A DNA stretch of 64,000 bases, from assembly GCA_017430835.1 (NCBI GenBank), contig JAFRMD010000082.1, positions 21,571 to 85,570 of the forward strand. The letters are read 5' to 3'. Both the position numbers and the translations under genes were made by a program. Origin of the DNA: Methanosphaera sp. Its GTDB lineage: Archaea; Methanobacteriota; Methanobacteria; Methanobacteriales; Methanobacteriaceae. The notes below the pieces were generated by a model. It saw only the letters and a list, made by a program, of their open reading frames with translations. It did no database searches and was not told the origin of the DNA. Positions 1-64,000 of the stretch are shown piece after piece (position 1 is the first letter of the stretch; every line of letters starts with the position of its first letter).

Positions 1-106
1 CATAAATAGGTATAACCTGCTCGCCAGGATAACCAAAAATGTACTCAACTCGATATGTCTCGAGTAATGTAACCAGGTACTCTGCCGCATTTTTATCAGT
101 TTTCAT
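1..106 (-). CDS. Thiamine-pyrophosphate enzyme, N-terminal fragment (acetolactate synthase-like)
   Basis: The gene is cut by the window edge; only about 35 N-terminal codons are present, starting from ATG at 106. They include YRVEYIFGYPGEQVIPIY, which matches the start of the TPP-binding domain in acetolactate synthase-like enzymes, where a conserved Gly-x-Pro-Gly precedes the helix carrying the catalytic Glu (here GYPGEQ). Such enzymes decarboxylate 2-oxo acids using TPP. Acetolactate synthase, sulfopyruvate decarboxylase and related enzymes share this N-terminus, so the substrate cannot be named. It begins 5 bases after the stop of the dUTPase-like gene, on the same strand, so the two may be co-transcribed. 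Confidence 0.7.
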   Translation of the reverse strand, partial: MKTDKNAAEYLVTLLETYRVEYIFGYPGEQVIPIY

Positions 107-111
107 TATAA

Positions 112-582
112 TCAACTTTTCTCCTCTTCTTGATAACTGCCATCATACTTTCCAGAGCCACTAACCTTAAATACAACAGCTTGAACAATACGTTCACCCT
201 TTTTAATCCGATAAGGATAATTACCATTGTTAACAATCAAAAACTGTAAGGTTCCATAAAAACCAGGATCACCAACAGCAGTATGAACAGAAATAAAAGA
301 CCTTAAAAGAGTGGAACGAGGCAAATAAAGCATAGTATAACCAACAGGAATCTTAGTTTTTCCCATTACAGTAACACTATAGGCAGTTTTAGGCTCTAAC
401 GTATAAACGTTATCATCATCACATTCAACTTCTTCAAGTTCAGGAAGATTCTTCTGGTTATCAATCAAAGAACCACTATCTATTTGCCTAAATAATTTAT
501 CCATCTTCAAATCTATACCGGAAGGTTGAATTGAATCTTCATATTCCGGAAATAATTTCAATAAATCATTTTCACCTAACAT
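112..582 (-). CDS. dut: dUTPase / dCTP deaminase-family protein
   Basis: This 156-aa protein belongs to the trimeric dCTP deaminase/dUTPase superfamily, which makes dUMP from dUTP (or dCTP) and keeps uracil out of DNA. Visible signatures are QPSGIDLK near the N-terminus, the phosphate-binding PRSTLLRS, the uridine-pocket region AVGDPGFYGTLQF with VNNG, the KKGERIVQ strand, and a C-terminal YDGSYQ arm. The archaeal dUTPase form is about this long, while bifunctional dCTP deaminases are nearer 200 aa, so dUTPase is favoured. An in-frame TTG lies at 588, but the GAGGT ribosome-binding site sits 7 bases before the ATG at 582, so that start is chosen. Which triphosphate it prefers cannot be told from sequence. 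Confidence 0.85.
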   Translation of the reverse strand: MLGENDLLKLFPEYEDSIQPSGIDLKMDKLFRQIDSGSLIDNQKNLPELEEVECDDDNVYTLEPKTAYSVTVMGKTKIPVGYTMLYLPRSTLLRSFISVHTAVGDPGFYGTLQFLIVNNGNYPYRIKKGERIVQAVVFKVSGSGKYDGSYQEEEKS

Positions 583-682
583 AATCAATACCTCTTTAAT
601 AGTATTTTTTCTAAAAATAATTAATAAATTTATTTAATTTTAAAAAACAGAAATTAATACATAATACATAGGGGTAAAATTA

Positions 683-1543
683 ATGGTAGAATTATTAGAC
701 ATGATAAAAATATTCCTCAGAGGATTCCTTATGGGAATGTGTGACATAATGCCCGGAATTTCTGGAGGAACAATAGCATTAATCACTGGAATATACGATA
801 AATTAATAAAATCAATAAGTAATATAAAGTTTTTCTTCTTAAAACCATTAATAAAGGGAGACATTGCTGAATTTAAGAAACAACTCTTTGAAGAAATAGA
901 TTTTGAATTCTTTATACCATTAGGATTAGGTGTAGCAGTAGCAGTGCTTGTAATGGCAAGCTTAATAAACTTCTTATTAAAGGACTATGCGGGATTCACA
1001 TATTCATTCTTTGGAGGACTAATACTTGCATCCATATACATACTATACAAACAATTGGATGCATTTAACATTAAAGCAATAAGCGTATCAGTGATATTTG
1101 CAATATTGGCATACATTTTTGTAGGATTAAATCCTATGCAAGCAGCACACTCACTGCCAATAATATTCATTTCAGGATTTATAGCAATATGTGCAATGCT
1201 GCTGCCAGGAGTATCTGGTTCATCGCTACTATTGCTATTAGGACAATATGAATACATGATAAATGCAATACACCATCTAGCAATAGTTGACATTATCGTA
1301 TTCATAATTGGTGCGGCAGTAGGATTTATGGGAATGAGCCGTGTAATAAAATACATGCTTGAAAACCATAAACAGTTAACCGTGGCAACATTAATCGGTA
1401 TAATGCTTGGATCAATGAGAATACCTTTAAATGAGATATTAAAAGTGCCAACATCATCACTTCCAATATGCATAATCATAGCAATAATAGGAATAGCCCT
1501 AGTAATACTGGTTGAAACAAAATTCAATTATGAACTTATTTAG
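683..1543 (+). CDS. DUF368 membrane protein (putative polyprenyl-phosphate translocase)
   Basis: This is a 286-aa polytopic membrane protein with about eight hydrophobic segments. It carries the DUF368 signature twice: MCDIMPGISGGTIALITGIYDKLI at residues about 18-41 and its inverted-repeat counterpart CAMLLPGVSGSSLLLLLGQY near residue 175. Bacterial DUF368 proteins (PopT) have been proposed to recycle undecaprenyl phosphate across the membrane. In a methanogen the equivalent would be the lipid carrier for pseudomurein or glycans; that is inference. The ATG at 683 follows AGGGG at 8-base spacing. The last codon overlaps a GTG of the downstream methyltransferase frame, so the two are probably co-transcribed. 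Confidence 0.85.
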   Translation: MVELLDMIKIFLRGFLMGMCDIMPGISGGTIALITGIYDKLIKSISNIKFFFLKPLIKGDIAEFKKQLFEEIDFEFFIPLGLGVAVAVLVMASLINFLLKDYAGFTYSFFGGLILASIYILYKQLDAFNIKAISVSVIFAILAYIFVGLNPMQAAHSLPIIFISGFIAICAMLLPGVSGSSLLLLLGQYEYMINAIHHLAIVDIIVFIIGAAVGFMGMSRVIKYMLENHKQLTVATLIGIMLGSMRIPLNEILKVPTSSLPICIIIAIIGIALVILVETKFNYELI

Positions 1544-1554
1544 TGGGGATTATA

Positions 1555-2235
1555 ATGCCAGATTTAAGAAAACACTTTGACAATGAAGCAGAAAGCTTCG
1601 ACAAACAAGTACAAAGAAATATTCCATCTTATAACCAAATGCTAGAAGCATTAATAAATGCAATTCCAGATACGAAAGAAAACCCTAAAATATTGGATTT
1701 GGGTTGTGGAACTGGAAACATTACACTAAAAGTACTTGAAAGATTTCCAAAAGCTCATGTAACCTGTCTTGATTTATCTGAAAATATGATAGAAATAGCC
1801 CAAGAAAAACTATCAGAATATGACAATGTTGAATATGTGGTTGGTGATTTTACACAGATAGAACTTATTGAAAAATATGATGCAATAATTTCATCTTTAG
1901 CCTTACATCACATACCAAACGACAAAGAAAAGGAAGAAATGTACAAAGCGATATACGATGCATTAACTATAAGTGGAGTATTTTATAATGCGGATGTTAT
2001 AAAGGCAAACAGTGAATACAACCAAAAATTAAACAACAGGATATCTGTCAGGGATATGAAATCAAATGGGGTAACAGATAAAGAAATAGTTGAACACAAG
2101 GAAAAAAGGGATGCAAATGACATTCCAACAACACTATTCAATCACATTAAAATGTTAGAAAATGTAGGGTTTGAAGAGATAGATGTTATATGGAAATATT
2201 ATGCTAATGCCGTGTATGGGGCAACAAAAAAATAG
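1555..2235 (+). CDS. Class I SAM-dependent methyltransferase
   Basis: This 226-aa protein has a classic Rossmann methyltransferase layout: motif I LDLGCGTGN near residue 46, an acidic strand-2 end (CLDLSENMI) that binds the SAM ribose, the motif VVGDFTQI, and the post-motif strand DAIISSLALHHIPN. It resembles generic type-11/25 methyltransferases and the methylated substrate cannot be inferred. A GTG at 1543 is in frame but overlaps the previous stop. The ATG at 1555 lies about 6 bases after GGGGAT and is preferred. It follows the DUF368 gene closely, and a hairpin with a T-run just downstream ends the unit. Confidence 0.85.
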   Translation: MPDLRKHFDNEAESFDKQVQRNIPSYNQMLEALINAIPDTKENPKILDLGCGTGNITLKVLERFPKAHVTCLDLSENMIEIAQEKLSEYDNVEYVVGDFTQIELIEKYDAIISSLALHHIPNDKEKEEMYKAIYDALTISGVFYNADVIKANSEYNQKLNNRISVRDMKSNGVTDKEIVEHKEKRDANDIPTTLFNHIKMLENVGFEEIDVIWKYYANAVYGATKK

Positions 2236-2277
2236 AAGATATCAAAACAAGATAAATCTTCTTAAGTATCTTTTTTT
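2234..2277 (+). terminator. Hairpin plus T-run after the methyltransferase gene
   Basis: A 7-bp inverted repeat (AGAAGAT at 2234-2240 and ATCTTCT at 2256-2262) is followed by an eight-T run at 2270-2277. It lies in the convergent gap between the plus-strand methyltransferase and minus-strand ftsY. Archaeal termination relies mainly on T-runs, so the hairpin may be incidental. Confidence 0.45.
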
Positions 2278-2346
2278 ATGAAAATTTCTATTACTATATT
2301 CAATTCTAAAAAAAAATGGATTACGGGGGGTTATTAATGTGGATGA

Positions 2347-3882
2347 TTATGCTTCTGCTTCTTCTTCAAATATTTGGTTAATCATCCATTCTGGTTCAAA
2401 TTCCATAAGATCATCATATGATTGACCTGTACCTATAAATAGGATAGGTTTATTGATGACGTGTCCTATGGATATTGCTGCACCACCTTTTGCATCTGCA
2501 TCAGCTTTTGTTAGGATAATTCCATCGATGTCAATAACTTCATCGAACTTTGTTGCTTGTTCTGTAGCATCATTACCCATTAATGCATCCCCTACATACA
2601 ATACGATGTCTGGTTTTGAAACTCTTTTAATTTTCTTCATTTCATCCATAAGATTTGTGTTTGTTTGCATACGTCCTGATGTATCAATAAGTACAACATT
2701 TTTTCCTGTTGCTCGTGCATGGTCAACTGCATCAAATGCAACAGCTGCTGGGTCGGAGTTTCTTTCATGTTTAATTATTTTTAAGTTTAAATTTTGGGCG
2801 TGGTGTTCCAATTGTTCGATAGCACCGGCTCTGAAAGTATCTGATGCGCCAAATACTGAGGAGTATCCATGTTTTTCAAGATATTTTGCAATTTTTGCAA
2901 TGGTTGTTGTTTTTCCTGTACCGTTTATTCCTACAAACATTATTTTGTATGGTTCTCCTTTTTGTTTGGATGCTTCAATGTCTCCCAGTAAATCATAGTG
3001 ACCATTATCTATTATTTCTGTAATTGCTTTTTTAAGTGCGTTTGTTGTGAATAGTTCCATATCTCCTCTTCTTCTAATTTTTCTTCCAATAAGGTCTTCT
3101 TTTACGTTTTCAACTATTCGTTCTGCAACATCGAATGCTACGTCTCCTTCGATTAGGGACATTTCTAGTTCTTCGAGGATGTTTTCAATGTCTTCTTCTT
3201 TAATGGTTTTTTTGGTAATGAATGAGAATGCTCCACCTTGGTCGGCTTCATCTTCGTATTTTGGTGTTTTCTTATCAGTTTTTTCTTCTTCTTGTGTTTC
3301 GCTACTTTCTTCTTTTTTGTTTCTTCTTAGGAATCCAAATCGACCTTTGCTTTCTTCTTCTTTTATTTCATCCTTTTCATTTTCTTCTTCAACAGTTTCT
3401 TCTACTGTTTTAGGTGTAGTTTTTTCTTCAAGTGTTTCTTCACTACTTGATTCTGGGACTTCTTCTTTTGTTTCGTCTTTTTCTTTATTTCTTTTTAAGA
3501 ATCCAAATAATCCTTTTTTATCTTCTTTTTCATCATCTGTTGAAGCAGCATCATCCTCTTCGTTACTTTCTTCCGGACTTTCTACATCTCTTGCATCTTC
3601 TAGGTTTTCTTCAGTTAATTCTTTTTTGTCTTCTTCATTTTCTTCTATGGTGTCTGCAGGTTCTTCGGTAAGTGTTTCTTCTTCTGATTTCTCAATAAGA
3701 GTGTCTTCTTCTGTTTCTTCAGTTTCAGAGTATTTTTCTTCAATTGATTGAAGGTCTGCTTCTAAATCATCGAGTTCTTGACTGATTTGTGAAGGTTCTA
3801 ATTCTTCTTCAGGTATACTTTCAGACGCATCTTTAATAGTTTTTTTAAGTTTATTTCTTAGAGAATCAAACAAAAATTTCAC
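2347..3882 (-). CDS. ftsY: Signal recognition particle receptor FtsY
   Basis: This 511-aa SRP receptor GTPase docks SRP-ribosome complexes at the membrane. The NG domain fills roughly residues 215-511: G1 GINGTGKT (318-325), DTFRAGA (348-354), G3 DTSGR (400-404), G4 TKAD (458-461) and the closing GGAAISIGH. Residues 12-215 form an unusually long, Glu/Asp/Ser-rich A domain. Short basic-aromatic blocks interrupt it at 124-133 (GLFGFLKRNK) and 180-189 (GRFGFLRRNK), resembling the N-terminal FLFDSLRNK. These may be repeated membrane contacts. The gene ends the translation cluster, about 190 bases beyond prefoldin alpha. Many archaeal FtsY proteins are shorter, so the length lies in the A domain. 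Confidence 0.96.
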   Translation of the reverse strand: MKFLFDSLRNKLKKTIKDASESIPEEELEPSQISQELDDLEADLQSIEEKYSETEETEEDTLIEKSEEETLTEEPADTIEENEEDKKELTEENLEDARDVESPEESNEEDDAASTDDEKEDKKGLFGFLKRNKEKDETKEEVPESSSEETLEEKTTPKTVEETVEEENEKDEIKEEESKGRFGFLRRNKKEESSETQEEEKTDKKTPKYEDEADQGGAFSFITKKTIKEEDIENILEELEMSLIEGDVAFDVAERIVENVKEDLIGRKIRRRGDMELFTTNALKKAITEIIDNGHYDLLGDIEASKQKGEPYKIMFVGINGTGKTTTIAKIAKYLEKHGYSSVFGASDTFRAGAIEQLEHHAQNLNLKIIKHERNSDPAAVAFDAVDHARATGKNVVLIDTSGRMQTNTNLMDEMKKIKRVSKPDIVLYVGDALMGNDATEQATKFDEVIDIDGIILTKADADAKGGAAISIGHVINKPILFIGTGQSYDDLMEFEPEWMINQIFEEEAEA

Positions 3883-4071
3883 AATCCTTTATATTATTTT
3901 TTTGTATAATTTAAAGATATTTTTGTTTTTCATTAATAAAATAGATAATCTTTTTTATATATTATTCAGGTTCTTTTCTAAGAAGGTTAAATTGATTAAA
4001 ATAATTTTTTAAAAATTGCTTTTTTGTTTTGGAGGTTAATATTTAAAAAGAAAGTAGAATTATGCGGGTAC

Positions 4072-4488
4072 TTACTGTACTCCACTTTCTTTCATTAATC
4101 TTTCAGCTTCTGGTCTTTTCTGTGCAATGTATTCATTGATTTTTTGTAATTGTTCTGTTAATGATTTAAGTAAATTTTCTACTTCTTCTTGATCTTTTTT
4201 AAGAGTTTCTTCGGTTTCTTCACGTGTCCTTTTGATTGCCACGTCAGCACCTACTCCAACAATTACATCTTCACTTTTTAGTTCGGTTGTAATGAAACAT
4301 CCTGCTCCTATAGGGATGAGTGTTTCTTTTCCAACTGCTCCTTCAAGTCCTTTTACTGCTTGTTGTGCAGTTCTTAAATCATTTAAAGAAATGTTTAACT
4401 GTTCTATTTGTTGTGCAATTGTTTCGCCTTGTTGTTGTAACTGATTGATTTCTTGAACCATTTGGTTAACTTTTTCCTTATCATCCAT
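4072..4488 (-). CDS. pfdA: Prefoldin subunit alpha
   Basis: This 138-aa subunit of the archaeal prefoldin hexamer captures unfolded proteins and passes them to the thermosome. The structure is the expected coiled coil, beta hairpins, coiled coil: an N-terminal Gln-rich helix (VNQMVQEINQLQQQ), a central hairpin region with LIPIGAGCFITTEL and VIVGVGADVAIKR, and a C-terminal helix ending in RLMKESG. An ATG five codons upstream (4503) overlaps the GGAG ribosome-binding site itself. The ATG at 4488, with GGAGTG at a normal distance, is therefore the start. It follows rplX by 40 bases. Confidence 0.95.
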   Translation of the reverse strand: MDDKEKVNQMVQEINQLQQQGETIAQQIEQLNISLNDLRTAQQAVKGLEGAVGKETLIPIGAGCFITTELKSEDVIVGVGADVAIKRTREETEETLKKDQEEVENLLKSLTEQLQKINEYIAQKRPEAERLMKESGVQ

Positions 4489-4528
4489 TGAAATACACTC
4501 CATTTGTTATGGTGTACAATGACACGAT

Positions 4529-4753
4529 TTATATTAAACTTTTTACAATAGGGTCAGTTACTTCGTCTGCTGATATTTCAGTAATTTCATCGAAGATAAT
4601 TTGGTCTCTGTTTAATCTATGTTTACTACCAAATTCAGAATATAATTTTTCTTCTATATCTTCTACTTTAATTCCTTTTAATTCTCTTGTAAATACTTTG
4701 GTTTTATCAACATCTAATAATTTTCCTTTTACTCTAAATATTTTTGTTTTCAT
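4529..4753 (-). CDS. rplX: Large-subunit ribosomal protein LX (L18a / L20e)
   Basis: This 74-aa protein of the 50S subunit is the archaeal single-domain homologue of eukaryotic L18a. Its family pattern is clear: [12 protein letters not shown] at the start, FTRELKG, the helix [20 protein letters not shown], and the strand IIFDEITEI. Its ATG overlaps the stop of the aIF6 gene by four bases (ATGA), indicating translational coupling. In many Methanobacteriales the order is aIF6, LX, prefoldin alpha, as here. Confidence 0.95.
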
Positions 4754-5424
4754 AATGATCCCTCAAATAAATTGAATACTTGATCAATCCTTGCTAGTTC
4801 GGGTCCTGTAGTTTTGTTTCCTACAATAACTCCGTTAGAATTTGCAACGATACATGCTCCTACGAGTTTTACTCCACGGTTAACTGTACCAATTTCTGCA
4901 GGTACATCTAATACGTCTTCTACTAAATCTAGTTCTTCTTCTGATGCGTCAGGATGAACTAGGGCACCTTTGTTAGTTGCTACTATTGTTGAACCTACTA
5001 TATCTAATCCTGCAATTGTACTATCAACAACTTCTACATCTAATGTTTTTTTGATAATTCTCTTTGCTTCACTTGATAAATCTGGATTTACAATAGCTCC
5101 ATTGTCATTAGCTGCAATAATATTTCCTATTGCAGTTAATTTGCCGGGCAATATTTCAACATTTATATCATGTTCACGTAGTATTTTTAATTCGTGTGAA
5201 GAGACATATGGTGATACAAGTAGACCGTTAGAATTTCCAGCCATTAATGCTCCTGCTAGATTACTACCACAGATTGGTGTTTTTATTATTGGTACTTTTA
5301 ATGTTTCTTCGATACTTTTAAAGTATGAATCTTGGAGTCCTTGTGAAACTATAGCAACATTATCTTTTGCTAGAATAGAAACACCTAAATTAGGATTTCC
5401 ATCAATATCGAATCTTTGTATCAT
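4750..5424 (-). CDS. eif6: Translation initiation factor 6 (aIF6)
   Basis: This 224-aa protein is the ribosome anti-association factor that binds the 50S subunit and blocks joining with 30S. The five-fold pseudo-symmetric pentein repeats are visible as recurring blocks: [54 protein letters not shown] and [11 protein letters not shown]. Length matches archaeal aIF6. The ATG at 5424 follows GGAGTGATAAA. It overlaps rplX by four bases and lies downstream of the L39e and L31e genes. All belong to the same minus-strand translation cluster, though a gap of about 225 bases separates it from L31e. Confidence 0.97.
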
Positions 5425-5650
5425 TTTATCACTCCATCTGTGAGTTTTATTAATAATGTATCAATATAACTCAAATGCCCACCTCTCAAACATTCTTGTT
5501 ATATTTATGATAAGAAAAGTGATTAAGTCTTCTTATACCCTTTAAATACATTTTATTACCTAAACCTTTAGTAACTCGTAATTTTTATGATAAAGTTTTA
5601 GATAATAATAATAACCTCATAGTATGCATTTAGTTTTTTAGTAAAAAAAA

Positions 5651-5896
5651 TTATTCATCTACTAAAGTTACTTCTACTTCATCATCTTCTTTTACAGCTT
5701 TAACTTTAATTTTTGATGGGATTTTTTCTATTCCTCTTTCCCAAATTTTTTCGTTAACAGCTGGATCAATGATAACCTCTTCAACTTTCATATGTTTTTG
5801 AATAAATTCTTTGATGTATCTCATTGCTCTTGGTGACCTTTTTGTTCTAGGTACTCTTTTAACATCCCTTAAAGGAATTGTGTAAATTCTTTCCAT
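5651..5896 (-). CDS. rpl31e: Large-subunit ribosomal protein L31e
   Basis: This 81-aa ribosomal protein sits near the peptide exit tunnel. The family pattern is complete: an N-terminal strand [26 protein letters not shown] is followed by the helix [28 protein letters not shown] and the terminal strands [17 protein letters not shown]. The ATG follows GGAG at about 10 bases. It lies 54 bases downstream of the L39e gene, the usual archaeal pairing of two tunnel-exit proteins. Confidence 0.96.
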
Positions 5897-5950
5897 TCTA
5901 TATACACTCCTATTTAAGTTATTATAAAATTTAAAGATAACCTTATAAGT

Positions 5951-6106
5951 TTATACTTTAATTTTACTTCTTCTCCATTGTCTAACTTTTGGATGAGTTC
6001 TTAATTTTCTTGAAGTTTTCATCATAGCAAAAATAGGAACTCTTCTGTTTTGTTTAGTTTTTTTAGCTAATCTTAATTTTTTTGGTAAATGTTTATTACG
6101 ACTCAT
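5951..6106 (-). CDS. rpl39e: Large-subunit ribosomal protein L39e
   Basis: This 51-aa, very basic protein is too short for a usual ORF cut-off but is read directly from the sequence: ATG at 6106, TAA at 5951. It begins [20 protein letters not shown] and ends with the family hallmark [21 protein letters not shown]39e lines the peptide exit tunnel in archaeal and eukaryotic ribosomes. One base separates its ATG from the stop of the upstream PP-loop gene, and L31e follows, so all three are probably on one transcript. Confidence 0.96.
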
Positions 6107-6107
6107 A

Positions 6108-6689
6108 TTATTTCCATCCTATTACTCTTGATTGAATATGTTGTGGGAATATTTCATTAATGTTAATTCCTTTCTCTTCTAATAATACTCTAATCTCCAT
6201 CTCATAATCTGAACTGTTATAAATGTTGCTTTCAGACTTTTGAAGTTTAAAAAGATTATCACTAATATCATTAATTGTTTTATAACCTATACCTGTCAGA
6301 TTAACGTATTGAACACTTTTTCTATCTTCTAAACTTTGTATTTCGTTCTGTTTTAGTTTAGGTATTCTGTCTTCACGTCGTGTTCCATCAGCTATTAAAT
6401 CGTATTCATCAGCTAATTGTTCAATTACTTCATGATGTATGTGATTTATTCCATTGTTAGGAAAATTATCTCTTATGATCATATCAACTGCGTCAGTTAA
6501 TATTTTTTCATCTAGTTTGATAACTTTATGATGAAAACCAAGATTTTCCGCTGATTCTTTAGCAGGTTTTGTTGAATCAAACTTTCCAAAGTTTATGGTT
6601 ACTAATTCAACATCATAACCTAATCTGTCAAGTATAACGGCCATTAATGAACTATCTTTACCGCCACTATATAATACACATGTTTTCAT
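6108..6689 (-). CDS. PP-loop ATPase family protein (adenine nucleotide alpha-hydrolase-like)
   Basis: This 193-aa protein begins with the PP-loop [12 protein letters not shown] (residues 4-15), the pyrophosphate-binding motif of N-type ATP pyrophosphatases. It then has the second-strand motif VTINFGKF and a C-terminal part rich in charged residues ([13 protein letters not shown]). Relatives adenylate a substrate before sulfur or amide transfer (tRNA thiolation, QueC and similar). The substrate here is unknown. Its place between PDCD5 and L39e in a ribosomal cluster suggests a role in tRNA or rRNA modification, which is inference from context only. Confidence 0.8.
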
Positions 6690-6718
6690 AAATATACACT
6701 GATATTATATTATGAAGA

Positions 6719-7075
6719 TTATTTGCGCGTGATATTTATTTCACGTTTTGATCCAGTTGTTTCTCTTAAGATTTGCTTTAAAACAGCATCTGTTACAGGT
6801 ATTTGAATTCTACCACTTTGTGCCATTTGAATAAGTTGCATTTCAATAGCGTTAACAAGTTCTGCTTTTGTTAATCTTAAGTTAGCGAGTCTTTGACGTG
6901 CTTCTGGTGTTAATATCTGTCTTAAAGCATTCTTTTTTTGCTCTTCATACTGTTGTCTCATTTGCTCTTCTTCTTGCATTTTTTGATAATTTGCATTTTC
7001 TTGTTGTTGAGCAGCTAATTGTTGTTGTTGCAATTGTTCCATTCGTCTACGTCTAATTTCGTCAAGTTCACTCAT
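6719..7075 (-). CDS. PDCD5-family DNA-binding protein
   Basis: This 118-aa protein is the archaeal homologue of PDCD5/TFAR19. It has an extended Gln/Glu-rich N-terminal helix (residues about 5-55), then the compact helical core typical of the family: ALRQILTPEARQRLANLRLTK, AELVNAIEMQLIQMAQSGRI and ITDAVLKQIL-like VTDAVLKQILRE. The C-terminus is basic (TTGSKREINITRK). Archaeal members bind DNA weakly in vitro; the cellular role is not settled. It lies immediately downstream of rps19e, an order conserved in Euryarchaeota. Confidence 0.93.
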   Translation of the reverse strand: MSELDEIRRRRMEQLQQQQLAAQQQENANYQKMQEEEQMRQQYEEQKKNALRQILTPEARQRLANLRLTKAELVNAIEMQLIQMAQSGRIQIPVTDAVLKQILRETTGSKREINITRK

Positions 7076-7122
7076 TTAGTACAACTCCTTTATAGTTATG
7101 AGTTTATCAAAAATTAAATCAC

Positions 7123-7560
7123 TTAATATTTTGATAATTCTGGAATATCTTTTATGATTTCAGCTGCTTTTTTGTCTAAGTAGGAATGACCTTCAGGTGT
7201 TAGGGTTCTACCTTCTTCTGTTTTTTGGACAAAACCAGCTTCTTCTAATTGTTGTAATGCAGTTCTTATGATAGATCCACTACCTTTTCTGAATTTTTCA
7301 GGGTTGGTTCCTCTATCTTTGTTACCACCGTATTTGGTTTGTAATCTACTAAGTCCTACTGGACCATCTACATATACTCTTCTAAATAATGCTGCTGTTC
7401 TAACGTACCACCAATCTGGGTTTTCAGGTCTGCGTTCTTTGTGAACTCCAGTTTTTACGAATTGTGCCCATGCAGGTGCGTTAATTTTATCATTTGCTTT
7501 TAAATCTTCGCTTACTGCGTTAATTAAACATTCAGCAGGTACATCGTATGCTGTTGTCAT
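7123..7560 (-). CDS. rps19e: Small-subunit ribosomal protein S19e
   Basis: This 145-aa ribosomal protein of the 30S head is involved in subunit maturation. Family features are [18 protein letters not shown] at the start, then [42 protein letters not shown], a winged-helix part with [19 protein letters not shown], and [16 protein letters not shown] near the end. The ATG follows GGAGG by about 11 bases. It sits between a YhbY-type RNA-binding protein and PDCD5, all on the same strand. Confidence 0.97.
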
Positions 7561-7633
7561 TTTTTAATTAGCCTCCTAAATAATTTATAATTAATTTTTT
7601 TTATAGTGTTGCCTATGTTTTTTAGAGATTTTT

Positions 7634-7894
7634 TTATTTTCTCTTATATAATACTGCTACATTACCTCGAACATCAATTAATTTGGATTTTGTGCCAGTA
7701 ACAATTTCTTCTAAAAATTCATCCTTATTAGATGCAATATTTCTAGAAAATCTAACCTTTACAATTTCACCATCTTTTAGTTGACGTCTGATTTCTTCAA
7801 GTACATTTTCATTAACCCCATTTTTTCCTATGTTAATTTCCACTGCATTTAAAGAATTTCTCATTATTTCTTTTCTACTCTGGACTTTGCTCAA
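7634..7894 (-). CDS. YhbY-family RNA-binding protein (CRM domain)
   Basis: This 86-aa protein is a single CRM domain, the fold of bacterial YhbY, which associates with pre-50S ribosomes. Visible signatures are SLNAVEINIGKNGVNENVLEEI, the helix EEIRRQLKDGEIVKVRF, and the terminal strands KLIDVRGNVAVLYKRK. The GNVAVLYKR end is diagnostic. Translation appears to start at TTG (7894), about 10 bases after GGGAG; the first ATG is codon 11 and would remove part of the first helix. It lies between the RNase P protein 4 gene and rps19e. Confidence 0.88.
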   Translation of the reverse strand: MSKVQSRKEIMRNSLNAVEINIGKNGVNENVLEEIRRQLKDGEIVKVRFSRNIASNKDEFLEEIVTGTKSKLIDVRGNVAVLYKRK

Positions 7895-7916
7895 ATTATC
7901 ATGACTCCCGTTAATC

Positions 7917-8234
7917 CTAGTTTTTCTTATGAGTGTAAGGAACTTTTTTTAAATGTCCACATTCAAGACATTTTTTGGTAATGGTATTACCAGAAAGTCT
8001 TACTCTTAAGTTAGCCCCTGGTTTAAGGAATTTATTACAATTTTTACAAAACCTTCCTCGCCAATAATCAGGTAATGGAATATTATATGTTGTAGAGATA
8101 TTACGAGTTAACTTAACATAACGATCAGAACGTTCTGGGTGTTGGGAAAACTCCATTTCTGCTTGATTGAATAAAATTTGCATCCTTTCGTTTGCTATTT
8201 TATTGACATAGCTTGGACGTTTTCTTCGACTCAA
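7917..8234 (-). CDS. rnp4: Ribonuclease P protein component 4 (Rpp21/Rpr2)
   Basis: This 105-aa zinc-binding subunit of archaeal RNase P assists tRNA 5' processing with Rpp29. It has two N-terminal helices (NKIANERMQILFNQAEMEF, residues 11-29) and a zinc ribbon made by CKNC and CLECGH, separated by the conserved GANLRVRLSGNTITKK. The start is TTG at 8234, with GAGGG nine bases upstream; no ATG precedes the conserved region. It is the first gene of the minus-strand translation cluster. Confidence 0.94.
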   Translation of the reverse strand: MSRRKRPSYVNKIANERMQILFNQAEMEFSQHPERSDRYVKLTRNISTTYNIPLPDYWRGRFCKNCNKFLKPGANLRVRLSGNTITKKCLECGHLKKVPYTHKKN

Positions 8235-8629
8235 AAATATCTAACCCTCTAAAAAATATAGAATATTCTTCTTAAGTGCAAGGAATGAAATTATGAAAAA
8301 CATAAAATCTAGATAGTAAACTTAAGAATAATAATATAATTTATGTAATCTATTACTTAAATATGTTTGGTAGCTATGTCCTGTAAAAATTCTTTATATT
8401 AAAAATAAGATGTATTTCATCAATATTCAATAATACGAATCATATATGTAATTAATAAATATTGCCATATTGCAGAAAAAATAGTAAAATATTTATATTA
8501 TGAATAATCTAACATTTGTTTCATATAGCTTCAGAAAATGAATTTGAATAATAATGAATTGGGATTTCATTAAAGTCTAAAGATTTAAATGATGGGTTTT
8601 AATGAGCAAACATGAATTATATGGATTAT
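8235..8629. other. Intergenic region, no gene seen
   Basis: A 395-base AT-rich gap lies between the RNase P protein gene and the AK6-like kinase. It must hold the promoter of the translation cluster (minus strand). A 34-codon plus-strand frame starting at 8601 runs into the antisense of the kinase gene and looks accidental. I see no RNA gene or strong inverted repeat. Confidence 0.5.
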
Positions 8630-9172
8630 TCAAAGTAATTCAAAGTAATCCTCAAGAAAATCAATTTCACCGAGAGGATAAACAACTTCTTTCTTCATTA
8701 TCTTAACAATAATATCTGCAATTTCACAGGCATCACAGCTACTTGTATCAATCTCCTGAACATCTTCGCCATAAGTATCATAACTTTCAGAAGTACAAAC
8801 ACCAAGAATTTCGGCAGAAACATTCTCATTAACCTTTTCTTGTTTCCAATGTCTAGTGTTTAATCTGTCTTCAAGTATGTCTGGTCTGCATCTAAGAACA
8901 ATAACCAAATCTGCATTAGGATAATCCTGTGCAAGATGACCCTCAAAAATGATATCTTTGTCAACATTATCTTTTTTAATAGAATCAACAATTGGAATCA
9001 TTTTCTCGGTGTCAACAATTTTATACCCTCTTTTTTCATCAGTACCACGATTTAAATCATAATCATCAAGTAAAGAATTAATACTAATAAACATGGCATC
9101 AATTTTACTTTTAAGAATATTGGTAACCGTAGTTTTACCAGTCCCTGGAGTTCCAGTAATAACAATCATCAT
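8630..9172 (-). CDS. AK6/Fap7-type putative adenylate kinase
   Basis: This 180-aa NMP-kinase-fold protein opens with the Walker A motif VITGTPGTGKTTV. It has IIFEGHLAQDYPNADLVIVLRC, whose GHLA and RCRPD resemble AK6/hCINAP, and the lid-like LNTRHWKQEKVNENVSAEILGVCTSESY. Eukaryotic Fap7/AK6 works with uS11 in late small-subunit maturation; archaeal homologues are annotated as broad NMP kinases. Two consecutive ATGs are possible starts; GAGGA lies 10 bases before the first. The SpoIIM-family gene upstream ends only 16 bases away, so the two may be one transcript. Confidence 0.85.
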   Translation of the reverse strand: MMIVITGTPGTGKTTVTNILKSKIDAMFISINSLLDDYDLNRGTDEKRGYKIVDTEKMIPIVDSIKKDNVDKDIIFEGHLAQDYPNADLVIVLRCRPDILEDRLNTRHWKQEKVNENVSAEILGVCTSESYDTYGEDVQEIDTSSCDACEIADIIVKIMKKEVVYPLGEIDFLEDYFELL

Positions 9173-9188
9173 AAAATATCAATCCTCT

Positions 9189-9806
9189 TCACATCGTCAT
9201 ATTTAATATAATTGGAGTTACTCCAGCTTCAATAACAGCAGCAATAACAAGTAATACAAAAACGACCATGATTGTAAAAATTATGTCCTTGATGTATAAG
9301 GAAGAATTGGATAGTTCCTCTTTAAAATTATGTTTAAACAATGCCCGAATCAGTTTAACCTCAAACTTTGTAGCAATAAAAGCTCCAGATAAGGAAAGTA
9401 CCACAGCACTAAGTTCAAATATTCCATGAGGAACAATGCCTGCAACAAACTGTATTGGAGAAACCATAGTATAAGTAAATCCAATAATCAAACCATTCAA
9501 GACAATTGACATAATTGTAAATACTGAAAATAAAAAGCCAAACAAAATAATTACTAGATTTGCACGCATATTATTCTGGAACAAGAACCAAGCTTGAGCA
9601 GTAAAACCATCATTTAATGGTATCTGACTAATCATTTGTTTAAAAATTTCTAAAACGAAAGTTTTAATACTGGAACTGAAAACTACTCCAAGGATTGCTG
9701 AAAAAAGTAGAATAAATGCTGATACAATGATTAAGCTTTTGTTTCTTGAGAGATATTCCTTAAGATAATTTAAACTACAGACTTCCCTAAAAAATTCTAA
9801 AATAAT
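9189..9806 (-). CDS. SpoIIM-family (DUF95) membrane protein, apparent ATT start
   Basis: This is a membrane protein of about 205 aa with roughly five hydrophobic segments. It carries the DUF95/SpoIIM signature: NNMRANLVIILFGFLFSVFT, LNGLIIGF and GIVPHGIFELSAVVLSL. Bacterial SpoIIM functions in engulfment with SpoIID and SpoIIP; the archaeal role is unknown. The only conventional in-frame start is TTG at 9821, but that codon is part of the GGAGG ribosome-binding site (9815-9819) and cannot use it. In frame, eight bases after GGAGG, stands ATT (9804-9806), giving a start like MILEFFREV. I therefore place the start at 9806; see findings. Confidence 0.72.
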   Translation of the reverse strand: MILEFFREVCSLNYLKEYLSRNKSLIIVSAFILLFSAILGVVFSSSIKTFVLEIFKQMISQIPLNDGFTAQAWFLFQNNMRANLVIILFGFLFSVFTIMSIVLNGLIIGFTYTMVSPIQFVAGIVPHGIFELSAVVLSLSGAFIATKFEVKLIRALFKHNFKEELSNSSLYIKDIIFTIMVVFVLLVIAAVIEAGVTPIILNMTM

Positions 9807-9866
9807 GGTGAATACCTCCAAAATATTATTAAAATAAAAAAAAGATAGTTGGTAAAAGAGTTTTAT

Positions 9867-11063
9867 TTACATAGTTTTTAAAACTCTTCTAATTTCATTA
9901 GGATCTGATGATACTTGGGTAGGTTCCTCACATGCATCAATGGCAACATTAGGATCTTTAAGAACATGGCCTGTAACAATACAAACAACACGTTCACCCT
10001 TATCAATAGTACCATTTTCAACTAATTTTCTTAAACCTGCAATAGAAGCAGCGCTTGCTGGTTCAACACCAATACCTTCTGTTCTTGCAAGATATTTCTG
10101 TGCATCAAGAATTTCATCGTCAGTAACAGTATCTGCAGTACCGTTAGATTCTTTAATAGCACGCATTGCTTTAAGACTACTTACCGGAGCACCAATTCTG
10201 ATTGCAGTTGCAATAGTTTCAGGATTTTCGACAGGTGTAACTTCATCAGTACCCGCTTTAACAGCGTTTGCTATAGGAGCACTGTTAACCGCTTGAATAC
10301 CAGTCATCATAGGAGTATCTTTAATATAGCCTGCTTCCCTAAATTCAGTAATACCCTTCCAAATAGCAGAAATGTTACCAGCATTACCTACTGGTAAAAC
10401 AATTCTGTCAGGGGACTGCCAGCCAAGGTCATGAACAACTTCCATACCTATAGTTTTCTGACCTTCAAGACGGTAGGGGTTAATGGAGTTAAGTAAGTAT
10501 AACTCTCCATCGAGTGCAAGTTGGGTGATAGTTTCTAAGGCATCATCAAAGTTACCATCTACACCGAAAACTTTTGCCCCATGGAACATTGCCTGTGCAA
10601 GTTTACCAAGAGCCACTTTACCGGCAGGCAATAATACGGCACATTTAAGTCCGGCACGAGCAGCATAAGCAGATAATGAAGCAGAAGTATTACCAGTAGA
10701 AGCACATCCGACCATGTTTACTCCCAAGTCAACTGCTTTGGTTGTACCTACACTCATTCCTCTGTCCTTAAAACTTCCAGTAGGATTGGAACCTTCAACT
10801 TTAACATATAATTCTATGCCTAATTCTTCACCAATTTTTTCACATTTACAAAATGGTGTTCCACCTTCATCAAGGCTAATCCGGTTCTCAGGATTAACTG
10901 GAAGAAATTCCTTGTACTTCCATATGTTATCTCTTCTGTTTTCGAATGTTTCTTTTGAAATGCCATCAACTTCTGTAACAACTTCAAGAATTGATCCGCA
11001 TTCACAGGTATAAATTATTTCATCATCGTCGTATTCTCGTCCGCATGAAATACATCTTATCAT
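9867..11063 (-). CDS. thrC: Threonine synthase
   Basis: This 398-aa PLP enzyme converts O-phosphohomoserine to threonine. An N-terminal zinc-ribbon-like piece (CISCGREY and CECGS, residues 4-23) is followed by the fold-type II catalytic domain. The PLP lysine lies in GSNPTGSFKDRGMSVG, and the phosphate-binding glycine loop is in PVGNAGNISAIWKG. Length and the added zinc ribbon match the archaeal and plant-like class. GGAG precedes the ATG. It is followed by the SpoIIM-family gene after 45 bases. Confidence 0.95.
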   Translation of the reverse strand: MIRCISCGREYDDDEIIYTCECGSILEVVTEVDGISKETFENRRDNIWKYKEFLPVNPENRISLDEGGTPFCKCEKIGEELGIELYVKVEGSNPTGSFKDRGMSVGTTKAVDLGVNMVGCASTGNTSASLSAYAARAGLKCAVLLPAGKVALGKLAQAMFHGAKVFGVDGNFDDALETITQLALDGELYLLNSINPYRLEGQKTIGMEVVHDLGWQSPDRIVLPVGNAGNISAIWKGITEFREAGYIKDTPMMTGIQAVNSAPIANAVKAGTDEVTPVENPETIATAIRIGAPVSSLKAMRAIKESNGTADTVTDDEILDAQKYLARTEGIGVEPASAASIAGLRKLVENGTIDKGERVVCIVTGHVLKDPNVAIDACEEPTQVSSDPNEIRRVLKTM

Positions 11064-11592
11064 TTAGATTCTCCTAAAAAAATTATTTTCTCATATTGTA
11101 TATTCATAGTATCTAACAATATGCTTTATGTCATATATTTATATTTTTTATTAGTTAATTATTTTGTTATTTGTTAAAGTAAAATGTTTTGAAAAATAGC
11201 TTTATAGAAAAAGGATGGTTAATTTTAATGGTAACAATCAATAATAACTCAAGTGGTATCAAATAAGATGTGTGAAGTGATTATTATTGTAAATTGAGAA
11301 AAATATTGCTATTCTCGTAATTTAATCAAAAAATTAAATCCATCCCTTTTAATACTTTATTAACTATGGTTAATAAATATATCTTTTTTGTTAATTTAAT
11401 AAAATTTACTTTAAAAAATAGGTAGAAATAAAATTTAAATTATATTTATAACTTTAAAACAAAAATACTTAAATCATTGTTTAATAATTATGGACATGAA
11501 AATAATAGTTTATATTCTAGGTAAATTAAGATTAAATATTTATATTATATTAAATAGAATTTGAGAATAATTAAATAAAAGAGGTAAATACT
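11064..11592. other. Divergent intergenic region, no gene seen
   Basis: A 529-base very AT-rich region lies between divergent thrC and the TM2-like gene, so it must contain both promoters. Stretches such as ATATTTATATTATATT near 11536-11551 could serve as a TATA element for the plus-strand gene. A 12-codon frame beginning near 11229 is too short to support. No RNA gene is apparent. Confidence 0.45.
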
Positions 11593-11823
11593 ATGGCAAG
11601 CCCCATTCTTGCAGCAATATTGTCCTTAATCATACCGGGTTTAGGTCAATTTTATGCTGGTTCATTTATGAGAGCTATATTTTTTTTCATATTCGCGATA
11701 GTATGTTTAATCGTAGTTGGTATGATATTCACTGATTGGATATTTTATATAATAAATATTTTCATCTCGTTATATATCGCTTATGATGCATACAAATTCG
11801 CACAAATAAATAATTATCATTAG
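11593..11823 (+). CDS. TM2-like small membrane protein
   Basis: This 76-aa protein is almost wholly hydrophobic, with two or three membrane segments. It has the TM2-domain hallmark LIIPGLGQFYAGSFMRAI near residue 12, where a glycine-rich turn precedes the first full membrane helix, and ends with YIAYDAYKFAQINNYH, also typical. The function of such proteins is unknown. GAGGT lies 8 bases before the ATG. The gene stands alone between long AT-rich gaps, so it is probably monocistronic. Confidence 0.75.
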   Translation: MASPILAAILSLIIPGLGQFYAGSFMRAIFFFIFAIVCLIVVGMIFTDWIFYIINIFISLYIAYDAYKFAQINNYH

Positions 11824-12222
11824 ACCTTTCTTTTTTTGTAAATTTTTTAAATTATTTATTTTGATTTTTTTTGATGTGCTATGTGGCACTTTTAGAAAAA
11901 TGAATAAAAGCGTTCTCACACTTTTTGTTTAGTTAATTTCTTTTCAGAGATATATGTAATTAGTTACTATTATTTTAATTAAACGATTACATTAATAACC
12001 TTTTAAATTCTTTTCATTGTTTTATCTTTGATAATATAACTGTCATCAATAATCTTATTAAGAATAAATCAATTAGAATGAAGATATATTGAGTAATATT
12101 TAATAAAATTCTAAAAAATTATATTATTTATAAAGTATGTATCTTACTATTATACAAGTGAGAATCTAGTATTAATTTTTTGAATCTAATATTTATTTTT
12201 AAGAAAAATGGGTGTTAACATT
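11824..12222. other. Intergenic region, no gene seen
   Basis: This AT-rich gap of about 400 bases separates the TM2-like gene from the BCCT transporter gene. A T-run soon after 11826 could terminate the first gene. The rest should hold the BCCT promoter. I find no RNA gene, repeat array or credible ORF. Confidence 0.45.
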
Positions 12223-13794
12223 ATGAAATTAAAAAATAACAGTAGGCCTGTTCTTTGGATGGCATTAATACCTTTTATTTTTATAATGCTTTTAGCTATT
12301 CTATTGCCTGATGCTTTCAGAGAATTTACTACTTTTGTTAGAGATATTTTAGGATTACTCTTTGGATGGTTTTATTTAATTGTAGTCTTTTTATGTGTAG
12401 TAATTAGTATAGTTGTAATATTCCATCCCATGGGTAAAATACGCTTGGGAGATCCTCATTCAAAACCAGAATATTCCACATTTTCCTGGATTGCTATGCT
12501 TTTCTCTGCAGGTATGGGAATAGGATTAGTATTTTATGGGGCAGCTGAACCATTGTCACATTTTGCTGTCAATGCTCCCGAAGCAACTATTTATACACAA
12601 CAAGCCATGCTTGATGCTTTGAAATACTCTTTTTTCCATTATGGTATTTCTGCATGGTCGGTTTATGGTATGGTAGCACTTGCTATCGCATACTTCAAAT
12701 ACAGAAAAAAAGAATTACCTAATATTTCATCGACATTAAAACCAATATTTGGTAAATATACGAATGGAATAATCGGTAATGTAGTTGATGCACTTACTAT
12801 ATTTGCAACAGTTGTAGGTGTTGCAACTTCATTAGGTTTAGGTGCAGTTCAAATAAATGGTGGATTGCACTACTTATTTGGTATAATACAATCAATTAAT
12901 GTTCAACTAATAATTATTGCTATTGCAACAGTATTATTCTTAACATCTGCAATGACTGGAATTAATAAGGGTGTTAAAATCTTATCGGATACGAATATTG
13001 TTCTTGCAGTACTTCTAATGTTGGTTGCTATAGCTATTGGACCTTCATTAAATATGGCAAATTTCTTCACGGAAAGTTTAGGGGCATATATAAATGATTT
13101 TATTAGAATGAGTTTTAGAACTGCAGCTTCCGGTACTTTAACTCAACAGAATTGGGTTCAAAGTTGGACAATATTCTATTGGGCTTGGTGGATTTCATGG
13201 TCACCATTTGTAGGAGTTTTCATAGCCAATATATCAAAGGGTAGAACAATAAGGGAATTTTTGGCTTATATCTTGGTGGTTCCATCTGTATTCTCATTCA
13301 TATGGTTTTCAGTCTTTGGAACATTGGCAATGAATTTGGCAACACCTGGTAATCCAGTCATAAACTTATCCATAGATCAAATGTTATTTGGAGTCTTTAG
13401 TCAATATCCATTTTCATTGGTATTGTCTGTAATTGCGATTATATTGGTATTCATCTACTTTATTACGTCAGCGGATTCTGCAACAGTGGTATTGGCTATG
13501 TTGTCAGAGAATGGTAGTGAAAAAACTTCCAATAAAATTAAATTAATTTGGGGTATAGTATTGGCTAGTATTGCAAGTATACTTCTAATTAATGGTGGAC
13601 TTGGTTCATTACAGAATATATTGATTATCACGGCATTTCCGTTTTCAATACTGTTGTTCTTAATTGTTGTTTCGGTTTTCAAAGAAATAATATATGAAAA
13701 AGATGAAATGGGATTGTCTGTAAAACCTGAAAGACATCCAACAGTAGAGAAACCGTTCAAATCATACGAAAATGATGAAGAAGAAGAAAATTAG
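12223..13794 (+). CDS. BCCT-family betaine/choline/carnitine transporter
   Basis: This 523-aa secondary transporter has about 12 membrane helices. It carries BCCT signatures: GMGIGLVFYGAAEPLSHF (helix 3 Gly-rich stretch), the aromatic substrate box WTIFYWAWWISWSPFVGVFIANISKGRTIREF, and TSADSATVVLAML. The family takes up trimethylammonium compounds with Na+ or H+, often as osmoprotectants; the exact substrate is not decidable here. The C-terminal tail is short and acidic. An ATG at 12208 overlaps the GGGTG ribosome-binding site, so the ATG at 12223 is preferred. Such transporters are common in gut bacteria, making lateral acquisition plausible. Confidence 0.92.
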   Translation: MKLKNNSRPVLWMALIPFIFIMLLAILLPDAFREFTTFVRDILGLLFGWFYLIVVFLCVVISIVVIFHPMGKIRLGDPHSKPEYSTFSWIAMLFSAGMGIGLVFYGAAEPLSHFAVNAPEATIYTQQAMLDALKYSFFHYGISAWSVYGMVALAIAYFKYRKKELPNISSTLKPIFGKYTNGIIGNVVDALTIFATVVGVATSLGLGAVQINGGLHYLFGIIQSINVQLIIIAIATVLFLTSAMTGINKGVKILSDTNIVLAVLLMLVAIAIGPSLNMANFFTESLGAYINDFIRMSFRTAASGTLTQQNWVQSWTIFYWAWWISWSPFVGVFIANISKGRTIREFLAYILVVPSVFSFIWFSVFGTLAMNLATPGNPVINLSIDQMLFGVFSQYPFSLVLSVIAIILVFIYFITSADSATVVLAMLSENGSEKTSNKIKLIWGIVLASIASILLINGGLGSLQNILIITAFPFSILLFLIVVSVFKEIIYEKDEMGLSVKPERHPTVEKPFKSYENDEEEEN

Positions 13795-13877
13795 ATTAAC
13801 GGATTTTAATATATTTTTTCGTAACTGTTGGAATATTATAACCCATTTTTTAATTTATTTTTTTGATTCAAAACGAG

Positions 13878-14465
13878 TTAGCCGTGTCCTCCTCCCATGA
13901 GGTAACTTATTATAACGATTAATACTCCTACTCCAATGATTTCTATTGCTGTTTTTGACATACTTTCTTTTGCAATTTTTCCTAAGTAACATCCCAGGAT
14001 TATTAGCATTGTGAAGCTCACTATTAATGTTGCCGTTATTGCCGTGAATATGTCTGTAAATATGAAGAAGGGGATTGATGGTATGAATGAACCTAGAAAA
14101 CTAGCTGATCCGTGTGTGAGCATACTCATAAATACTCTGTATTTAGCTTGTTCATGGATAACTGTGTCGTCAAGTTTTCTTTCTTTTAGCAGCATAGTGT
14201 TTTCCAGTTCTCTTATGGTTTTTCCTTCCTCTGCGTGTTCACCAACATACGATCCAAAACCATTTGATAATGCTATTGCTATTCCACCACTTAAACCTGT
14301 TAATCCTACAGCCATGGTGTTAACATTTCCACCAGTACTAATTCCCATTATGGCTGCTGTCAAGGATATACTTAGTACTGTTAATATACCATCTAATGAA
14401 CCAAGAGCAACGTATCTGCTCAGTTCTACATAATCTCTGATTACTTGTCTTAAGGTTATCTTCAT
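13878..14465 (-). CDS. VIT1/CCC1-family transporter
   Basis: This 195-aa membrane protein belongs to the Fe2+/Mn2+ vacuolar-transporter family. It opens with RYVALGSLDGILTVLSISLTAAIMG, the first conserved helix with the metal-pathway Asp. It then has GLTGLSGGIAIALSNGFGSYVGEHAEE, a cytoplasmic charged helix (residues about 80-110), and two C-terminal hydrophobic segments ending MGGGHG. Metal transport (iron or manganese) is family knowledge; direction and metal are inference. It begins 25 bases downstream of HMG-CoA reductase on the same strand, so the two may be co-transcribed. Confidence 0.85.
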   Translation of the reverse strand: MKITLRQVIRDYVELSRYVALGSLDGILTVLSISLTAAIMGISTGGNVNTMAVGLTGLSGGIAIALSNGFGSYVGEHAEEGKTIRELENTMLLKERKLDDTVIHEQAKYRVFMSMLTHGSASFLGSFIPSIPFFIFTDIFTAITATLIVSFTMLIILGCYLGKIAKESMSKTAIEIIGVGVLIVIISYLMGGGHG

Positions 14466-14490
14466 GAATAATCTATCTCTTTAAATTAGG

Positions 14491-15699
14491 TTAACGTCCC
14501 AGTTCTTGATGTGCACGTGCAAGGTGTCCTGCTGCTAAAGCACTTATTAATGATAATTCTCCAGCCAGTACTGCTGATGCTATTATTGATGCAAAGTCCA
14601 ATACTTTATCTGATCCTTTAACATCCATTATGTTCAATGATTCTGTTGCAGTTTCCAGTCTTGTACCACCACCAACTGTTGCTACTGGCAAATCAGGAAG
14701 TGTTACACTAAAGTATAAGTCTCCTTCTTCACATTCAGCTGTTGTTATTCCAAGACTACCTTCCACTACGTGTGCAGGATCTTGTCCACATGCAAGGAAT
14801 ATTGCAGCCACAATATTTGCAAAGTGTGCATTATATCCATAGCTTCCAGCTATTGCAGAACCAACAAGGTTTTTGGCCTGGTTTACTTCTACTATTGCTT
14901 CAGGTGTTGTTTTAAGGGTTTTTTCAACTATTTCTCTTGGAATGTTTACTTCTGCTATTACACTTTTTCCTCTTCCTTCAATAAGGTTTAATGCTGATGG
15001 TTTTTTATCTACACAGAAGTTTGAACTTAATGCAATGGTGTGAATATTTTCATTCTGGGATTCTATGTAGTTTATTGCTTCTTGGGTTGCAATAGTTACC
15101 ATGTTCATGCCCATACTGTCTCCTGTTTCATAGACAAATCTTGGGTAAATGTGTCTTCCAACAGTGGCTATTGGATCTATTTTAAGCAGTTTTCCGTGAC
15201 GTGTAGTGCTTTCTGCTACTTTTTTAATCTCTTCAAAGTTTTCTTCTATCCAATTTTTTAGTTTGCCTGCTTCATGAACGTTCCTGGTTTTTATTACTGG
15301 AGCTCTTGTCATTTGATTATGTAATATTGACACTGAACATCCACCAGATTTTCTTATTACTGAACATCCCCTATTTGTACTGGCCAGTAATGCTCCTTCT
15401 GTTGTTGCCATTGGAACGTATGTTTCTATTTGTGTTTTATCTTCCTTGTTAATAGTTACAGGTCCAACTACTCCTACTGGAACTTGTATTGTTCCTATCT
15501 GGTTTTCAATATTTTTCTTTGCTGTTTCTGTCATGTCTATGGAGTAGTTTCCTATGTGTTCAAGAGTGGTGTTGCTTTTTTCTTCAATGTATTGTCTTCT
15601 TATATCTGTAGCTTCATTAGCATTTTCTGTAAATTTTTCTATTGCATGAAGTTTTATTTCACCAGAATCTAGTTTTTCAATTATTTCTTCCGTATTCAT
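14491..15699 (-). CDS. hmgA: 3-hydroxy-3-methylglutaryl-CoA reductase
   Basis: This 402-aa class I HMG-CoA reductase makes mevalonate, the precursor of archaeal isoprenoid lipids. The catalytic set is visible: the Glu in MATTEGALLASTNRG, the NADPH-binding DSMGMNMVTIATQEA, the Lys in SNFCVDKKPSALN, the Asp in GQDPAHVVEGS, and the His near the C-terminus in LAAGHLARAHQEL. Length fits archaeal enzymes lacking the membrane domain. GAGG lies upstream of the ATG. A divalent-metal transporter-like gene follows closely. Confidence 0.97.
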   Translation of the reverse strand: MNTEEIIEKLDSGEIKLHAIEKFTENANEATDIRRQYIEEKSNTTLEHIGNYSIDMTETAKKNIENQIGTIQVPVGVVGPVTINKEDKTQIETYVPMATTEGALLASTNRGCSVIRKSGGCSVSILHNQMTRAPVIKTRNVHEAGKLKNWIEENFEEIKKVAESTTRHGKLLKIDPIATVGRHIYPRFVYETGDSMGMNMVTIATQEAINYIESQNENIHTIALSSNFCVDKKPSALNLIEGRGKSVIAEVNIPREIVEKTLKTTPEAIVEVNQAKNLVGSAIAGSYGYNAHFANIVAAIFLACGQDPAHVVEGSLGITTAECEEGDLYFSVTLPDLPVATVGGGTRLETATESLNIMDVKGSDKVLDFASIIASAVLAGELSLISALAAGHLARAHQELGR

Positions 15700-15872
15700 T
15701 TTTAACGCATCCTCTATTTATTATATTATTATATTAGTTAAATTATTATTTTTTTGGATAATCAGATATTTTAGATTAAAATAAGTAGAAAATTTTTTTT
15801 ATTGATAGTTGTTGTATTTTTCATCATTAAAAAAAGAAGGAAAAGGATTTTAAGTCAAGTGTTTGATATTGC

Positions 15873-16730
15873 TTATTCTTTGATAAATTTAACAATGTCA
15901 CTTGGTTTGTCAGCTACTTTAACTCCAAGTTGTGCCAGAATTTCTTTTTTATGTTGGGCTGTTCCATCAGTTCCTTCAATAATTGCTCCAGCATGACCCA
16001 TACGTTTACCGAGTGGTGCAGATACTCCTGCAATAAATGAAATCACTGGTTTTGTTAAGTTTTCTTTAGCATATTCTGCTGCTTTTATTTCAGCAATTCC
16101 ACCAATTTCACCAAGAAGTACGATATATTCTGTTTCAGGGTCTTCTTCAAATAACTTTAAAGCTTCAATGAAATCCATACCTGTAACTGGGTCTCCTCCT
16201 ACTCCAAGACAAGTACTTTGACCAAATCCTGCATCTGTTATTTCACTAGCAACTTCATAAGTTAAAGTTCCACTTCTTGAAACCAGACCGACATTTCCCT
16301 TGTTAAATATGTTTGTTGGCATAATACCTAATTTACCAACACCAGGTGTAATGATACCCGGAGTGTTTGGACCAATAACTGTAGTATCATGTTGTTGAGC
16401 ATACTTAACAATTTCCATTGTATCATGTATAGGTATGTGTTCAGTAATAATTATAACAGTATCCACTTCATTAATTGCTTCAAATGCCGCATCTTTTACA
16501 AATGGTGCAGGGATAAATATGATACTTGCATTAATGTCTGGGTGGTATTTTTTAATTTCCTCAATAGAGTTATATACAGGTACTCCTTCCACTTCTTCTC
16601 CTGCTTTACCAGGACTTGTACCGGCTACTATGTTTGTTCCATATTTAATCATTTCTTTTGTATGGAATCTACCTTGTTTTCCAGTTATTCCTTGTACAAT
16701 TGCTTTTGTATCTTTATCTAGAATAATCAC
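15873..16730 (-). CDS. sucD: Succinyl-CoA synthetase subunit alpha
   Basis: This 285-aa ADP/GDP-forming ligase subunit works in the partial reductive citric-acid pathway of methanogens. It shows the CoA-binding Rossmann start IVQGITGKQGRFHTKEMIKYG, GTSPGKAGEEVEGVPVYNS, the ligase strand VIGPNTPGIITPGVGKLGIMP, and the phosphohistidine loop GKRMGHAGAIIEG. The start codon is GTG (16730), nine bases after GGAG. The beta subunit is not in this window. Confidence 0.96.
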   Translation of the reverse strand: MIILDKDTKAIVQGITGKQGRFHTKEMIKYGTNIVAGTSPGKAGEEVEGVPVYNSIEEIKKYHPDINASIIFIPAPFVKDAAFEAINEVDTVIIITEHIPIHDTMEIVKYAQQHDTTVIGPNTPGIITPGVGKLGIMPTNIFNKGNVGLVSRSGTLTYEVASEITDAGFGQSTCLGVGGDPVTGMDFIEALKLFEEDPETEYIVLLGEIGGIAEIKAAEYAKENLTKPVISFIAGVSAPLGKRMGHAGAIIEGTDGTAQHKKEILAQLGVKVADKPSDIVKFIKE

Positions 16731-17004
16731 TTATTATATCTCCTATTCGATGATTTTAGTCAATAAATTCATTGTTTATTATATTCTATTAAATATTTCA
16801 TTATAGTCTTGACAAACAATTTATACTATTATAATGGTTTGTCATTAATATTATAAAAAGTTATTTTTTTGTAATTGTAAAAAAAGGCTTAAAACAGGAT
16901 ATTTCATTAAAATATTTTATATTCTTAAATTATTATTTCTAAAATTTTTTCAATTTCTTTGAAAAAGATAATTAAAGTGGTTAAATATGTTTTATAACTC
17001 ATAT

Positions 17005-17733
17005 TTATCTTAAAATCCTTGTTCTATATGAGAATGCTTCAGCCAAATCTATTAAATTACCATTCATAATAGCAGTTACAGAAAATATGACACTGCCTGG
17101 AATAACGTTTGCAGGAGTAGCCCTTCTAACAAGGTACGTGTTTTTATTTCCCAGAATTGCACCAATCATTGCTCCAGCAACAACACCCACTTGCTCAACA
17201 TTACTTACACTACAAACCACAACAGGATCATCGGTCTGGCTTGAAACATAACCTACGCCCGGAATATGTGTAATTCCATTAACAACACTACTTTTAACAC
17301 TTTCAACGGATTTCATTCCACGGGCTGCTTGTACTGCAGATTCAGCAACCTTTGAAACAAAATATTCGCCACAATAAGTGTCAAAACTTATTACAATTCC
17401 GTCAGGTAAAAAATTAGGATTTAAATCAATCTCTGCATAGGAAATACCTTCACCAGCATCCTCTTTTCTAAGACTAACTCCATTCAAATCATCAAAACCA
17501 AGAGCATTATCTTTTAAAATTTCAAAAATACATTTATTAACAAGTTCTAACTTAGAATCATTATCAATAACAGCAGTAACAACTAAATCATCACCCGTAA
17601 TATTACTAAGTAATGCATGGCTGGCTCCAGCTTTCTTAACCTTCATTAAATCAGATTCAACACCTTCAATAACTTCTTTATTACAAAAGATATCATTATC
17701 TGATATATCAATTCCATGACAAAGCATTTTCAT
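17005..17733 (-). CDS. Conserved protein of unknown function
   Basis: I do not recognise this 242-aa protein. It looks soluble and acidic in its first half (residues 1-110). The second half is Gly/Ala/Val-rich with conserved-looking motifs: FDTYCGEYFVSKVAESAVQAARGM, THIPGVGYVSSQTDDPVVVCS, GVVAGAMIGAILGNKNTYLVRRATPANVIPGSV. That composition suggests a globular enzyme-like or binding domain rather than a membrane protein. The ATG is preceded by GGAAG. It stands alone and divergent from aroD. It may be a lineage-restricted methanogen family. Confidence 0.6.
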   Translation of the reverse strand: MKMLCHGIDISDNDIFCNKEVIEGVESDLMKVKKAGASHALLSNITGDDLVVTAVIDNDSKLELVNKCIFEILKDNALGFDDLNGVSLRKEDAGEGISYAEIDLNPNFLPDGIVISFDTYCGEYFVSKVAESAVQAARGMKSVESVKSSVVNGITHIPGVGYVSSQTDDPVVVCSVSNVEQVGVVAGAMIGAILGNKNTYLVRRATPANVIPGSVIFSVTAIMNGNLIDLAEAFSYRTRILR

Positions 17734-17834
17734 AAATAAAACTTCCTAAACTAATATTTCAATTTATTAATTTAAAAAACTTATTAATTAAATAAATTTT
17801 TTAGATTTAAAAAACATAAATCAATAATAATATA

Positions 17835-18530
17835 ATGAAAAATGGAGTGTTGATTAAAATTTACACAGGGGTATGTGCATCAATAATAGAAAAAAACAAG
17901 AAAGACATCATAAACACAGTAAAAAGCTTAGATGAGGAATACGTGGATTATATTGAACTAAGGTTAGATATGATAGAAGACATAAACGTTAAATTAGCAA
18001 AAGACATTATAACTACTATAAAAGAAATAACACAAAAATCAATAATACTAACTAATAGAACACCAAAAGAAGGAGGACACTTCCAACATTCGGAAGAAGA
18101 ACGAATAAACATTCTAAAACAAACAGCATCATTGGTAGAAATAACAGATATAGAATACAAAACGAAAGAGGATTATAGACAAAGTGTAATAGAAAATGCT
18201 AATAAGACAATAATATCCTATCATAACTTCGAAGAAACGCCATCAAAAGAATACTTGGAAAAAATAATCATAGACTCATTTAAAATAGGAGACATACCAA
18301 AAATTGCAGTAAAACCACAATGTTTAGACGATACTCTAGTCATAGTCTCATTACTATCAGAAAACAAGGGCATGATTGGAATAAGTATGGATAAGATGGG
18401 AGCATATACAAGAGTTATGGCACCTTTAATGGGTTCTCCCATTACATATGCAGCAATAACAGCCGAATCAGCGCCGGGACAATTTGACATAAAAACAACA
18501 AGCAATATGATAAAAAAATTAAAATATTGA
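17835..18530 (+). CDS. aroD: 3-dehydroquinate dehydratase, type I
   Basis: This 231-aa class I dehydroquinase carries out shikimate-pathway step 3 through a Schiff base. Visible features are the strand YIELRLDMIEDI, the strand IILTNRTPKEGGHFQ, the catalytic His in TIISYHNFEETPS, and the Schiff-base Lys in PKIAVKPQ. The C-terminal GSPITYAAITAESAPGQ, with its conserved Ser/Gln loop, closes the active site. No ribosome-binding site precedes the ATG at 17835, so it may be leaderless. A GGAGTG lies inside the frame at codons 4-5, so a slightly later start is possible. aroC lies one gene downstream. Confidence 0.92.
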   Translation: MKNGVLIKIYTGVCASIIEKNKKDIINTVKSLDEEYVDYIELRLDMIEDINVKLAKDIITTIKEITQKSIILTNRTPKEGGHFQHSEEERINILKQTASLVEITDIEYKTKEDYRQSVIENANKTIISYHNFEETPSKEYLEKIIIDSFKIGDIPKIAVKPQCLDDTLVIVSLLSENKGMIGISMDKMGAYTRVMAPLMGSPITYAAITAESAPGQFDIKTTSNMIKKLKY

Positions 18531-18536
18531 TTTAAT

Positions 18537-19187
18537 ATGACTCCCAAAGAAAAAGAAATTATAAAAGCTTTAAACAAGGTAGGCGTAGATACCAGATATA
18601 TTAGTTTATATAATAACAATATTTACATTAACAACCTTAAATTCTCAAAATTCTCAAGAAAAAAGGAAGAAAAGTTTCTAACAGACTACCCGGAAAAAAA
18701 AGTTTACCGTTCAACATTATTTCAGAAAATCTGCATAAAAGTATCACGAACTGTAAAAAATCAGATAAAACCCCGAGATACATTATACATACCAGATGAT
18801 GATTTAATAGAAAATGAAGTATTATATATACTTCTTGAAGCATACAAAAGAAAGTATGGAATAAAAATTAATAGAAAAGTTAATAATGGTATTATTGTCA
18901 GTAATGATTCATTAGATGATTTCTCATCAAGATATATTAATCAAATGTTAAATGGGGAGTTAATAACTGAAAAACTCGAGGATAAGACTATTTATCCATT
19001 AATGCATATTCCACACCAGTGGATAATTGATGTTGCAGAAACTATGCAAATACCAGTTAATAAAACAAGAAAATATGAAGATAATTCATCAAAAGAAGTA
19101 ATAGAATTCTTAGAAAAGCACATACCTAATGTACAAGAATCAATAAAACAGTCAGTTAAATATTTGGATGAAAATAGGAGAATATAA
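18537..19187 (+). CDS. Uncharacterised protein between aroD and aroC
   Basis: This 216-aa lysine- and asparagine-rich protein is of unknown function. The middle is basic ([34 protein letters not shown]). The C-terminal stretch [17 protein letters not shown], with [27 protein letters not shown], faintly resembles the tail of PP-loop tRNA-thiolation proteins, but no PP-loop motif is present. It begins 6 bases after aroD and ends beside the aroC start, so all three form one operon. That placement hints at a shared role or at least shared regulation with aromatic amino acid synthesis. Confidence 0.65.
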
Positions 19188-19188
19188 T

Positions 19189-20286
19189 ATGGCATCAAAC
19201 ACAACAGGAGAAATATTTAAAGTAACAACATTCGGGGCAAGTCATGGAACAGCACTGGGAGCAACAATAGATGGCTGTCCTGCAGGATTAGAACTATCAA
19301 GAGATGATATACAAGCAGAACTTAATAAAAGAAGGCCCGGAACAAGTAATCTGACAACGGCAAGAGATGAAAAAGACTCCGTAGAAATATTATCCGGAAT
19401 ATTTGAGGGAAAAACAGATGGAACACCAATAACCGCAATAATAAGAAACAAGGATCAGATAAGCAAAAACTATGACAACCTAAAGAATAATCCACGACCT
19501 GGACATGGAGATTACTGTTGGAATAAAAAATTCGGAAACTATGATTACAGAGGTGGAGGAAGAGGTAGTGGACGAATAACAATTGGCCATGTAATAGGTG
19601 GGGCAGTAAGTAAAAAACTCTTGGAACAATATGGCATTACAACACTAGCACACGTAACTGCAATACATGATATAAGAACAGAGAAAGAGTTTACATTTGA
19701 AGAAATTAAAGAGAACATAAATAAGAACAATGTTAGATGTGCAGACCTCAAAAAGGCAAAGATGATGGAAGAAGCAATACTTGATGCTAAAAAAGATGGA
19801 AATTCATTGGGAGGTATTGTGGAAATAATCATAGACAACATTCCTGTTGCTTTAGGTCAACCAGTATTCGACAAATTGGATGGAGATTTGGCTAAGGCTC
19901 TAATGAACATAGGGGCAGTTAAAGGAGTGGAAATAGGCTTAGGATTTGAAAGTGCTACTTTAACTGGAAAAGAGTATAATGACCAATTCATATTGGAAAA
20001 TGGTAAAATCGTAACAGAAACCAATCATTCAGGAGGTATTCTTGGAGGAATGTCCAATGGAATGCCTATTCTTATAAGAGTGGCCGTTAAACCAACCCCA
20101 TCAGTAAGTGGAATACAGAAAACAGTAAATCTATTGGAAAATAAGGAAACAACAATAGAAATAGAAGGCAGACATGATCCATGTATTTGTCCAAGAGTCA
20201 CAACTGTTGCAGAATCTGCTTGTAACATGGTAATAGCAGATCATATGATAAGGGCAGGTTACATTAATCCTGATAAAATAAGTTAA
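19189..20286 (+). CDS. aroC: Chorismate synthase
   Basis: This 365-aa FMN-dependent enzyme makes chorismate from EPSP, the last common step of aromatic biosynthesis. Signatures are [22 protein letters not shown] at the N-terminus, [38 protein letters not shown] (FMN- and phosphate-binding loops), [13 protein letters not shown], and [11 protein letters not shown] with [10 protein letters not shown] near the end. An ATG at 19168 would overlap the upstream gene. The ATG at 19189 lies 8 bases after GGAG and matches the family N-terminus. A tRNA-Thr gene follows on the other strand. Confidence 0.97.
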
Positions 20287-20300
20287 GTTTAAAATTCTAA

Positions 20301-20374
20301 AGCCCTGGAAGGGATTCGAACCCTTGACATTCTGATTACGAGTCAGACGCTTTACCTGGCTGAGCCACCAGGGC
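20301..20374 (-). tRNA. tRNA-Thr (anticodon CGT)
   Basis: A full cloverleaf is read on the minus strand. The acceptor arm GCCCTGG/CCAGGGC pairs over seven bases, and the anticodon stem TCTGA/TCAGA encloses the loop CTCGTAA, giving anticodon CGT for ACG threonine codons. The T arm AGGG-TTCGAAT-CCCT is intact. The discriminator is T (U73), and no CCA is encoded. No intron is seen. It lies convergent with aroC. Confidence 0.96.
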
Positions 20375-20420
20375 AAATTTCTATTTTTAAAAAACAATTG
20401 TAAAAAAAAGGATGGAAAAA

Positions 20421-21200
20421 CTATTTCTTTCGAAATTGATCTAAGTTCATTGTTAATCCATCTGTTGCTGCAATTGTTCTCACACCAGTATTTTGGGTAA
20501 TAATCCTTGTATTTTGGAAAGGATTGTTCATAATTAAATTTACCCCTAGATGTGTCATTATGGCGATTTGTGGTTGAACTTCGCCAACTAATTGCTCAAA
20601 GTCCATAGTTCTCATATGTCCTTTGATTTTACGTTCTCCCTCTTTAATTACACAACCAATTAATACATCAGCATCCTTATGTTCTTCAGCAAGTTCTGGG
20701 AAATATTCCGTATCGGCTGTGTAATTAATATTTAATCCATTATAATTAATATTAAATCCAACACATGTTGAATCTCCATGATGAGTATCAGTACCTCTAA
20801 TAGAAATTTTTTTCTCTTTAATAACATCACCAGGATGCATAACTGAAACTTTTGGTTTTGATTGGTGATATTTGGAGATACATGGACCTAATTCATCACT
20901 ACCATTAATTACACTTTCACTTCCAATAACATGCCCTGTTCGTCTAGTCATACCTTGAGTCATAGCTTCAATTAGTACTTCTGCATCATTATAATGGTCA
21001 GTATGACAATGACTAACCAGTAACAAGTTAATTTTCCTGGGATTCAAACCGTATTGATGGCTTCTTACTAAAGCGCCTGGTCCTGGGTCTACATGGATAT
21101 TCTTGCCACCAATGCCGTCAATTCGAAAACCACCAGTCATTCTTTTTTGGCTAATGGTTGCAAAACGACCACCGCCGGTTCCCAAAAATTGTAATTTCAT
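20421..21200 (-). CDS. MBL-fold metallohydrolase
   Basis: This 259-aa metallo-beta-lactamase-fold protein has the metal ligands of motif 2 in LLLVSHCHTDHYND, a third ligand His in TDTHHGDSTCVGF, an Asp in INYTADTEYF, and a late His in IAIMTHLGVN. The N-terminus (MKLQFLGTGGGRFAT) resembles RNase Z/PhnP-like hydrolases that act on phosphodiesters, but no family-specific feature names the substrate. GGAG precedes the ATG. It lies between tRNA-Thr and uvrA, with about 180 bases before uvrA that include a palindrome. Confidence 0.82.
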   Translation of the reverse strand: MKLQFLGTGGGRFATISQKRMTGGFRIDGIGGKNIHVDPGPGALVRSHQYGLNPRKINLLLVSHCHTDHYNDAEVLIEAMTQGMTRRTGHVIGSESVINGSDELGPCISKYHQSKPKVSVMHPGDVIKEKKISIRGTDTHHGDSTCVGFNINYNGLNINYTADTEYFPELAEEHKDADVLIGCVIKEGERKIKGHMRTMDFEQLVGEVQPQIAIMTHLGVNLIMNNPFQNTRIITQNTGVRTIAATDGLTMNLDQFRKK

Positions 21201-21229
21201 TTTTACTCCTAAAATTGTTTGCGAACTTT

Positions 21230-21251
21230 GATAATAATAATTATTATTATC
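21230..21251. repeat. 22-bp perfect palindrome upstream of the MBL gene
   Basis: Half-site GATAATAATAA at 21230-21240 is followed immediately by its exact reverse complement at 21241-21251. It sits about 30 bases upstream of the MBL-fold gene start. It could be an operator, but in sequence this AT-rich it may be a chance trinucleotide run. Confidence 0.4.
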
Positions 21252-21379
21252 TATGTAGTTATTTTTTAATAATATGTATATATAGTTTCCTATCTGGAAT
21301 AAAGTAATACATTTTGTTATGAATTATTTATTAGTTCAAGTATTTTTGAATATATAGGGAACAAGTAACTGTTATAACT

Positions 21380-24247
21380 TTATTCAAGCATTGACTTCAA
21401 GTAATGTCCAGTATAAGAATTTGTCAAGGAAACTTCTTCAGGAGTACCTTCAGCAACTAATTCTCCACCATCATCTCCACCTTCGGGACCTAAATCAATT
21501 ATATGGTCTGCTGTTTTGATTACATCAAGGTTATGTTCAATAACAACAAGAGTATTTCCCTGATTTCGTAATTTTAATAATACATTAAGAAGCTTATTAA
21601 TATCATCAAAATGTAATCCTGTTGTAGGTTCATCCAAGATGTATAATGTGTTGGATGTGTTTTGACGACTTAATTCCTTAGCAAGTTTAACTCTTTGTGC
21701 TTCTCCTCCAGATAATGTGGTAGCTGGTTGACCTAACTTAACATAGCCTAAACCGACATCAACAAGTGTTTGCAGTTTTCTTTTAATTTTTGGAATGTTT
21801 TCAAAGAATTCTAAAGCTTCCTCACTGGTCATTTCAAGAACATCATTAATATTTTTGCCTTTGTATCTGATATTGAGTGTTTCTCTGTTATAGCGTTTAC
21901 CTTCACATACTTCACATGGAACATATACATCTGCTAGGAAGTGCATTTCAATTTGCACTATACCGTCTCCACTACAGGCTTCACACCTACCGCCCTTAAC
22001 ATTAAAGCTGAAACGTCCAGGCTTATAACCTCTCTGTTTGGATTCCGCAGTTTGAGCATATAATTCTCTAATATAAGTAAATAATCCTATATATGTTGCA
22101 GGATTAGAACGTGGTGTTCGACCAATAGGTGATTGGTCAATAACAATAATTTTATCAATGTTTTCAACACCAGTAATACTTTTATGTTTACCAATTTTAT
22201 GTTTATGTTTATGAGTTAATTTTTCATCAATTCCATGATATAGAATTTCATTAACAAGAGTACTTTTTCCAGAACCGGATACTCCAGTAACACAAATAAA
22301 TTTTCCTAATGGAAATGTAATATTTATATTTTTCAGATTATTTTCTTGTGCACCTGTTACTGTGATATATTTTCCATTACCGTTATGCCGTTTTTTTGGT
22401 ACTGGTATCTCTTTGAGTCCCGAGAGGTATTGTCCTGTTAGTGAGTTTTTATTATTTTTTATATCATCCGGTGTTCCTTCTGCTGTAAGTATTCCTCCAT
22501 GTTCTCCTGCACCGGGACCAATATCTACAACGTGGTCTGCTTCGAGTATAGTTTCTTCATCGTGTTCTACGACAATTAATGTATTTCCAATATCTCGCAA
22601 GTGTTTTAGTGTTTCAATAAGTTTCATATTGTCTCTTTGATGTAATCCAATACTTGGTTCGTCTAAAACGTATAATACACCAACTAATCTACTACCAATT
22701 TGTGTTGCAAGTCTTATACGTTGGGCTTCTCCTCCTGATAATGTTCCTGATGAACGGGCAAGGGTAAGATAATTTAATCCAACATCATTAAGAAACTCCA
22801 ATCTTTCCTTTATTTCCTTAAGGATTTCATGTCCAATAAATTCTTGTCTTTCTGTTAGTTTTAGGTTTTTGAAGAATTCGCTGCTTTCACTAAGTGATAA
22901 TTTGGTTAAATCAGCAATGTTAATATTGCCAACTGTTACGGCAAGCATTTCAGGTTTTAATCTATCTCCATGACAAGTTGGACAATCATTAAGTGTCATA
23001 TAAGTACGGGCTGCTTTTCTTCGATATTTGGAACCAGTTTCAATAAATAATCTTTTCATATGTGGTATAACGCCTTCAAATGGCTTTGTAACATTACGGG
23101 TTGATCCTTCCTTTCCCAGCGTAAACATTATTTTTTCATCACCACTACCATATAATATGATGTCCTGATGTTTTTGGCTTAGAGTATGGAATGGAACATC
23201 TAGCTTAAAACCGTAATGATTTGCAACTCCGGCAATCAACTTATTATAATAAGTGTCTGTCCTTTGTGAGTTACTCCAAGGTTTTATTGCACCCTCTCTT
23301 AAGGATAATGTTTTATCAGGAACGATAAGATCAGGGTCGGCTTCAAGTGTACTTCCTATACCATTACAGCTTGGACATGCTGCTTGTGGATTGTTGAATG
23401 AAAACATTCTAGGACTAATTTCGGTAAAGTTAATTCCACAATCAGGACAAGCTAATGCTTCGTTATAATACTGGTCTGCTTTTGACGGATCATTATTTGC
23501 TACTGTTATTAATCCTTCACCAATTTCGAGTGCTGTTTCAACAGATTCTACTAATCTTTTTCTGAAATTTTCATTATTTGATACCTTAACTCTGTCTACT
23601 ACAATTTCAATGTTGTGTTTGTTGTTTTTGTTAAGTTTTATTTCGTTATCTAATGATAATATTTCACCATCAACTCTTACTCTTACAAAACCCTTTTCTT
23701 TGTATGATTGGAATATTTTCTGGTGCATTCCCTTACGGTCTTTAATAACTGGTGCAAGTATGATTATTTTTTCTTGGTCATTATCGTCTATTATTGCATC
23801 TGCTATTTGACCGGGAGTTTGTTGTGATATTTCTTTTCCACAATTATAACAATGAGCAATACCTATACGGGCGTATAACAATCTTAGGTAATCATAAATT
23901 TCCGTTACGGTTCCAACAGTTGAACGAGGATTTACACGGGTAGTTTTCTGGTCTATTGAGATTGCAGGGGAAAGTCCTTCAATATAATCCACTTCAGGTT
24001 TTTCCATTTGTCCTAAAAATTGTCTTGCATAAGCAGATAATGATTCAACATATCTTCTTTGTCCTTCGGCATAAATGGTGTCAAATGCTAATGATGATTT
24101 ACCAGAACCACTAAGTCCAGTAATTACAATAAATTTGTCACGAGGAAGGATTACATCAATATTTTGCAGGTTATGTTCTCTAGCACCTTTAATGATAATT
24201 TTTTTTTCTTGTATTGCCTTTTTTCTTGCATCAGAATTGTTTTTCAT
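21380..24247 (-). CDS. uvrA: Excinuclease ABC subunit A
   Basis: This 955-aa ATPase does damage recognition in bacterial-type nucleotide excision repair. Two ABC modules are present. The first has Walker [36 protein letters not shown], the CPDC...CPSC zinc module, and signature [11 protein letters not shown]. The second has [10 protein letters not shown], the zinc finger CEAC...CEVC and [17 protein letters not shown] followed by Walker [16 protein letters not shown]. Length is normal. It follows uvrB by 3 bases on the same strand, so the two are one transcript. Many archaea lack this system; its presence suggests bacterial ancestry. Confidence 0.98.
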
Positions 24248-24250
24248 TTT

Positions 24251-26206
24251 TTATTCCTCTTTTAATTCTTGTATTCTATCTCTTAGCTTAGCAGCTCTTT
24301 CAAAGTCAAGATTTTGTGCTGCCTCTTTCATTTCCATTTCCAGTTCATCTATTAACATGTCCACTTCTTCAATGGTAATATTGTCAATTTCTTGAATTTC
24401 CTCAATTTTTTCTTCAATCTTTTTCCCTTTAAGCTTACGTACAACACTACGTGGAGTAATATTATGGTCTTTGTTATAAGCTATCTGTATTTTTCTTCTA
24501 CGTTCAGTAATGTTAACGGCATTTCTAACTGAATCTGTAATGTTATCCGCATATAATATGACTTCACCATCAACATTACGGGCAGCCCTACCAATTGTCT
24601 GAATAAGTGATGTTTGTGAACGAAGGAAACCCTCCTTGTCAGCATCAAGAATAGCAACAAGAGCTACTTCAGGCAAGTCAAGCCCTTCCCTTAAAAGGTT
24701 AACCCCAACAAGACAATCAAACTCTCCACGACGAAGATCATCAATAATCTCAGTACGTTCAAGTGTAGTAATTTCTGAGTGAAGATATCTGCATTTAACA
24801 TTCATTTTAATGTAATAATCCGTTAAATCCTCAGCCATTTTCTTAGTAAGTGCCGTAACCAAGATTCTCTGATTATTTTCAACCCTTTTACGAATTTCAC
24901 CAAGAAGATCATCAACCTGATTCTTAACTGGCCTAATAATAGGTTTCGGATCAACAAGTCCTGTAGGTCTGATAATCTGTTCAACCTTATTTCTAGATCT
25001 TCCCAGCTCAAATGGAGCTGGAGTTGCTGACACGTACAATACCTGATTTTGAGCCTTCATAAATTCATCAAATCTTAAAGGCCTATTTTCTTTAGCACTT
25101 GGAAGCCTGAAACCATACTGTACCAAGGTTTCCTTTCTAGCCCGGTCTCCTTCATACATTCCCCTAATCTGTGGCACTGTAACATGGGATTCATCAATAA
25201 TGGTAAGATAATCATCAGGGAAATACCTTAGTAATGAGTAGGGTGTTTCACCCCATTTTCTTCCATTCATATGCATAGAATAGTTTTCTATACCCGAACA
25301 GTAACCAATTTCTTGAAGCATTTCCATGTCAAAATTTGTTCTTTGTTCAATCCTTTGAGCTTCAACATATTTTCCCGTAGCCTTGAATGTTGCTACACGT
25401 TCAGCAAGTTCGTTTTTAATATTTTTTATAGCAACGTCTTGTTTTTCTTTGGCAATTACGAAGTGTTTTGCAGGAAATATTATAACTTTCCGTACTTCTT
25501 CAATAATATCTGCTTTCAGTGGGTCAATCTTGTATATGACATCAATTTCATCTCCCCACATTTCGATTCGGATGGCATAGTTTGCGTTTATTGGGAATAT
25601 TTCAATAACATCGCCCCTAACTCTGAACTTACCCCTTACAAATTCGATATCATTTCTTTCATACTGCATTTCAACTAATGCTTTAAGAATATCTTCCCTT
25701 GATATTTCCTGTTCAATTTCAAGTTGAAGTGTGAATTCAGCATAATCCTCTGGAGAACCAATACCATAAATACAGGACACACTGCTTACAACAATCACAT
25801 CATCCCTAGTAAGCAGGGACTGGGTAGCTGAGTGTCTTAAACGATCAATTTCCTCGTTAACACTGGATTCTTTGTCAATAAACGTGTCGGTTTGTGCAAC
25901 ATAAGCTTCTGGCTGGTAATAATCGTAGTAACTAACGAAGTATTCCACAGCATTTTCTGGGAAGAATTCCTTGAATTCCTCGTATAATTGTGATGCCAGG
26001 GTCTTATTATGGCTCATTACAAGTGTTGGTTTATCAAGTTGTTCAATAACGTTAGCCATTGTAAATGTTTTTCCAGAACCTGTAACACCCTCCAGAACTT
26101 GTTCGTTGTCCCCATCCTTAAAGTGTTCAACAAGTGATTGAATCGCTTTTGGCTGGTCACCAAAAGGTTTATAATCTGAATGTAAAATGAATTTTGACAT
26201 ATACAT
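24251..26206 (-). CDS. uvrB: Excinuclease ABC subunit B
   Basis: This 651-aa helicase-like repair protein is loaded by UvrA and recruits UvrC. It shows Walker [15 protein letters not shown], the beta-hairpin [16 protein letters not shown], the DESHVTVPQ box, the helicase motifs [31 protein letters not shown] and TIGRAARN, and a C-terminal UVR domain [21 protein letters not shown]. Starts at codon 1 or codon 3 (ATG at 26200) are both possible; no ribosome-binding site decides. uvrA follows 3 bases later. Confidence 0.98.
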
Positions 26207-26506
26207 ATATTCTATTGAAAGTAATTGTTAATATTATTGAAAGTTGAATGGAAAAAACATCATGTTAAATATTTTCGCATCTTTTGATGATTATTTCAAA
26301 CAAATTAGGGGAATAAAAAAGATTCTCTTTAAAAATTTGAATTAAGATTTTTATATGGGTTTATTAAGCAGAATTTGCTTTTTTCAACATTAATTTGAAA
26401 AAGAAATTTATTATATGGATTTTTAAATATGGATTATAATATTCCTCACTTTAAAAAAAGTTTTGTATAAATGTTAATTCATTTATACAATGTAAATGCT
26501 TTATAT
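26207..26506. other. Intergenic region between uvrB and adhesin gene
   Basis: This 300-base AT-rich gap holds the promoter of the uvrBA unit and the 3' end of the upstream adhesin gene, both on the minus strand. I see no further gene or structured element in it. Confidence 0.4.
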
Positions 26507-29500
26507 TTAACTTCGTACTTTATACTTGTATACTTGATTATCTAATTTAACTGTGTACTTACTTGTGTTCGTTTTTATAGGAATCATCAGTTCATAGTTT
26601 GTTGTGTAGCTTTCGTCATTAATGTATATTGTAACTGGATAAATATACTTGTCAATTATAGTTAGAACGCCAGAATTATTGAATCTGTAAACGGATAAGT
26701 GTATTGCAAGATTATAGCCTGTATGGGTCTTGTTTTCTGGCGAAAATGAACATGCAAATATTACGGGACAACCTGTTTGTGCCTTGCTTCTTGATGAAAA
26801 GCCTGAGTTTGATCCCCACCAGTTTGTCTTGGCAAACATGTTTACAGATGAATAAACCTGTATTCCCTTGTTTACTATAACTGATGAATTTATCTTGGAA
26901 TATAAACCATTGTTGTAAATTGCCGAACCTTTACTTGCAATATTAGATCTATATTCATCTTGTTGAGAAGCTAAACGACTTGAAGAATCCTTAATATAGA
27001 ATACTCCGCCAACACCTGTCTTGCTTGTAACTTTGTTTGAGGTGTACCTGTTATTGGATGTTAATATAATGTTATTTTTTTCTATTATTGCTACAGCTCC
27101 ATTTTTACTTGCAGTATTGCCTGAAACCGTGGTGTTATCAAACCTTAACTTGGTACCACTTCCATTACTATAAATGACTCCTCCTTTACTTGCTTTGTTC
27201 TTATTTAATAGATTATCATTTATTTTATAATAATTATATTTTCCAGTTGAGTATATGACTCCTCCGTTTGTTGATGCAGTATTTGATGAAAAATTATTCT
27301 CTTCTATGATGTATGTAATGTGTTCTGCTCCAGAATAGATTACTGCTCCATTTGTTGCCATATTATTTTTAAATACATTATTTGATAAATCAATTTCTGA
27401 TGTTTGACTTTTAGTAGCTATGCAAGCACCATTTTTTGCACTATTTTTTGTGAATTTTGAATTTTTAATAATTAATATATTATTATTCCCTTTTGCATAA
27501 ATTGCTCCACCGTTACTTTGTGCAGTATTGCTATTAAATGTTGAATTACTAATTATTGCCTTAGCATTGTTGTTAATGTATATTGCTCCTCCATTTGATG
27601 CAGAATTTTTCTTGAATATACAGTTTTTAATAGTTAATGTAGATAATCTATTACTTCTTATTGCTCCACCTTTAGTTGCTTTCATATTCTTAAATGTCAG
27701 GTTTTTAAATGTAACTTTGGTTTTATTAATAATTAAATTATTATTGGTTTTTGTAGTTACAATAACATTATTAACATTCATTCCTTCAATAGTTACATCC
27801 TTATTTATAGTTGCAGATTTTTTAAGAACATATTTTCCATCGAATAAATAAATTCTCGAATAAGAATTGTTGTTTAGCAGTGTCAATGCTTTATTAAGCG
27901 TTTTTATAGCATTGGATGATGTGCCCGTGTTTTTGTCATTACCCGTTTTTGAATTAATATATAAGGTTCCCTTTGCACTTTTTGGTGAAGTGGTATTATT
28001 TCCTTTCTTAAGGGATACTTTATATTTTAAGGATTGTTTATCAATTTTAACAGTAAATTTTGTTAAATTTTTAATTTTTGTTTTAAATGTTTTCTGTGAA
28101 TCTGTAATGTAAGTATTATTATTGATTGATAGTTTTACAGGATAAACGTTCTTAGAAAGTGAATGTAATTTGCCTGATTTATTGTACTTGTTAATTGATG
28201 CTTCTATTATCAATTTGTAAGCTTTCTTTTTTTTGTTTTCCTGTTTGAAATTGCTTGTTAAAACAATCGGGCAATCAGTGTTAACTTTACTTGTTGATTT
28301 AAATCCTTTGTTTTTTCCCCACCAGTTAAATTTGGCATTCATTGAAGATGTAGAGTAAATTTGAACTTTCTTATTTACGAATACACTGGATGAAACTCTG
28401 CTATTTAAGGCTTTATTATATATTGCAGACCCTTTATATGCTACATTTGAACGATATTCTTCTTGTGACGCAAATATTTTACTATTGGAATCATGAGTGT
28501 AAATTGCTCCTCCAACACCCTTGGAATGTGTAACTTTATTTGACAGATACCTGTTGTTTAGTCCTATTATTATATTGGAATTTTTAAGAAATATTGCTCC
28601 TCCATGATTTTTAGCATTATTGCCTGTGAAGTTTGAGGAATCGGTTTTGAATATGTTTTTGGTTGATTCAGAATAGATTACTCCTCCACTTTCGCTTGCC
28701 TTATTCTTATTAAATAAATTATTTTTTATAATGAAATTATTTGAAGATTCGAAAGTAAAGATTACTCCTCCATTATTTGCATTGTTTGTGATGAATTTAC
28801 TATTTTTTAAATTCCATTCAACATATGGTGCCATGGTGTTAATAACTCCTCCATTATTTGCTTTGTTACTAGTGAATACGGAGTTAGAAATTTCATGTTC
28901 AGAGTAATTAGCACTTGTAGCAATAACACCTCCATGAAAAGCAACATTCTTTGTAAACTTGGAATTTTGAATATTTATAATGTCATGAGTTCCAAGGTTA
29001 AATAATGCTCCTCCACGACTTGATGCATGGTTACCGGTAAATTCCGAATTTTTAACAGTTAATGTACCATAATAATTTATTGCTCCACCATAACTTTTAG
29101 CGACATTATTTACAAATTTGGAATTGGTAATCTTGTATGTTAAAGCACTGTTTATGCTTATCGCTCCGCCACGATCTGCAGTATTGCTACGGAAGGTTAA
29201 TTTTGTGAAATTAATGTTACCGGCACCAACCATTACGCCTCCACCAAAACCATATTCATCACGGTTTTTGGCTTCGTTTGAGGTGAATTCAAGTGTTTTA
29301 AGGGTTGTACGGCTTGCACTTGCGCAATATATTGCACCACCGTTGTATCCTTTATTTTTTGTGAATGTATCTGATTGGATTAGATTAATACTTTGTCCGC
29401 CGAGATAAATTGCTCCACCAGCTCCATATTCATTTCCATTCTTAAGTTCACAGATATAGTTTGAATCAAATATTGAGCCCGTTATGTGTATTTTTGAACG

Positions 29501-30970
29501 ATTACCTGTATTAAGTATGGCGCCACCCTTATATGATGCCTTATTGGATGTGAAATTGGAGTTTATAATGTTGATGATGCTGTCTTGATGCGTATTTGCG
29601 AAAGCTCCACCATGAGCTTTAGCATAATTTTCATTGAATGTCGAAAGTCGAATAATGAACTTGTTATTTTCATAGTTGTTAAATATTGCTCCCCCATTCT
29701 TTTCAGCAATATTATTGCTAAATTTGGAATTTCTGATATTGGTTGTAATACTATAATTTGTTGCTATGTATGAAGCTCCATTACGTGCACTGTTTGAAAT
29801 AAAAGTGGAATTGATTATAGTTACTTCGGATATACTTCCACTAGCACTTATAGCACCACCATATGAAACTGCGCTGTTATTGGCGAAATATGACTTCTTT
29901 ATTGTGAAATTATTTCTATTTTTTAAGTAAATGGCTCCACCATCATTTGCACTGTTTGATGTGAATGTTAGGTTATTAAATGATGCTCTGCCGGTTCCAA
30001 TCATTATTGCTCCACCAAGTCCGGTGTATGTGTTGAATATTGCTTTGTTGGAGTTAAATTTTGTTGAAACTAATGTTAAATTGCTGGAACCTGAGTTGTA
30101 AATAGCTCCACCATAATAAGCATAATTGCTTGAAAATGATGAATTTTCTACAATATTGGATGTATTTCCTCCAAAGTATAATGCGCCACCAGATGAAGGT
30201 AGTCTATTATGTGTTTTGGTTGTTAATTGATTATTGTTAAACACTGAATTTTTTATACTTGTGGTTGATGAGTCACCCGTGTTAACGATTGCACCACCAT
30301 ATTGACTGGCATTGTTCATATTGAATTCTGTGTTTTTAACAGTAATTTTTACATTTGGTGCAATGTTACTAATTGCCCCTCCATAATTTGCATGATTACT
30401 AGTAAATGTACAGTTGTCTACAATTAGTTGGGAGTTTTCAAATGTTTTAATTGCTCCTCCATAATTTGCTGAACAACCAGTAATTTTTAGATTTTTTAAG
30501 GTTAAAGTTGTTGAGTTTACTTGAAATAACTGATTGTTATCAGAATTAACTGTTACTTCTTTTTTGTTTTCTCCAGTAATAGTTAAAGTATTTGATATGC
30601 TTGAACTTTTGTTAAGACTATAAGAACCGTTATATAAGTAAATGTTATTGTACGAACTTTGATTTTTGGTTGTTGATATTGCTTTTTCCATACTTTGAAA
30701 TGGCTTATCTTTTGATCCATCATTTGAATCATTACCAGACAAGGAGTTAACATACAAAGTACTACTAGTTGTTGAGCTTTTTTTAGTTGTTTGGGTAGTA
30801 GTTGTTGTCTTTTTATTAGTGTTTGCTCCTACTTTCTTCACGTTAGTATCACTTGCTTTAGTATCACTTGCTTTAGTATCATTTGCTTTTGATGCTGAAA
30901 CCGAGCCTACAAGAATAAGTAGGGATATGCAAAATATTAAAAAGGCCAATATCTTTTTATTCTTTAATAT
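26507..30970 (-). CDS. Large adhesin-like parallel beta-helix protein, apparent ATA start
   Basis: This is a secreted or surface protein of about 1,487 aa, rich in Asn, Ser, Thr and Lys. After a signal peptide (KNKKILAFLIF...VGSVSASKA) comes a KASDT-repeat linker, then dozens of beta-helix turns of the pattern NSxFxxNxAxxxGGAIYN (polymorphic-membrane-protein-like). Two complete modules occur in tandem. Each starts LYVNS/LYINS-x-GND and ends NWWG...CPV with an Ig-like tail. No C-terminal anchor is visible. The longest frame begins at TTG (31054) with no ribosome-binding site, and places 28 charged residues before the signal. A perfect GGAGG (30978-30982) is followed after 7 bases by ATA (30968-30970), giving M-LKNKKILAFL, so I start there. 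Confidence 0.8.
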   Translation of the reverse strand: MLKNKKILAFLIFCISLLILVGSVSASKANDTKASDTKASDTNVKKVGANTNKKTTTTTQTTKKSSTTSSTLYVNSLSGNDSNDGSKDKPFQSMEKAISTTKNQSSYNNIYLYNGSYSLNKSSSISNTLTITGENKKEVTVNSDNNQLFQVNSTTLTLKNLKITGCSANYGGAIKTFENSQLIVDNCTFTSNHANYGGAISNIAPNVKITVKNTEFNMNNASQYGGAIVNTGDSSTTSIKNSVFNNNQLTTKTHNRLPSSGGALYFGGNTSNIVENSSFSSNYAYYGGAIYNSGSSNLTLVSTKFNSNKAIFNTYTGLGGAIMIGTGRASFNNLTFTSNSANDGGAIYLKNRNNFTIKKSYFANNSAVSYGGAISASGSISEVTIINSTFISNSARNGASYIATNYSITTNIRNSKFSNNIAEKNGGAIFNNYENNKFIIRLSTFNENYAKAHGGAFANTHQDSIINIINSNFTSNKASYKGGAILNTGNRSKIHITGSIFDSNYICELKNGNEYGAGGAIYLGGQSINLIQSDTFTKNKGYNGGAIYCASASRTTLKTLEFTSNEAKNRDEYGFGGGVMVGAGNINFTKLTFRSNTADRGGAISINSALTYKITNSKFVNNVAKSYGGAINYYGTLTVKNSEFTGNHASSRGGALFNLGTHDIINIQNSKFTKNVAFHGGVIATSANYSEHEISNSVFTSNKANNGGVINTMAPYVEWNLKNSKFITNNANNGGVIFTFESSNNFIIKNNLFNKNKASESGGVIYSESTKNIFKTDSSNFTGNNAKNHGGAIFLKNSNIIIGLNNRYLSNKVTHSKGVGGAIYTHDSNSKIFASQEEYRSNVAYKGSAIYNKALNSRVSSSVFVNKKVQIYSTSSMNAKFNWWGKNKGFKSTSKVNTDCPIVLTSNFKQENKKKKAYKLIIEASINKYNKSGKLHSLSKNVYPVKLSINNNTYITDSQKTFKTKIKNLTKFTVKIDKQSLKYKVSLKKGNNTTSPKSAKGTLYINSKTGNDKNTGTSSNAIKTLNKALTLLNNNSYSRIYLFDGKYVLKKSATINKDVTIEGMNVNNVIVTTKTNNNLIINKTKVTFKNLTFKNMKATKGGAIRSNRLSTLTIKNCIFKKNSASNGGAIYINNNAKAIISNSTFNSNTAQSNGGAIYAKGNNNILIIKNSKFTKNSAKNGACIATKSQTSEIDLSNNVFKNNMATNGAVIYSGAEHITYIIEENNFSSNTASTNGGVIYSTGKYNYYKINDNLLNKNKASKGGVIYSNGSGTKLRFDNTTVSGNTASKNGAVAIIEKNNIILTSNNRYTSNKVTSKTGVGGVFYIKDSSSRLASQQDEYRSNIASKGSAIYNNGLYSKINSSVIVNKGIQVYSSVNMFAKTNWWGSNSGFSSRSKAQTGCPVIFACSFSPENKTHTGYNLAIHLSVYRFNNSGVLTIIDKYIYPVTIYINDESYTTNYELMIPIKTNTSKYTVKLDNQVYKYKVRS
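30843..30887 (-). repeat. Three 15-bp tandem repeats (KASDT linker)
   Basis: Three adjacent 15-base units (TTAGTATCACTTGCT read on the plus strand, with one mismatch in the third) encode repeated KASDT/KANDT just after the signal peptide of the large adhesin. As the unit is a multiple of three, slippage would change linker length without breaking the frame. Confidence 0.85.
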
Positions 30971-31347
30971 TCTAAAACCTCCTTTTTTTTTAAAATATTT
31001 GCAATTTTGCTTATCCTTACTATTTATGTTTATTTTTAAATTTAAATCTTTCAATGACTTTTTTGGATATTGATTGTGGAGGATGAAAAAATGGATTAAC
31101 TAATATAAAAGGTATATTTTATTGTTATGGGGTTAAAAAAATGGTTGGAATGTTGTTACATTTAATAGAAAGAGATAATGTTCAAAATCATTTCTTTAAC
31201 AAATTATAATAGAAAAATAATGCTTTTCTTATTCCCTATTATTTTTTTCATAAATCATTATTTTCTCATCTTATCAATATTTAAATATTAATTAAGAAAT
31301 AACGATAATAGTAATATTATAGTGTTATTTTTTGGAGTAATAAAATT
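30971..31347. other. Divergent intergenic region between adhesin gene and uvrC
   Basis: This stretch of 377 bases separates the adhesin (minus) and uvrC (plus) and should hold both promoters. The part 30971-31054 is open in the adhesin frame, but without a supported start. An AT-rich run near 31280-31325 probably includes the uvrC promoter. No RNA gene is seen. Confidence 0.4.
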
Positions 31348-33162
31348 ATGTCAATGAAATTGTATGGTCCTGAAGAACTTCCACAAAAACCTGGTGTATA
31401 TATTATGCATGATGAAAATGAAGAGATTATATACATTGGCAAAGCAAAAAAACTAAAAAATCGAGTTCAAAGTTATTTTAGGGATGAAAACAAGCTTGAC
31501 AATCCAAAAACACAAGTTTTAATGAAACATTTTTCGTTCTTGGAGTATATTTTAACAAATACTGAAAAAGAAGCTTTGATACTTGAAGCGAATTTAATTA
31601 AAAAGTATAAGCCAAGATATAATGTTGACCTTAAGGATGGAAAACAGTACCCCTATATAAAAATTACTAACGAGGAGTTTCCAAGAATACATGTAACAAG
31701 AAGACTAAAAAATGATGGAGCATCATATTATGGTCCATATACGGATGTTACGCATGCAAGAGCATTTATAGATTTTTTAAACAAAAACTTTAAAATTAGA
31801 ACATGCAAACATATGGATGGACCATGTTTAAACTATCAAATTAAACAATGCAATGCACCATGTGTAAATAACATTTCACGAAAAGAATATAATAACAATA
31901 TTCGACGTATTAAATTACTCCTACAAGGAAAATATAAGACAATCATAAAACAACTGGAAAGTGAAATGAAATATTACTCACAAAACATGGAATTTGAAAA
32001 AGCAGCATTAAAACGAGACCAAATAGAAACAATAAAGATTACACTAGAAAAACAAAATATTCAACCAACACAGGACGTAGACCAAGATGTAATTGGAATA
32101 GACCATAATGACACAGAAGCAGCAGTGGTAATATTATCAGTCAGAAATGGAAAAACAAACAAGAAAGATGATTTGGTTCTAAAACAAATTGAAAACTTCA
32201 CAGACAAGGAAATACTGACTGAGTTTATAAAACAGTACTATTCAACAGCACCCGCACCTGATGAGATAATTCTTGAAAAATCAATAGAAGATGAAGAAAT
32301 AATAACAGAATGGTTAGAAGAAAAACAGGGACATAAAATTAAGATAAAAGTAGCAGAAGACGGTCATTATTCAACGCTAATAAAAATTGCAAAGAAAAAT
32401 GCCCATATTAGTCTCACAGAAAATACTAAAGAAGAAGAAAACCCATTATTAACGTTAGAACAATATTTAAATCTGCCAAGACTGCCGTTCCATATTGAAG
32501 CATTTGATATATCAAACATATCCGGGATACATGCAGTAGCATCAATGGTAGTCTTTGAAAATGCAAAGCCTGCAAAGAAAATGTACCGAAAATTTAAGAT
32601 GAAAACACCAGGACCAAACGACTTTGCAATGATGAAAGAAGTAATAACAAGAAGATACTCAAGATTATCACCAGATAATGATAAAGAACATAAGCCAGGT
32701 GATACAATGTTTATAAAACCAGATCTAGTGCTTATAGATGGTGGAAAGGGACAATTAGGAATGGCAGTAGAAGTATTCAAAGAATTAGGTATTAACGATG
32801 TGCCACTTGTCGGTCTTGCAAAGAAATTTGAAGAATTATATGTGCCTGGACGAAGCGAACCCATTATTTTACCACGAAAATCAACAGCATTACATTTATT
32901 ACAATACGTTAGAGATGAATCGCACCGTTTTGCAATAACATTCCATAGGCAACTAAGAAGCAAAGCATTCACCAAATCAATACTTGATGAAATACCTGGA
33001 GTAGGTAAAAAAAGGAAACAAGCATTACTGGCTCATTTTGATAGTCTTGATGCAATATATGATGCAAGTTATGAAGAAATCTCAGAAGTTGAAGGTATTA
33101 ACAAAAAATTAGCGCAAACAATATATGATACATTACAAGACGATAAAAACAATAAAAAATAA
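31348..33162 (+). CDS. uvrC: Excinuclease ABC subunit C
   Basis: This 604-aa dual-incision nuclease has an N-terminal GIY-YIG domain (PQKPGVYIMHDENEEIIYIGKAKKLKNRVQSYF, residues 8-40), a UVR motif (MEFEKAALKRDQIETI, about 215-230) and the RNase H-like 5' incision domain (EAFDISNISGIHAVASMVVF and LVLIDGGKGQLG). It ends in a tandem helix-hairpin-helix (DEIPGVGKKRKQALL and VEGINKKLAQTIY). GGAG lies 10 bases before the ATG. It is separated from uvrB by the adhesin gene and is on the opposite strand, so it is independently expressed. Confidence 0.98.
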   Translation: MSMKLYGPEELPQKPGVYIMHDENEEIIYIGKAKKLKNRVQSYFRDENKLDNPKTQVLMKHFSFLEYILTNTEKEALILEANLIKKYKPRYNVDLKDGKQYPYIKITNEEFPRIHVTRRLKNDGASYYGPYTDVTHARAFIDFLNKNFKIRTCKHMDGPCLNYQIKQCNAPCVNNISRKEYNNNIRRIKLLLQGKYKTIIKQLESEMKYYSQNMEFEKAALKRDQIETIKITLEKQNIQPTQDVDQDVIGIDHNDTEAAVVILSVRNGKTNKKDDLVLKQIENFTDKEILTEFIKQYYSTAPAPDEIILEKSIEDEEIITEWLEEKQGHKIKIKVAEDGHYSTLIKIAKKNAHISLTENTKEEENPLLTLEQYLNLPRLPFHIEAFDISNISGIHAVASMVVFENAKPAKKMYRKFKMKTPGPNDFAMMKEVITRRYSRLSPDNDKEHKPGDTMFIKPDLVLIDGGKGQLGMAVEVFKELGINDVPLVGLAKKFEELYVPGRSEPIILPRKSTALHLLQYVRDESHRFAITFHRQLRSKAFTKSILDEIPGVGKKRKQALLAHFDSLDAIYDASYEEISEVEGINKKLAQTIYDTLQDDKNNKK

Positions 33163-33172
33163 TGATGGGAGA

Positions 33173-33754
33173 TTAAAGGGTTGCGGAGTCTAAGTCAAGT
33201 TTATGTGGAATGATTTCATATTCTTCAAGTTCATATCCAATATCTTCATAGTCCTCAAGTTCAAACTCTTCAAGTTTGCCATCAGCCATCAAATTACCTA
33301 TATCTAAAATTTTGTTAACCTTAAAGTTTCCTGTTGCTAGACAACGATGTGTGTTTTCGATTACAAAATCATTAATGTTTTTGGACATATGAGTAATCAT
33401 CAGCAACGCTTTTGTTTCAGGTATTGTTAGTTCCGGATCATAATTTGGTGAACCCAGCCTATCTAAAAACATTTTTGAAAAACCTGCAATGTCATTATAG
33501 TAAACTGGTGCTGTGAATATGAAATAATCGGATTGTCTAATCTTATCTAAAATCAGATTATAATCATCATCTAATACGCAACCTCCACCTTTTTCACAGG
33601 CTCGACATGCCGTACAATGTTGAATATTAAAGTCATCAAGGAAAAGAACTTCATTCGTTCCTCCATTATCTTCAATACCAATAGTTAGTCTGTCTACTAT
33701 TTGTTTGGTGTAACCTCTATGTCTTGGGGAGGTTATTAATGTAACTACTTTCAT
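33173..33754 (-). CDS. Iron-sulfur flavoprotein / NADPH-dependent FMN reductase family
   Basis: This 193-aa flavodoxin-fold protein has the FMN phosphate loop ITSPRHRGYTKQIVD near the N-terminus and the cysteine cluster CTACRACEKGGGC (residues about 48-60), spaced as in methanogen iron-sulfur flavoproteins that bind a 4Fe-4S cluster. FTAPVYYNDIAGFSKMFLDRL is the typical isoalloxazine-side loop. Such proteins pass electrons from ferredoxin, often in oxidative-stress defence. The acidic C-terminal tail (EEFELEDYEDIGYELEEYE) is extra. It is the last gene of a probable four-gene minus-strand unit with the QueG-like ferredoxin and two paralogues of an unknown family. Confidence 0.85.
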   Translation of the reverse strand: MKVVTLITSPRHRGYTKQIVDRLTIGIEDNGGTNEVLFLDDFNIQHCTACRACEKGGGCVLDDDYNLILDKIRQSDYFIFTAPVYYNDIAGFSKMFLDRLGSPNYDPELTIPETKALLMITHMSKNINDFVIENTHRCLATGNFKVNKILDIGNLMADGKLEEFELEDYEDIGYELEEYEIIPHKLDLDSATL

Positions 33755-33782
33755 TGATAAACAACTCCTTGTAATTATTCTT

Positions 33783-34475
33783 TTAGGCTTTTTCTACCTT
33801 GTCATTACCATAAGGACATATGAACAAACACATTCCACAGGCAACGGGATGTCCCTCTTTTTTTCTATTTGTTAAAAATTCACCACACTTTTGAGGATTA
33901 TAAGATTCTTTGGGATTAGGTAAATCTACAATAGCGTTTCCGGGACAGGCTTTAACGCAGATTACACAGTCACCACATAATGAATCCATAGGTTTTTTAG
34001 CATAATCACCTAAGGGAGCATCAGTTAAAACAGTAGCCCAAGTAAGTCTAGGACCAAATTCTTTGGTAGTAAACAAGTTGTTCTTTCCTAACCATCCGAT
34101 ACCCGCCAAGTTTGCACTAGCCTTATTGCTGAAAGGTTTTTTAAGACTTAATTTGGGATTTGTGCCTGAAACATCTAATTCAATTGCATGATAACCTTCT
34201 TTTTCTATGTAATTCACAACCTTCTGTGCAATACCTGAAACACGCGTATGTGAATTAAAATATTCGTCAAGATAAGCCTTAGCTAAATCATCATCAGTAT
34301 ATGTTTGAGGAATAGTTTCAATAATCTCTTCTAACATTTTATGGCCAATAGCTATGGCGTAGGGGTATTTGCAAATATCTTCACCATATGTTTCAATAAG
34401 TTTTTCCTGATTCAGGGAAAAGTCAGCTACGCCACAAATATCACTTAATTCTTCAATATATTTCATTATTGACAT
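33783..34475 (-). CDS. QueG-like 4Fe-4S double-cluster protein
   Basis: This 230-aa protein has two 4Fe-4S motifs near the C-terminus, CGDCVICVKACP and CGMCLFICPYG. Before them stands the epoxyqueuosine-reductase-like segment NLAGIGWLGKNNLFTTKEFGPRLTWATVLTD. True QueG is about 350-380 aa and binds cobalamin. This shorter version lacks the C-terminal HEAT repeats, and archaea generally do not make queuosine. It is better viewed as a ferredoxin-type oxidoreductase of unknown substrate. GGAAG lies before the ATG. It is between an iron-sulfur flavoprotein and a 191-aa unknown family, suggesting a redox unit. Confidence 0.78.
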   Translation of the reverse strand: MSIMKYIEELSDICGVADFSLNQEKLIETYGEDICKYPYAIAIGHKMLEEIIETIPQTYTDDDLAKAYLDEYFNSHTRVSGIAQKVVNYIEKEGYHAIELDVSGTNPKLSLKKPFSNKASANLAGIGWLGKNNLFTTKEFGPRLTWATVLTDAPLGDYAKKPMDSLCGDCVICVKACPGNAIVDLPNPKESYNPQKCGEFLTNRKKEGHPVACGMCLFICPYGNDKVEKA

Positions 34476-34487
34476 AAGAAACTTCCT

Positions 34488-35063
34488 TCATTCAGTAAAT
34501 CCAACAATTAAAGTACCTATTGGTTCATCATGAGCTAAATCAAAGTAGTCTTTAATGTAATGGTCTGTTCCTGTTGATGGTATTGCAACCTTTATGCTGG
34601 AAAGCATACTTTCTAAGTCAATGTCTGTAAAGAATTTGCTTGTAGTACTGCTCATTACAAAGAACTGTTTTTCTCCGGGTGTTGCAATATTGTTGTATGT
34701 AACAAAATTATCTGATAAAAAAGTAACACTTGGATCATCCCTTAATTCTTCAAGTTCTTCTTCATCATAAATTGTTTCACCAATAATTTTACCACTTTCT
34801 GTTCTTAAAGTAAATGAAGTATCCTGGGTAGCGTATGAATTTTCGATTCTGTCATTTTTGATAGTATTATCGATGATTAAAACTATTGCTTCATCCTCTT
34901 TGAATGCTTCTTCCATACCTTTGTTAATAAATGGAACTAATTCGTTGAGTCTTTTCATTTCAAATTCAAGAACTGCCTTTTTCATATCATCATCCATCAT
35001 TTCTGCAATCATTATTGATTCGTCTTGACGGATAATTTCAAGTATTTTCTCTTTTGTGCTCAT
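34488..35063 (-). CDS. Unknown protein, ~190-aa paralogous family (copy 1)
   Basis: This 191-aa soluble acidic protein is of unknown function. It has two paralogues in this window (copies 2 and 3). All share an N-terminal helix with DD(x)KKAVLEFEMKRLNELVPFIN, a central strand pair with LRTESGKIIGETIYDEEELEELRDDP, F(V)TYNNIATPGEKQFFV, and the C-terminal signature DHYIKDYF...IGTLIVGFTE. No metal or catalytic motif stands out, so a binding or regulatory protein is as likely as an enzyme. GGTGA precedes the ATG. It is 13 bases upstream of the QueG-like gene and 33 bases downstream of copy 2. Confidence 0.7.
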   Translation of the reverse strand: MSTKEKILEIIRQDESIMIAEMMDDDMKKAVLEFEMKRLNELVPFINKGMEEAFKEDEAIVLIIDNTIKNDRIENSYATQDTSFTLRTESGKIIGETIYDEEELEELRDDPSVTFLSDNFVTYNNIATPGEKQFFVMSSTTSKFFTDIDLESMLSSIKVAIPSTGTDHYIKDYFDLAHDEPIGTLIVGFTE

Positions 35064-35095
35064 GATTTTTCACCATTAGCTTTGATTAGTTCAAT

Positions 35096-35698
35096 TTAAT
35101 CTTTTTTAACATTAAAACCCACTAGAATGGATGCAAGTTTAGCATCATCTTCAAAATCGAAATATTCTTTAATATATAAGTCTGCAAGCGGATCAGGACT
35201 GCTTGAAACTACATCACATGTATCTTCGAGTTCTTCAACTTCAATAAATTGTACTGGTGGTAAAATGAAGGCTTGTCTAGGTTTCTCTTTGTTCATGTAG
35301 TTAACGTTTAAGTTGGTTTCTAATATTTTTGGATTTTGTGTAAGTACGAAGTCTGGTGTAATGAAAGTGGCATTTTCGTTGGATTCATGTTTTTCTTTTT
35401 GTTCATTGTTTACAATTTCTTCACCGATAACGTTTCCGAAATTATCAACTAATTGAACAGTTGGAGTTGGTGGTGGTCTGAAAGTTGCAGTCTTAATTAT
35501 TGCCACAGTATATTCTCTGTTTAAACATTCATGTACTCCTACATTAATTACAGGAATAAGTTCTCCAGTTTTTTCCATTTCAATTTCTAAGATATGTTTA
35601 CGTACATCATCATTTAATACTCCAACACTTTGAACTCCTCGAAGTGGATTAAGAGTATCTAAAACTTCTTGAAGTACTTCATCCGGTTTTTTCGTAAT
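35096..35698 (-). CDS. Unknown protein, ~190-aa paralogous family (copy 2), apparent ATT start
   Basis: This is a paralogue of the proteins at 34488-35063 and 39374-39937, about 200 aa. The first in-frame ATG (35578) lies inside the conserved N-terminal helix. The upstream frame encodes VLNDDVRKHILEIEMEKT, which aligns with LNDEQKKEILKIEMKRL and MDDDMKKAVLEFEMKRL of the other copies. There is no ATG, GTG or TTG upstream. A perfect GGAGG (35706-35710) is followed by seven bases and ATT (35696-35698), giving a length matching the paralogues. I therefore start it there. The C-terminus (LYIKEYFDF...LASILVGFN) keeps the family signature but the middle has diverged. The function is unknown. Confidence 0.75.
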   Translation of the reverse strand: MTKKPDEVLQEVLDTLNPLRGVQSVGVLNDDVRKHILEIEMEKTGELIPVINVGVHECLNREYTVAIIKTATFRPPPTPTVQLVDNFGNVIGEEIVNNEQKEKHESNENATFITPDFVLTQNPKILETNLNVNYMNKEKPRQAFILPPVQFIEVEELEDTCDVVSSSPDPLADLYIKEYFDFEDDAKLASILVGFNVKKD

Positions 35699-35825
35699 AT
35701 TTATTCCTCCACAAAAATAATTTCTTTATATAAGAATATTACATTTTTTTAATATATAGAATTATTTATATTAAATTTTATAATTACAAAAAAATTGTTA
35801 AAATAAATGGAATAAAGCTAATTAA

Positions 35826-36179
35826 AATCAAATATTCTCACAAATTGCTTTCAAACAATTCAAAGAAAAACTAGAAACACAAACACAAAAACACGACATA
35901 ACACTAATAATACAAGAAGAATCCTACACAAGCAAAAGCAGTTTCCTAGACAACGACATATTACCAACATATGATGAAAATCAAAAAGGAAAAAAATATG
36001 AATTCAAAGGCAAACGAATATACTGTGGATTATATAAAACACAAAATGGTAAACTATTAAATGCGGATGTAAATGTAGCAGCTAATATTATTCGTAAAAG
36101 TAAGCAGAAATTCAACTTTGAACGACTGTATAAGTGGGCCCAGACTGCTCCAAGTAAAATCAAACCACATAAAATATAA
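35826..36179 (+). pseudogene. TnpB (IS200/IS605-type) C-terminal remnant
   Basis: Only about 117 codons remain, opening just after a stop with no start codon. They include EESYTSKSSFLDND, then KGKRIYCGLYKTQNGKLLNADVNVAANIIRK, the C-terminal signature of TnpB/OrfB proteins, with the third RuvC Asp in NADVN. Intact TnpB is about 370-400 aa, so the N-terminal two thirds, including the other catalytic residues, are missing. No tnpA is nearby. A 10-bp inverted repeat overlaps its end. It marks an old insertion between two copies of the ~190-aa gene family. Confidence 0.85.
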
Positions 36180-36192
36180 TATTATTATATTT
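36172..36192 (+). terminator. 10-bp inverted repeat at the end of the TnpB remnant
   Basis: Arm AAATATAATA (36172-36181) and its exact complement TATTATATTT (36183-36192) are separated by one base. It spans the stop codon of the TnpB remnant. It may be the element's right-end structure or simply an AT-rich palindrome. Confidence 0.4.
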
Positions 36193-36284
36193 AGATGATA
36201 TGATAATTATTATTGTTTGTTTTGAACAAAGGTAAAAATGAGTAATACTTTTTTGTATTAAAAAATCATTTTTGCCAAGTCTCA

Positions 36285-36292
36285 TTTATATA
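36285..36292 (+). promoter_or_regulatory. TATA-box candidate for the second adhesin gene
   Basis: TTTATATA stands about 55 bases before the ATG at 36346, leaving room for a start of transcription near 36316 and a short leader with the GGTG ribosome-binding site. It is a consensus-like archaeal TATA element, but AT richness makes chance matches common. Confidence 0.4.
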
Positions 36293-36345
36293 TTTGTTTA
36301 AACAGAACTACTATAATATAAAGTTTAGTAAAAATTGGTGTAATA

Positions 36346-39339
36346 ATGAAAAAATTAAGAATTTCCATGATTTTTTTTATTATAATTATTTTATTATTTG
36401 GTCTATCTGTAGTATCTTCAAAGCAAACAACTAACGACACAAATACGATAGAAAAAACAATACAAAAAAAGAACGTACCACCAGTAAATGTTCAAAAACA
36501 AAGTAAAAAATCATATACAATAGATAAATCCATAACTGTTAAAGCTGATGATATTAAAACAAAAGCATCCAAAAACACAACATTCAAAACGGAAGTATAT
36601 GAGGGTAATAATAAAGTAAATAATGGAACGGTTTTTTATAAAATAGATGGAAAAACAATTATGGATGATGATGGAAAAACGAAGGAAATCAAAGTAAATG
36701 ATGGTGTAGCAACATTAAACTATATTTTCCCAGCAGGATTCAGTGCAGGAAAACATAACTTGACGCACACTTACTTAAATCGCAAAAAAACAGCAAGGGC
36801 CGAAAAGAACACAATAATATTTATTGAAAAGTCAGACGTAAATTTTAACTTAAAAAATATTACAACAACTAAGGGAAACATTCTGGAAATTAATTCAAGT
36901 ATAACCGATGAATTTAACAATCCATTAAATAAGAGAGTTAATGTATTGATTACAATGGATGGAAATAAAGTAAAAACTTTCAAGACAAACGGAAGTTTTT
37001 CAGAAAAATTTGATACATTAATATTTTCTTCTGGAAAACATAATATGACATTCAGTATAATAGATGATGAAGCATATAATAATAATACTCAAGATCTAAT
37101 ATTGACTTTAAAAAGTAATATAATTAAAAGTTTTGACAGATATGTTAGTCCAGAATCTCGAAATTATAAAACAGGTTTAAATTGGAAGAATACACAACAA
37201 ATAACAACTGCAATAAATGCTCTTCAATATATAGACAATACTGAAATCGCAAATATTTACTTGGATAATGGAATATACAATTTAGGAAATATTAAAGCAA
37301 ATACGGCTGTTTTTAAAATTAAGAAATTAAAAACAATTAAAACCATTAACATCATAGGAAAAAGTCCCTATAAAACAATAATTTCTGGACAAAGCAAAAT
37401 AGGATTATTCATCTTTAATAATAAACGTTTACGTGTTAACATTAAAAATATTAAATTTGAAAAGGCTAAAAGTGATTCTGGTTCTGCCATAAGAAGTTAT
37501 AATACAATAGTTAACATTAAAAATTGTATTTTTGAAAATAACAAGGCAACAAAATATGGTGCGGCAATTTATTATATCAATCCGACATCCGATAAAATAT
37601 CTATAACAAATTCAACATTTAAGCATAATCAAGCATTATATGGCGGTTCAATTAACATTCATCAGAAAGAGGGGAATATTGATTTACAATTGTCAAAGAT
37701 AAAAGCAAGTAAAAATAAGGCACAACAGGGGGCAGTATTTTACTCTCATACACCAAACAACATTGAAATAAATATTAAAAAATCAAGATTGGTGGATAAT
37801 GTTGCTACAGAAAACTGTGCAGGATTATGGAGTTTTGCTGATAATGGAAAAATTAGTCTTAACGTTAACCACTGTATTTTAAGTAATAATAATGCCTCAG
37901 CAAATGGTGGAGTTTTTTATAATGTTGCAAGAAAACAAGTTCTTGTAAACTTGGATGATGTGACAATAAATAAAAACAAAGCACGATATGGTGGAACTAT
38001 TTACAGTCACTCTAAAAATTCAAATCTAATTTGCAATGTACATAATATTGTAGCTAAGAATTGTTTAACAGTAAAAAATGGTAATGCTGCAATACTATAT
38101 AATAAAGCTGGGGCAACAGTATTTACAAAAGTATCAAATTCAATATTTGATAAAAACAAGTCTCCAATAGGAAATGGTAGTTGTATTACTAATCTGGGAA
38201 TAATAAATGTTTATTTCACAGTAAACAAATGTAAATTCACAAATAACTATGCTACACTGGGTGGTGCTGTATATTCCTGGGCAAACTTAAACATAACAAA
38301 AGTATTGGTGAAAAATAGTCAATTCACTAACAACAAAGCAAGATTGGAAGGTGGAGCAATTTATTCAACTACTGATTATGAACCATTATTTGTATCATAT
38401 GAAAACTTAAAATTTAACAAAAATACTGCTGGTGGAATGGGTGGAACATTATATAATAGGGCAGATCTTAATTCACTCATATTTAAAGCGAACAATATAA
38501 AAATATCCAACAGTAAATCCGTAGAAAACGGAAGTGCAATAACAAATAGGGCAGGAACTAAATTAAGCTTTGAAATGAAAAATAGTATAATAAACAATTG
38601 TGATGCAAAATCATCCAGGGCAGCAGTTTATAATTATGCTATAAAAACTGCCAAAACAAAAATAGCCAAGACTAACATATACAACAACAAAGCAAATATT
38701 GGAGCTGCATTAGCAACAATCGCAAGAGATGATGTAAAAGTTGATATAGTTTCATCAAAAATATATAAAAACACTGCAAAAGATTCAGCGACAATATACA
38801 CGTGGTCTGATAATAAAAATATAGAATTTAACATTAAAAATTCTCATATTGATGAAAATTATGGACAAAAAACTGGTGCAATATATACACATGCCAGAAA
38901 AGGAAATATTTACTTTAAAACAGAAAATGTGAACTTTTACAAGAATTCTGGTAAGTGTGGTGGAGCTGTATCTAACGTTATTGATAGGGGAAATCTGAAT
39001 GTTAACATTCAGAAATCCAGATTTAATAATAACTATGCAAAAATGGGTGCAGCATTATATAATGTAGTATTTGATGGTAAATTGAATGAAAAAATTGTTA
39101 AATCAACTATTACTTCCAATAGGGGTACAATGACAAGTGCTACAATTTATAACAACGCTCAAAAAATTACTTTAAAACATAATGATAATGTCCTATCAAA
39201 TAGTGGTAATTCTGGAAAGTATATGGTAAACAGCGTATATCCATCAAGTTCTAATTTAGAACGTAATTCATGGGGAACAAAAAATGTAAATTGGAAAAAA
39301 CTTTTATTCAATTGTCCAAAACCTAAAACGATCAAATAG
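36346..39339 (+). CDS. Adhesin-like protein with Ig-like domain and beta-helix
   Basis: This 997-aa secreted protein has a signal peptide (KKLRISMIFFIIIILLFGLSVVSS) and two Ig-like or Big-type domains (residues about 60-265, with VFYKIDGKTIMDDDGK and ITDEFNNPLNKRVNVLITMDG). A long parallel beta-helix with repeats such as NxxFTNNKARLEGGAIYST follows. It ends NSWGTKNVNWKKLLFNCPKPKTIK without a membrane anchor. Methanosphaera surface proteins of this type are thought to bind host or microbial surfaces; that is family-level inference. The ATG follows GGTG at the spacing used elsewhere in this window. It separates copies 2 and 3 of the ~190-aa family. Confidence 0.85.
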   Translation: MKKLRISMIFFIIIILLFGLSVVSSKQTTNDTNTIEKTIQKKNVPPVNVQKQSKKSYTIDKSITVKADDIKTKASKNTTFKTEVYEGNNKVNNGTVFYKIDGKTIMDDDGKTKEIKVNDGVATLNYIFPAGFSAGKHNLTHTYLNRKKTARAEKNTIIFIEKSDVNFNLKNITTTKGNILEINSSITDEFNNPLNKRVNVLITMDGNKVKTFKTNGSFSEKFDTLIFSSGKHNMTFSIIDDEAYNNNTQDLILTLKSNIIKSFDRYVSPESRNYKTGLNWKNTQQITTAINALQYIDNTEIANIYLDNGIYNLGNIKANTAVFKIKKLKTIKTINIIGKSPYKTIISGQSKIGLFIFNNKRLRVNIKNIKFEKAKSDSGSAIRSYNTIVNIKNCIFENNKATKYGAAIYYINPTSDKISITNSTFKHNQALYGGSINIHQKEGNIDLQLSKIKASKNKAQQGAVFYSHTPNNIEINIKKSRLVDNVATENCAGLWSFADNGKISLNVNHCILSNNNASANGGVFYNVARKQVLVNLDDVTINKNKARYGGTIYSHSKNSNLICNVHNIVAKNCLTVKNGNAAILYNKAGATVFTKVSNSIFDKNKSPIGNGSCITNLGIINVYFTVNKCKFTNNYATLGGAVYSWANLNITKVLVKNSQFTNNKARLEGGAIYSTTDYEPLFVSYENLKFNKNTAGGMGGTLYNRADLNSLIFKANNIKISNSKSVENGSAITNRAGTKLSFEMKNSIINNCDAKSSRAAVYNYAIKTAKTKIAKTNIYNNKANIGAALATIARDDVKVDIVSSKIYKNTAKDSATIYTWSDNKNIEFNIKNSHIDENYGQKTGAIYTHARKGNIYFKTENVNFYKNSGKCGGAVSNVIDRGNLNVNIQKSRFNNNYAKMGAALYNVVFDGKLNEKIVKSTITSNRGTMTSATIYNNAQKITLKHNDNVLSNSGNSGKYMVNSVYPSSSNLERNSWGTKNVNWKKLLFNCPKPKTIK

Positions 39340-39373
39340 GATGTTTTCTTTTTAACTTCTACTCTTTTTTTTC

Positions 39374-39937
39374 TTATTCTGTAAATCCGATTATTATGGT
39401 AACAATTTTCTCTTCCTTGCTTATTCCATAATAATCTTTAATATAATGGTCAGCTTCGGTCGATGGTGCAGAAATTACCATACTTGAGGCACTTTCACGT
39501 ATTTTATCCTCATTTTCAAGTTCATTGCATAATTCAGAAACTACAAAGAACTGTTTTTCACCAGCAACCGGCATATTGGGGTATGTTACGAAATGTTCTG
39601 ATATAAAATATGCTTCAGGGTCATCACGTAAATCCTCCAATTCCTCAGGATCATATATTTCTTCACCAATAATTTTTCCAGTATCAGTTTCTAGCGTGAG
39701 TGTTGGTGTTAATTCTTCATCCGGTATAACAATACCAGTACGATCCTTAATAACTACAATGGCCTTTTCTTCATCAAAAGCTTGTTGCAGGCTTCTATTA
39801 ATTAAGGGTATTGTTTCTTGTAATCTTTTCATTTCTATTTTCAATATTTCCTTTTTTTGTTCATCGTTTAATAGTTCTGCTATTAAAACTCTTTCATCTT
39901 CCTTAAGTAATTTTATAATTTTCTCTTCCGTCGACAT
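39374..39937 (-). CDS. Unknown protein, ~190-aa paralogous family (copy 3)
   Basis: This 187-aa protein is clearly homologous to copies 1 and 2: LLNDEQKKEILKIEMKRLQETIPLINRSLQQAF, TLETDTGKIIGEEIYDPEELEDLRDDPEAYFISEHFVTYPNM, GEKQFFVVS, and DHYIKDYYGISKEEKIVTIIIGFTE. An upstream GTG (39949) belongs to the AGGTGTGG ribosome-binding region, so ATG at 39937 is chosen. It follows an iron-sulfur flavoprotein gene on the same strand, echoing the arrangement of copies 1 and 2 near another such flavoprotein. The repeated partnership suggests a functional link. Confidence 0.7.
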   Translation of the reverse strand: MSTEEKIIKLLKEDERVLIAELLNDEQKKEILKIEMKRLQETIPLINRSLQQAFDEEKAIVVIKDRTGIVIPDEELTPTLTLETDTGKIIGEEIYDPEELEDLRDDPEAYFISEHFVTYPNMPVAGEKQFFVVSELCNELENEDKIRESASSMVISAPSTEADHYIKDYYGISKEEKIVTIIIGFTE

Positions 39938-39972
39938 TAACAGCCACACCTATTATATTAGTAGAACTTTTT

Positions 39973-40521
39973 CTATTGTAATGTTGAACCTATTTCAACT
40001 AATTCTTCAATCAATTTTTCGCAATTTCCACTGATGGGTTTATTTTCACCAATAGACAATATTTTAATCACGTTACATCCTATGGAATTAAATATCTTGG
40101 CACGTTTATTGATGTATTCATCATAATGTCCTTGACTTGCCCCATAAGTGTGGATTATTATACATTTGGGATTATTTTTTAATCTATTGGGTGTTGTTTT
40201 TGTCATGGAATAAAAGCGGTTCATGAAAATATGGCCCTGAGCATTAATTTCACCAAAATAATTGGGACTGGCAAATATGAAAGCATCCGACTTTTCAACT
40301 TCGGACATTATCCTGTTGAAGTCATCATTTAACACGCACTTTGTTGGTTTTTCCATGTTTTTGCATGCTTTACATCCTTGACAACATTTAATGTTCAAAT
40401 CATCAACAAAATAAATCTTATTTTCACCGCCCCGGTCATTAATTCCGCTTGTAATATAATCTACTATTTTTTTGCAGTTTCCTTTTTTTCTTGGGCTAGA
40501 TATTACAGTAATAACATTCAT
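39973..40521 (-). CDS. Iron-sulfur flavoprotein / FMN reductase family
   Basis: This 182-aa protein is homologous to the one at 33173-33754. It has ISSPRKKGNCKKIVDYI as the FMN phosphate loop, cysteines CCQGCKACKNMEKPTKC forming the likely cluster site, and FASPNYFGEINAQGHIFMNRF beside the flavin. Electron transfer with ferredoxin or NAD(P)H partners is family knowledge; its own partner is unknown. AAGG precedes the ATG. Copy 3 of the ~190-aa family lies immediately downstream, 35 bases away. Confidence 0.85.
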   Translation of the reverse strand: MNVITVISSPRKKGNCKKIVDYITSGINDRGGENKIYFVDDLNIKCCQGCKACKNMEKPTKCVLNDDFNRIMSEVEKSDAFIFASPNYFGEINAQGHIFMNRFYSMTKTTPNRLKNNPKCIIIHTYGASQGHYDEYINKRAKIFNSIGCNVIKILSIGENKPISGNCEKLIEELVEIGSTLQ

Positions 40522-40593
40522 ATAAATACCTTCATCTTAGATAATTATTTGAAGTTAACTATTAATATGATTTTTATCAAAATTTTAATTATG

Positions 40594-41115
40594 ATGTCAA
40601 GAATTTCTAACTTCTTCACAGAAAGTGGTCAAGTAATCTTGAATCCAGATGACTTTTTATACTATAAATGTCAATCAAAAGGGTACAATGGAATATTAAC
40701 ATTAATATTCTATCATGTAATTCTTGCTTTAATAATAGGAATTACTACAAAAGATTTAGTTACAACATTACTTTTAGTAGCTATTGCAATAATTTTCCCA
40801 TTGGTATACAGATTCATTAAATCAATCTTTGTATATGCATTTGCTAAACTTCTTGGTGGAACAGGTTCTTTTATGAACACATTTAATCTAACTAGTTATT
40901 CTAGTGTATTAAATATCCTAATAATTTTAGGTTTTGCATTAACATTCTTTGATAAGTTGGTAATAATTCCAATACTATTATTAGTATACTTATGGAAAAT
41001 GGTAATTGAAATTATCGCTGTAAGTGAAGAACATAATATTGGATATGGAAAATCCTTTTTAGCAAACTATGGAATTTTCTATTTAATCGTAATAATTCTC
41101 GTGGGGTTGTTATAA
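40594..41115 (+). CDS. YIP1-like multi-pass membrane protein
   Basis: This protein of about 173 aa has four to five hydrophobic helices. ISNFFTESGQVILNPDDFLYYKC at the start is typical of YIP1-domain proteins, where a short cytoplasmic segment with NP precedes the first helix. The frame stays open upstream to 40378, but that part is antisense to the flavoprotein and is not credible. ATGs at 40567, 40591 and 40594 are all possible; no ribosome-binding site decides. Its stop is directly followed by the ATG of the beta-repeat protein, so the two are coupled. Confidence 0.75.
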   Translation: MSRISNFFTESGQVILNPDDFLYYKCQSKGYNGILTLIFYHVILALIIGITTKDLVTTLLLVAIAIIFPLVYRFIKSIFVYAFAKLLGGTGSFMNTFNLTSYSSVLNILIILGFALTFFDKLVIIPILLLVYLWKMVIEIIAVSEEHNIGYGKSFLANYGIFYLIVIILVGLL

Positions 41116-41916
41116 ATGGATTATAGTAAAACATTGGGAATAGTAATTATTATAGCAATAATATTCTCAATTATTGTGGTAGGGTATGGAACATTTGTTA
41201 AAGACTCAATTCAAAAAGAAAAAACTGTAGAAACGGTCTTTGATCAATCACAACTTAGTCAATCAGATAATTCTTCGGATAATTCTAATGGAAATATATC
41301 AAAAGTAAATCTTAATATTCATCAAAGTACTGGTGGAGTCAATATAAAATTTGCTGATACGGATAATGCTTATAACATTACATCAAAAGGGGGTAAAAAA
41401 GCTCCTACAATAACTAATAAACAAAAAAAATCAACACTTAATGTTAATGTTGATTCAAATGATACAGATTTAACTATCGTATTAAGTAACAAATATAAAT
41501 ACAATATAAATTGTGATATCATTGCCGGTGGATTTGATGGAAAATTCACTGAAAAATCTAAAGTAAACTCACTCAAATTGGATGTAACAGCTGGAGGAGT
41601 AAACCTGGATTTAAATGGTGGAAAGTTATCTAAAGTTAGTACAAAAATTGCTACTGGCGGATTAAATATTAAAGGAATGCCTAAAGGTGTTACTAAAGTA
41701 AAATCTAAAATTGAAGTTGGTGGAATAAACATTAACCTCAAAAAACCAGTAGCTGATGTATCATGCAATATTAAGGTGGGTGGATTGAATCCGTCAGGTT
41801 ATCAGAAAATATCTGAAACAGAATATAAAGGAAATGAATACGATTCATCAAAAGATAAGTTAAAATTAAAAGCTAATGTTAGGTTGGGTGGAATTAACAC
41901 TCAGTCTTTTAAATAA
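41116..41916 (+). CDS. Membrane-anchored beta-repeat protein (DUF4097-like)
   Basis: This 266-aa protein has one N-terminal membrane segment (GIVIIIAIIFSIIVVGYGTF, residues 8-27), a Ser/Asn/Asp linker, then regular beta repeats. These carry a recurring glycine-asparagine step: STGGVNIKF, TAGGVNLDL, ATGGLNIKG, EVGGININL, KVGGLNPSG and RLGGINTQS, spaced about 20 residues apart. That is the pattern of DUF4097-type beta-helix domains found outside the membrane. The function is unknown. The gene starts immediately after the YIP1-like stop, and GGGG upstream serves as its ribosome-binding site. Confidence 0.75.
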   Translation: MDYSKTLGIVIIIAIIFSIIVVGYGTFVKDSIQKEKTVETVFDQSQLSQSDNSSDNSNGNISKVNLNIHQSTGGVNIKFADTDNAYNITSKGGKKAPTITNKQKKSTLNVNVDSNDTDLTIVLSNKYKYNINCDIIAGGFDGKFTEKSKVNSLKLDVTAGGVNLDLNGGKLSKVSTKIATGGLNIKGMPKGVTKVKSKIEVGGININLKKPVADVSCNIKVGGLNPSGYQKISETEYKGNEYDSSKDKLKLKANVRLGGINTQSFK

Positions 41917-42002
41917 TCCTCTTTTTACTATTTTTTCGTATTTAAAGAATTATTTTGTATTGTTAAAAGTAGAATAAATTTTTTAATAAAGTAATTATTT
42001 TT

Positions 42003-42037
42003 AAAAAAATGTATAAGTGAATTTTTACTCACTTATA
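42003..42037 (-). terminator. Hairpin plus T-run after the M42 peptidase gene
   Basis: A 9-bp stem (TATAAGTGA at 42012-42020 and TCACTTATA at 42029-42037) with an 8-base loop overlaps the peptidase stop codon. On the minus strand it is followed by a run of seven T. It lies in the convergent gap after the beta-repeat gene and looks like an intrinsic-style terminator. Confidence 0.6.
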
Positions 42038-43061
42038 AGCGTTTTAAGAATTCGAGTATAAGTTTTACAGTGTCTTCAACATCTTTAACGTTTACTACGC
42101 TTGTTGGCGTGTGAATGTATCTTGAACCAGAGGATAGTGTTGCTGTTGCAATTCCTTCTCGTGTAAGGTGTATTGCTGTTGCATCAGTTGTTCCACCATC
42201 ACCTACTTCTAATTGGTAATCAATGTCGGCAGCTTCTGCAGCTTCTACCAATAGTTTTTTCATCATTGGATGGGTAAGTAATCCTCTACCGCTTGCATCT
42301 GCAAATGAGATTACTGGACCTTTTCCTGCTTTGATGTATGCATCTTCAGGTTTAACTCCAGGATGATCTCCGGCGATTGTTACATCTAATGCTATTGCCA
42401 TATCCGGATTTAATTTGAATGCAGAAGTTTTAGCTCCTTTAAGACCTACTTCCTCTTGAACAGTTCCTACCCCATATACTGTTGCATCACAATCTGTTTG
42501 TTTCATTACTTCTGCCATTACTGCACAACCTACACGGTTATCGAGTGCTTTACCCATCACCAAATCGTTTAAACATTCTTCGAAGTCAGTATGGAATACA
42601 ATTGCATCACCTATTGATACTAATTCTTCAGCTTGTTCTTGGTCTTTTGCACCAATGTCTATGAACATGTCTTTGTAGGATATGATTTTTTTAGCTTCTT
42701 CTGCACTAGTTATGTGTGGTGGTTTTGAACCAATTATACCAGGCACTTCTCCATTTTTTGTTTGGATGTATACCTTTTGGTTTAATAACATTTGATCGTT
42801 AATTCCACCAATTTTTACAAATCTTAAGAATCCTTCTTTGTCTATGAAACTTACCATTAAACCGATTTCGTCCATGTGGGATGCTAACATAACGCTAGGT
42901 TTTCCTTCTTTACCCTTGTGGGTTGTTATAAGGTTACCCATTACGTCGGTTTCCATTTCGTCCACGTAGTCTTTTAATTCTTCTTTGAGTATGTCTCGTA
43001 CTTCATCTTCAAATCCTGAAATACCACATGCTTCTGATAATCTTTTTAATAAATCTTTCAT
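42033..43061 (-). CDS. M42-family metallo-aminopeptidase
   Basis: This 342-aa cocatalytic di-metal peptidase of the tetrahedral TET/glutamyl-aminopeptidase type (formerly mis-named endoglucanase) trims peptides after the proteasome. Metal ligands and catalytic residues appear in [14 protein letters not shown] (His, Asp), [12 protein letters not shown] (bridging Asp), [14 protein letters not shown] (base Glu, ligand Glu), and ALDVTIAGD; a final His lies in [14 protein letters not shown]-terminal [20 protein letters not shown] is also typical. GAGGT precedes the ATG. Confidence 0.93.
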
Positions 43062-43254
43062 AGATATACCTCTTTTTTATTTTTCAGTTATATTATATGT
43101 TTTATAATAATAAAAAGTTTTTCAAAATTAAAATAACTTTTATTAATTAAATATTTCTTTTAGGAAATTACTAATAAGAGAAGATACATAAACATGATTA
43201 ATATTAAACAAGAATTTGATATAACAAATTATTTTATGAGAGGGTGGATAGTAA

Positions 43255-44409
43255 ATGGACGCATTGACTATAATAATAATGATAGTTTTATTTATCCTAG
43301 CAATGTTATTTGTATTTTCAACGGCACTGCTAACACCATATATTGGTAAAAAAAATCTAATATCTGTAATATTATTAGGTTTAATAGTAGGATTAGCCGG
43401 AGGAGCCTTCCTATTGTCTCCAATTGTAGGGGATTTACCTGACTTTACGAGAACAATAGTGGAGGAAAGTACAGTAGGTTCTGATGTAGTCACAATGGAT
43501 ATATCTACAAACACAAATCTAACACAGACAATACAAAACATAACTGCGATAAATGGGGTAGAAAAATTAGATTATCAGGGAATAATAATAAAAATAGATG
43601 AAGAATTTGATTCGGATTACGAGCGAAATCTGATAATGCAAGCATTAAACAACAGTAACGAAAATATTACAAATGTAGTAGAAACTCAGAACAATACCTT
43701 TTTAATAAAAATTAAAGAAGGTGGAGACCCACAAGGAGTACTGGCAAGTATTTACAACACATTCAAACGAGAAACCTACACTCACCTAAGATATACATCA
43801 ATGCAAGCAAATGCAACAGTTAAAGCTAACAACGTAACAAAAATCATGGAAGAATTGTCCAAAAACAATGTAGTAATACAAAATGTAACTGGACCTACAG
43901 AAACAGAAATAGCAGCCATAAGTAAAATATTGCCAAATGAAACAAATATAATTCTTGTTTCAGGTGTAATTGGAGTATTGGTTGCAATTGCAGGATTCTT
44001 CGTTGACAGTCTTATAACCTTCATTAACAACTTCAGAAAGAAACGAAAGAAAAAGCCTTCAGAACGAGAAAAAATCAAACGAAAAGTTGTTCCAGGAACT
44101 GAAATGAAAGGATCTCCTAGAAGAAACAGAAATCGTAACAGAAAAATTAAAGAGTCTAAAGGAAATTCAATTGACATATTTAATGAATCCTTTGATGAAA
44201 GTCCAAAACAAAATATAGGATCAAACAAAAACTTCAAACAATTGACGGATGAAGACTTAAAAACTAAAAAAATTTCTGAAAAAGAATCAAGAAGCAGATT
44301 CTCATTTAGACGTTCATCAAAATCAGATGAGAAAAAGCAAAGTGGAAAAGAAAATAAATCATCAGATAAACGTAAAACACCTAAGTTTAGGCCAAAACGT
44401 AAAGAATAA
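43255..44409 (+). CDS. Membrane protein with basic C-terminal tail, unknown function
   Basis: This 384-aa protein has two N-terminal membrane segments (residues 4-24 and 35-57), then an extracytoplasmic region of about 160 aa with many NxT/S sites (TNTNLTQT, NNSNENIT). A third membrane helix (NIILVSGVIGVLVAIAGFFV) is followed by a 140-residue Lys/Arg/Ser-rich tail that is probably cytoplasmic, and whose charge suggests binding to nucleic acid or ribosomes. The duplicated region (INGVEKLDYQGIIIKI, and LSKNNVVIQNV) hints at two related alpha/beta domains like those of SecD. I recognise no family. GAGGGTGG precedes the ATG, and a T-run follows the stop. Confidence 0.65.
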   Translation: MDALTIIIMIVLFILAMLFVFSTALLTPYIGKKNLISVILLGLIVGLAGGAFLLSPIVGDLPDFTRTIVEESTVGSDVVTMDISTNTNLTQTIQNITAINGVEKLDYQGIIIKIDEEFDSDYERNLIMQALNNSNENITNVVETQNNTFLIKIKEGGDPQGVLASIYNTFKRETYTHLRYTSMQANATVKANNVTKIMEELSKNNVVIQNVTGPTETEIAAISKILPNETNIILVSGVIGVLVAIAGFFVDSLITFINNFRKKRKKKPSEREKIKRKVVPGTEMKGSPRRNRNRNRKIKESKGNSIDIFNESFDESPKQNIGSNKNFKQLTDEDLKTKKISEKESRSRFSFRRSSKSDEKKQSGKENKSSDKRKTPKFRPKRKE

Positions 44410-44508
44410 AAAAATACATATTCAATATCCACTTTCTACCCAACCTTTTTTTTATAAACAATTTTTTTGTAAATATTATATTATATAATTTTTAAAGGAG
44501 TTTATTTA

Positions 44509-45204
44509 ATGAAATCAGTAATATTGTACTCTGGAGGAAAAGATAGTACTATGGCATTATATGAAGCCATAAAAAATGGTGATGAGGTATACTGTTTATT
44601 GGCAATGGTTTCAAGAAACAAAGAATCTTACATGTTCCACGTACCAGACATACACATGGTAGACTATTGTTCTGCGGCAATGGAAATACCCTCAATAGAT
44701 GTGATGACTGATGGAATTAAAGAGGAAGAACTAAATGACCTGGAATCAACACTCGCTAGACTAAAAGAAAAAGGAGTTGAAGCAGTATACTCCGGAGCAT
44801 TAGAATCAACCTACCAGAAATCAAGAATAGACAAAATATGTAAAAAACTAGAACTGCAATCATTCGCCCCATTATGGCATGTAAATCCAATAGAATACAT
44901 GAATCAAATAATAGACTTAGGTTTTGAAGTTATCATTACAGGAGTATCTGCATACGGATTAACCAAAGACTGGTTGGGAAAAAAAATAACAAAAAAAACA
45001 ATAGAGGAATTAATAAAACTAAATGAAAAATATGGAATACATCCCGCATTTGAAGGTGGAGAAGCAGAAACACTTGTAATTGACGGACCAATCTTTGATA
45101 GAAAAATAGTTATTGATGAAGTTGATATTGAATGGAAAATTGATAGCGGAGTTTACAACATTAAAAAAGCCCATCTTGAAGAAAAATATGATTATAGTTT
45201 ATAA
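44509..45204 (+). CDS. Dph6-family PP-loop ATPase (diphthine-ammonia ligase-like)
   Basis: This 231-aa protein opens [17 protein letters not shown], the PP-loop of the ATP pyrophosphatase superfamily. Dph6-type features follow: YMFHVPDIHMVDYCSAAMEIP, GVEAVYSGALESTYQKSRID, ITGVSAYGLTKDWLGKKI and HPAFEGGEAETLVIDGP. The family amidates diphthine to diphthamide on elongation factor 2. Archaeal members are usually assigned this role, but other PP-loop functions are possible. GGAG lies 8 bases before the ATG. It stands alone and converges on the UPF0201 gene. Confidence 0.9.
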   Translation: MKSVILYSGGKDSTMALYEAIKNGDEVYCLLAMVSRNKESYMFHVPDIHMVDYCSAAMEIPSIDVMTDGIKEEELNDLESTLARLKEKGVEAVYSGALESTYQKSRIDKICKKLELQSFAPLWHVNPIEYMNQIIDLGFEVIITGVSAYGLTKDWLGKKITKKTIEELIKLNEKYGIHPAFEGGEAETLVIDGPIFDRKIVIDEVDIEWKIDSGVYNIKKAHLEEKYDYSL

Positions 45205-45235
45205 TGGGCTTAAATTAAGATTTAGGGAATAATTA

Positions 45236-45640
45236 TTATTGAATAATCCATTCAATTATTTCATCAGGATTATTACAACTAATTATTACTTCAATATCAC
45301 CCAGTTGTGACATATTCTCATCAATCATATGAAAAGTATTGTTAAATGCAGCTTGCTTGTTAACAAAAAAGGTTAAAGTGTTTTCACTTTTGTTCTTGTT
45401 TAGAATATTGTATGCTAGTTCTTCCATTTCATTCTTTTTTATTCTCTTTTTAATATTGGAAAGTAATGATAAGTCGCCACTTACTGAAATAAGATTATCT
45501 TCGCTTTTGTTTATTGTAATTTGGGGTGTTGTTATATTTTGGATACTGTTTTCTACCTTTGTTAAACTTTCTGTTTTGTTTATTCTTGTTTTTATTAAAA
45601 CTTGGTTTTCTGTTAAACTTTTGTTTTGGCTTGAGTTCAT
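45236..45640 (-). CDS. UPF0201-family RNA-binding-like protein
   Basis: This 134-aa protein fits the archaeal UPF0201 family, an L5/L16-like fold. It has VLIKTRINKTESLTKVENSIQNI at the start, LISVSGDLSLLSNIKKRIKKNEMEELAYNIL in the middle and TLTFFVNKQAAFNNTFHMIDENMSQLGDIEVII near the end. Family members are proposed to bind RNA; the substrate is unknown. Its first 49 codons overlap the 3' end of the upstream kinase gene in another frame. Pairing with that kinase is conserved in Methanobacteriales as far as I recall, so the two may be functionally linked. Confidence 0.82.
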   Translation of the reverse strand: MNSSQNKSLTENQVLIKTRINKTESLTKVENSIQNITTPQITINKSEDNLISVSGDLSLLSNIKKRIKKNEMEELAYNILNKNKSENTLTFFVNKQAAFNNTFHMIDENMSQLGDIEVIISCNNPDEIIEWIIQ

Positions 45641-46244
45641 TTTGTATCAACACTTTTGCACTTTTTTTAACCTTTTGGATAGATCCTTCATTAATTAACA
45701 TATAGTCGGCTCTTGCAATCACATTACCTATACCGAATCTTAATTCCCTATTGTCTCTTTCAACAAAATCCCGGTAATCTGAAGAATCATCACTTCTTTT
45801 ACGCCTTAACAGCCGATTAAATCTTTCTCTAGGATTTGAGTGGATAGCAATAATTTTAAAGTTTTTAAAATATCTTTTAAAGTATTTTACTTCTTGCGGA
45901 CTTCGAATACCTTCAATAATATAAACATCTTGTTCAATTTTCTTAAATTTCTTGGGCGGATTATGTTTTGTCTTTGAGTCATATATTTTCTTTACAGTAA
46001 CAGGTTTATTATTTCTCTTACGTGAATGACTGTATATTTCCTTTACACAACGGTCTGCAACAACATTGTTCCCGTATTGTTTTCTAAGATTTATTGCAGC
46101 TTCTCCGGTTGTACAATTGTTTTTTTCTGCTTCTTTACGGATAACATCTCCCATACTGATAGTATGAATTCCCTCTTTTTTGGCAAGTTTGGAAATAATG
46201 CTTTTACCGGAACCGGGAAGACCTGTAACACCATAAACTTTCAA
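45495..46244 (-). CDS. NMP/dephospho-CoA kinase-like P-loop protein with basic tail
   Basis: This 249-aa kinase-fold protein begins VYGVTGLPGSGKSIISKLA (P-loop) and has ISMGDVIRKEAEK, GEAAINLRKQYG, DVYIIEGIRSPQEVKYFK and the lid-like NRLLRRKRSDDSSDYRDF. Archaeal relatives are annotated as dephospho-CoA kinase-like or nucleotide kinases; the substrate is unproven. Two oddities are visible: a basic insert of about 30 aa after VKEIYSH (residues about 75-105), and a K/N/R-rich C-terminal tail of about 45 aa. The tail's coding sequence overlaps the UPF0201 start by 146 bases. The start is TTG at 46244, after GGGG. Confidence 0.82.
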   Translation of the reverse strand: MKVYGVTGLPGSGKSIISKLAKKEGIHTISMGDVIRKEAEKNNCTTGEAAINLRKQYGNNVVADRCVKEIYSHSRKRNNKPVTVKKIYDSKTKHNPPKKFKKIEQDVYIIEGIRSPQEVKYFKRYFKNFKIIAIHSNPRERFNRLLRRKRSDDSSDYRDFVERDNRELRFGIGNVIARADYMLINEGSIQKVKKSAKVLIQNELKPKQKFNRKPSFNKNKNKQNRKFNKGRKQYPKYNNTPNYNKQKRR

Positions 46245-46299
46245 AATAATTTCCCCTAAATTATTATTATTTACTTAGATGATATCTTTGTATGATTAA

Positions 46300-47061
46300 C
46301 TATTCAAATCTTTTTATAATATCATGTATTGCATTATCCAAGTTAACCTTATTATTGAACTTATCAATTTTGTCTAACAAAATACTTTTATCCTCATTCA
46401 TATTCTTATTAACGCTACTGATTAATTGAGGCATTACTCGTACTATATTATCCACAATTGTTACAGTAGAAGTTTGAGCCGTACGTGATAAAGGATTCAA
46501 ATCAACATTAATAATGTCCTTGTTTAATGCACATAGCTTTTCGGCACGGTCACCATCCTCAAGGGGGATGAAAATAAGGTCTGCCTTATTGATGCCTTCA
46601 ATACTGACAGGTGATCTTGGACCATTTAGGTCAGGTGTGTCAATAAAATCATCATCGTCAGTACCGAGTAATTCACTTACTCCCAAATCATTATAAACCT
46701 TTTCAATATTCTTAATTCTTTCAGGTGTACGGTAATATAAATTAATTTCAACTGGAATGTCAAGTATTTTTGATAATTGGGCAATGTCTTCGGCTACAAG
46801 AGCAGTGGTGTTACCGTTAACGCTTAAAACGGGATGTTTTCTTGTCAAAAAGTAGCAACTAGCGACGTCGATACTATTTAATGAGTTTGGAGTAGTTTTC
46901 TCGCCAATCAAATAATCAAAGGTTTCGCCACGGCCATGGGCAATCATGCCTGAATCGGCTAAAATGCCATCTTTGTGGGCTTTTACAATCTTTTCTCTAT
47001 AAACTAATGATTCATATCTGGGATGGTCTTTGTTTAACATAATATAAGATAAGTTCATCAT
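46300..47061 (-). CDS. 4-phosphopantoate-beta-alanine ligase (archaeal PPS)
   Basis: This 253-aa archaeal phosphopantothenate synthetase joins 4-phosphopantoate and beta-alanine in CoA synthesis. DUF137 signatures are HPRYESLVYREKIV, GILADSGMIAHGRGETFDYLIGEKT, VLSVNGNTTALVAEDI, LGTDDDDF, NGPRSPVSIEGINKADLIFIPLEDGDRAE, and NPLSRTAQTSTVTIVDNIVRV. Length matches. Starts at codons 1, 2 or 8 are all possible, and no ribosome-binding site decides; the conserved region begins at about codon 8. It lies upstream of the kinase-like gene, which would fit a CoA role for that kinase. Confidence 0.93.
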   Translation of the reverse strand: MMNLSYIMLNKDHPRYESLVYREKIVKAHKDGILADSGMIAHGRGETFDYLIGEKTTPNSLNSIDVASCYFLTRKHPVLSVNGNTTALVAEDIAQLSKILDIPVEINLYYRTPERIKNIEKVYNDLGVSELLGTDDDDFIDTPDLNGPRSPVSIEGINKADLIFIPLEDGDRAEKLCALNKDIINVDLNPLSRTAQTSTVTIVDNIVRVMPQLISSVNKNMNEDKSILLDKIDKFNNKVNLDNAIHDIIKRFE

Positions 47062-47217
47062 AATATTTAGAACTTATTGAAAGCATGAAATATTATTGAA
47101 CCGTAAAGTATATAGTAATATGAATGGGTGAGGATAAAATTGTTGATTTAAACTATTGTTAAAAAAAGAATAATCGGAGGATGTTAACCTCTTCATTTAG
47201 TATTTATCTTGAAATTA

Positions 47218-49275
47218 TTAAGCTAAACAATTGTATAGTTTGCTTTTAGCTACTTTGGTATCGACTATTTTAACACTGTTTACTGATTCGGTTGAATTAT
47301 TTTTGTTGTATACTTCGTATTTTGCTTTAGAATTGTTCAATACACATTTTTTGATTAATATGTTGTTTTCATTTAGACCATATTCTTGTTTAACAATGAT
47401 TTTTGCATTATTGTCTGTTATTTTTGTGTTAATGATTTTTGTTTCAGCACATAAGTCTATTAGTGAACCTTTAGTGTAAGTGTTTTCTTTAATAGTACAT
47501 TTACTTATTGATGCCTTACCTCCAGCTACTGTGAATAGTATTTGTCCCTTGTTTTTATTTATTGTTGTGTTTGTAATTGTTATCTTTGGTGTCATTACTG
47601 AAATGATTGAATCTACTCCGGAATATGCTTCTTTACTTGCCGTGTTTGTCTTACCGTTTGAATTTATTTGACAATTTTTTAGAATGATTTTTGAGGAAGG
47701 GGTGTCTTCTAATGCTTCAATTGAATTTCCGTCAAATATTGCCTTTCCGTTAAATAGTGCATCATTGTTTTTCATAATTGAATCTGTTATTGTAAGTTTT
47801 GATGTTCCTTCACTGTTTGGATATAATGATAAAACACCACCATAATAACCTGCGTTGTTTTTAATCATTTTTGAATTGTTTATGTTTATGGTAGAGTTTG
47901 CATGAGCTATTGCTCCACCACATAATGCACTGTTATCAGTCATTATGCTTTTTATAATGTCTAATTTTGAATTATATGCCATTATTGCTCCACCATAGTA
48001 ATTGTACCAGTCTTGACTTTCGTCATCAGGTGCAACGTATCCTACAGAAATTGCATAGTTTGATGTGAAATTTGTTTTTTCTATTGTTGTATCCGTATCC
48101 CTTATCAATATTGCTCCACCGGAGTTCTCAGCAAAGTTTTTGCTGAAATTTGCATACTTTGTAATAATTTTTCCTTTAAATGAATATATGGCTCCACCTT
48201 CAGGTGCATTATTTTCCGTAAATGTGGATTTTTGAATATTCAATGTTTTTTCGGAGAATATTGATCCAGCTTGTGAACTTGCATTGTTTGATGATAATTT
48301 TGAATTTTTTATTGATATTTTTCCTCTATTGTATATTGCTCCACCAATAACTGCATCATTTTTATTAAATGTACATTTTTCCACGTTCATATTTGCGTTA
48401 TTTAATATTGCTCCACCACTTTGGATGGATAATCCTTTTATTATTTTTATTCCTGTTCCGGCATATTGTGTTTGGCTATCTGCATGGTTGTTTGTGAATT
48501 TGGAATTTTTTATTGTGCTTTTTCCTTTGTAATTTATTATTGCTCCGGAATAGTCTGCACTGTTTTTATTGAATATTGTGTTTGTAATTGTCAAGGTTTT
48601 TTTATTGAATACGGGGGTGCATGTTGCTTTGTTGTTATTGAATCGGGATGATGTTATTTTCATGATTCCATAGTTGTTAATTAATGATTTGTTTGGACTA
48701 ACGTTGATTTTGTTTGATGTGAAATTGACATTGTTGATGCTTAATTTTCCTTTGTTGATTAATATGCTTGCCCTGTTTATTGATTTGAACTCAATATTTT
48801 TGATTATTACTGTATTCTTTGAGTTTATTTGCATTAATCCTTTGTTACTTTTATTGGATGTTAGTATGACTTTGTTTTTGTTAAGTGAAGTGAGGGTAAT
48901 GTTTTTATTGATTTCTGTTGCGTTCTTATTTTCAATTTTATAGATTCCTTTTTTAAATAGTATAGTATCTCCATTGTTTGAAGAGTTCAATGCTTTGTCT
49001 AGGCTTTTGTATGGGTTGTCTTTTAATCCAGTACCTTTTTTATCATCACCTGTGGTACTGATGTAAATCTTATTTTTAGAATTGTTTGCTGCTTTAACAT
49101 TTTTGTTATTAATTTTCTTAGTTATTTTTTTAATTATTTCCTTGTTTGTTATTTTTTTGGGAGTGTTAACTTTTTTTGTCGTGTCTTTTGTTGTATTTGT
49201 TGCACTTGCAATGCTTACTCCTAGTATGAATATAACAAGTAGTGAAATGATTAAAACTGTTTTTTTCTTATTCAT
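47218..49275 (-). CDS. Adhesin-like beta-helix protein
   Basis: This secreted protein of about 685 aa has a signal peptide (NKKKTVLIISLLVIFILGVSIASA), a Lys/Asn linker, then KIYISTTGDDKKGTGLKDNPYKSLDKAL, matching the module opening in the 1,487-aa adhesin. It continues with parallel beta-helix turns of the type NNASSQAGSIFSEKTLNIQKSTFTENNAPEGGAIYS. The C-terminus (STESVNSVKIVDTKVAKSKLYNCLA) shows no membrane or wall anchor. An ATG seven codons upstream (49296) has no ribosome-binding site, while AGTGAT precedes the ATG at 49275. Confidence 0.82.
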   Translation of the reverse strand: MNKKKTVLIISLLVIFILGVSIASATNTTKDTTKKVNTPKKITNKEIIKKITKKINNKNVKAANNSKNKIYISTTGDDKKGTGLKDNPYKSLDKALNSSNNGDTILFKKGIYKIENKNATEINKNITLTSLNKNKVILTSNKSNKGLMQINSKNTVIIKNIEFKSINRASILINKGKLSINNVNFTSNKINVSPNKSLINNYGIMKITSSRFNNNKATCTPVFNKKTLTITNTIFNKNSADYSGAIINYKGKSTIKNSKFTNNHADSQTQYAGTGIKIIKGLSIQSGGAILNNANMNVEKCTFNKNDAVIGGAIYNRGKISIKNSKLSSNNASSQAGSIFSEKTLNIQKSTFTENNAPEGGAIYSFKGKIITKYANFSKNFAENSGGAILIRDTDTTIEKTNFTSNYAISVGYVAPDDESQDWYNYYGGAIMAYNSKLDIIKSIMTDNSALCGGAIAHANSTININNSKMIKNNAGYYGGVLSLYPNSEGTSKLTITDSIMKNNDALFNGKAIFDGNSIEALEDTPSSKIILKNCQINSNGKTNTASKEAYSGVDSIISVMTPKITITNTTINKNKGQILFTVAGGKASISKCTIKENTYTKGSLIDLCAETKIINTKITDNNAKIIVKQEYGLNENNILIKKCVLNNSKAKYEVYNKNNSTESVNSVKIVDTKVAKSKLYNCLA

Positions 49276-49475
49276 ATTATCACTATCAAATTTCATATTT
49301 TAATATGATTAATTTTAACCATATTATATTAAATATTATGATTTAATGTGTTATTTAAGAATTTTGGATATTTTAGGGTAAAAGTAGTTTTAAATAATTT
49401 TTCTAAAAATTAAGATTTGAAAATAGTTTTTAAGTTTAATAAAAAGGGGGTTAAGAAGAAGTTTTTGGACGAGAA

Positions 49476-50804
49476 TTATCTTCTTTTTTCTGCTTCTTCT
49501 CGAGCAATGGTTTTTCTTCCTTTTTTCTTGTTCCTTTTGGATTTGGAAGAAGCTTTTCTTTGTGCTCTCATTTCTTCTTTTGGATTTTTTATAAGGAATG
49601 TTTCCATGTAATCAGCGAATACTGGTCTTGTAATAAATATACCGACTAATACACCAACTACTGTTGTTACTGCAAAACCTGTTAGCATACCAATACCTGT
49701 TGCACCACGAGCAAATCCTATGTATGCTAATGGAAGCATTGCTGCTATAAGTGTTCCTGCTGATGCATATACGATGAAGAATGCATCTTTTATTCTTGTT
49801 TTCACAATATTTTTACGGTCACTTCTGTCACGTCTTGCAAGTACTTCGTCTGTCATTACGATTTGGTCGTCTACACCTGTACCAATGGATGCAATTATAC
49901 CCGCAATTGCAGATAAATCCAAGTTCCAATGGACAATTGAAGCAAATCCTAGAATAATTACAAGTTCTGAGAGACTTGTAAATACGATTGGAATTACTAA
50001 TGATGGTGATTTGTATTTTATGGATACAATCACTACTATTGCTAGAAGTGCAAGTATTCCTGCTATAAGTGATCCGGTTTCAAATTGTGAACCTAATTCT
50101 GCTGATACACTGTTTACTCCACTAATTTGTAGTTTTACAGGTAATGCACCAGATTCAAGTACTGTATGAATCTCTGTGGCTTGTGTTTGTGCTTGTTCCT
50201 TGGTTTGTTCTCCTCCTGATACTTCTATATCAGTTGATCCAACACCATTTGCAAGTCCTGCATCTAGTTGTGGTGAGGAGATAAGTTTGTCGTCAAGGTA
50301 CATGTCAACAGTAGCACCTGCTTGTCCTTTTGCTACTTCAGCAAATTTGTTTGCAGCTGTTGTTGATACACTGAACGGTACTTTCCATCTTGTACCTGTT
50401 ACTTCTGCAGCTGATACGGTATTAATGTCTGCTCCTGTAAGAGCTGTTTTGTTGTTTATTTTAGCTTCGAATTTACCTGGCGTACTTATAATTCTTTCAA
50501 CTTCTTCTGGTCGCACACCCGCTATTTCTACAATAACGTCTTGATCTCCACTTTGTCTTACTTGAACGTCACTAATACCGAAGGCATTTAACCTTTTATC
50601 CAGTACAGCGGTTACAGTATTCATTGTTTCTTGATCTACTGGTTTTTCAAGATGTAATTGTATCATTGAACCTCCAGCAAGGTCAAGACCTTCCTGTAAT
50701 CCGAATACTGCTATTGATGCAATACTTGCTATAAGTAATACTGCTAGTATTATAGTTCTTGGTCGTTTTAAAAACTGTTTGGTGGCTTGTTTAATTGTGA
50801 CCAC
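49476..50804 (-). CDS. secD: Protein-export membrane protein SecD
   Basis: This 442-aa archaeal SecD assists Sec translocation using the proton gradient. It has one N-terminal helix, then [22 protein letters not shown] (the D1 motif), the extracytoplasmic P1 region with [20 protein letters not shown], and five C-terminal helices holding [20 protein letters not shown] and [26 protein letters not shown] motifs. The tail is strongly basic. The frame's first start is GTG at 50804, but this lies inside GAGGTGG, the apparent ribosome-binding site. ATT at 50795 stands at the right distance instead, so the exact start is open. It overlaps secF by 14 bases. Confidence 0.95.
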
Positions 50805-51642
50805 CTCTTTCCATGTGCCATTTAAGTATTCCTAAGTTCATAAGCCATGTGGATAATAAATCTGATAGTAATCCCATGATGAGTACGGCTGATATGTCTG
50901 CTAATACTTGAGCTGATGGAATAAATATTTTAACAACAATAAATAATACAATCATTGATGCTAATGCAGATATTGTGAGAGTTAAACCTGTTCTACATGC
51001 ACCTTCTGCACGTTCGTTAAGATCTCCCATTTTACGTTTAAGTAAACGTGTTGTAAGAAGAATATCTGTATCTACTCCATACCCTATAAGCATCAGTAAT
51101 GCACCTACACTTGCAATAGATAATGGTATGTTGAACAAGGACATACTACCTACTGCAATAGAAATGTTACATACTGCCGATAGGATAATAGCTAGTGATG
51201 GAACAGGGTCTCTGAATACAAAGAATACTGTTGCAGCCATGAATATAAATGCAAATAGTAATGCGTATATGATTTGACCCATTGCTGCTTCACTAAGTAA
51301 TGCTCCAACACTTCTGAAACTCAAAATATTAAATTGGTTACTGAATAGTTCAGTAAACTTACTTTGATCAACATCTCCAGAAATGGTGACTGTAGCTGTA
51401 TTTCCTGATAAGGAAGTATCTACTTCATTTATTCCAAGTTTGCTGGAGATTGTATTTGAAATTTCAGATTCAGACATAGGCTGTTTTAATTCTAGTGTTA
51501 CTAATGTACCACCCTTTAAATCTACTCCTTCATTAAGTCCATAGATTCCAAGGTAAGCTAAAGATAAAATCATTAGTATGATTGGAATTAAAATCAGAGG
51601 CTTATGAGATCTTTTGGTAATATATTCTATAACATTTACCAT
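50791..51642 (-). CDS. secF: Protein-export membrane protein SecF
   Basis: This 283-aa partner of SecD has the same RND-like fold: a first helix, [22 protein letters not shown], the short periplasmic-type domain, then five helices with [27 protein letters not shown] (the conserved D-D/E motif) and [27 protein letters not shown] lies before the ATG. The secF-secD order with overlapping ends is the archaeal arrangement, the reverse of E. coli. The last codons of secF double as the ribosome-binding site for secD. Confidence 0.96.
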
Positions 51643-51809
51643 CTCATATTCTCCTATGAATTTTATGCAAAGGCATAAAAAATTTCATTATTTTATTATA
51701 AATTAAATTATATAATTAAAAGTATATAAAATTTAATATATTATTAATCAAATTCTATTTATTAATCAAAAAAAGCAATTAAGGGGTTGAATTTTTTTAT
51801 TATATAATA

Positions 51810-52298
51810 TTATGTGTATAAATCTAAATCTAACTCTTTTAAAACTTTTAAAGTGTTTATTTTTAATTCATCATCACTTTTGTTTCCAATTTTAATAATA
51901 AATGAGTTTAGAATGTAAGCATTTTTTTCTTCAATTTTCTTTTTCATACGATTCAAGACATCATATCCATGTCTAGAAGTTGAAGTTGTGTATATGATGA
52001 TGTTTTTGTTTTTAAAATCACAATTATCTATAATGGTTGAAATTGCAGGGGATATTTTACCACTGTTTGAAGGACTACCGATTAATATTAAATCATAGTC
52101 ACTAAAATCTATATATGGGGGTTCGATTTCTATTTTAGTATCATAACCGGTGAAAGTTTTTTTTATACTATCTATGATTCCTTCATCGTTTTTATTTAAG
52201 TCTTTAACTTCAATAAGTTCGCTGTTGCTTTTTTGAGCAATAATTTTTGAAACGAACTTCATCTTTTTACCAATCGAATAAACGATTATAGCAGTCAT
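51810..52298 (-). CDS. Flavodoxin-like protein (tandem copy A)
   Basis: This 162-aa flavodoxin-fold protein is the last of three consecutive paralogues. It keeps strand 1 (TAIIVYSIGKKMKFVSKIIAQ), although the FMN phosphate loop T/S-x-T-x-x-T is weak here. It has the middle strand DYDLILIGSPSNSGKISPAISTIID and the C-terminal IIIYTTSTSRHG. Because the phosphate loop is degenerate (SIGKKMKF), it may bind FMN poorly. Flavodoxins replace ferredoxin as low-potential electron carriers. GGAG precedes the ATG, and the next copy ends 21 bases upstream. Confidence 0.8.
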   Translation of the reverse strand: MTAIIVYSIGKKMKFVSKIIAQKSNSELIEVKDLNKNDEGIIDSIKKTFTGYDTKIEIEPPYIDFSDYDLILIGSPSNSGKISPAISTIIDNCDFKNKNIIIYTTSTSRHGYDVLNRMKKKIEEKNAYILNSFIIKIGNKSDDELKINTLKVLKELDLDLYT

Positions 52299-52319
52299 AC
52301 TTTACTCCAAATAATTATT

Positions 52320-52787
52320 TCATGTTAATACTATATCTTTTAATGCAGTTCTTGTTAATTCACAAATGTCTTCTTTAGAACATTTTGTTGTTATTGTGAA
52401 TCCATGGATAACATTTCCATTATTTTTTCTTACTAGTTTTGCCATTCTTTGCATAGCAATGGATCCACCAACTTCTCTCATAGTGTTAAATAGTACTATG
52501 TTTTTATTTTTGAAGTCGATGTTATCTATAATTTTCTTTATTGCTGGAGTAATACTTCCTAACCAAACAGGTGTACCAATGAATATGGTTTCATAATAAT
52601 CAATATCAATCTTTTTTGGAGAAATGCTTGCTGAATCAAGAAGGCTAGTAAATATGTATTCGGTTGTTGATCTGTTTATCGTATAATCAGTTACTTCTCT
52701 TACATGTGCTCCCAGTTCCTGTTTAATAGTTTTTGCTACCAATTCTGTATTTCCTGATTTTGAATAATATATTACTAAACTTCTCAT
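52320..52787 (-). CDS. Flavodoxin-family protein (tandem copy B)
   Basis: This flavodoxin of about 155 aa keeps the full FMN phosphate loop YYSKSGNTELVAKTI. It also has the flavin-side loop YETIFIGTPVWLGSITPAIKKIIDNID and the strand NIVLFNTMREVGGS. It most resembles the long-chain-less bacterial and archaeal flavodoxins used as electron carriers. Two ATGs are adjacent (52790 and 52787); the second sits 7 bases after the AGTGAT-type ribosome-binding site. It is the middle gene of three tandem paralogues. Confidence 0.88.
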   Translation of the reverse strand: MRSLVIYYSKSGNTELVAKTIKQELGAHVREVTDYTINRSTTEYIFTSLLDSASISPKKIDIDYYETIFIGTPVWLGSITPAIKKIIDNIDFKNKNIVLFNTMREVGGSIAMQRMAKLVRKNNGNVIHGFTITTKCSKEDICELTRTALKDIVLT

Positions 52788-53036
52788 CATATCACTTAAA
52801 GATTATTTTTTTACTCTAATTATCCTTTTTGGAAAAAGAATTATATTAATGTTATTAATTTTCTTATAACGCTTTCAACATCCTTTGTTTTTTTCAATAA
52901 AATTTGATAAAATTTTAAAAAAAGTTTTATTTCCTGACGTTGTAATGTTGAAATATTAAATAATTTAATCATTGTCAAAAATATTGGTTCTTTAAAAGAA
53001 AAAAAGTTGGGGGATAGTCAAGTAGGAAAATGCGTT

Positions 53037-53495
53037 TTAATTATTCAAAGCATCAAGAGTTAATTCTTTAATATTATCTTTTCTTGTTATGATTGCAAAT
53101 GATTTTTCTACATTTCCACCTTTGTCTTTAATCATGTTATTCAAAATTTCAATTGTTGCATCCGCACCACTTCCCATCATTGTTGCGAAGGTTACAACAT
53201 TAGTATTGGTAAAATCATTTTCTTCAATAAACTTAATTATTGCAGGTGTTGGTTTTGAAGCCCAAACAGGAGTTCCAATATATATTGTATCATAGGAACT
53301 TAAATCTTTTGTTTCATATTCAATTTCAGTTTTTTTATTTCTAACTGAATCTATAGCACTTGTAAGGTATTTTATTATTCCATTACGTTTGGTTTTATCT
53401 TTTATTTGAAGGATATCCGTATTCTTTTCTTCCTTAATTGTTTTAGCAATTTCTTCTGTTTTATTTGTTCTAGTATAATATACAACTAAATCCAT
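53037..53495 (-). CDS. Flavodoxin-family protein (tandem copy C)
   Basis: This flavodoxin of about 152 aa has the phosphate loop VVYYTRTNKTEEIAKTI, the flavin loop SYDTIYIGTPVWASKPTPAIIKFIEEND and the strand NVVTFATMMGSGADATIEI. The upstream GTG (53504) belongs to the AAGTGATT ribosome-binding region, so ATG at 53495 is used. It is separated from copy B by about 250 AT-rich bases, so it may have its own promoter. Conserved features are strongest in copies B and C. Confidence 0.88.
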   Translation of the reverse strand: MDLVVYYTRTNKTEEIAKTIKEEKNTDILQIKDKTKRNGIIKYLTSAIDSVRNKKTEIEYETKDLSSYDTIYIGTPVWASKPTPAIIKFIEENDFTNTNVVTFATMMGSGADATIEILNNMIKDKGGNVEKSFAIITRKDNIKELTLDALNN

Positions 53496-53620
53496 TATAA
53501 TCACTTAAAGTAACTTTATTTATTTACTAATATTAAAAACTAATGGTATTTATACTTTTCTTAAATAATCAAAAAAGGAATAAAAGTTTGGAGGAGATAA
53601 GTAAAAAAAATATTTAATGT

Positions 53621-54649
53621 CTAAGGATACAATCCAACATCTTTAAGGCCCATTCTTTCATCAAAACCAAACATAATATTCATGTTTTGGACAGCCTGAC
53701 CAGAAGCACCTTTAACAAGATTGTCTATAGCAGAAACAACTACAAGCTGGTCTTCATCATCAACACTAATTCCACCAATTTGACAATAATTAGAACCACG
53801 AACACTAGCAAGAAGAGGAACATTGTTATCCTCTAAGACTTTAACAAAAGGTTCATCCTTATAATAGTCACGATATAAATTATAAACATCACAAGCTGAC
53901 ACATCACTTTTAAGAAGAACACTGTGATTTGTTGTGATAATACCACGAATAACAGGTACAAGATGAGGCGTAAATGAAACTTTCACATCATGTGAACCAA
54001 AATTTCTAAGCTGTTCCCTTATTTCAGGTGTGTGTCTGTGATTGGTAATAGAATAAGGTTTAACGTTATCAGAACAGGTAGGATAATGGGAACTACCACT
54101 AGGATTTACACCAGCACCACTAACACCACTTTTACTGTCTAAGATAATTCTGTCGACAAGCTGCTCTTCAACTATTGGAAGACTAGAGAGAATTCCACCA
54201 GTAACAAAACAGCCCGGATTTGCAATAAGGTCTGCATCCTTAATCAATTCACGATTAAATTCAGGTGCACCGAAGACAGCTTCAAGTTCAGGATGCAAGT
54301 GTTCCATATGATACCATTTTTCATATGTTTTAATATCCTTGAATCTGAAGTCTCCACTAAGATCAATGACACGAGAACCGTTATTCAGATATTCTGGTAC
54401 AAGTTTCATTGAAGCTCCATGAGGAAGAGCACTAAAAACTAAATCTGCATCGATATCCTTAGTTTCAGGATTCGAAAACTCTAAATTAACTCCTTCAAGG
54501 TTAGGATGAAGGTAGCTTACAGGTTGTCCCTCATTTTTTCGACTTGTAACATACTTAATATTCACGTTTTCATGTTTTAAAAGTAATCTGATTAATTCTC
54601 CACCAGTATAACCACTGGCTCCAATTATTGCAACATCTATTTTGCTCAT
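53621..54649 (-). CDS. argC: N-acetyl-gamma-glutamyl-phosphate reductase
   Basis: This 342-aa NADPH-dependent enzyme is arginine-pathway step 3. It has the Rossmann start IIGASGYTGGELIRLLLKHENV, the catalytic cysteine in ANPGCFVTGGILS, DSKSGVSGAGVNPSGSSHYP, the catalytic His region FTPHLVPVIRG, and the C-terminal DNLVKGASGQAVQNMNIMFG. GGAG lies before the ATG. It is the last gene of a minus-strand run argJ, argB, RNase HIII-like, argC. Confidence 0.97.
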   Translation of the reverse strand: MSKIDVAIIGASGYTGGELIRLLLKHENVNIKYVTSRKNEGQPVSYLHPNLEGVNLEFSNPETKDIDADLVFSALPHGASMKLVPEYLNNGSRVIDLSGDFRFKDIKTYEKWYHMEHLHPELEAVFGAPEFNRELIKDADLIANPGCFVTGGILSSLPIVEEQLVDRIILDSKSGVSGAGVNPSGSSHYPTCSDNVKPYSITNHRHTPEIREQLRNFGSHDVKVSFTPHLVPVIRGIITTNHSVLLKSDVSACDVYNLYRDYYKDEPFVKVLEDNNVPLLASVRGSNYCQIGGISVDDEDQLVVVSAIDNLVKGASGQAVQNMNIMFGFDERMGLKDVGLYP

Positions 54650-54663
54650 AATCTTTTCTCCTA

Positions 54664-55590
54664 TTATTTATAGTAATAACAACTTACGTTTTTAAAGTGT
54701 AACTTAGCAACTTTATCTAAAATTTCATAATCAATATATTTAGGCTTTGTTTTTCTAAGGTTAATATTATATTTTTCTTCAATCTCTTTTAAGCTTTTTT
54801 CAAAATGGTACTTTGCAATGATACTGCTGGTAGCAACGGGTGTAAAACGTTCACCATTTGATTCCTGTATAACTTTTATCCTATCATTCAAATCAAGGTA
54901 GGAATCCATTTTTTTCTTGTCGAATTTATCAATTACTATCAGGATATCATTGGAATCAATTTTTTCTACAAGATTGTTAATTGCTTTACTATGCAGATAA
55001 GCTAGAAGATGATTAAGATTTTTTCCTTCATTCCTAAATTTTTTATAAAGCTTATTGTAACTGAAAGGTTTTAAAACTAGTGTTTCATGAGATATTCCTA
55101 ATTCTTCTATCTTTTCGTATAGTTTCAATATTTGTTTTCTGTTTAATTTTTTACTGTCAGTTACGCCAATTTCTCTAAGTTTGATATTTTCGCTATGTGA
55201 TGTAGATACGGCAGTGACAACAAGAGGTCCATACCACTCACCTTTACCAGTTTCATCAGAGCCAACAGTAAAATCATAGTAATTGATAATACTCTTATTA
55301 TTTTGACTGTATCTTTTATTATTTTTATACTGGTTCTTCTTCCCATAATGTTTATTTTTCTTATGAAACTTTCGAGAAGAATTCGATTTATTTTTGATAA
55401 ATTTATTTAAATATTCTAATGTTTCATGATTATCATTATAAACAAGCTTTTTAGTAGTGTATAATATGAAAACAATCTTTCCATCCTTAATACGAACAAG
55501 TTCATACTGGTGTGGTGTTTCATGTTTCAAATTCTTTGTAACTTCTTTAAATTTTTCAATTTGTGAATTTGTTAATTCAATGGATTTCAT
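54664..55590 (-). CDS. rnhC: Ribonuclease HIII-like protein
   Basis: This 308-aa type 2 RNase H would cut RNA in RNA-DNA hybrids. The N-terminal part (residues 1-85), ending in a basic stretch, corresponds to the TBP-like substrate-binding domain of RNase HIII (HETPHQYELVRIKDGKIVFILYTTKK). The catalytic domain follows: YDFTVGSDETGKGEWYGPLVVTAV (Asp-Glu pair), TDSKKLNRKQIL, ILIVIDKFDKKKMDSY, and the late ATSSIIAKYHFEKSLKEIE. Most archaea use only RNase HII, so the HIII form here may come from a bacterium. It sits 14 bases before argC, among arginine genes. Confidence 0.85.
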   Translation of the reverse strand: MKSIELTNSQIEKFKEVTKNLKHETPHQYELVRIKDGKIVFILYTTKKLVYNDNHETLEYLNKFIKNKSNSSRKFHKKNKHYGKKNQYKNNKRYSQNNKSIINYYDFTVGSDETGKGEWYGPLVVTAVSTSHSENIKLREIGVTDSKKLNRKQILKLYEKIEELGISHETLVLKPFSYNKLYKKFRNEGKNLNHLLAYLHSKAINNLVEKIDSNDILIVIDKFDKKKMDSYLDLNDRIKVIQESNGERFTPVATSSIIAKYHFEKSLKEIEEKYNINLRKTKPKYIDYEILDKVAKLHFKNVSCYYYK

Positions 55591-55774
55591 ATTAATCAGG
55601 TGTCTGCTGAATAATTACTTTTAAGGATTATATTATATAATTCAATATGTATTATTATGTATAATATGTATTAAATTAAATAATACTATTGATATGTATT
55701 ATTCTTATTAATAGATTAGGTATGGATCTACCGACAAAAAATAAGTAAAGAAAAAAAGGAGTTCAAAATTAGTA

Positions 55775-56671
55775 TTATTCTCTTACCATAGTTCCAATAC
55801 CATCTTTAGTGAAGATTTCAAGAAGTATGGAATGTTCTAAACGACCATCAAGTATATGTGCTGTTTTAACACCATTTTCCACAGCATTAATACAGGTTTC
55901 CACTTTAGGAATCATACCACCAGAGATAACACCATCTTTTATAAGTTCTCTTAATTCATCCACACGAATACGGCGAATAAGACTCTCAGGATCATTTGGA
56001 TCAGTAAGAATACCGGGAACATCAGTTAGAACCACTAACTTTTCAGCATCAACTTCAGAAGCTATAGAACCAGCCACAGTATCAGCATTTAAGTTTAAAG
56101 TGTTACCTTTTTCATCAATACCTATAGGTGAAATTACAGGGATATAATTTTCATCAGTTAAAACATCAATAACTCTTCTATTGACTTTATCAATTTTTCC
56201 AACATAACCAAGGTCCACTTCTAATATTTCACCGTTATCTTGTGTAATTTTTGTTGGATCCCTTTTAGAGGATTGGATAAGATAATCATCTTTTCCACTA
56301 ATACCAATACTTCGTCCACCATGTAAACCAAGTTTTGAAACAATTTCCGTGTTAATTTTACCAACAAGTACCATTTTAATTATTTCCAGTGTTTCAGAGT
56401 CAGTTACTCTGAGTCCTCCAATAAATTTTGGTTCTTTACCCATTTTATCCATACTGCGGGAAATTTCGGGTCCTCCACCATGAACAACAATAGGTTGCAT
56501 ACCCACATACTTAAGCAGTACGGTGTCTCTTGCGGTTGAGCTCATAGCTGCCTCATCAATCATTGCATGACCACCATACTTAATCATTATCTTCTTTCCA
56601 TGAAACTTCTTAATATATGGTAAAGCTTCAATTAAAACGTGACTAATATCTGTTGGTTTATATTCTACCAT
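55775..56671 (-). CDS. argB: Acetylglutamate kinase
   Basis: This 298-aa amino-acid kinase is step 2 of arginine synthesis. It has [14 protein letters not shown] (ATP phosphate-binding Lys), [63 protein letters not shown] and [39 protein letters not shown]. The length and N-terminal extension resemble the arginine-sensitive hexameric class, but feedback control is inference. Ribosome-binding site GAGG precedes the ATG. It lies 36 bases downstream of argJ. Confidence 0.97.
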
Positions 56672-56707
56672 AATACCTCTTCCTCCAAGTTTTTTTCTTC
56701 TCTTTTT

Positions 56708-57904
56708 TTATGTTGTATATTCAGCGTTAATTCTCACATAATCATAAGTTAAGTCACAACCATAAGCCGTAGCACTTTCGTTTCCATCATGTAAATCGAC
56801 GGTTATGATGATTGTTTCTTTCTTCATAACTTCCTCTGCAGACTCAAGTAGTTCAGGATTATCATAGGTTGTAACGTTACCCTTATCAACTATGACAATA
56901 TCTTCATTTTCATCTCCAATACTGATTGACACATTATCAGGGTCAAAGTCTACCCCTGAATAACCCATTGCACTAATAATTCTTCCCCAGTTAGGGTCTG
57001 CCCCGGCAACTGCAGTTTTAACAAGGCTGCTTGAAACAATACTTTTAGATATGCATATTGCATCATCAAGAGTTTGAGCTCCATTTGCTCTTACTTCCAT
57101 GAACTTCTTAGCACCTTCACCATCACGTGCAATCTGTTTTGCAAGACTAATGCACACATAATCCAATGCTTCCTGGAAATTAGAATCATATGCTCCTTCT
57201 TTTTCATTAGTACTCATAAGAAGTACTGTATCGTTTGTACTTTCATCTCCATCTACAACAACCATGTTAAATGACTTTTTAACACTTTCACGTAATGCTT
57301 CTTGCATAACTTCCTGTGGAACTTTAAGGTCTGTTGTAATAAATCCTAGCATGGTTCCCATGTTTGGTGCAATCATACCAGAACCTTTGCAAATACCAGC
57401 TACTTTAAATGTTGTGCCATCATCTAATGAATGTTCTACGGCACATTCCTTTGGAACGAGATCTGTTGTAAGAATGGCATTTGCTGCTGCATCCGCATTT
57501 AACCGACTGTTTCCAAGTAAACTGAGGGATTGTGTTGCTACTGGTTTAAGTATATCCATAGGCATTTGTCGTCCGATAACACCAGTGGATGCAACTGCAA
57601 CTTCTTCTACTGGAATATTTAATGTATCTGCTGTTAGTTGTGCAAGTTCTAATCCTTTTTTAATTCCATCTTCCTTGGTGTAGCAGTTTGCATTTCCACT
57701 GTTAACTATGATGGCTGATATCTTACCATTTTCCAAGTGTTTTTTTGTTATGTCTATTGGTGCTGCATAGACCTTGTTTTTCGTATAAACTCCTACTGCA
57801 GTAGAATTTTCATGGTATATTATAGTAACACCATATTTACCTTCCTTGTATCCGCTTGCCTGAATGGAGTCTATAGAACAAATTCCTTTATCTAAAATTT
57901 TCAT
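56708..57904 (-). CDS. argJ: Glutamate N-acetyltransferase / amino-acid acetyltransferase (ArgJ)
   Basis: This 398-aa autoprocessing enzyme moves acetyl between N-acetylornithine and glutamate, making the arginine pathway cyclic. Oxyanion residues lie in VASTGVIGRQMPM. The self-cleavage site with its Thr nucleophile is in NAILTTDLVPK, next to KGSGMIAPNMGTMLGFITTD. C-terminal DPNWGRIISAMGYSGVDF is also conserved. Whether it also accepts acetyl-CoA (bifunctional form) is not clear. GGAG lies 11 bases before the ATG. It heads the arginine gene run. Confidence 0.96.
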   Translation of the reverse strand: MKILDKGICSIDSIQASGYKEGKYGVTIIYHENSTAVGVYTKNKVYAAPIDITKKHLENGKISAIIVNSGNANCYTKEDGIKKGLELAQLTADTLNIPVEEVAVASTGVIGRQMPMDILKPVATQSLSLLGNSRLNADAAANAILTTDLVPKECAVEHSLDDGTTFKVAGICKGSGMIAPNMGTMLGFITTDLKVPQEVMQEALRESVKKSFNMVVVDGDESTNDTVLLMSTNEKEGAYDSNFQEALDYVCISLAKQIARDGEGAKKFMEVRANGAQTLDDAICISKSIVSSSLVKTAVAGADPNWGRIISAMGYSGVDFDPDNVSISIGDENEDIVIVDKGNVTTYDNPELLESAEEVMKKETIIITVDLHDGNESATAYGCDLTYDYVRINAEYTT

Positions 57905-57966
57905 AATTTTTATTGCTCCTTAATTAAAATATATTATTAAAAAATAGGATGAAATAGGGTGAAGAG

Positions 57967-58350
57967 TTATGTGTTATTTTTATAAGTGTTTTCTGTAGTA
58001 TATCTGTTACCTTCAGAACTTCCTTCATTTGAACCAGAACTACTTGAACCACTACCGGAATAACCAGATGAACTACTGCTTTTGTATTTGTTATAAGAAT
58101 TTCCGGATGAACCGCTTGAGTAACTGTTCTTATAATTGTTTGAGTAACTGCTACTTTGCTGGTAACTGTTACTACTTGATGAGGTAGGTAACTTGCTCGT
58201 GTCATTGGTAAGGTTTAATGAACTGTTATCATACCGGTACTCTTCTGGGAGGTCTATTTGAATAAAAGCAGATGCAATTGAGCCACAAATAAGTGCTACT
58301 ACTGCAACCACTAATACTATTAATATTCTTGATTTTAATTCACCTTTAAT
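57967..58350 (-). CDS. Secreted Ser/Tyr/Gly-rich protein, apparent ATT start
   Basis: This protein of about 127 aa has a signal peptide followed by a low-complexity region of Ser, Asn, Tyr and Gly (SSYSNNYKNSYSSGSSG). The first conventional in-frame start is GTG at 58311, which would give VAVVALICGS with no basic residue before the hydrophobic stretch. A perfect GGAGG at 58358-58362 is followed by seven bases and ATT (58348-58350), yielding M-KGELKSRILIVLVVAVVALICGS, a proper basic-hydrophobic signal sequence. The function is unknown; the composition suggests an extracellular or wall-associated role. It follows the GGDD-domain gene, its stop being 18 bases away. Confidence 0.68.
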   Translation of the reverse strand: MKGELKSRILIVLVVAVVALICGSIASAFIQIDLPEEYRYDNSSLNLTNDTSKLPTSSSSNSYQQSSSYSNNYKNSYSSGSSGNSYNKYKSSSSSGYSGSGSSSSGSNEGSSEGNRYTTENTYKNNT

Positions 58351-58368
58351 ATTAATACCTCCATATCA

Positions 58369-59580
58369 TTAACTGATTAATACTGCTACTATTAATGCAA
58401 TAATCATCGCTATAAATCCTAACCAAACGTTTCCTGTATTGCTACCAATAATGGTAAGGGCAAATACAAATATGAAAACAAGTGCTAAGGTTAGTTTTCT
58501 GTTTTGAATGTAATCTAGTGCAGATCGTGTAAATTCGGATGGTATGTAATATGAGTATATACCATTAGCTAGTTCAAATACTATGACTGGAGTGTCTTCA
58601 TTTATTTTAAGATTGTCTGATAGGTGTGCGTTTTCTCCAGCTTCTCTTCTACTTCTTCCTATTCCTATTCTTAGGTTTAATCCTTTATTCATTGCATACC
58701 AAGCACAGTCTAATCCTGTTTTTAGTGCAATTTCTTTGTTTGGGAAATTGATTATTAAATCGTCTCCGCCAACACGGTATCCTTCAATTTTTCCTTCACT
58801 TTCATTTTCTATGTAAGTGTTAATGTCATTCATTATTTCAATCAGGTTATCTTTACCATATTTAGAAATAAATCCTGTGGAATCCTTTGCATCAATGTAC
58901 ATGAAGTTATCAATAGTTTTTGCAGGAAGGTCTACTTTTTCTATTGTAGGTGTGGTTTCGAATATTATTCCATATTCTCCTCCAAGTTTTGTAAATCCTA
59001 CACCAGATGTTGGGCCTATTTCGTTGTTCATTTCTATTGCTCTTTCAATAGATGCTGCACCTGTCATACCTACTGATGCTCTAACGTTACAACCTTGACT
59101 CATACCCATTGAAATCATTCTTATTGCAAGTCTGATTCCATCCTTTTTTGAGGGCATTTGTGAAACAAGTTCTGTGTTACCTTTTTCAACAATTTTTCCA
59201 TTGGCTTCTTCCACCATCTGAGCAAATGTTTCCATAATCGGGGATGGTTGGAATAATTCAATGTATAAGTAACGGTCATTACCCATAATAATGTTACTAA
59301 GAAGAGCATATTCATTGATGCTGTCCTCAGCCTTTTTGATTTCAATAAATTTTCTATTCTGTGGTAAGTCACGTGGGTCTAATTCTTGTTCAAGGTTATC
59401 AAATATTGTTTTACTATTTATTGTAGCAGGTTTGATTTCTACAAGCATAGTTTTGGTAACGTTAATAAGTGAAACGTATTCTGTTTCTAAATCATTTGTT
59501 GCAAAGTATTTGGTTCCTATGCTGACAACTCGGTGGCCTAATAAACGACTAAATAATCCTGTCATTATATTTAAAGCCAT
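58369..59580 (-). CDS. Membrane-anchored GGDD palm-domain protein (GTP-cyclohydrolase-III/GGDEF-like)
   Basis: This 403-aa protein is mainly soluble with two C-terminal membrane helices (about 363-379 and 385-402). Residues 226-322 resemble the palm domain of archaeal GTP cyclohydrolase III and nucleotide cyclases: a metal-binding strand FMYIDAKDSTGFISKYGKD, the hairpin YRVGGDDLIINFP (GGDD at 271-274), and LRIGIGRSRREAGENAHLSD. Residues 145-210 (GIRLAIRMISMGMSQGCNVRASVGMTG) may be a second such domain. It could bind GTP or make a nucleotide signal; that is inference. The start is ATG at 59580, ten bases after GGAGG that also encodes the end of the upstream NYN gene. Confidence 0.7.
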   Translation of the reverse strand: MALNIMTGLFSRLLGHRVVSIGTKYFATNDLETEYVSLINVTKTMLVEIKPATINSKTIFDNLEQELDPRDLPQNRKFIEIKKAEDSINEYALLSNIIMGNDRYLYIELFQPSPIMETFAQMVEEANGKIVEKGNTELVSQMPSKKDGIRLAIRMISMGMSQGCNVRASVGMTGAASIERAIEMNNEIGPTSGVGFTKLGGEYGIIFETTPTIEKVDLPAKTIDNFMYIDAKDSTGFISKYGKDNLIEIMNDINTYIENESEGKIEGYRVGGDDLIINFPNKEIALKTGLDCAWYAMNKGLNLRIGIGRSRREAGENAHLSDNLKINEDTPVIVFELANGIYSYYIPSEFTRSALDYIQNRKLTLALVFIFVFALTIIGSNTGNVWLGFIAMIIALIVAVLIS

Positions 59581-59581
59581 T

Positions 59582-60622
59582 TTATCGTTTACCTCCACGT
59601 TCTACGGAAACTTCAAATTGTCCTGGTTTTTCCATTAACATACTAGGTTTCACTGATACTATTGGGAATTTCCATGTTCCAAGTCTTGCAGCCATTGTAC
59701 TTGCAATATTTCTGGAGTTATGTTTTATGAATGAGTAATCAGTGTCGTTGATTATTATGTTTAGGTTGTATGGGGATTCTTCTAGTACTTCATCAGAGTA
59801 TATGATACTTAATTCAAATGTTCCTGGTCTTGTAAACAAGTCATTACGTACTGCAACAAGTGGGGAATGGTCAAGATTTAACTTGTTTCGTACAGTAACT
59901 GCTATTGTTCCCGCATTTTTTACTGCTTCTTTGTAATCTTTTGGATTAACAAGTACAAATATTAGGAAGTCTGAGTCTTCAATATCGTCATCTACAAAAC
60001 TAACCATTTTGTTAAGTAGTGGAACTTTCATGAAGAAACTTTCTAATTTTGAATCAATAGCATTTTCGTCCTCGTTACTTACTCTGTTAATAGCTTCCTG
60101 TGCAACTGCTAAACCAGAGAATTTTCGATTTTTCTTTGACTTGTATACGTCAAATCCTCTTGTTTCGAATTCATTTAATGATTTAGAACAGATTTTTTGC
60201 AATAAGTTTTTAACTTTTTTAGGTGGTGCCGGTTTACCTATTTGGAAACGACCATTTTTTACTCGGTAAGGTAGCCTTCTGCTGTTAATATCCTGGAATT
60301 CATCCTGATAGTCTCTGAAGAAATCATTAGATAATATTTTTGCATCTTTTTCATATGCAAGATTTAGGATGTAATGGTCCGCTATTGTACCGGCAGGTAC
60401 TGGGAAGACTTCTTCGTTTTGTATCATTTCATTAAAGCCATCTTTATCATCAATTTCATGTCTTAATGGTGCATCAGATAGTACTATTGGTTCGTGTCCT
60501 AACTTTTTAAGAGTATCTATGGCCACTTTTAATGTTTTTAAACTTGGTGTAACCTTTCCTGTTTCTTCATCGGCTTGTTGTCCGTAATAGGCTACATTTG
60601 ATCCATCAACAATAATTTTCAA
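59582..60622 (-). CDS. NYN-domain (Zc3h12a-like) ribonuclease
   Basis: This protein of about 346 aa has an N-terminal PIN-like NYN nuclease domain: KIIVDGSNVAYYGQQ (Asp 6), PAGTIADHYILNLAYEKDAKILSNDFFRDYQ (Asp 82, 100 and 104). The last segment is the exact pattern of the Zc3h12a/MCPIP1 RNase family. The middle is basic (PPKKVKNLLQKICSK). The C-terminal 160 aa form an unknown domain with VNPKDYKEAVKNAGTIAVTVRNK. The frame begins at an ATG (60640), but GGTGAT inside it sits 7 bases before TTG at 60622, giving MKIIVDGSN, the family start. One base separates it from the GGDD gene, so they are coupled. Confidence 0.82.
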   Translation of the reverse strand: MKIIVDGSNVAYYGQQADEETGKVTPSLKTLKVAIDTLKKLGHEPIVLSDAPLRHEIDDKDGFNEMIQNEEVFPVPAGTIADHYILNLAYEKDAKILSNDFFRDYQDEFQDINSRRLPYRVKNGRFQIGKPAPPKKVKNLLQKICSKSLNEFETRGFDVYKSKKNRKFSGLAVAQEAINRVSNEDENAIDSKLESFFMKVPLLNKMVSFVDDDIEDSDFLIFVLVNPKDYKEAVKNAGTIAVTVRNKLNLDHSPLVAVRNDLFTRPGTFELSIIYSDEVLEESPYNLNIIINDTDYSFIKHNSRNIASTMAARLGTWKFPIVSVKPSMLMEKPGQFEVSVERGGKR

Positions 60623-60689
60623 AAGATCACCTTTTTTCATATTTTTTTTTATTCATTTTTTTAAATCTGTTCTTTTTTGATAGTATTTA

Positions 60690-60700
60690 TTTATATATTT
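60690..60700 (-). promoter_or_regulatory. TATA-box candidate for the NYN-GGDD operon
   Basis: On the minus strand, AAATATATAAA lies about 70 bases before the TTG start of the NYN gene. It would put the transcription start near 60665 and leave a leader with the GGTGAT site. It is good by archaeal TATA consensus, but the region is very AT-rich. Confidence 0.4.
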
Positions 60701-60731
60701 TTCTTAATATTTATCTTTTTAATTAATATAA

Positions 60732-61463
60732 TTATGGTGGTGTAAGTTCTTTTTTAGTACCATCATAATTATTTAAAGTAATAGTCACATCATCTTCTTT
60801 GATTTCAATAATGTTAAAAGAAGGATGGGTATTTCCACGAAGCTTCATACTACTAACGGTGCCTGCTGTAACAAATATGGTGTTTTTCATTTTCCACACA
60901 TGTGGAACATGTTTATGTCCAGACAATACAAGGTTAACATCATTTTCAAGTAAGGTTAACAGTATGTCACCAGCGTCACTAAGAACGTTGCGTTCACGAC
61001 CAGTATTTGGAACTGAAATGATGTGATGGTGAAATGTAATGATTATAAAGTAACCTTTATCTTCAGCATCTTCAATTTCTTTTTCCATGAAGCGTTTCTG
61101 TAATCTACCAATCTTTCCATGTCCAAGGTCAGGTTCACTACTATCTAAACCAATGATTTTTATTTTTTCATTATCTAAATCAATGGAACTGTAACGTTTT
61201 CCAATCAAGTCTTCAAAAACATCATTTCCCGTATTACGTGCATCATGATTGCCCGGAACAACAATGGTCGGGGGAATGATTAAATCAAGATATTCCTTAG
61301 CCTTAACATACTCTCTGTAATAGCCTTGATTAGTCAAATCACCAGATATAACAACTGCTGCAGGTTTTAGCTTATTAATCTTTTCGATAGTGCTTAATAA
61401 AATATCTTCCTTAAACTGAAGATAACCCACATGCAAATCTGACATATGGACAATGACAGTCAT
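60732..61463 (-). CDS. Metallophosphoesterase
   Basis: This 243-aa calcineurin-like phosphoesterase has the full metal set: MSDLHVG (DxH, residues 8-14), VVISGDLTNQG (GD), IVVPGNHDA (GNHD), ITFHHHIISV (His), and LVLSGHKHVPHVW (GHxH). Relatives hydrolyse phosphodiesters including cyclic nucleotides. The substrate is not known, but its position just upstream of the NYN/GGDD pair is suggestive. One base separates its ATG from the stop of the NAC gene, indicating coupling with that gene. Confidence 0.9.
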   Translation of the reverse strand: MTVIVHMSDLHVGYLQFKEDILLSTIEKINKLKPAAVVISGDLTNQGYYREYVKAKEYLDLIIPPTIVVPGNHDARNTGNDVFEDLIGKRYSSIDLDNEKIKIIGLDSSEPDLGHGKIGRLQKRFMEKEIEDAEDKGYFIIITFHHHIISVPNTGRERNVLSDAGDILLTLLENDVNLVLSGHKHVPHVWKMKNTIFVTAGTVSSMKLRGNTHPSFNIIEIKEDDVTITLNNYDGTKKELTPP

Positions 61464-61464
61464 C

Positions 61465-61836
61465 TTAGGATAACCTCATAATAGCTTCTGCTAAATCTCC
61501 ATCAGCTTCTTCTAAAGCCTTTTTAGCTTCATCCTTGGATACACCAGTTTGTGATGCAACAAGATCGATATCATCATCATAAATTTCTAAAACTTCTTCA
61601 ACACTTGAATCTGAACCTTTTATACGTTCTTCAGCATCACCAACAATTTGGTAAGTTTCTTGTCCCATTGCCTTCATAATGCTAACTTCAGCATTTTTTA
61701 TAACAATTTCCTTATCCTTGAGGGTAATGACAACTTGTTCAACATCTTCAAGGTCTCTCATGTTCATACCCATCTTTTTCATCTGTTTTTCCATCTGTCT
61801 TAACTGTTTTTTATTCATTTTTCCACCAGGAAACAT
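61465..61836 (-). CDS. nac: Nascent polypeptide-associated complex protein (NAC alpha)
   Basis: This 123-aa archaeal NAC binds nascent chains at the ribosome as a homodimer. It begins MFPGGKMNKKQLRQMEKQMKKMGM (ribosome-contact helix), then the beta-barrel NAC domain VEQVVITLKDKEIVIKNAEVSIMKAMGQETYQIVGDAEER. It ends with a UBA helix set DIDLVASQTGVSKDEAKKALEEADGDLAEAIMRLS. GGAGG lies 10 bases before the ATG. The metallophosphoesterase gene follows after one base. Confidence 0.97.
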   Translation of the reverse strand: MFPGGKMNKKQLRQMEKQMKKMGMNMRDLEDVEQVVITLKDKEIVIKNAEVSIMKAMGQETYQIVGDAEERIKGSDSSVEEVLEIYDDDIDLVASQTGVSKDEAKKALEEADGDLAEAIMRLS

Positions 61837-62185
61837 AAGTAAAAATCCTCCATTAATTAAACATTAATATATACTATATATATTATATCATTTTGATAGT
61901 ATTTAAAATACGCCTAAATATTTACTTTAAAAAAATATAAAATAAAAAATAAATCCTAATTTTACTGACAAATAAGCTAAAATAAACTATATAAATATTT
62001 TCATATGTATTAAACTGTTAATTCATGTCATTCTTAACTAGTTTTAGTTTAATCGTATTCTAATTTTTAAAATTTCTATATGTTTGATTCTTTCCAATTA
62101 TATGTTTAATGTTGAGGAAAAAATATAGAAATTTTGAAGGACAACTCCTAAAAAAATAAAAGAGTATTCAATTAGGGGAGGGGGA
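61837..62185. other. Intergenic region upstream of NAC gene
   Basis: This gap of about 350 AT-rich bases holds the promoter of the NAC unit and the 3' end of the DUF2304 gene, both on the minus strand. A TATA-like run (TATATATTATAT) lies near 61876-61890. No RNA gene, repeat or credible ORF is seen. Confidence 0.4.
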
Positions 62186-62521
62186 TTAATCATCATCTTC
62201 ATGTTCTTTAATTGCAAGTTTGCTGACAAGATCATTAATTCTTTTGTTTTGTTTTTCGATTTTGTTGTACAGTTTGAACATGACATAGAATGAAAATATT
62301 GCATAAATTATGTATAATGCGTCAAGTCCTCTTCCCAGTCCGAATGTATGAGCTATGTGGGTAGTAATATTAGGGTAGAATGTTATAATTATTACTCCTA
62401 TCCATATAATGTCCCATGAAAGAAATATTAATAAATTGAATGATTCATTTTTGTATTGTCTTATTCCAATAATTATTGCAACAAGACTAATGATTAAAGC
62501 AACTATTTGGTAAGTAAACAT
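62186..62521 (-). CDS. DUF2304 membrane protein
   Basis: This 111-aa protein has three hydrophobic helices (residues 4-20, 31-50 and about 66-87) and a charged C-terminal coiled-coil-like segment (KLYNKIEKQNKRINDLVSKLAIKE). FGLGRGLDALYIIYAIF is the DUF2304 hallmark. Genes of this family are usually beside a dolichol-phosphate-sugar glycosyltransferase, exactly as here (18 bases away), and may anchor or modulate it. AAGG lies before the ATG. Confidence 0.85.
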   Translation of the reverse strand: MFTYQIVALIISLVAIIIGIRQYKNESFNLLIFLSWDIIWIGVIIITFYPNITTHIAHTFGLGRGLDALYIIYAIFSFYVMFKLYNKIEKQNKRINDLVSKLAIKEHEDDD

Positions 62522-62538
62522 AATAAATCAAACCTTTC

Positions 62539-63249
62539 TTATTTTTTGAGAGTTTCATTAAGAAATTCTAATACTATTTTTATACCGACAAGGGTGTTTG
62601 TTCCCTTTTGGATTGTTCTTTCATCATATATTGTTGTCATTGGAACTTCTAATAGGCGTAACTCTTTTCTTTTTATTTCACCAATGATTTCGGATGAAAC
62701 ACCATATTGTGGAGACTTCAAATCCAATAAACGTGCAGTTTCTGCAGTGAATGCTCTTAAACCAGACTGTGAATCTGTAACCCTTTTTCCCTGAAAAATG
62801 TAGGTTATATGATTCATGAGGGTATTTCCAAATTTACGACCTGCAGGCATGTCGTTGAAGTCACGTGAAGCTATAACAATATCGGCAATTCCGTCCTGTA
62901 ATGGCGGATACATAGCATATAAATCATCAGGATTATGCTGACCATCAGCATCAAAAGTAATCATTATATCAGCACCTTTACTGAGGGCAGCTTCAATACC
63001 AGTTTTTATTGCCCCACCTAAGCCCACATTAATAAGATGTCTGTAATGATAAACCATCGGATTAAATTTCTTAACTAGTTTTCTTGCAATTTTGGGACTA
63101 TTGTCTGTTGATCCATCATCTATTATCAATACTTTAAATCCTCTTGTCACAAGACCTGTTACAACTTCTTCCAAAGTTTCCTCCTCATTGTAACATGATA
63201 ATATGATGTAAATGTTTGATGTAATTGGTGGAATATTGTTTTTGTTCAT
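62539..63249 (-). CDS. Family 2 glycosyltransferase (dolichol-phosphate sugar synthase-like)
   Basis: This 236-aa GT-A enzyme makes or uses polyprenyl-phosphate sugars for surface glycans. It has YIILSCYNEEETLEEVV, VLIIDDGSTDNSPKIA, the DxD metal site in ITFDADGQHNPDDL, and VIASRDFNDMPAGRKFGNTLMNHITYIFQGKRVTDSQSGLRAF (DPM1/GtrB-like acceptor loop). No membrane helices are present in it, so the adjacent DUF2304 protein may tether it. GAGG lies 9 bases before the ATG. Confidence 0.93.
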   Translation of the reverse strand: MNKNNIPPITSNIYIILSCYNEEETLEEVVTGLVTRGFKVLIIDDGSTDNSPKIARKLVKKFNPMVYHYRHLINVGLGGAIKTGIEAALSKGADIMITFDADGQHNPDDLYAMYPPLQDGIADIVIASRDFNDMPAGRKFGNTLMNHITYIFQGKRVTDSQSGLRAFTAETARLLDLKSPQYGVSSEIIGEIKRKELRLLEVPMTTIYDERTIQKGTNTLVGIKIVLEFLNETLKK

Positions 63250-63321
63250 TATTATAATCCTCTAATATAATGATTTTTATCATATAATATGTATGATTCT
63301 TGACATTTATTAAACTATTTT

Positions 63322-63633
63322 TTAAATGTAAATATTACTTCCCAATATTAACATAGTTAAAACCAATAGTAGAAAACTTAATATGAAATAATATAAGAAT
63401 AATTTCCAGTTTCTATTTTCATCTCTAGTAAAGTAAGTGTAAATAAGCAAAATTAATGACAGGAATAGATTAAACTCATAAAATAATATGTTTGCACCAA
63501 AAAGTGGAACGTTCTTGTTTAATAGAAACATGTGAATAATGGGTAAAGTAAAAATGATACTCATTATTAACATATACGTTTTTAAATATATTCGGGTAAT
63601 TTTTTTAGCTAAAATACTCTTATTTTCAGGCAT
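63322..63633 (-). CDS. Small membrane protein, unknown function
   Basis: This protein of about 103 aa has three predicted helices: TYMLIMSIIFTLPIIHMFLL, ANILFYEFNLFLSLILLIYTYF and FLYYFILSFLLLVLTMLILGS. It starts with the polar KSILAKKITRIYLK. No family is recognised. A GTG at 63645 is possible but overlaps the upstream stop; ATG at 63633 follows GAGTGAT. It is directly downstream of the flavoprotein cut by the window edge, so the two share a transcript. Confidence 0.6.
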   Translation of the reverse strand: MPENKSILAKKITRIYLKTYMLIMSIIFTLPIIHMFLLNKNVPLFGANILFYEFNLFLSLILLIYTYFTRDENRNWKLFLYYFILSFLLLVLTMLILGSNIYI

Positions 63634-63641
63634 GGGACTAA

Positions 63642-64000
63642 TCACTCTTGGTTTAATTTTTGAATTACATCAACCATACGGGTGGCAAGGTTGATACATG
63701 TAGTTTTGGCAACTTCATCTTCTTCAGTGTTTCCAACACCTGTACCACCATAATGGGCTGTAGGACGATTATCGCCTACGACAATGCCTCCTTGAATCAA
63801 AAAGAAATCATGGATAGAGGCAATAGTACTTTCCTGACCACCATTACGGAAACCACCAGTACTAATAGCACCACAAACAGTATACTTAAATGCATGAACA
63901 TTCCGTAAAGGTCTTAAACGGTCAATAAAATTCTTGGCAAGGCCAGTCATATCACCAAAATAAACTGGACTGCTCATTATTATTCCATCAGCATCCTTAA
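63642..64000 (-). CDS. Flavodoxin-fold NAD(P)H-dependent FMN reductase family, 5' end beyond window
   Basis: At least 118 C-terminal codons are present; the frame runs off the window edge (DADGIIMSSPVYFGDMTGL at the right end), so the internal ATG near 63977 is not the start. GIIMSSPVYFGDMTGLAKNFIDRLRPL is the flavin-side loop and dimer helix of NADPH-dependent FMN reductases. ISTGGFRNGGQESTIASIHDFFLIQGGIVVGD and PTAHYGGTGVGN are also typical of this archaeal-bacterial family. The missing N-terminus would hold the FMN phosphate loop, possibly with a cysteine cluster. Confidence 0.85.
   Translation of the reverse strand, partial: KDADGIIMSSPVYFGDMTGLAKNFIDRLRPLRNVHAFKYTVCGAISTGGFRNGGQESTIASIHDFFLIQGGIVVGDNRPTAHYGGTGVGNTEEDEVAKTTCINLATRMVDVIQKLNQE

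Follow-up and report, generated by a model that had tools for sequence, protein, structure and literature searches.

The analyzed window, a 64,000-nucleotide stretch of a Methanosphaera sp. contig, carries on its minus strand four genes in the order NAC, metallophosphoesterase, NYN protein and palm protein. The features of the locus are as follows:

61836-61465, minus strand: NAC, first of the four genes in order
60732..61463, minus strand: metallophosphoesterase (PF00149, E 2e-17)
59582..60622, minus strand: NYN protein, with a Zc3h12a-type RNase domain and a duplicated C-terminal domain, 346 aa from TTG
ATG at 60640, minus strand: alternative start of the NYN protein, giving 352 aa
60218..60622, minus strand: NYN/PIN RNase domain (PF11977), residues 7-141 in ATG numbering, not found in Methanopyri
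59585..60217, minus strand: C-terminal partner domain of the NYN protein, residues 142-352 in ATG numbering, the portion of the protein that Methanopyri share
59591..59596, minus strand: Shine-Dalgarno-like sequence GGAGGT of the palm gene, within the end of the NYN gene
58369..59580, minus strand: palm protein, putative nucleotide cyclase, ORF with ATG start, 403 aa
59284..59532, minus strand: unnamed N-terminal domain of the palm protein, residues 17-99 (AF2 model and alignment; no Pfam family)
58945..59283, minus strand: palm 1, residues 100-212 (AF2 model, duplication and alignment)
58531..58926, minus strand: palm 2, residues 219-350, with intact D230, GGDD, K282, GxG and E316
58759..58770, minus strand: GGDD motif, residues 271-274, identical in 87/87 aligned sequences
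58375..58497, minus strand: C-terminal membrane segment(s), residues 362-402 (DSSP helices 362-382 and 386-402; hydropathy)

ORF calls place both frames of the pair where the preliminary description had them. The most likely start of the NYN reading frame is the TTG at 60622 and not the ATG at 60640, since sequence inspection finds a Shine-Dalgarno-like GGTGATC ahead of the TTG. The palm ATG lies one base past the NYN stop, and the palm gene is probably translationally coupled to the NYN gene. The closest loci in named genomes are those of Methanosphaera, with identities of at most 80%. Directly past the palm gene, a Ser/Tyr-rich protein of 114 residues with a hydrophobic start (57967-58311, minus strand) matched no family in a Pfam search; a relative occupies the equivalent place in 3 of the 80 loci surveyed below (L001, L002, L009). 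A ribonuclease HIII-like gene (54664-55590, minus strand; TIGR00716, E 2.3e-36, under its cut-off) lies between argB and argC, and its relative adjoins arg genes in 10/80 loci, all Methanosphaera-like (L001, L002, L004-L011), many of the other loci being too short to reach the arg genes.

The NYN protein belongs to PF11977 (E 2.1e-22; score 80 bits, cut-off 23). The four aspartates initially read from the window do exist, D6/82/100/104 counted from the TTG being D12/88/106/110 counted from the ATG. Among 79 aligned sequences, D12, D88 and D106 are each Asp in 78, and position 110 is Asp in 66, Glu in 12 and Lys in 1. By family and conserved acidic site, the protein is a predicted Zc3h12a-type RNase. 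Unlike in the Regnase/ZC3H12 NYN-PIN RNases of PF11977, its RNase domain shares a chain with a duplicated, unnamed C-terminal domain. ZC3H12 proteins carry a zinc finger, whereas none was seen in the window protein. The C-terminal partner domain consists of two beta-alpha-beta-beta units (residues about 222-284 and 286-350) and carries invariant RND and RxIAST motifs.

The palm protein combines an N-terminal domain, two palms and a membrane tail (AF2 model: pLDDT 82.5, pTM 0.72). Its conservation was examined in an alignment of 87 sequences, comprising 82 Methanobacteria-type sequences, the window included, and 5 from Methanopyri. The YIDAKDSTG, GGDD and IGIGR motifs of the preliminary description are present in palm 2, where D230, S234, G271, G272, D273, D274, K282 and G308 are invariant (87/87) and E316 is kept in 86/87. 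The N-terminal domain retains G22, T23 and N40 in all 87 sequences. The suspected second palm-like region is genuine: the two palms match each other with an hhalign E-value of 5e-14 (one comparison) and a score of 80.8, whereas 20 shuffles reached 15.7 at most. Palm 1 has its own set of invariant residues (G171, and K145, T173, E179, R180, K198 and E202, these six each identical in 87/87). At the positions equivalent to the metal ligands, it is acidic in Methanobacteria (E108 in 80/82, E137 in 82/82); in Methanopyri, position 108 is Thr or Arg (acidic in 0/5) and position 137 is Glu in 3/5. Hydropathy gives two hydrophobic C-terminal segments (363-381 and 385-403), in line with the two membrane helices first described, and every one of the 87 sequences has at least one hydrophobic segment within its last quarter. 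On this pattern of residues, we read palm 2 as the likely catalytic domain and palm 1 as its helper.

The family profile of the palm protein matches class III adenylyl cyclases, in a comparison scored without a reversed-sequence control. Profile and fold matches together mark the palm fold as homologous to the class III cyclase domain. In the profile alignment, D230 and D273 fall on the Asp of the cyclase motifs FTDIVGST and AGDG, so that both metal-binding aspartates have counterparts. The substrate-selecting and transition-state residues of class III enzymes are Lys/Asp and Asn/Arg, and the same alignment assigns them no position in the palm protein. Compared with class III cyclases such as Mycobacterium Rv1900c and Ma1120, the palm protein has tandem palms in one chain, the first of them degenerate, and in addition an unnamed N-terminal domain, a C-terminal membrane tail and no Pfam match. 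Searches with individual sequences gave no such relation: a PDB sequence search with five single palm sequences found no cyclase, and among the 16 Pfam families matched by 27 palm members at E up to 10 there is no cyclase, GGDEF or GTP cyclohydrolase III (GCH III) family. Judged by sequence, the family is distant from all characterized cyclases. The palm fold with its conserved metal aspartates and the membrane anchoring are nevertheless upheld by the AF2 model, the fold match and the alignment, and fold and metal site are well supported.

A palm with this conservation could also serve as a nucleotide-binding sensor, a non-enzyme that binds NTP and metal and gates its partner by contact. Degenerate palms serving as sensors are known, the non-catalytic parts (N-terminal domain, palm 1 and partner domain) are strongly conserved, and the tight translational coupling in 65/78 loci fits a complex. 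We nonetheless hold a sensor to be rather unlikely: across two distant classes, no sequence departs from the metal Asp, GGDD or K282, and just one lacks E316 (kept in 86/87), which exceeds the demands of a simple binding site.

The preliminary description had likened the palm motifs to archaeal GCH III. This likeness does not hold at the profile level, where the score of 19.1 lies below the shuffled maximum of 20.6; comparison with a shallow GCH III alignment likewise gave no relation. PF05165 was found in 0/27 palm members at E up to 10, and a separate, canonical GCH III is present in 58/60 Methanobacteriota genomes examined. The signature residues of both GCH III palms (QIDNYGPWTVTP, RFDN, FFIGGDN and others), invariant in 22 aligned Methanobacteriota GCH III sequences, are absent from the palm-family alignment. 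Kinship of the palm protein with GCH III is therefore not supported. What the two have in common is structural: like GCH III (MJ0145, PF05165), the palm protein has two fused palms arisen by tandem duplication and a GGD(N/D) motif, and 2qv6, a GCH III, is the second-best Foldseek match of the palm model (277 alignment columns, E 2.3e-4). The placing of the two palms in the AF2 model superposes on neither GCH III (rmsd 16.3-16.9 Å) nor the paired domains of AC9 (17.5-18.4 Å), so a composite active site finds no support in geometry.

A GCH III-like chemistry, in which the tandem palms would open GTP or another purine nucleotide at the membrane, could still be drawn from the shared duplication and the Foldseek match, and such an enzyme might replace the missing GCH III of Methanopyri. 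All five Methanopyri genomes (G181, G159, G201, G221, G241) lack both PF05165 and the GCH II family PF00925 at E ≤ 0.01 (0/5 each). F420 and flavin synthesis need a GCH II/III-like step, so these genomes appear to miss an enzyme. Given the negative profile comparisons, the absent signature residues and the coexisting canonical enzyme, we consider this chemistry improbable.

Another reading is a minimal polymerase or oligonucleotide synthase like mCpol (Panoptes OptS), Cas10 or GGDEF palms, which could make a cyclic di- or oligonucleotide for an NYN RNase effector, as in defense systems. The NCBIfam mCpol model, however, gave no match to the window protein; of four further palm proteins, one matched it, with 13.5 bits where the cut-off is 40. 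At the level of sequence profiles, class III cyclases are the better match. The NYN protein had no PADLOC match, and as a query against viral contigs it gave 26 pattern matches, 0 of them confirmed. Furthermore, the distribution is syntenic and near-universal within one clade, unlike that of patchy defense genes, and no NYN domain was found in Methanopyri. An oligonucleotide synthase is accordingly very doubtful. The metallophosphoesterase of the window scores with anti-phage phosphoesterase models, far under their cut-offs.

Genomic neighborhood analysis covered 80 loci, a selection from the 91 relatives found in species-representative genomes. In 78/80 the palm gene follows the NYN protein; the two exceptions have a contig end 77 and 177 bases from the start of the palm gene. 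The intergenic spacing is -11 to +1 bases in 65/78 loci and 99-387 bases in 13/78. One locus (L050) carries the label Bipolaricaulota but probably comes from a mis-binned contig, because its gene order and spacing match those of a Methanobacteriaceae locus (L037). The palm protein occurs in 147/151 genomes of the phylum at E ≤ 0.01, with one match each except in G118, where it is split into two neighboring pieces; in G028 and G034 the match is only partial, and a second match appears in G010, G061 and G085 at E ≤ 1. The pairing is thus well supported. The palm fold, the metal-binding acidic residues of the homologs and the conservation of the pair, on which the preliminary description had staked its proposal, were all found.

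The metallophosphoesterase, named earlier as lying just upstream, is indeed there in the window but is not a fixed part of the unit. Of the 60 loci whose upstream sequence, counted from the NYN gene, exceeds 2.5 kb, 50 have it beside the pair; of 15 Methanosphaera-like genomes, 4 carry it on a different contig and 5 gave no match. NAC is a neighbor in 55/60 loci.

Outside the phylum, a search of 395 relatives of a genome that we take to be Methanothermus-type gave strong palm matches (E about 1e-25) in only five genomes, which are all the Methanopyri genomes examined, plus nine weak matches. In 5/5 of these Methanopyri, the palm gene is immediately preceded by a gene whose similarity to the NYN protein is confined to the part between residue 123 or 139 and about 350 and leaves out the NYN domain. 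The partner proteins have 232-238 aa in protein records, with frames of 241 aa in two genomes, and lie 0-30 bases from the palm gene. Partner frames of 319-320 aa in the three other genomes run antisense into a neighboring gene and were not taken as coding; a divergent gene, presumably with an aspartokinase-like start, begins 29-72 bases before the matched frames. PF11977 scores above its cut-off in 0/5 Methanopyri and in 20/20 Methanobacteriota examined. The partner domain itself was found in 26/394 relatives of a Methanopyrus-type genome (5 Methanopyri and 21 Methanobacteriota). The pairing of palm protein and RNase first described therefore stands for Methanobacteria and fails in Methanopyri: the NYN nuclease is not an invariant partner, because all five Methanopyri pair the palm gene with an NYN-less gene. 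The core of the unit, real and conserved, is a membrane cyclase-like tandem palm protein with a dedicated duplicated domain, and the RNase domain belongs to Methanobacteria only.

This pattern also bears on whether the palm protein merely anchors the NYN nuclease in a degradosome-like scaffold for RNA metabolism, nucleotide binding being a by-product. NAC, the neighbor in 55/60 loci, is a ribosome-linked factor, and the RNase active site is conserved in Methanobacteria. Lupo et al. also place the gene cluster under nucleic acid metabolism or signaling (PMC11915815). Yet 5/5 Methanopyri keep the unit with no NYN domain, and the palm metal site is conserved more strictly than anchoring needs, which makes a pure scaffold quite unlikely.

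The pair has been recorded before. In their 2025 comparison of ten proteomes, Lupo et al. list a cluster D composed of OG0001213, ‘Zc3h12a-like ribonuclease NYN domain’, and OG0001214, ‘Nucleotide cyclase’, the latter with more than one membrane segment (PMC11915815); we infer from these descriptions that the two groups are the pair studied here. Both belong to the 49 groups that were retained because all five of the pseudomurein archaea compared have them, and they stand among the candidates linked to such archaea; clusters C, D and E were judged probably not part of pseudomurein synthesis (PMC11915815). The survey text examined lists the pair, with no analysis of its architecture, active site or partner domain and no mention of its NYN-less form in Methanopyri. 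The earlier statement that no system of this composition had been described therefore holds for characterization but not for listing: within the literature text searched, this survey alone mentions the pair, and no study of its function was found. On nucleotide signaling itself, a 2021 paper cites cAMP in Methanothermobacter and assigns very few of the predicted archaeal adenylate cyclases to class III (PMC8646023).

The reading we favor, at about an even chance, is that the palm protein is a membrane-anchored nucleotide cyclase of the class III/palm superfamily whose translation is coupled to that of a dedicated partner domain. Palm 2 would bind two metal ions through D230 and D273, with D274 adjoining, and its substrate at the membrane face would be a nucleoside triphosphate; the guanine nucleotide of the preliminary description is one candidate for substrate or ligand. 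Palm 1, a degenerate duplicate that keeps invariant T173, E179/R180, K198 and E202, would probably complete or regulate the active site. The output of the palms may then act through the partner domain, with its duplicated beta-alpha-beta-beta units and its RND and RxIAST motifs, as a conserved effector or adaptor. In Methanobacteria this output would probably be altered RNA cleavage close to the membrane, because the partner there carries a Regnase-type RNase. These steps differ in strength. The calculations show the gene pair, its architecture and duplications, the conserved metal ligands, the fold, the phyletic pattern and the lack of an NYN domain in five Methanopyri genomes; cyclase activity, a composite active site and the effector role of the partner are inferred. 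Whether the palm protein has the predicted enzymatic activity could go either way, and control of the RNase by a palm product is speculative and rather unlikely. A fuller scheme, which we regard as unlikely, is a second-messenger system restricted to pseudomurein archaea, in which the tandem-palm cyclase would make a cyclic nucleotide, perhaps the cAMP reported from Methanothermobacter, the partner domain would be its ancestral receptor, and the receptor of Methanobacteria would have acquired a Regnase-type RNase, yielding nucleotide-gated RNA decay at the membrane.

The pair is common to both pseudomurein-building groups and was set aside in the survey of Lupo et al. (PMC11915815). It is kept in nearly all examined archaea of the pseudomurein-wall groups and looks like a membrane enzyme for a signaling nucleotide with a partner, mostly one with an RNA-cutting domain. 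That one class of the two lacks the NYN domain, and that the invariant partner is an unnamed duplicated domain, points experimenters to the interaction to examine first. Archaeal nucleotide signaling is poorly mapped, and a cyclase candidate that is membrane-bound, near-universal and single-copy and keeps its metal site intact would make a nucleotide source and its role testable in culturable methanogens.
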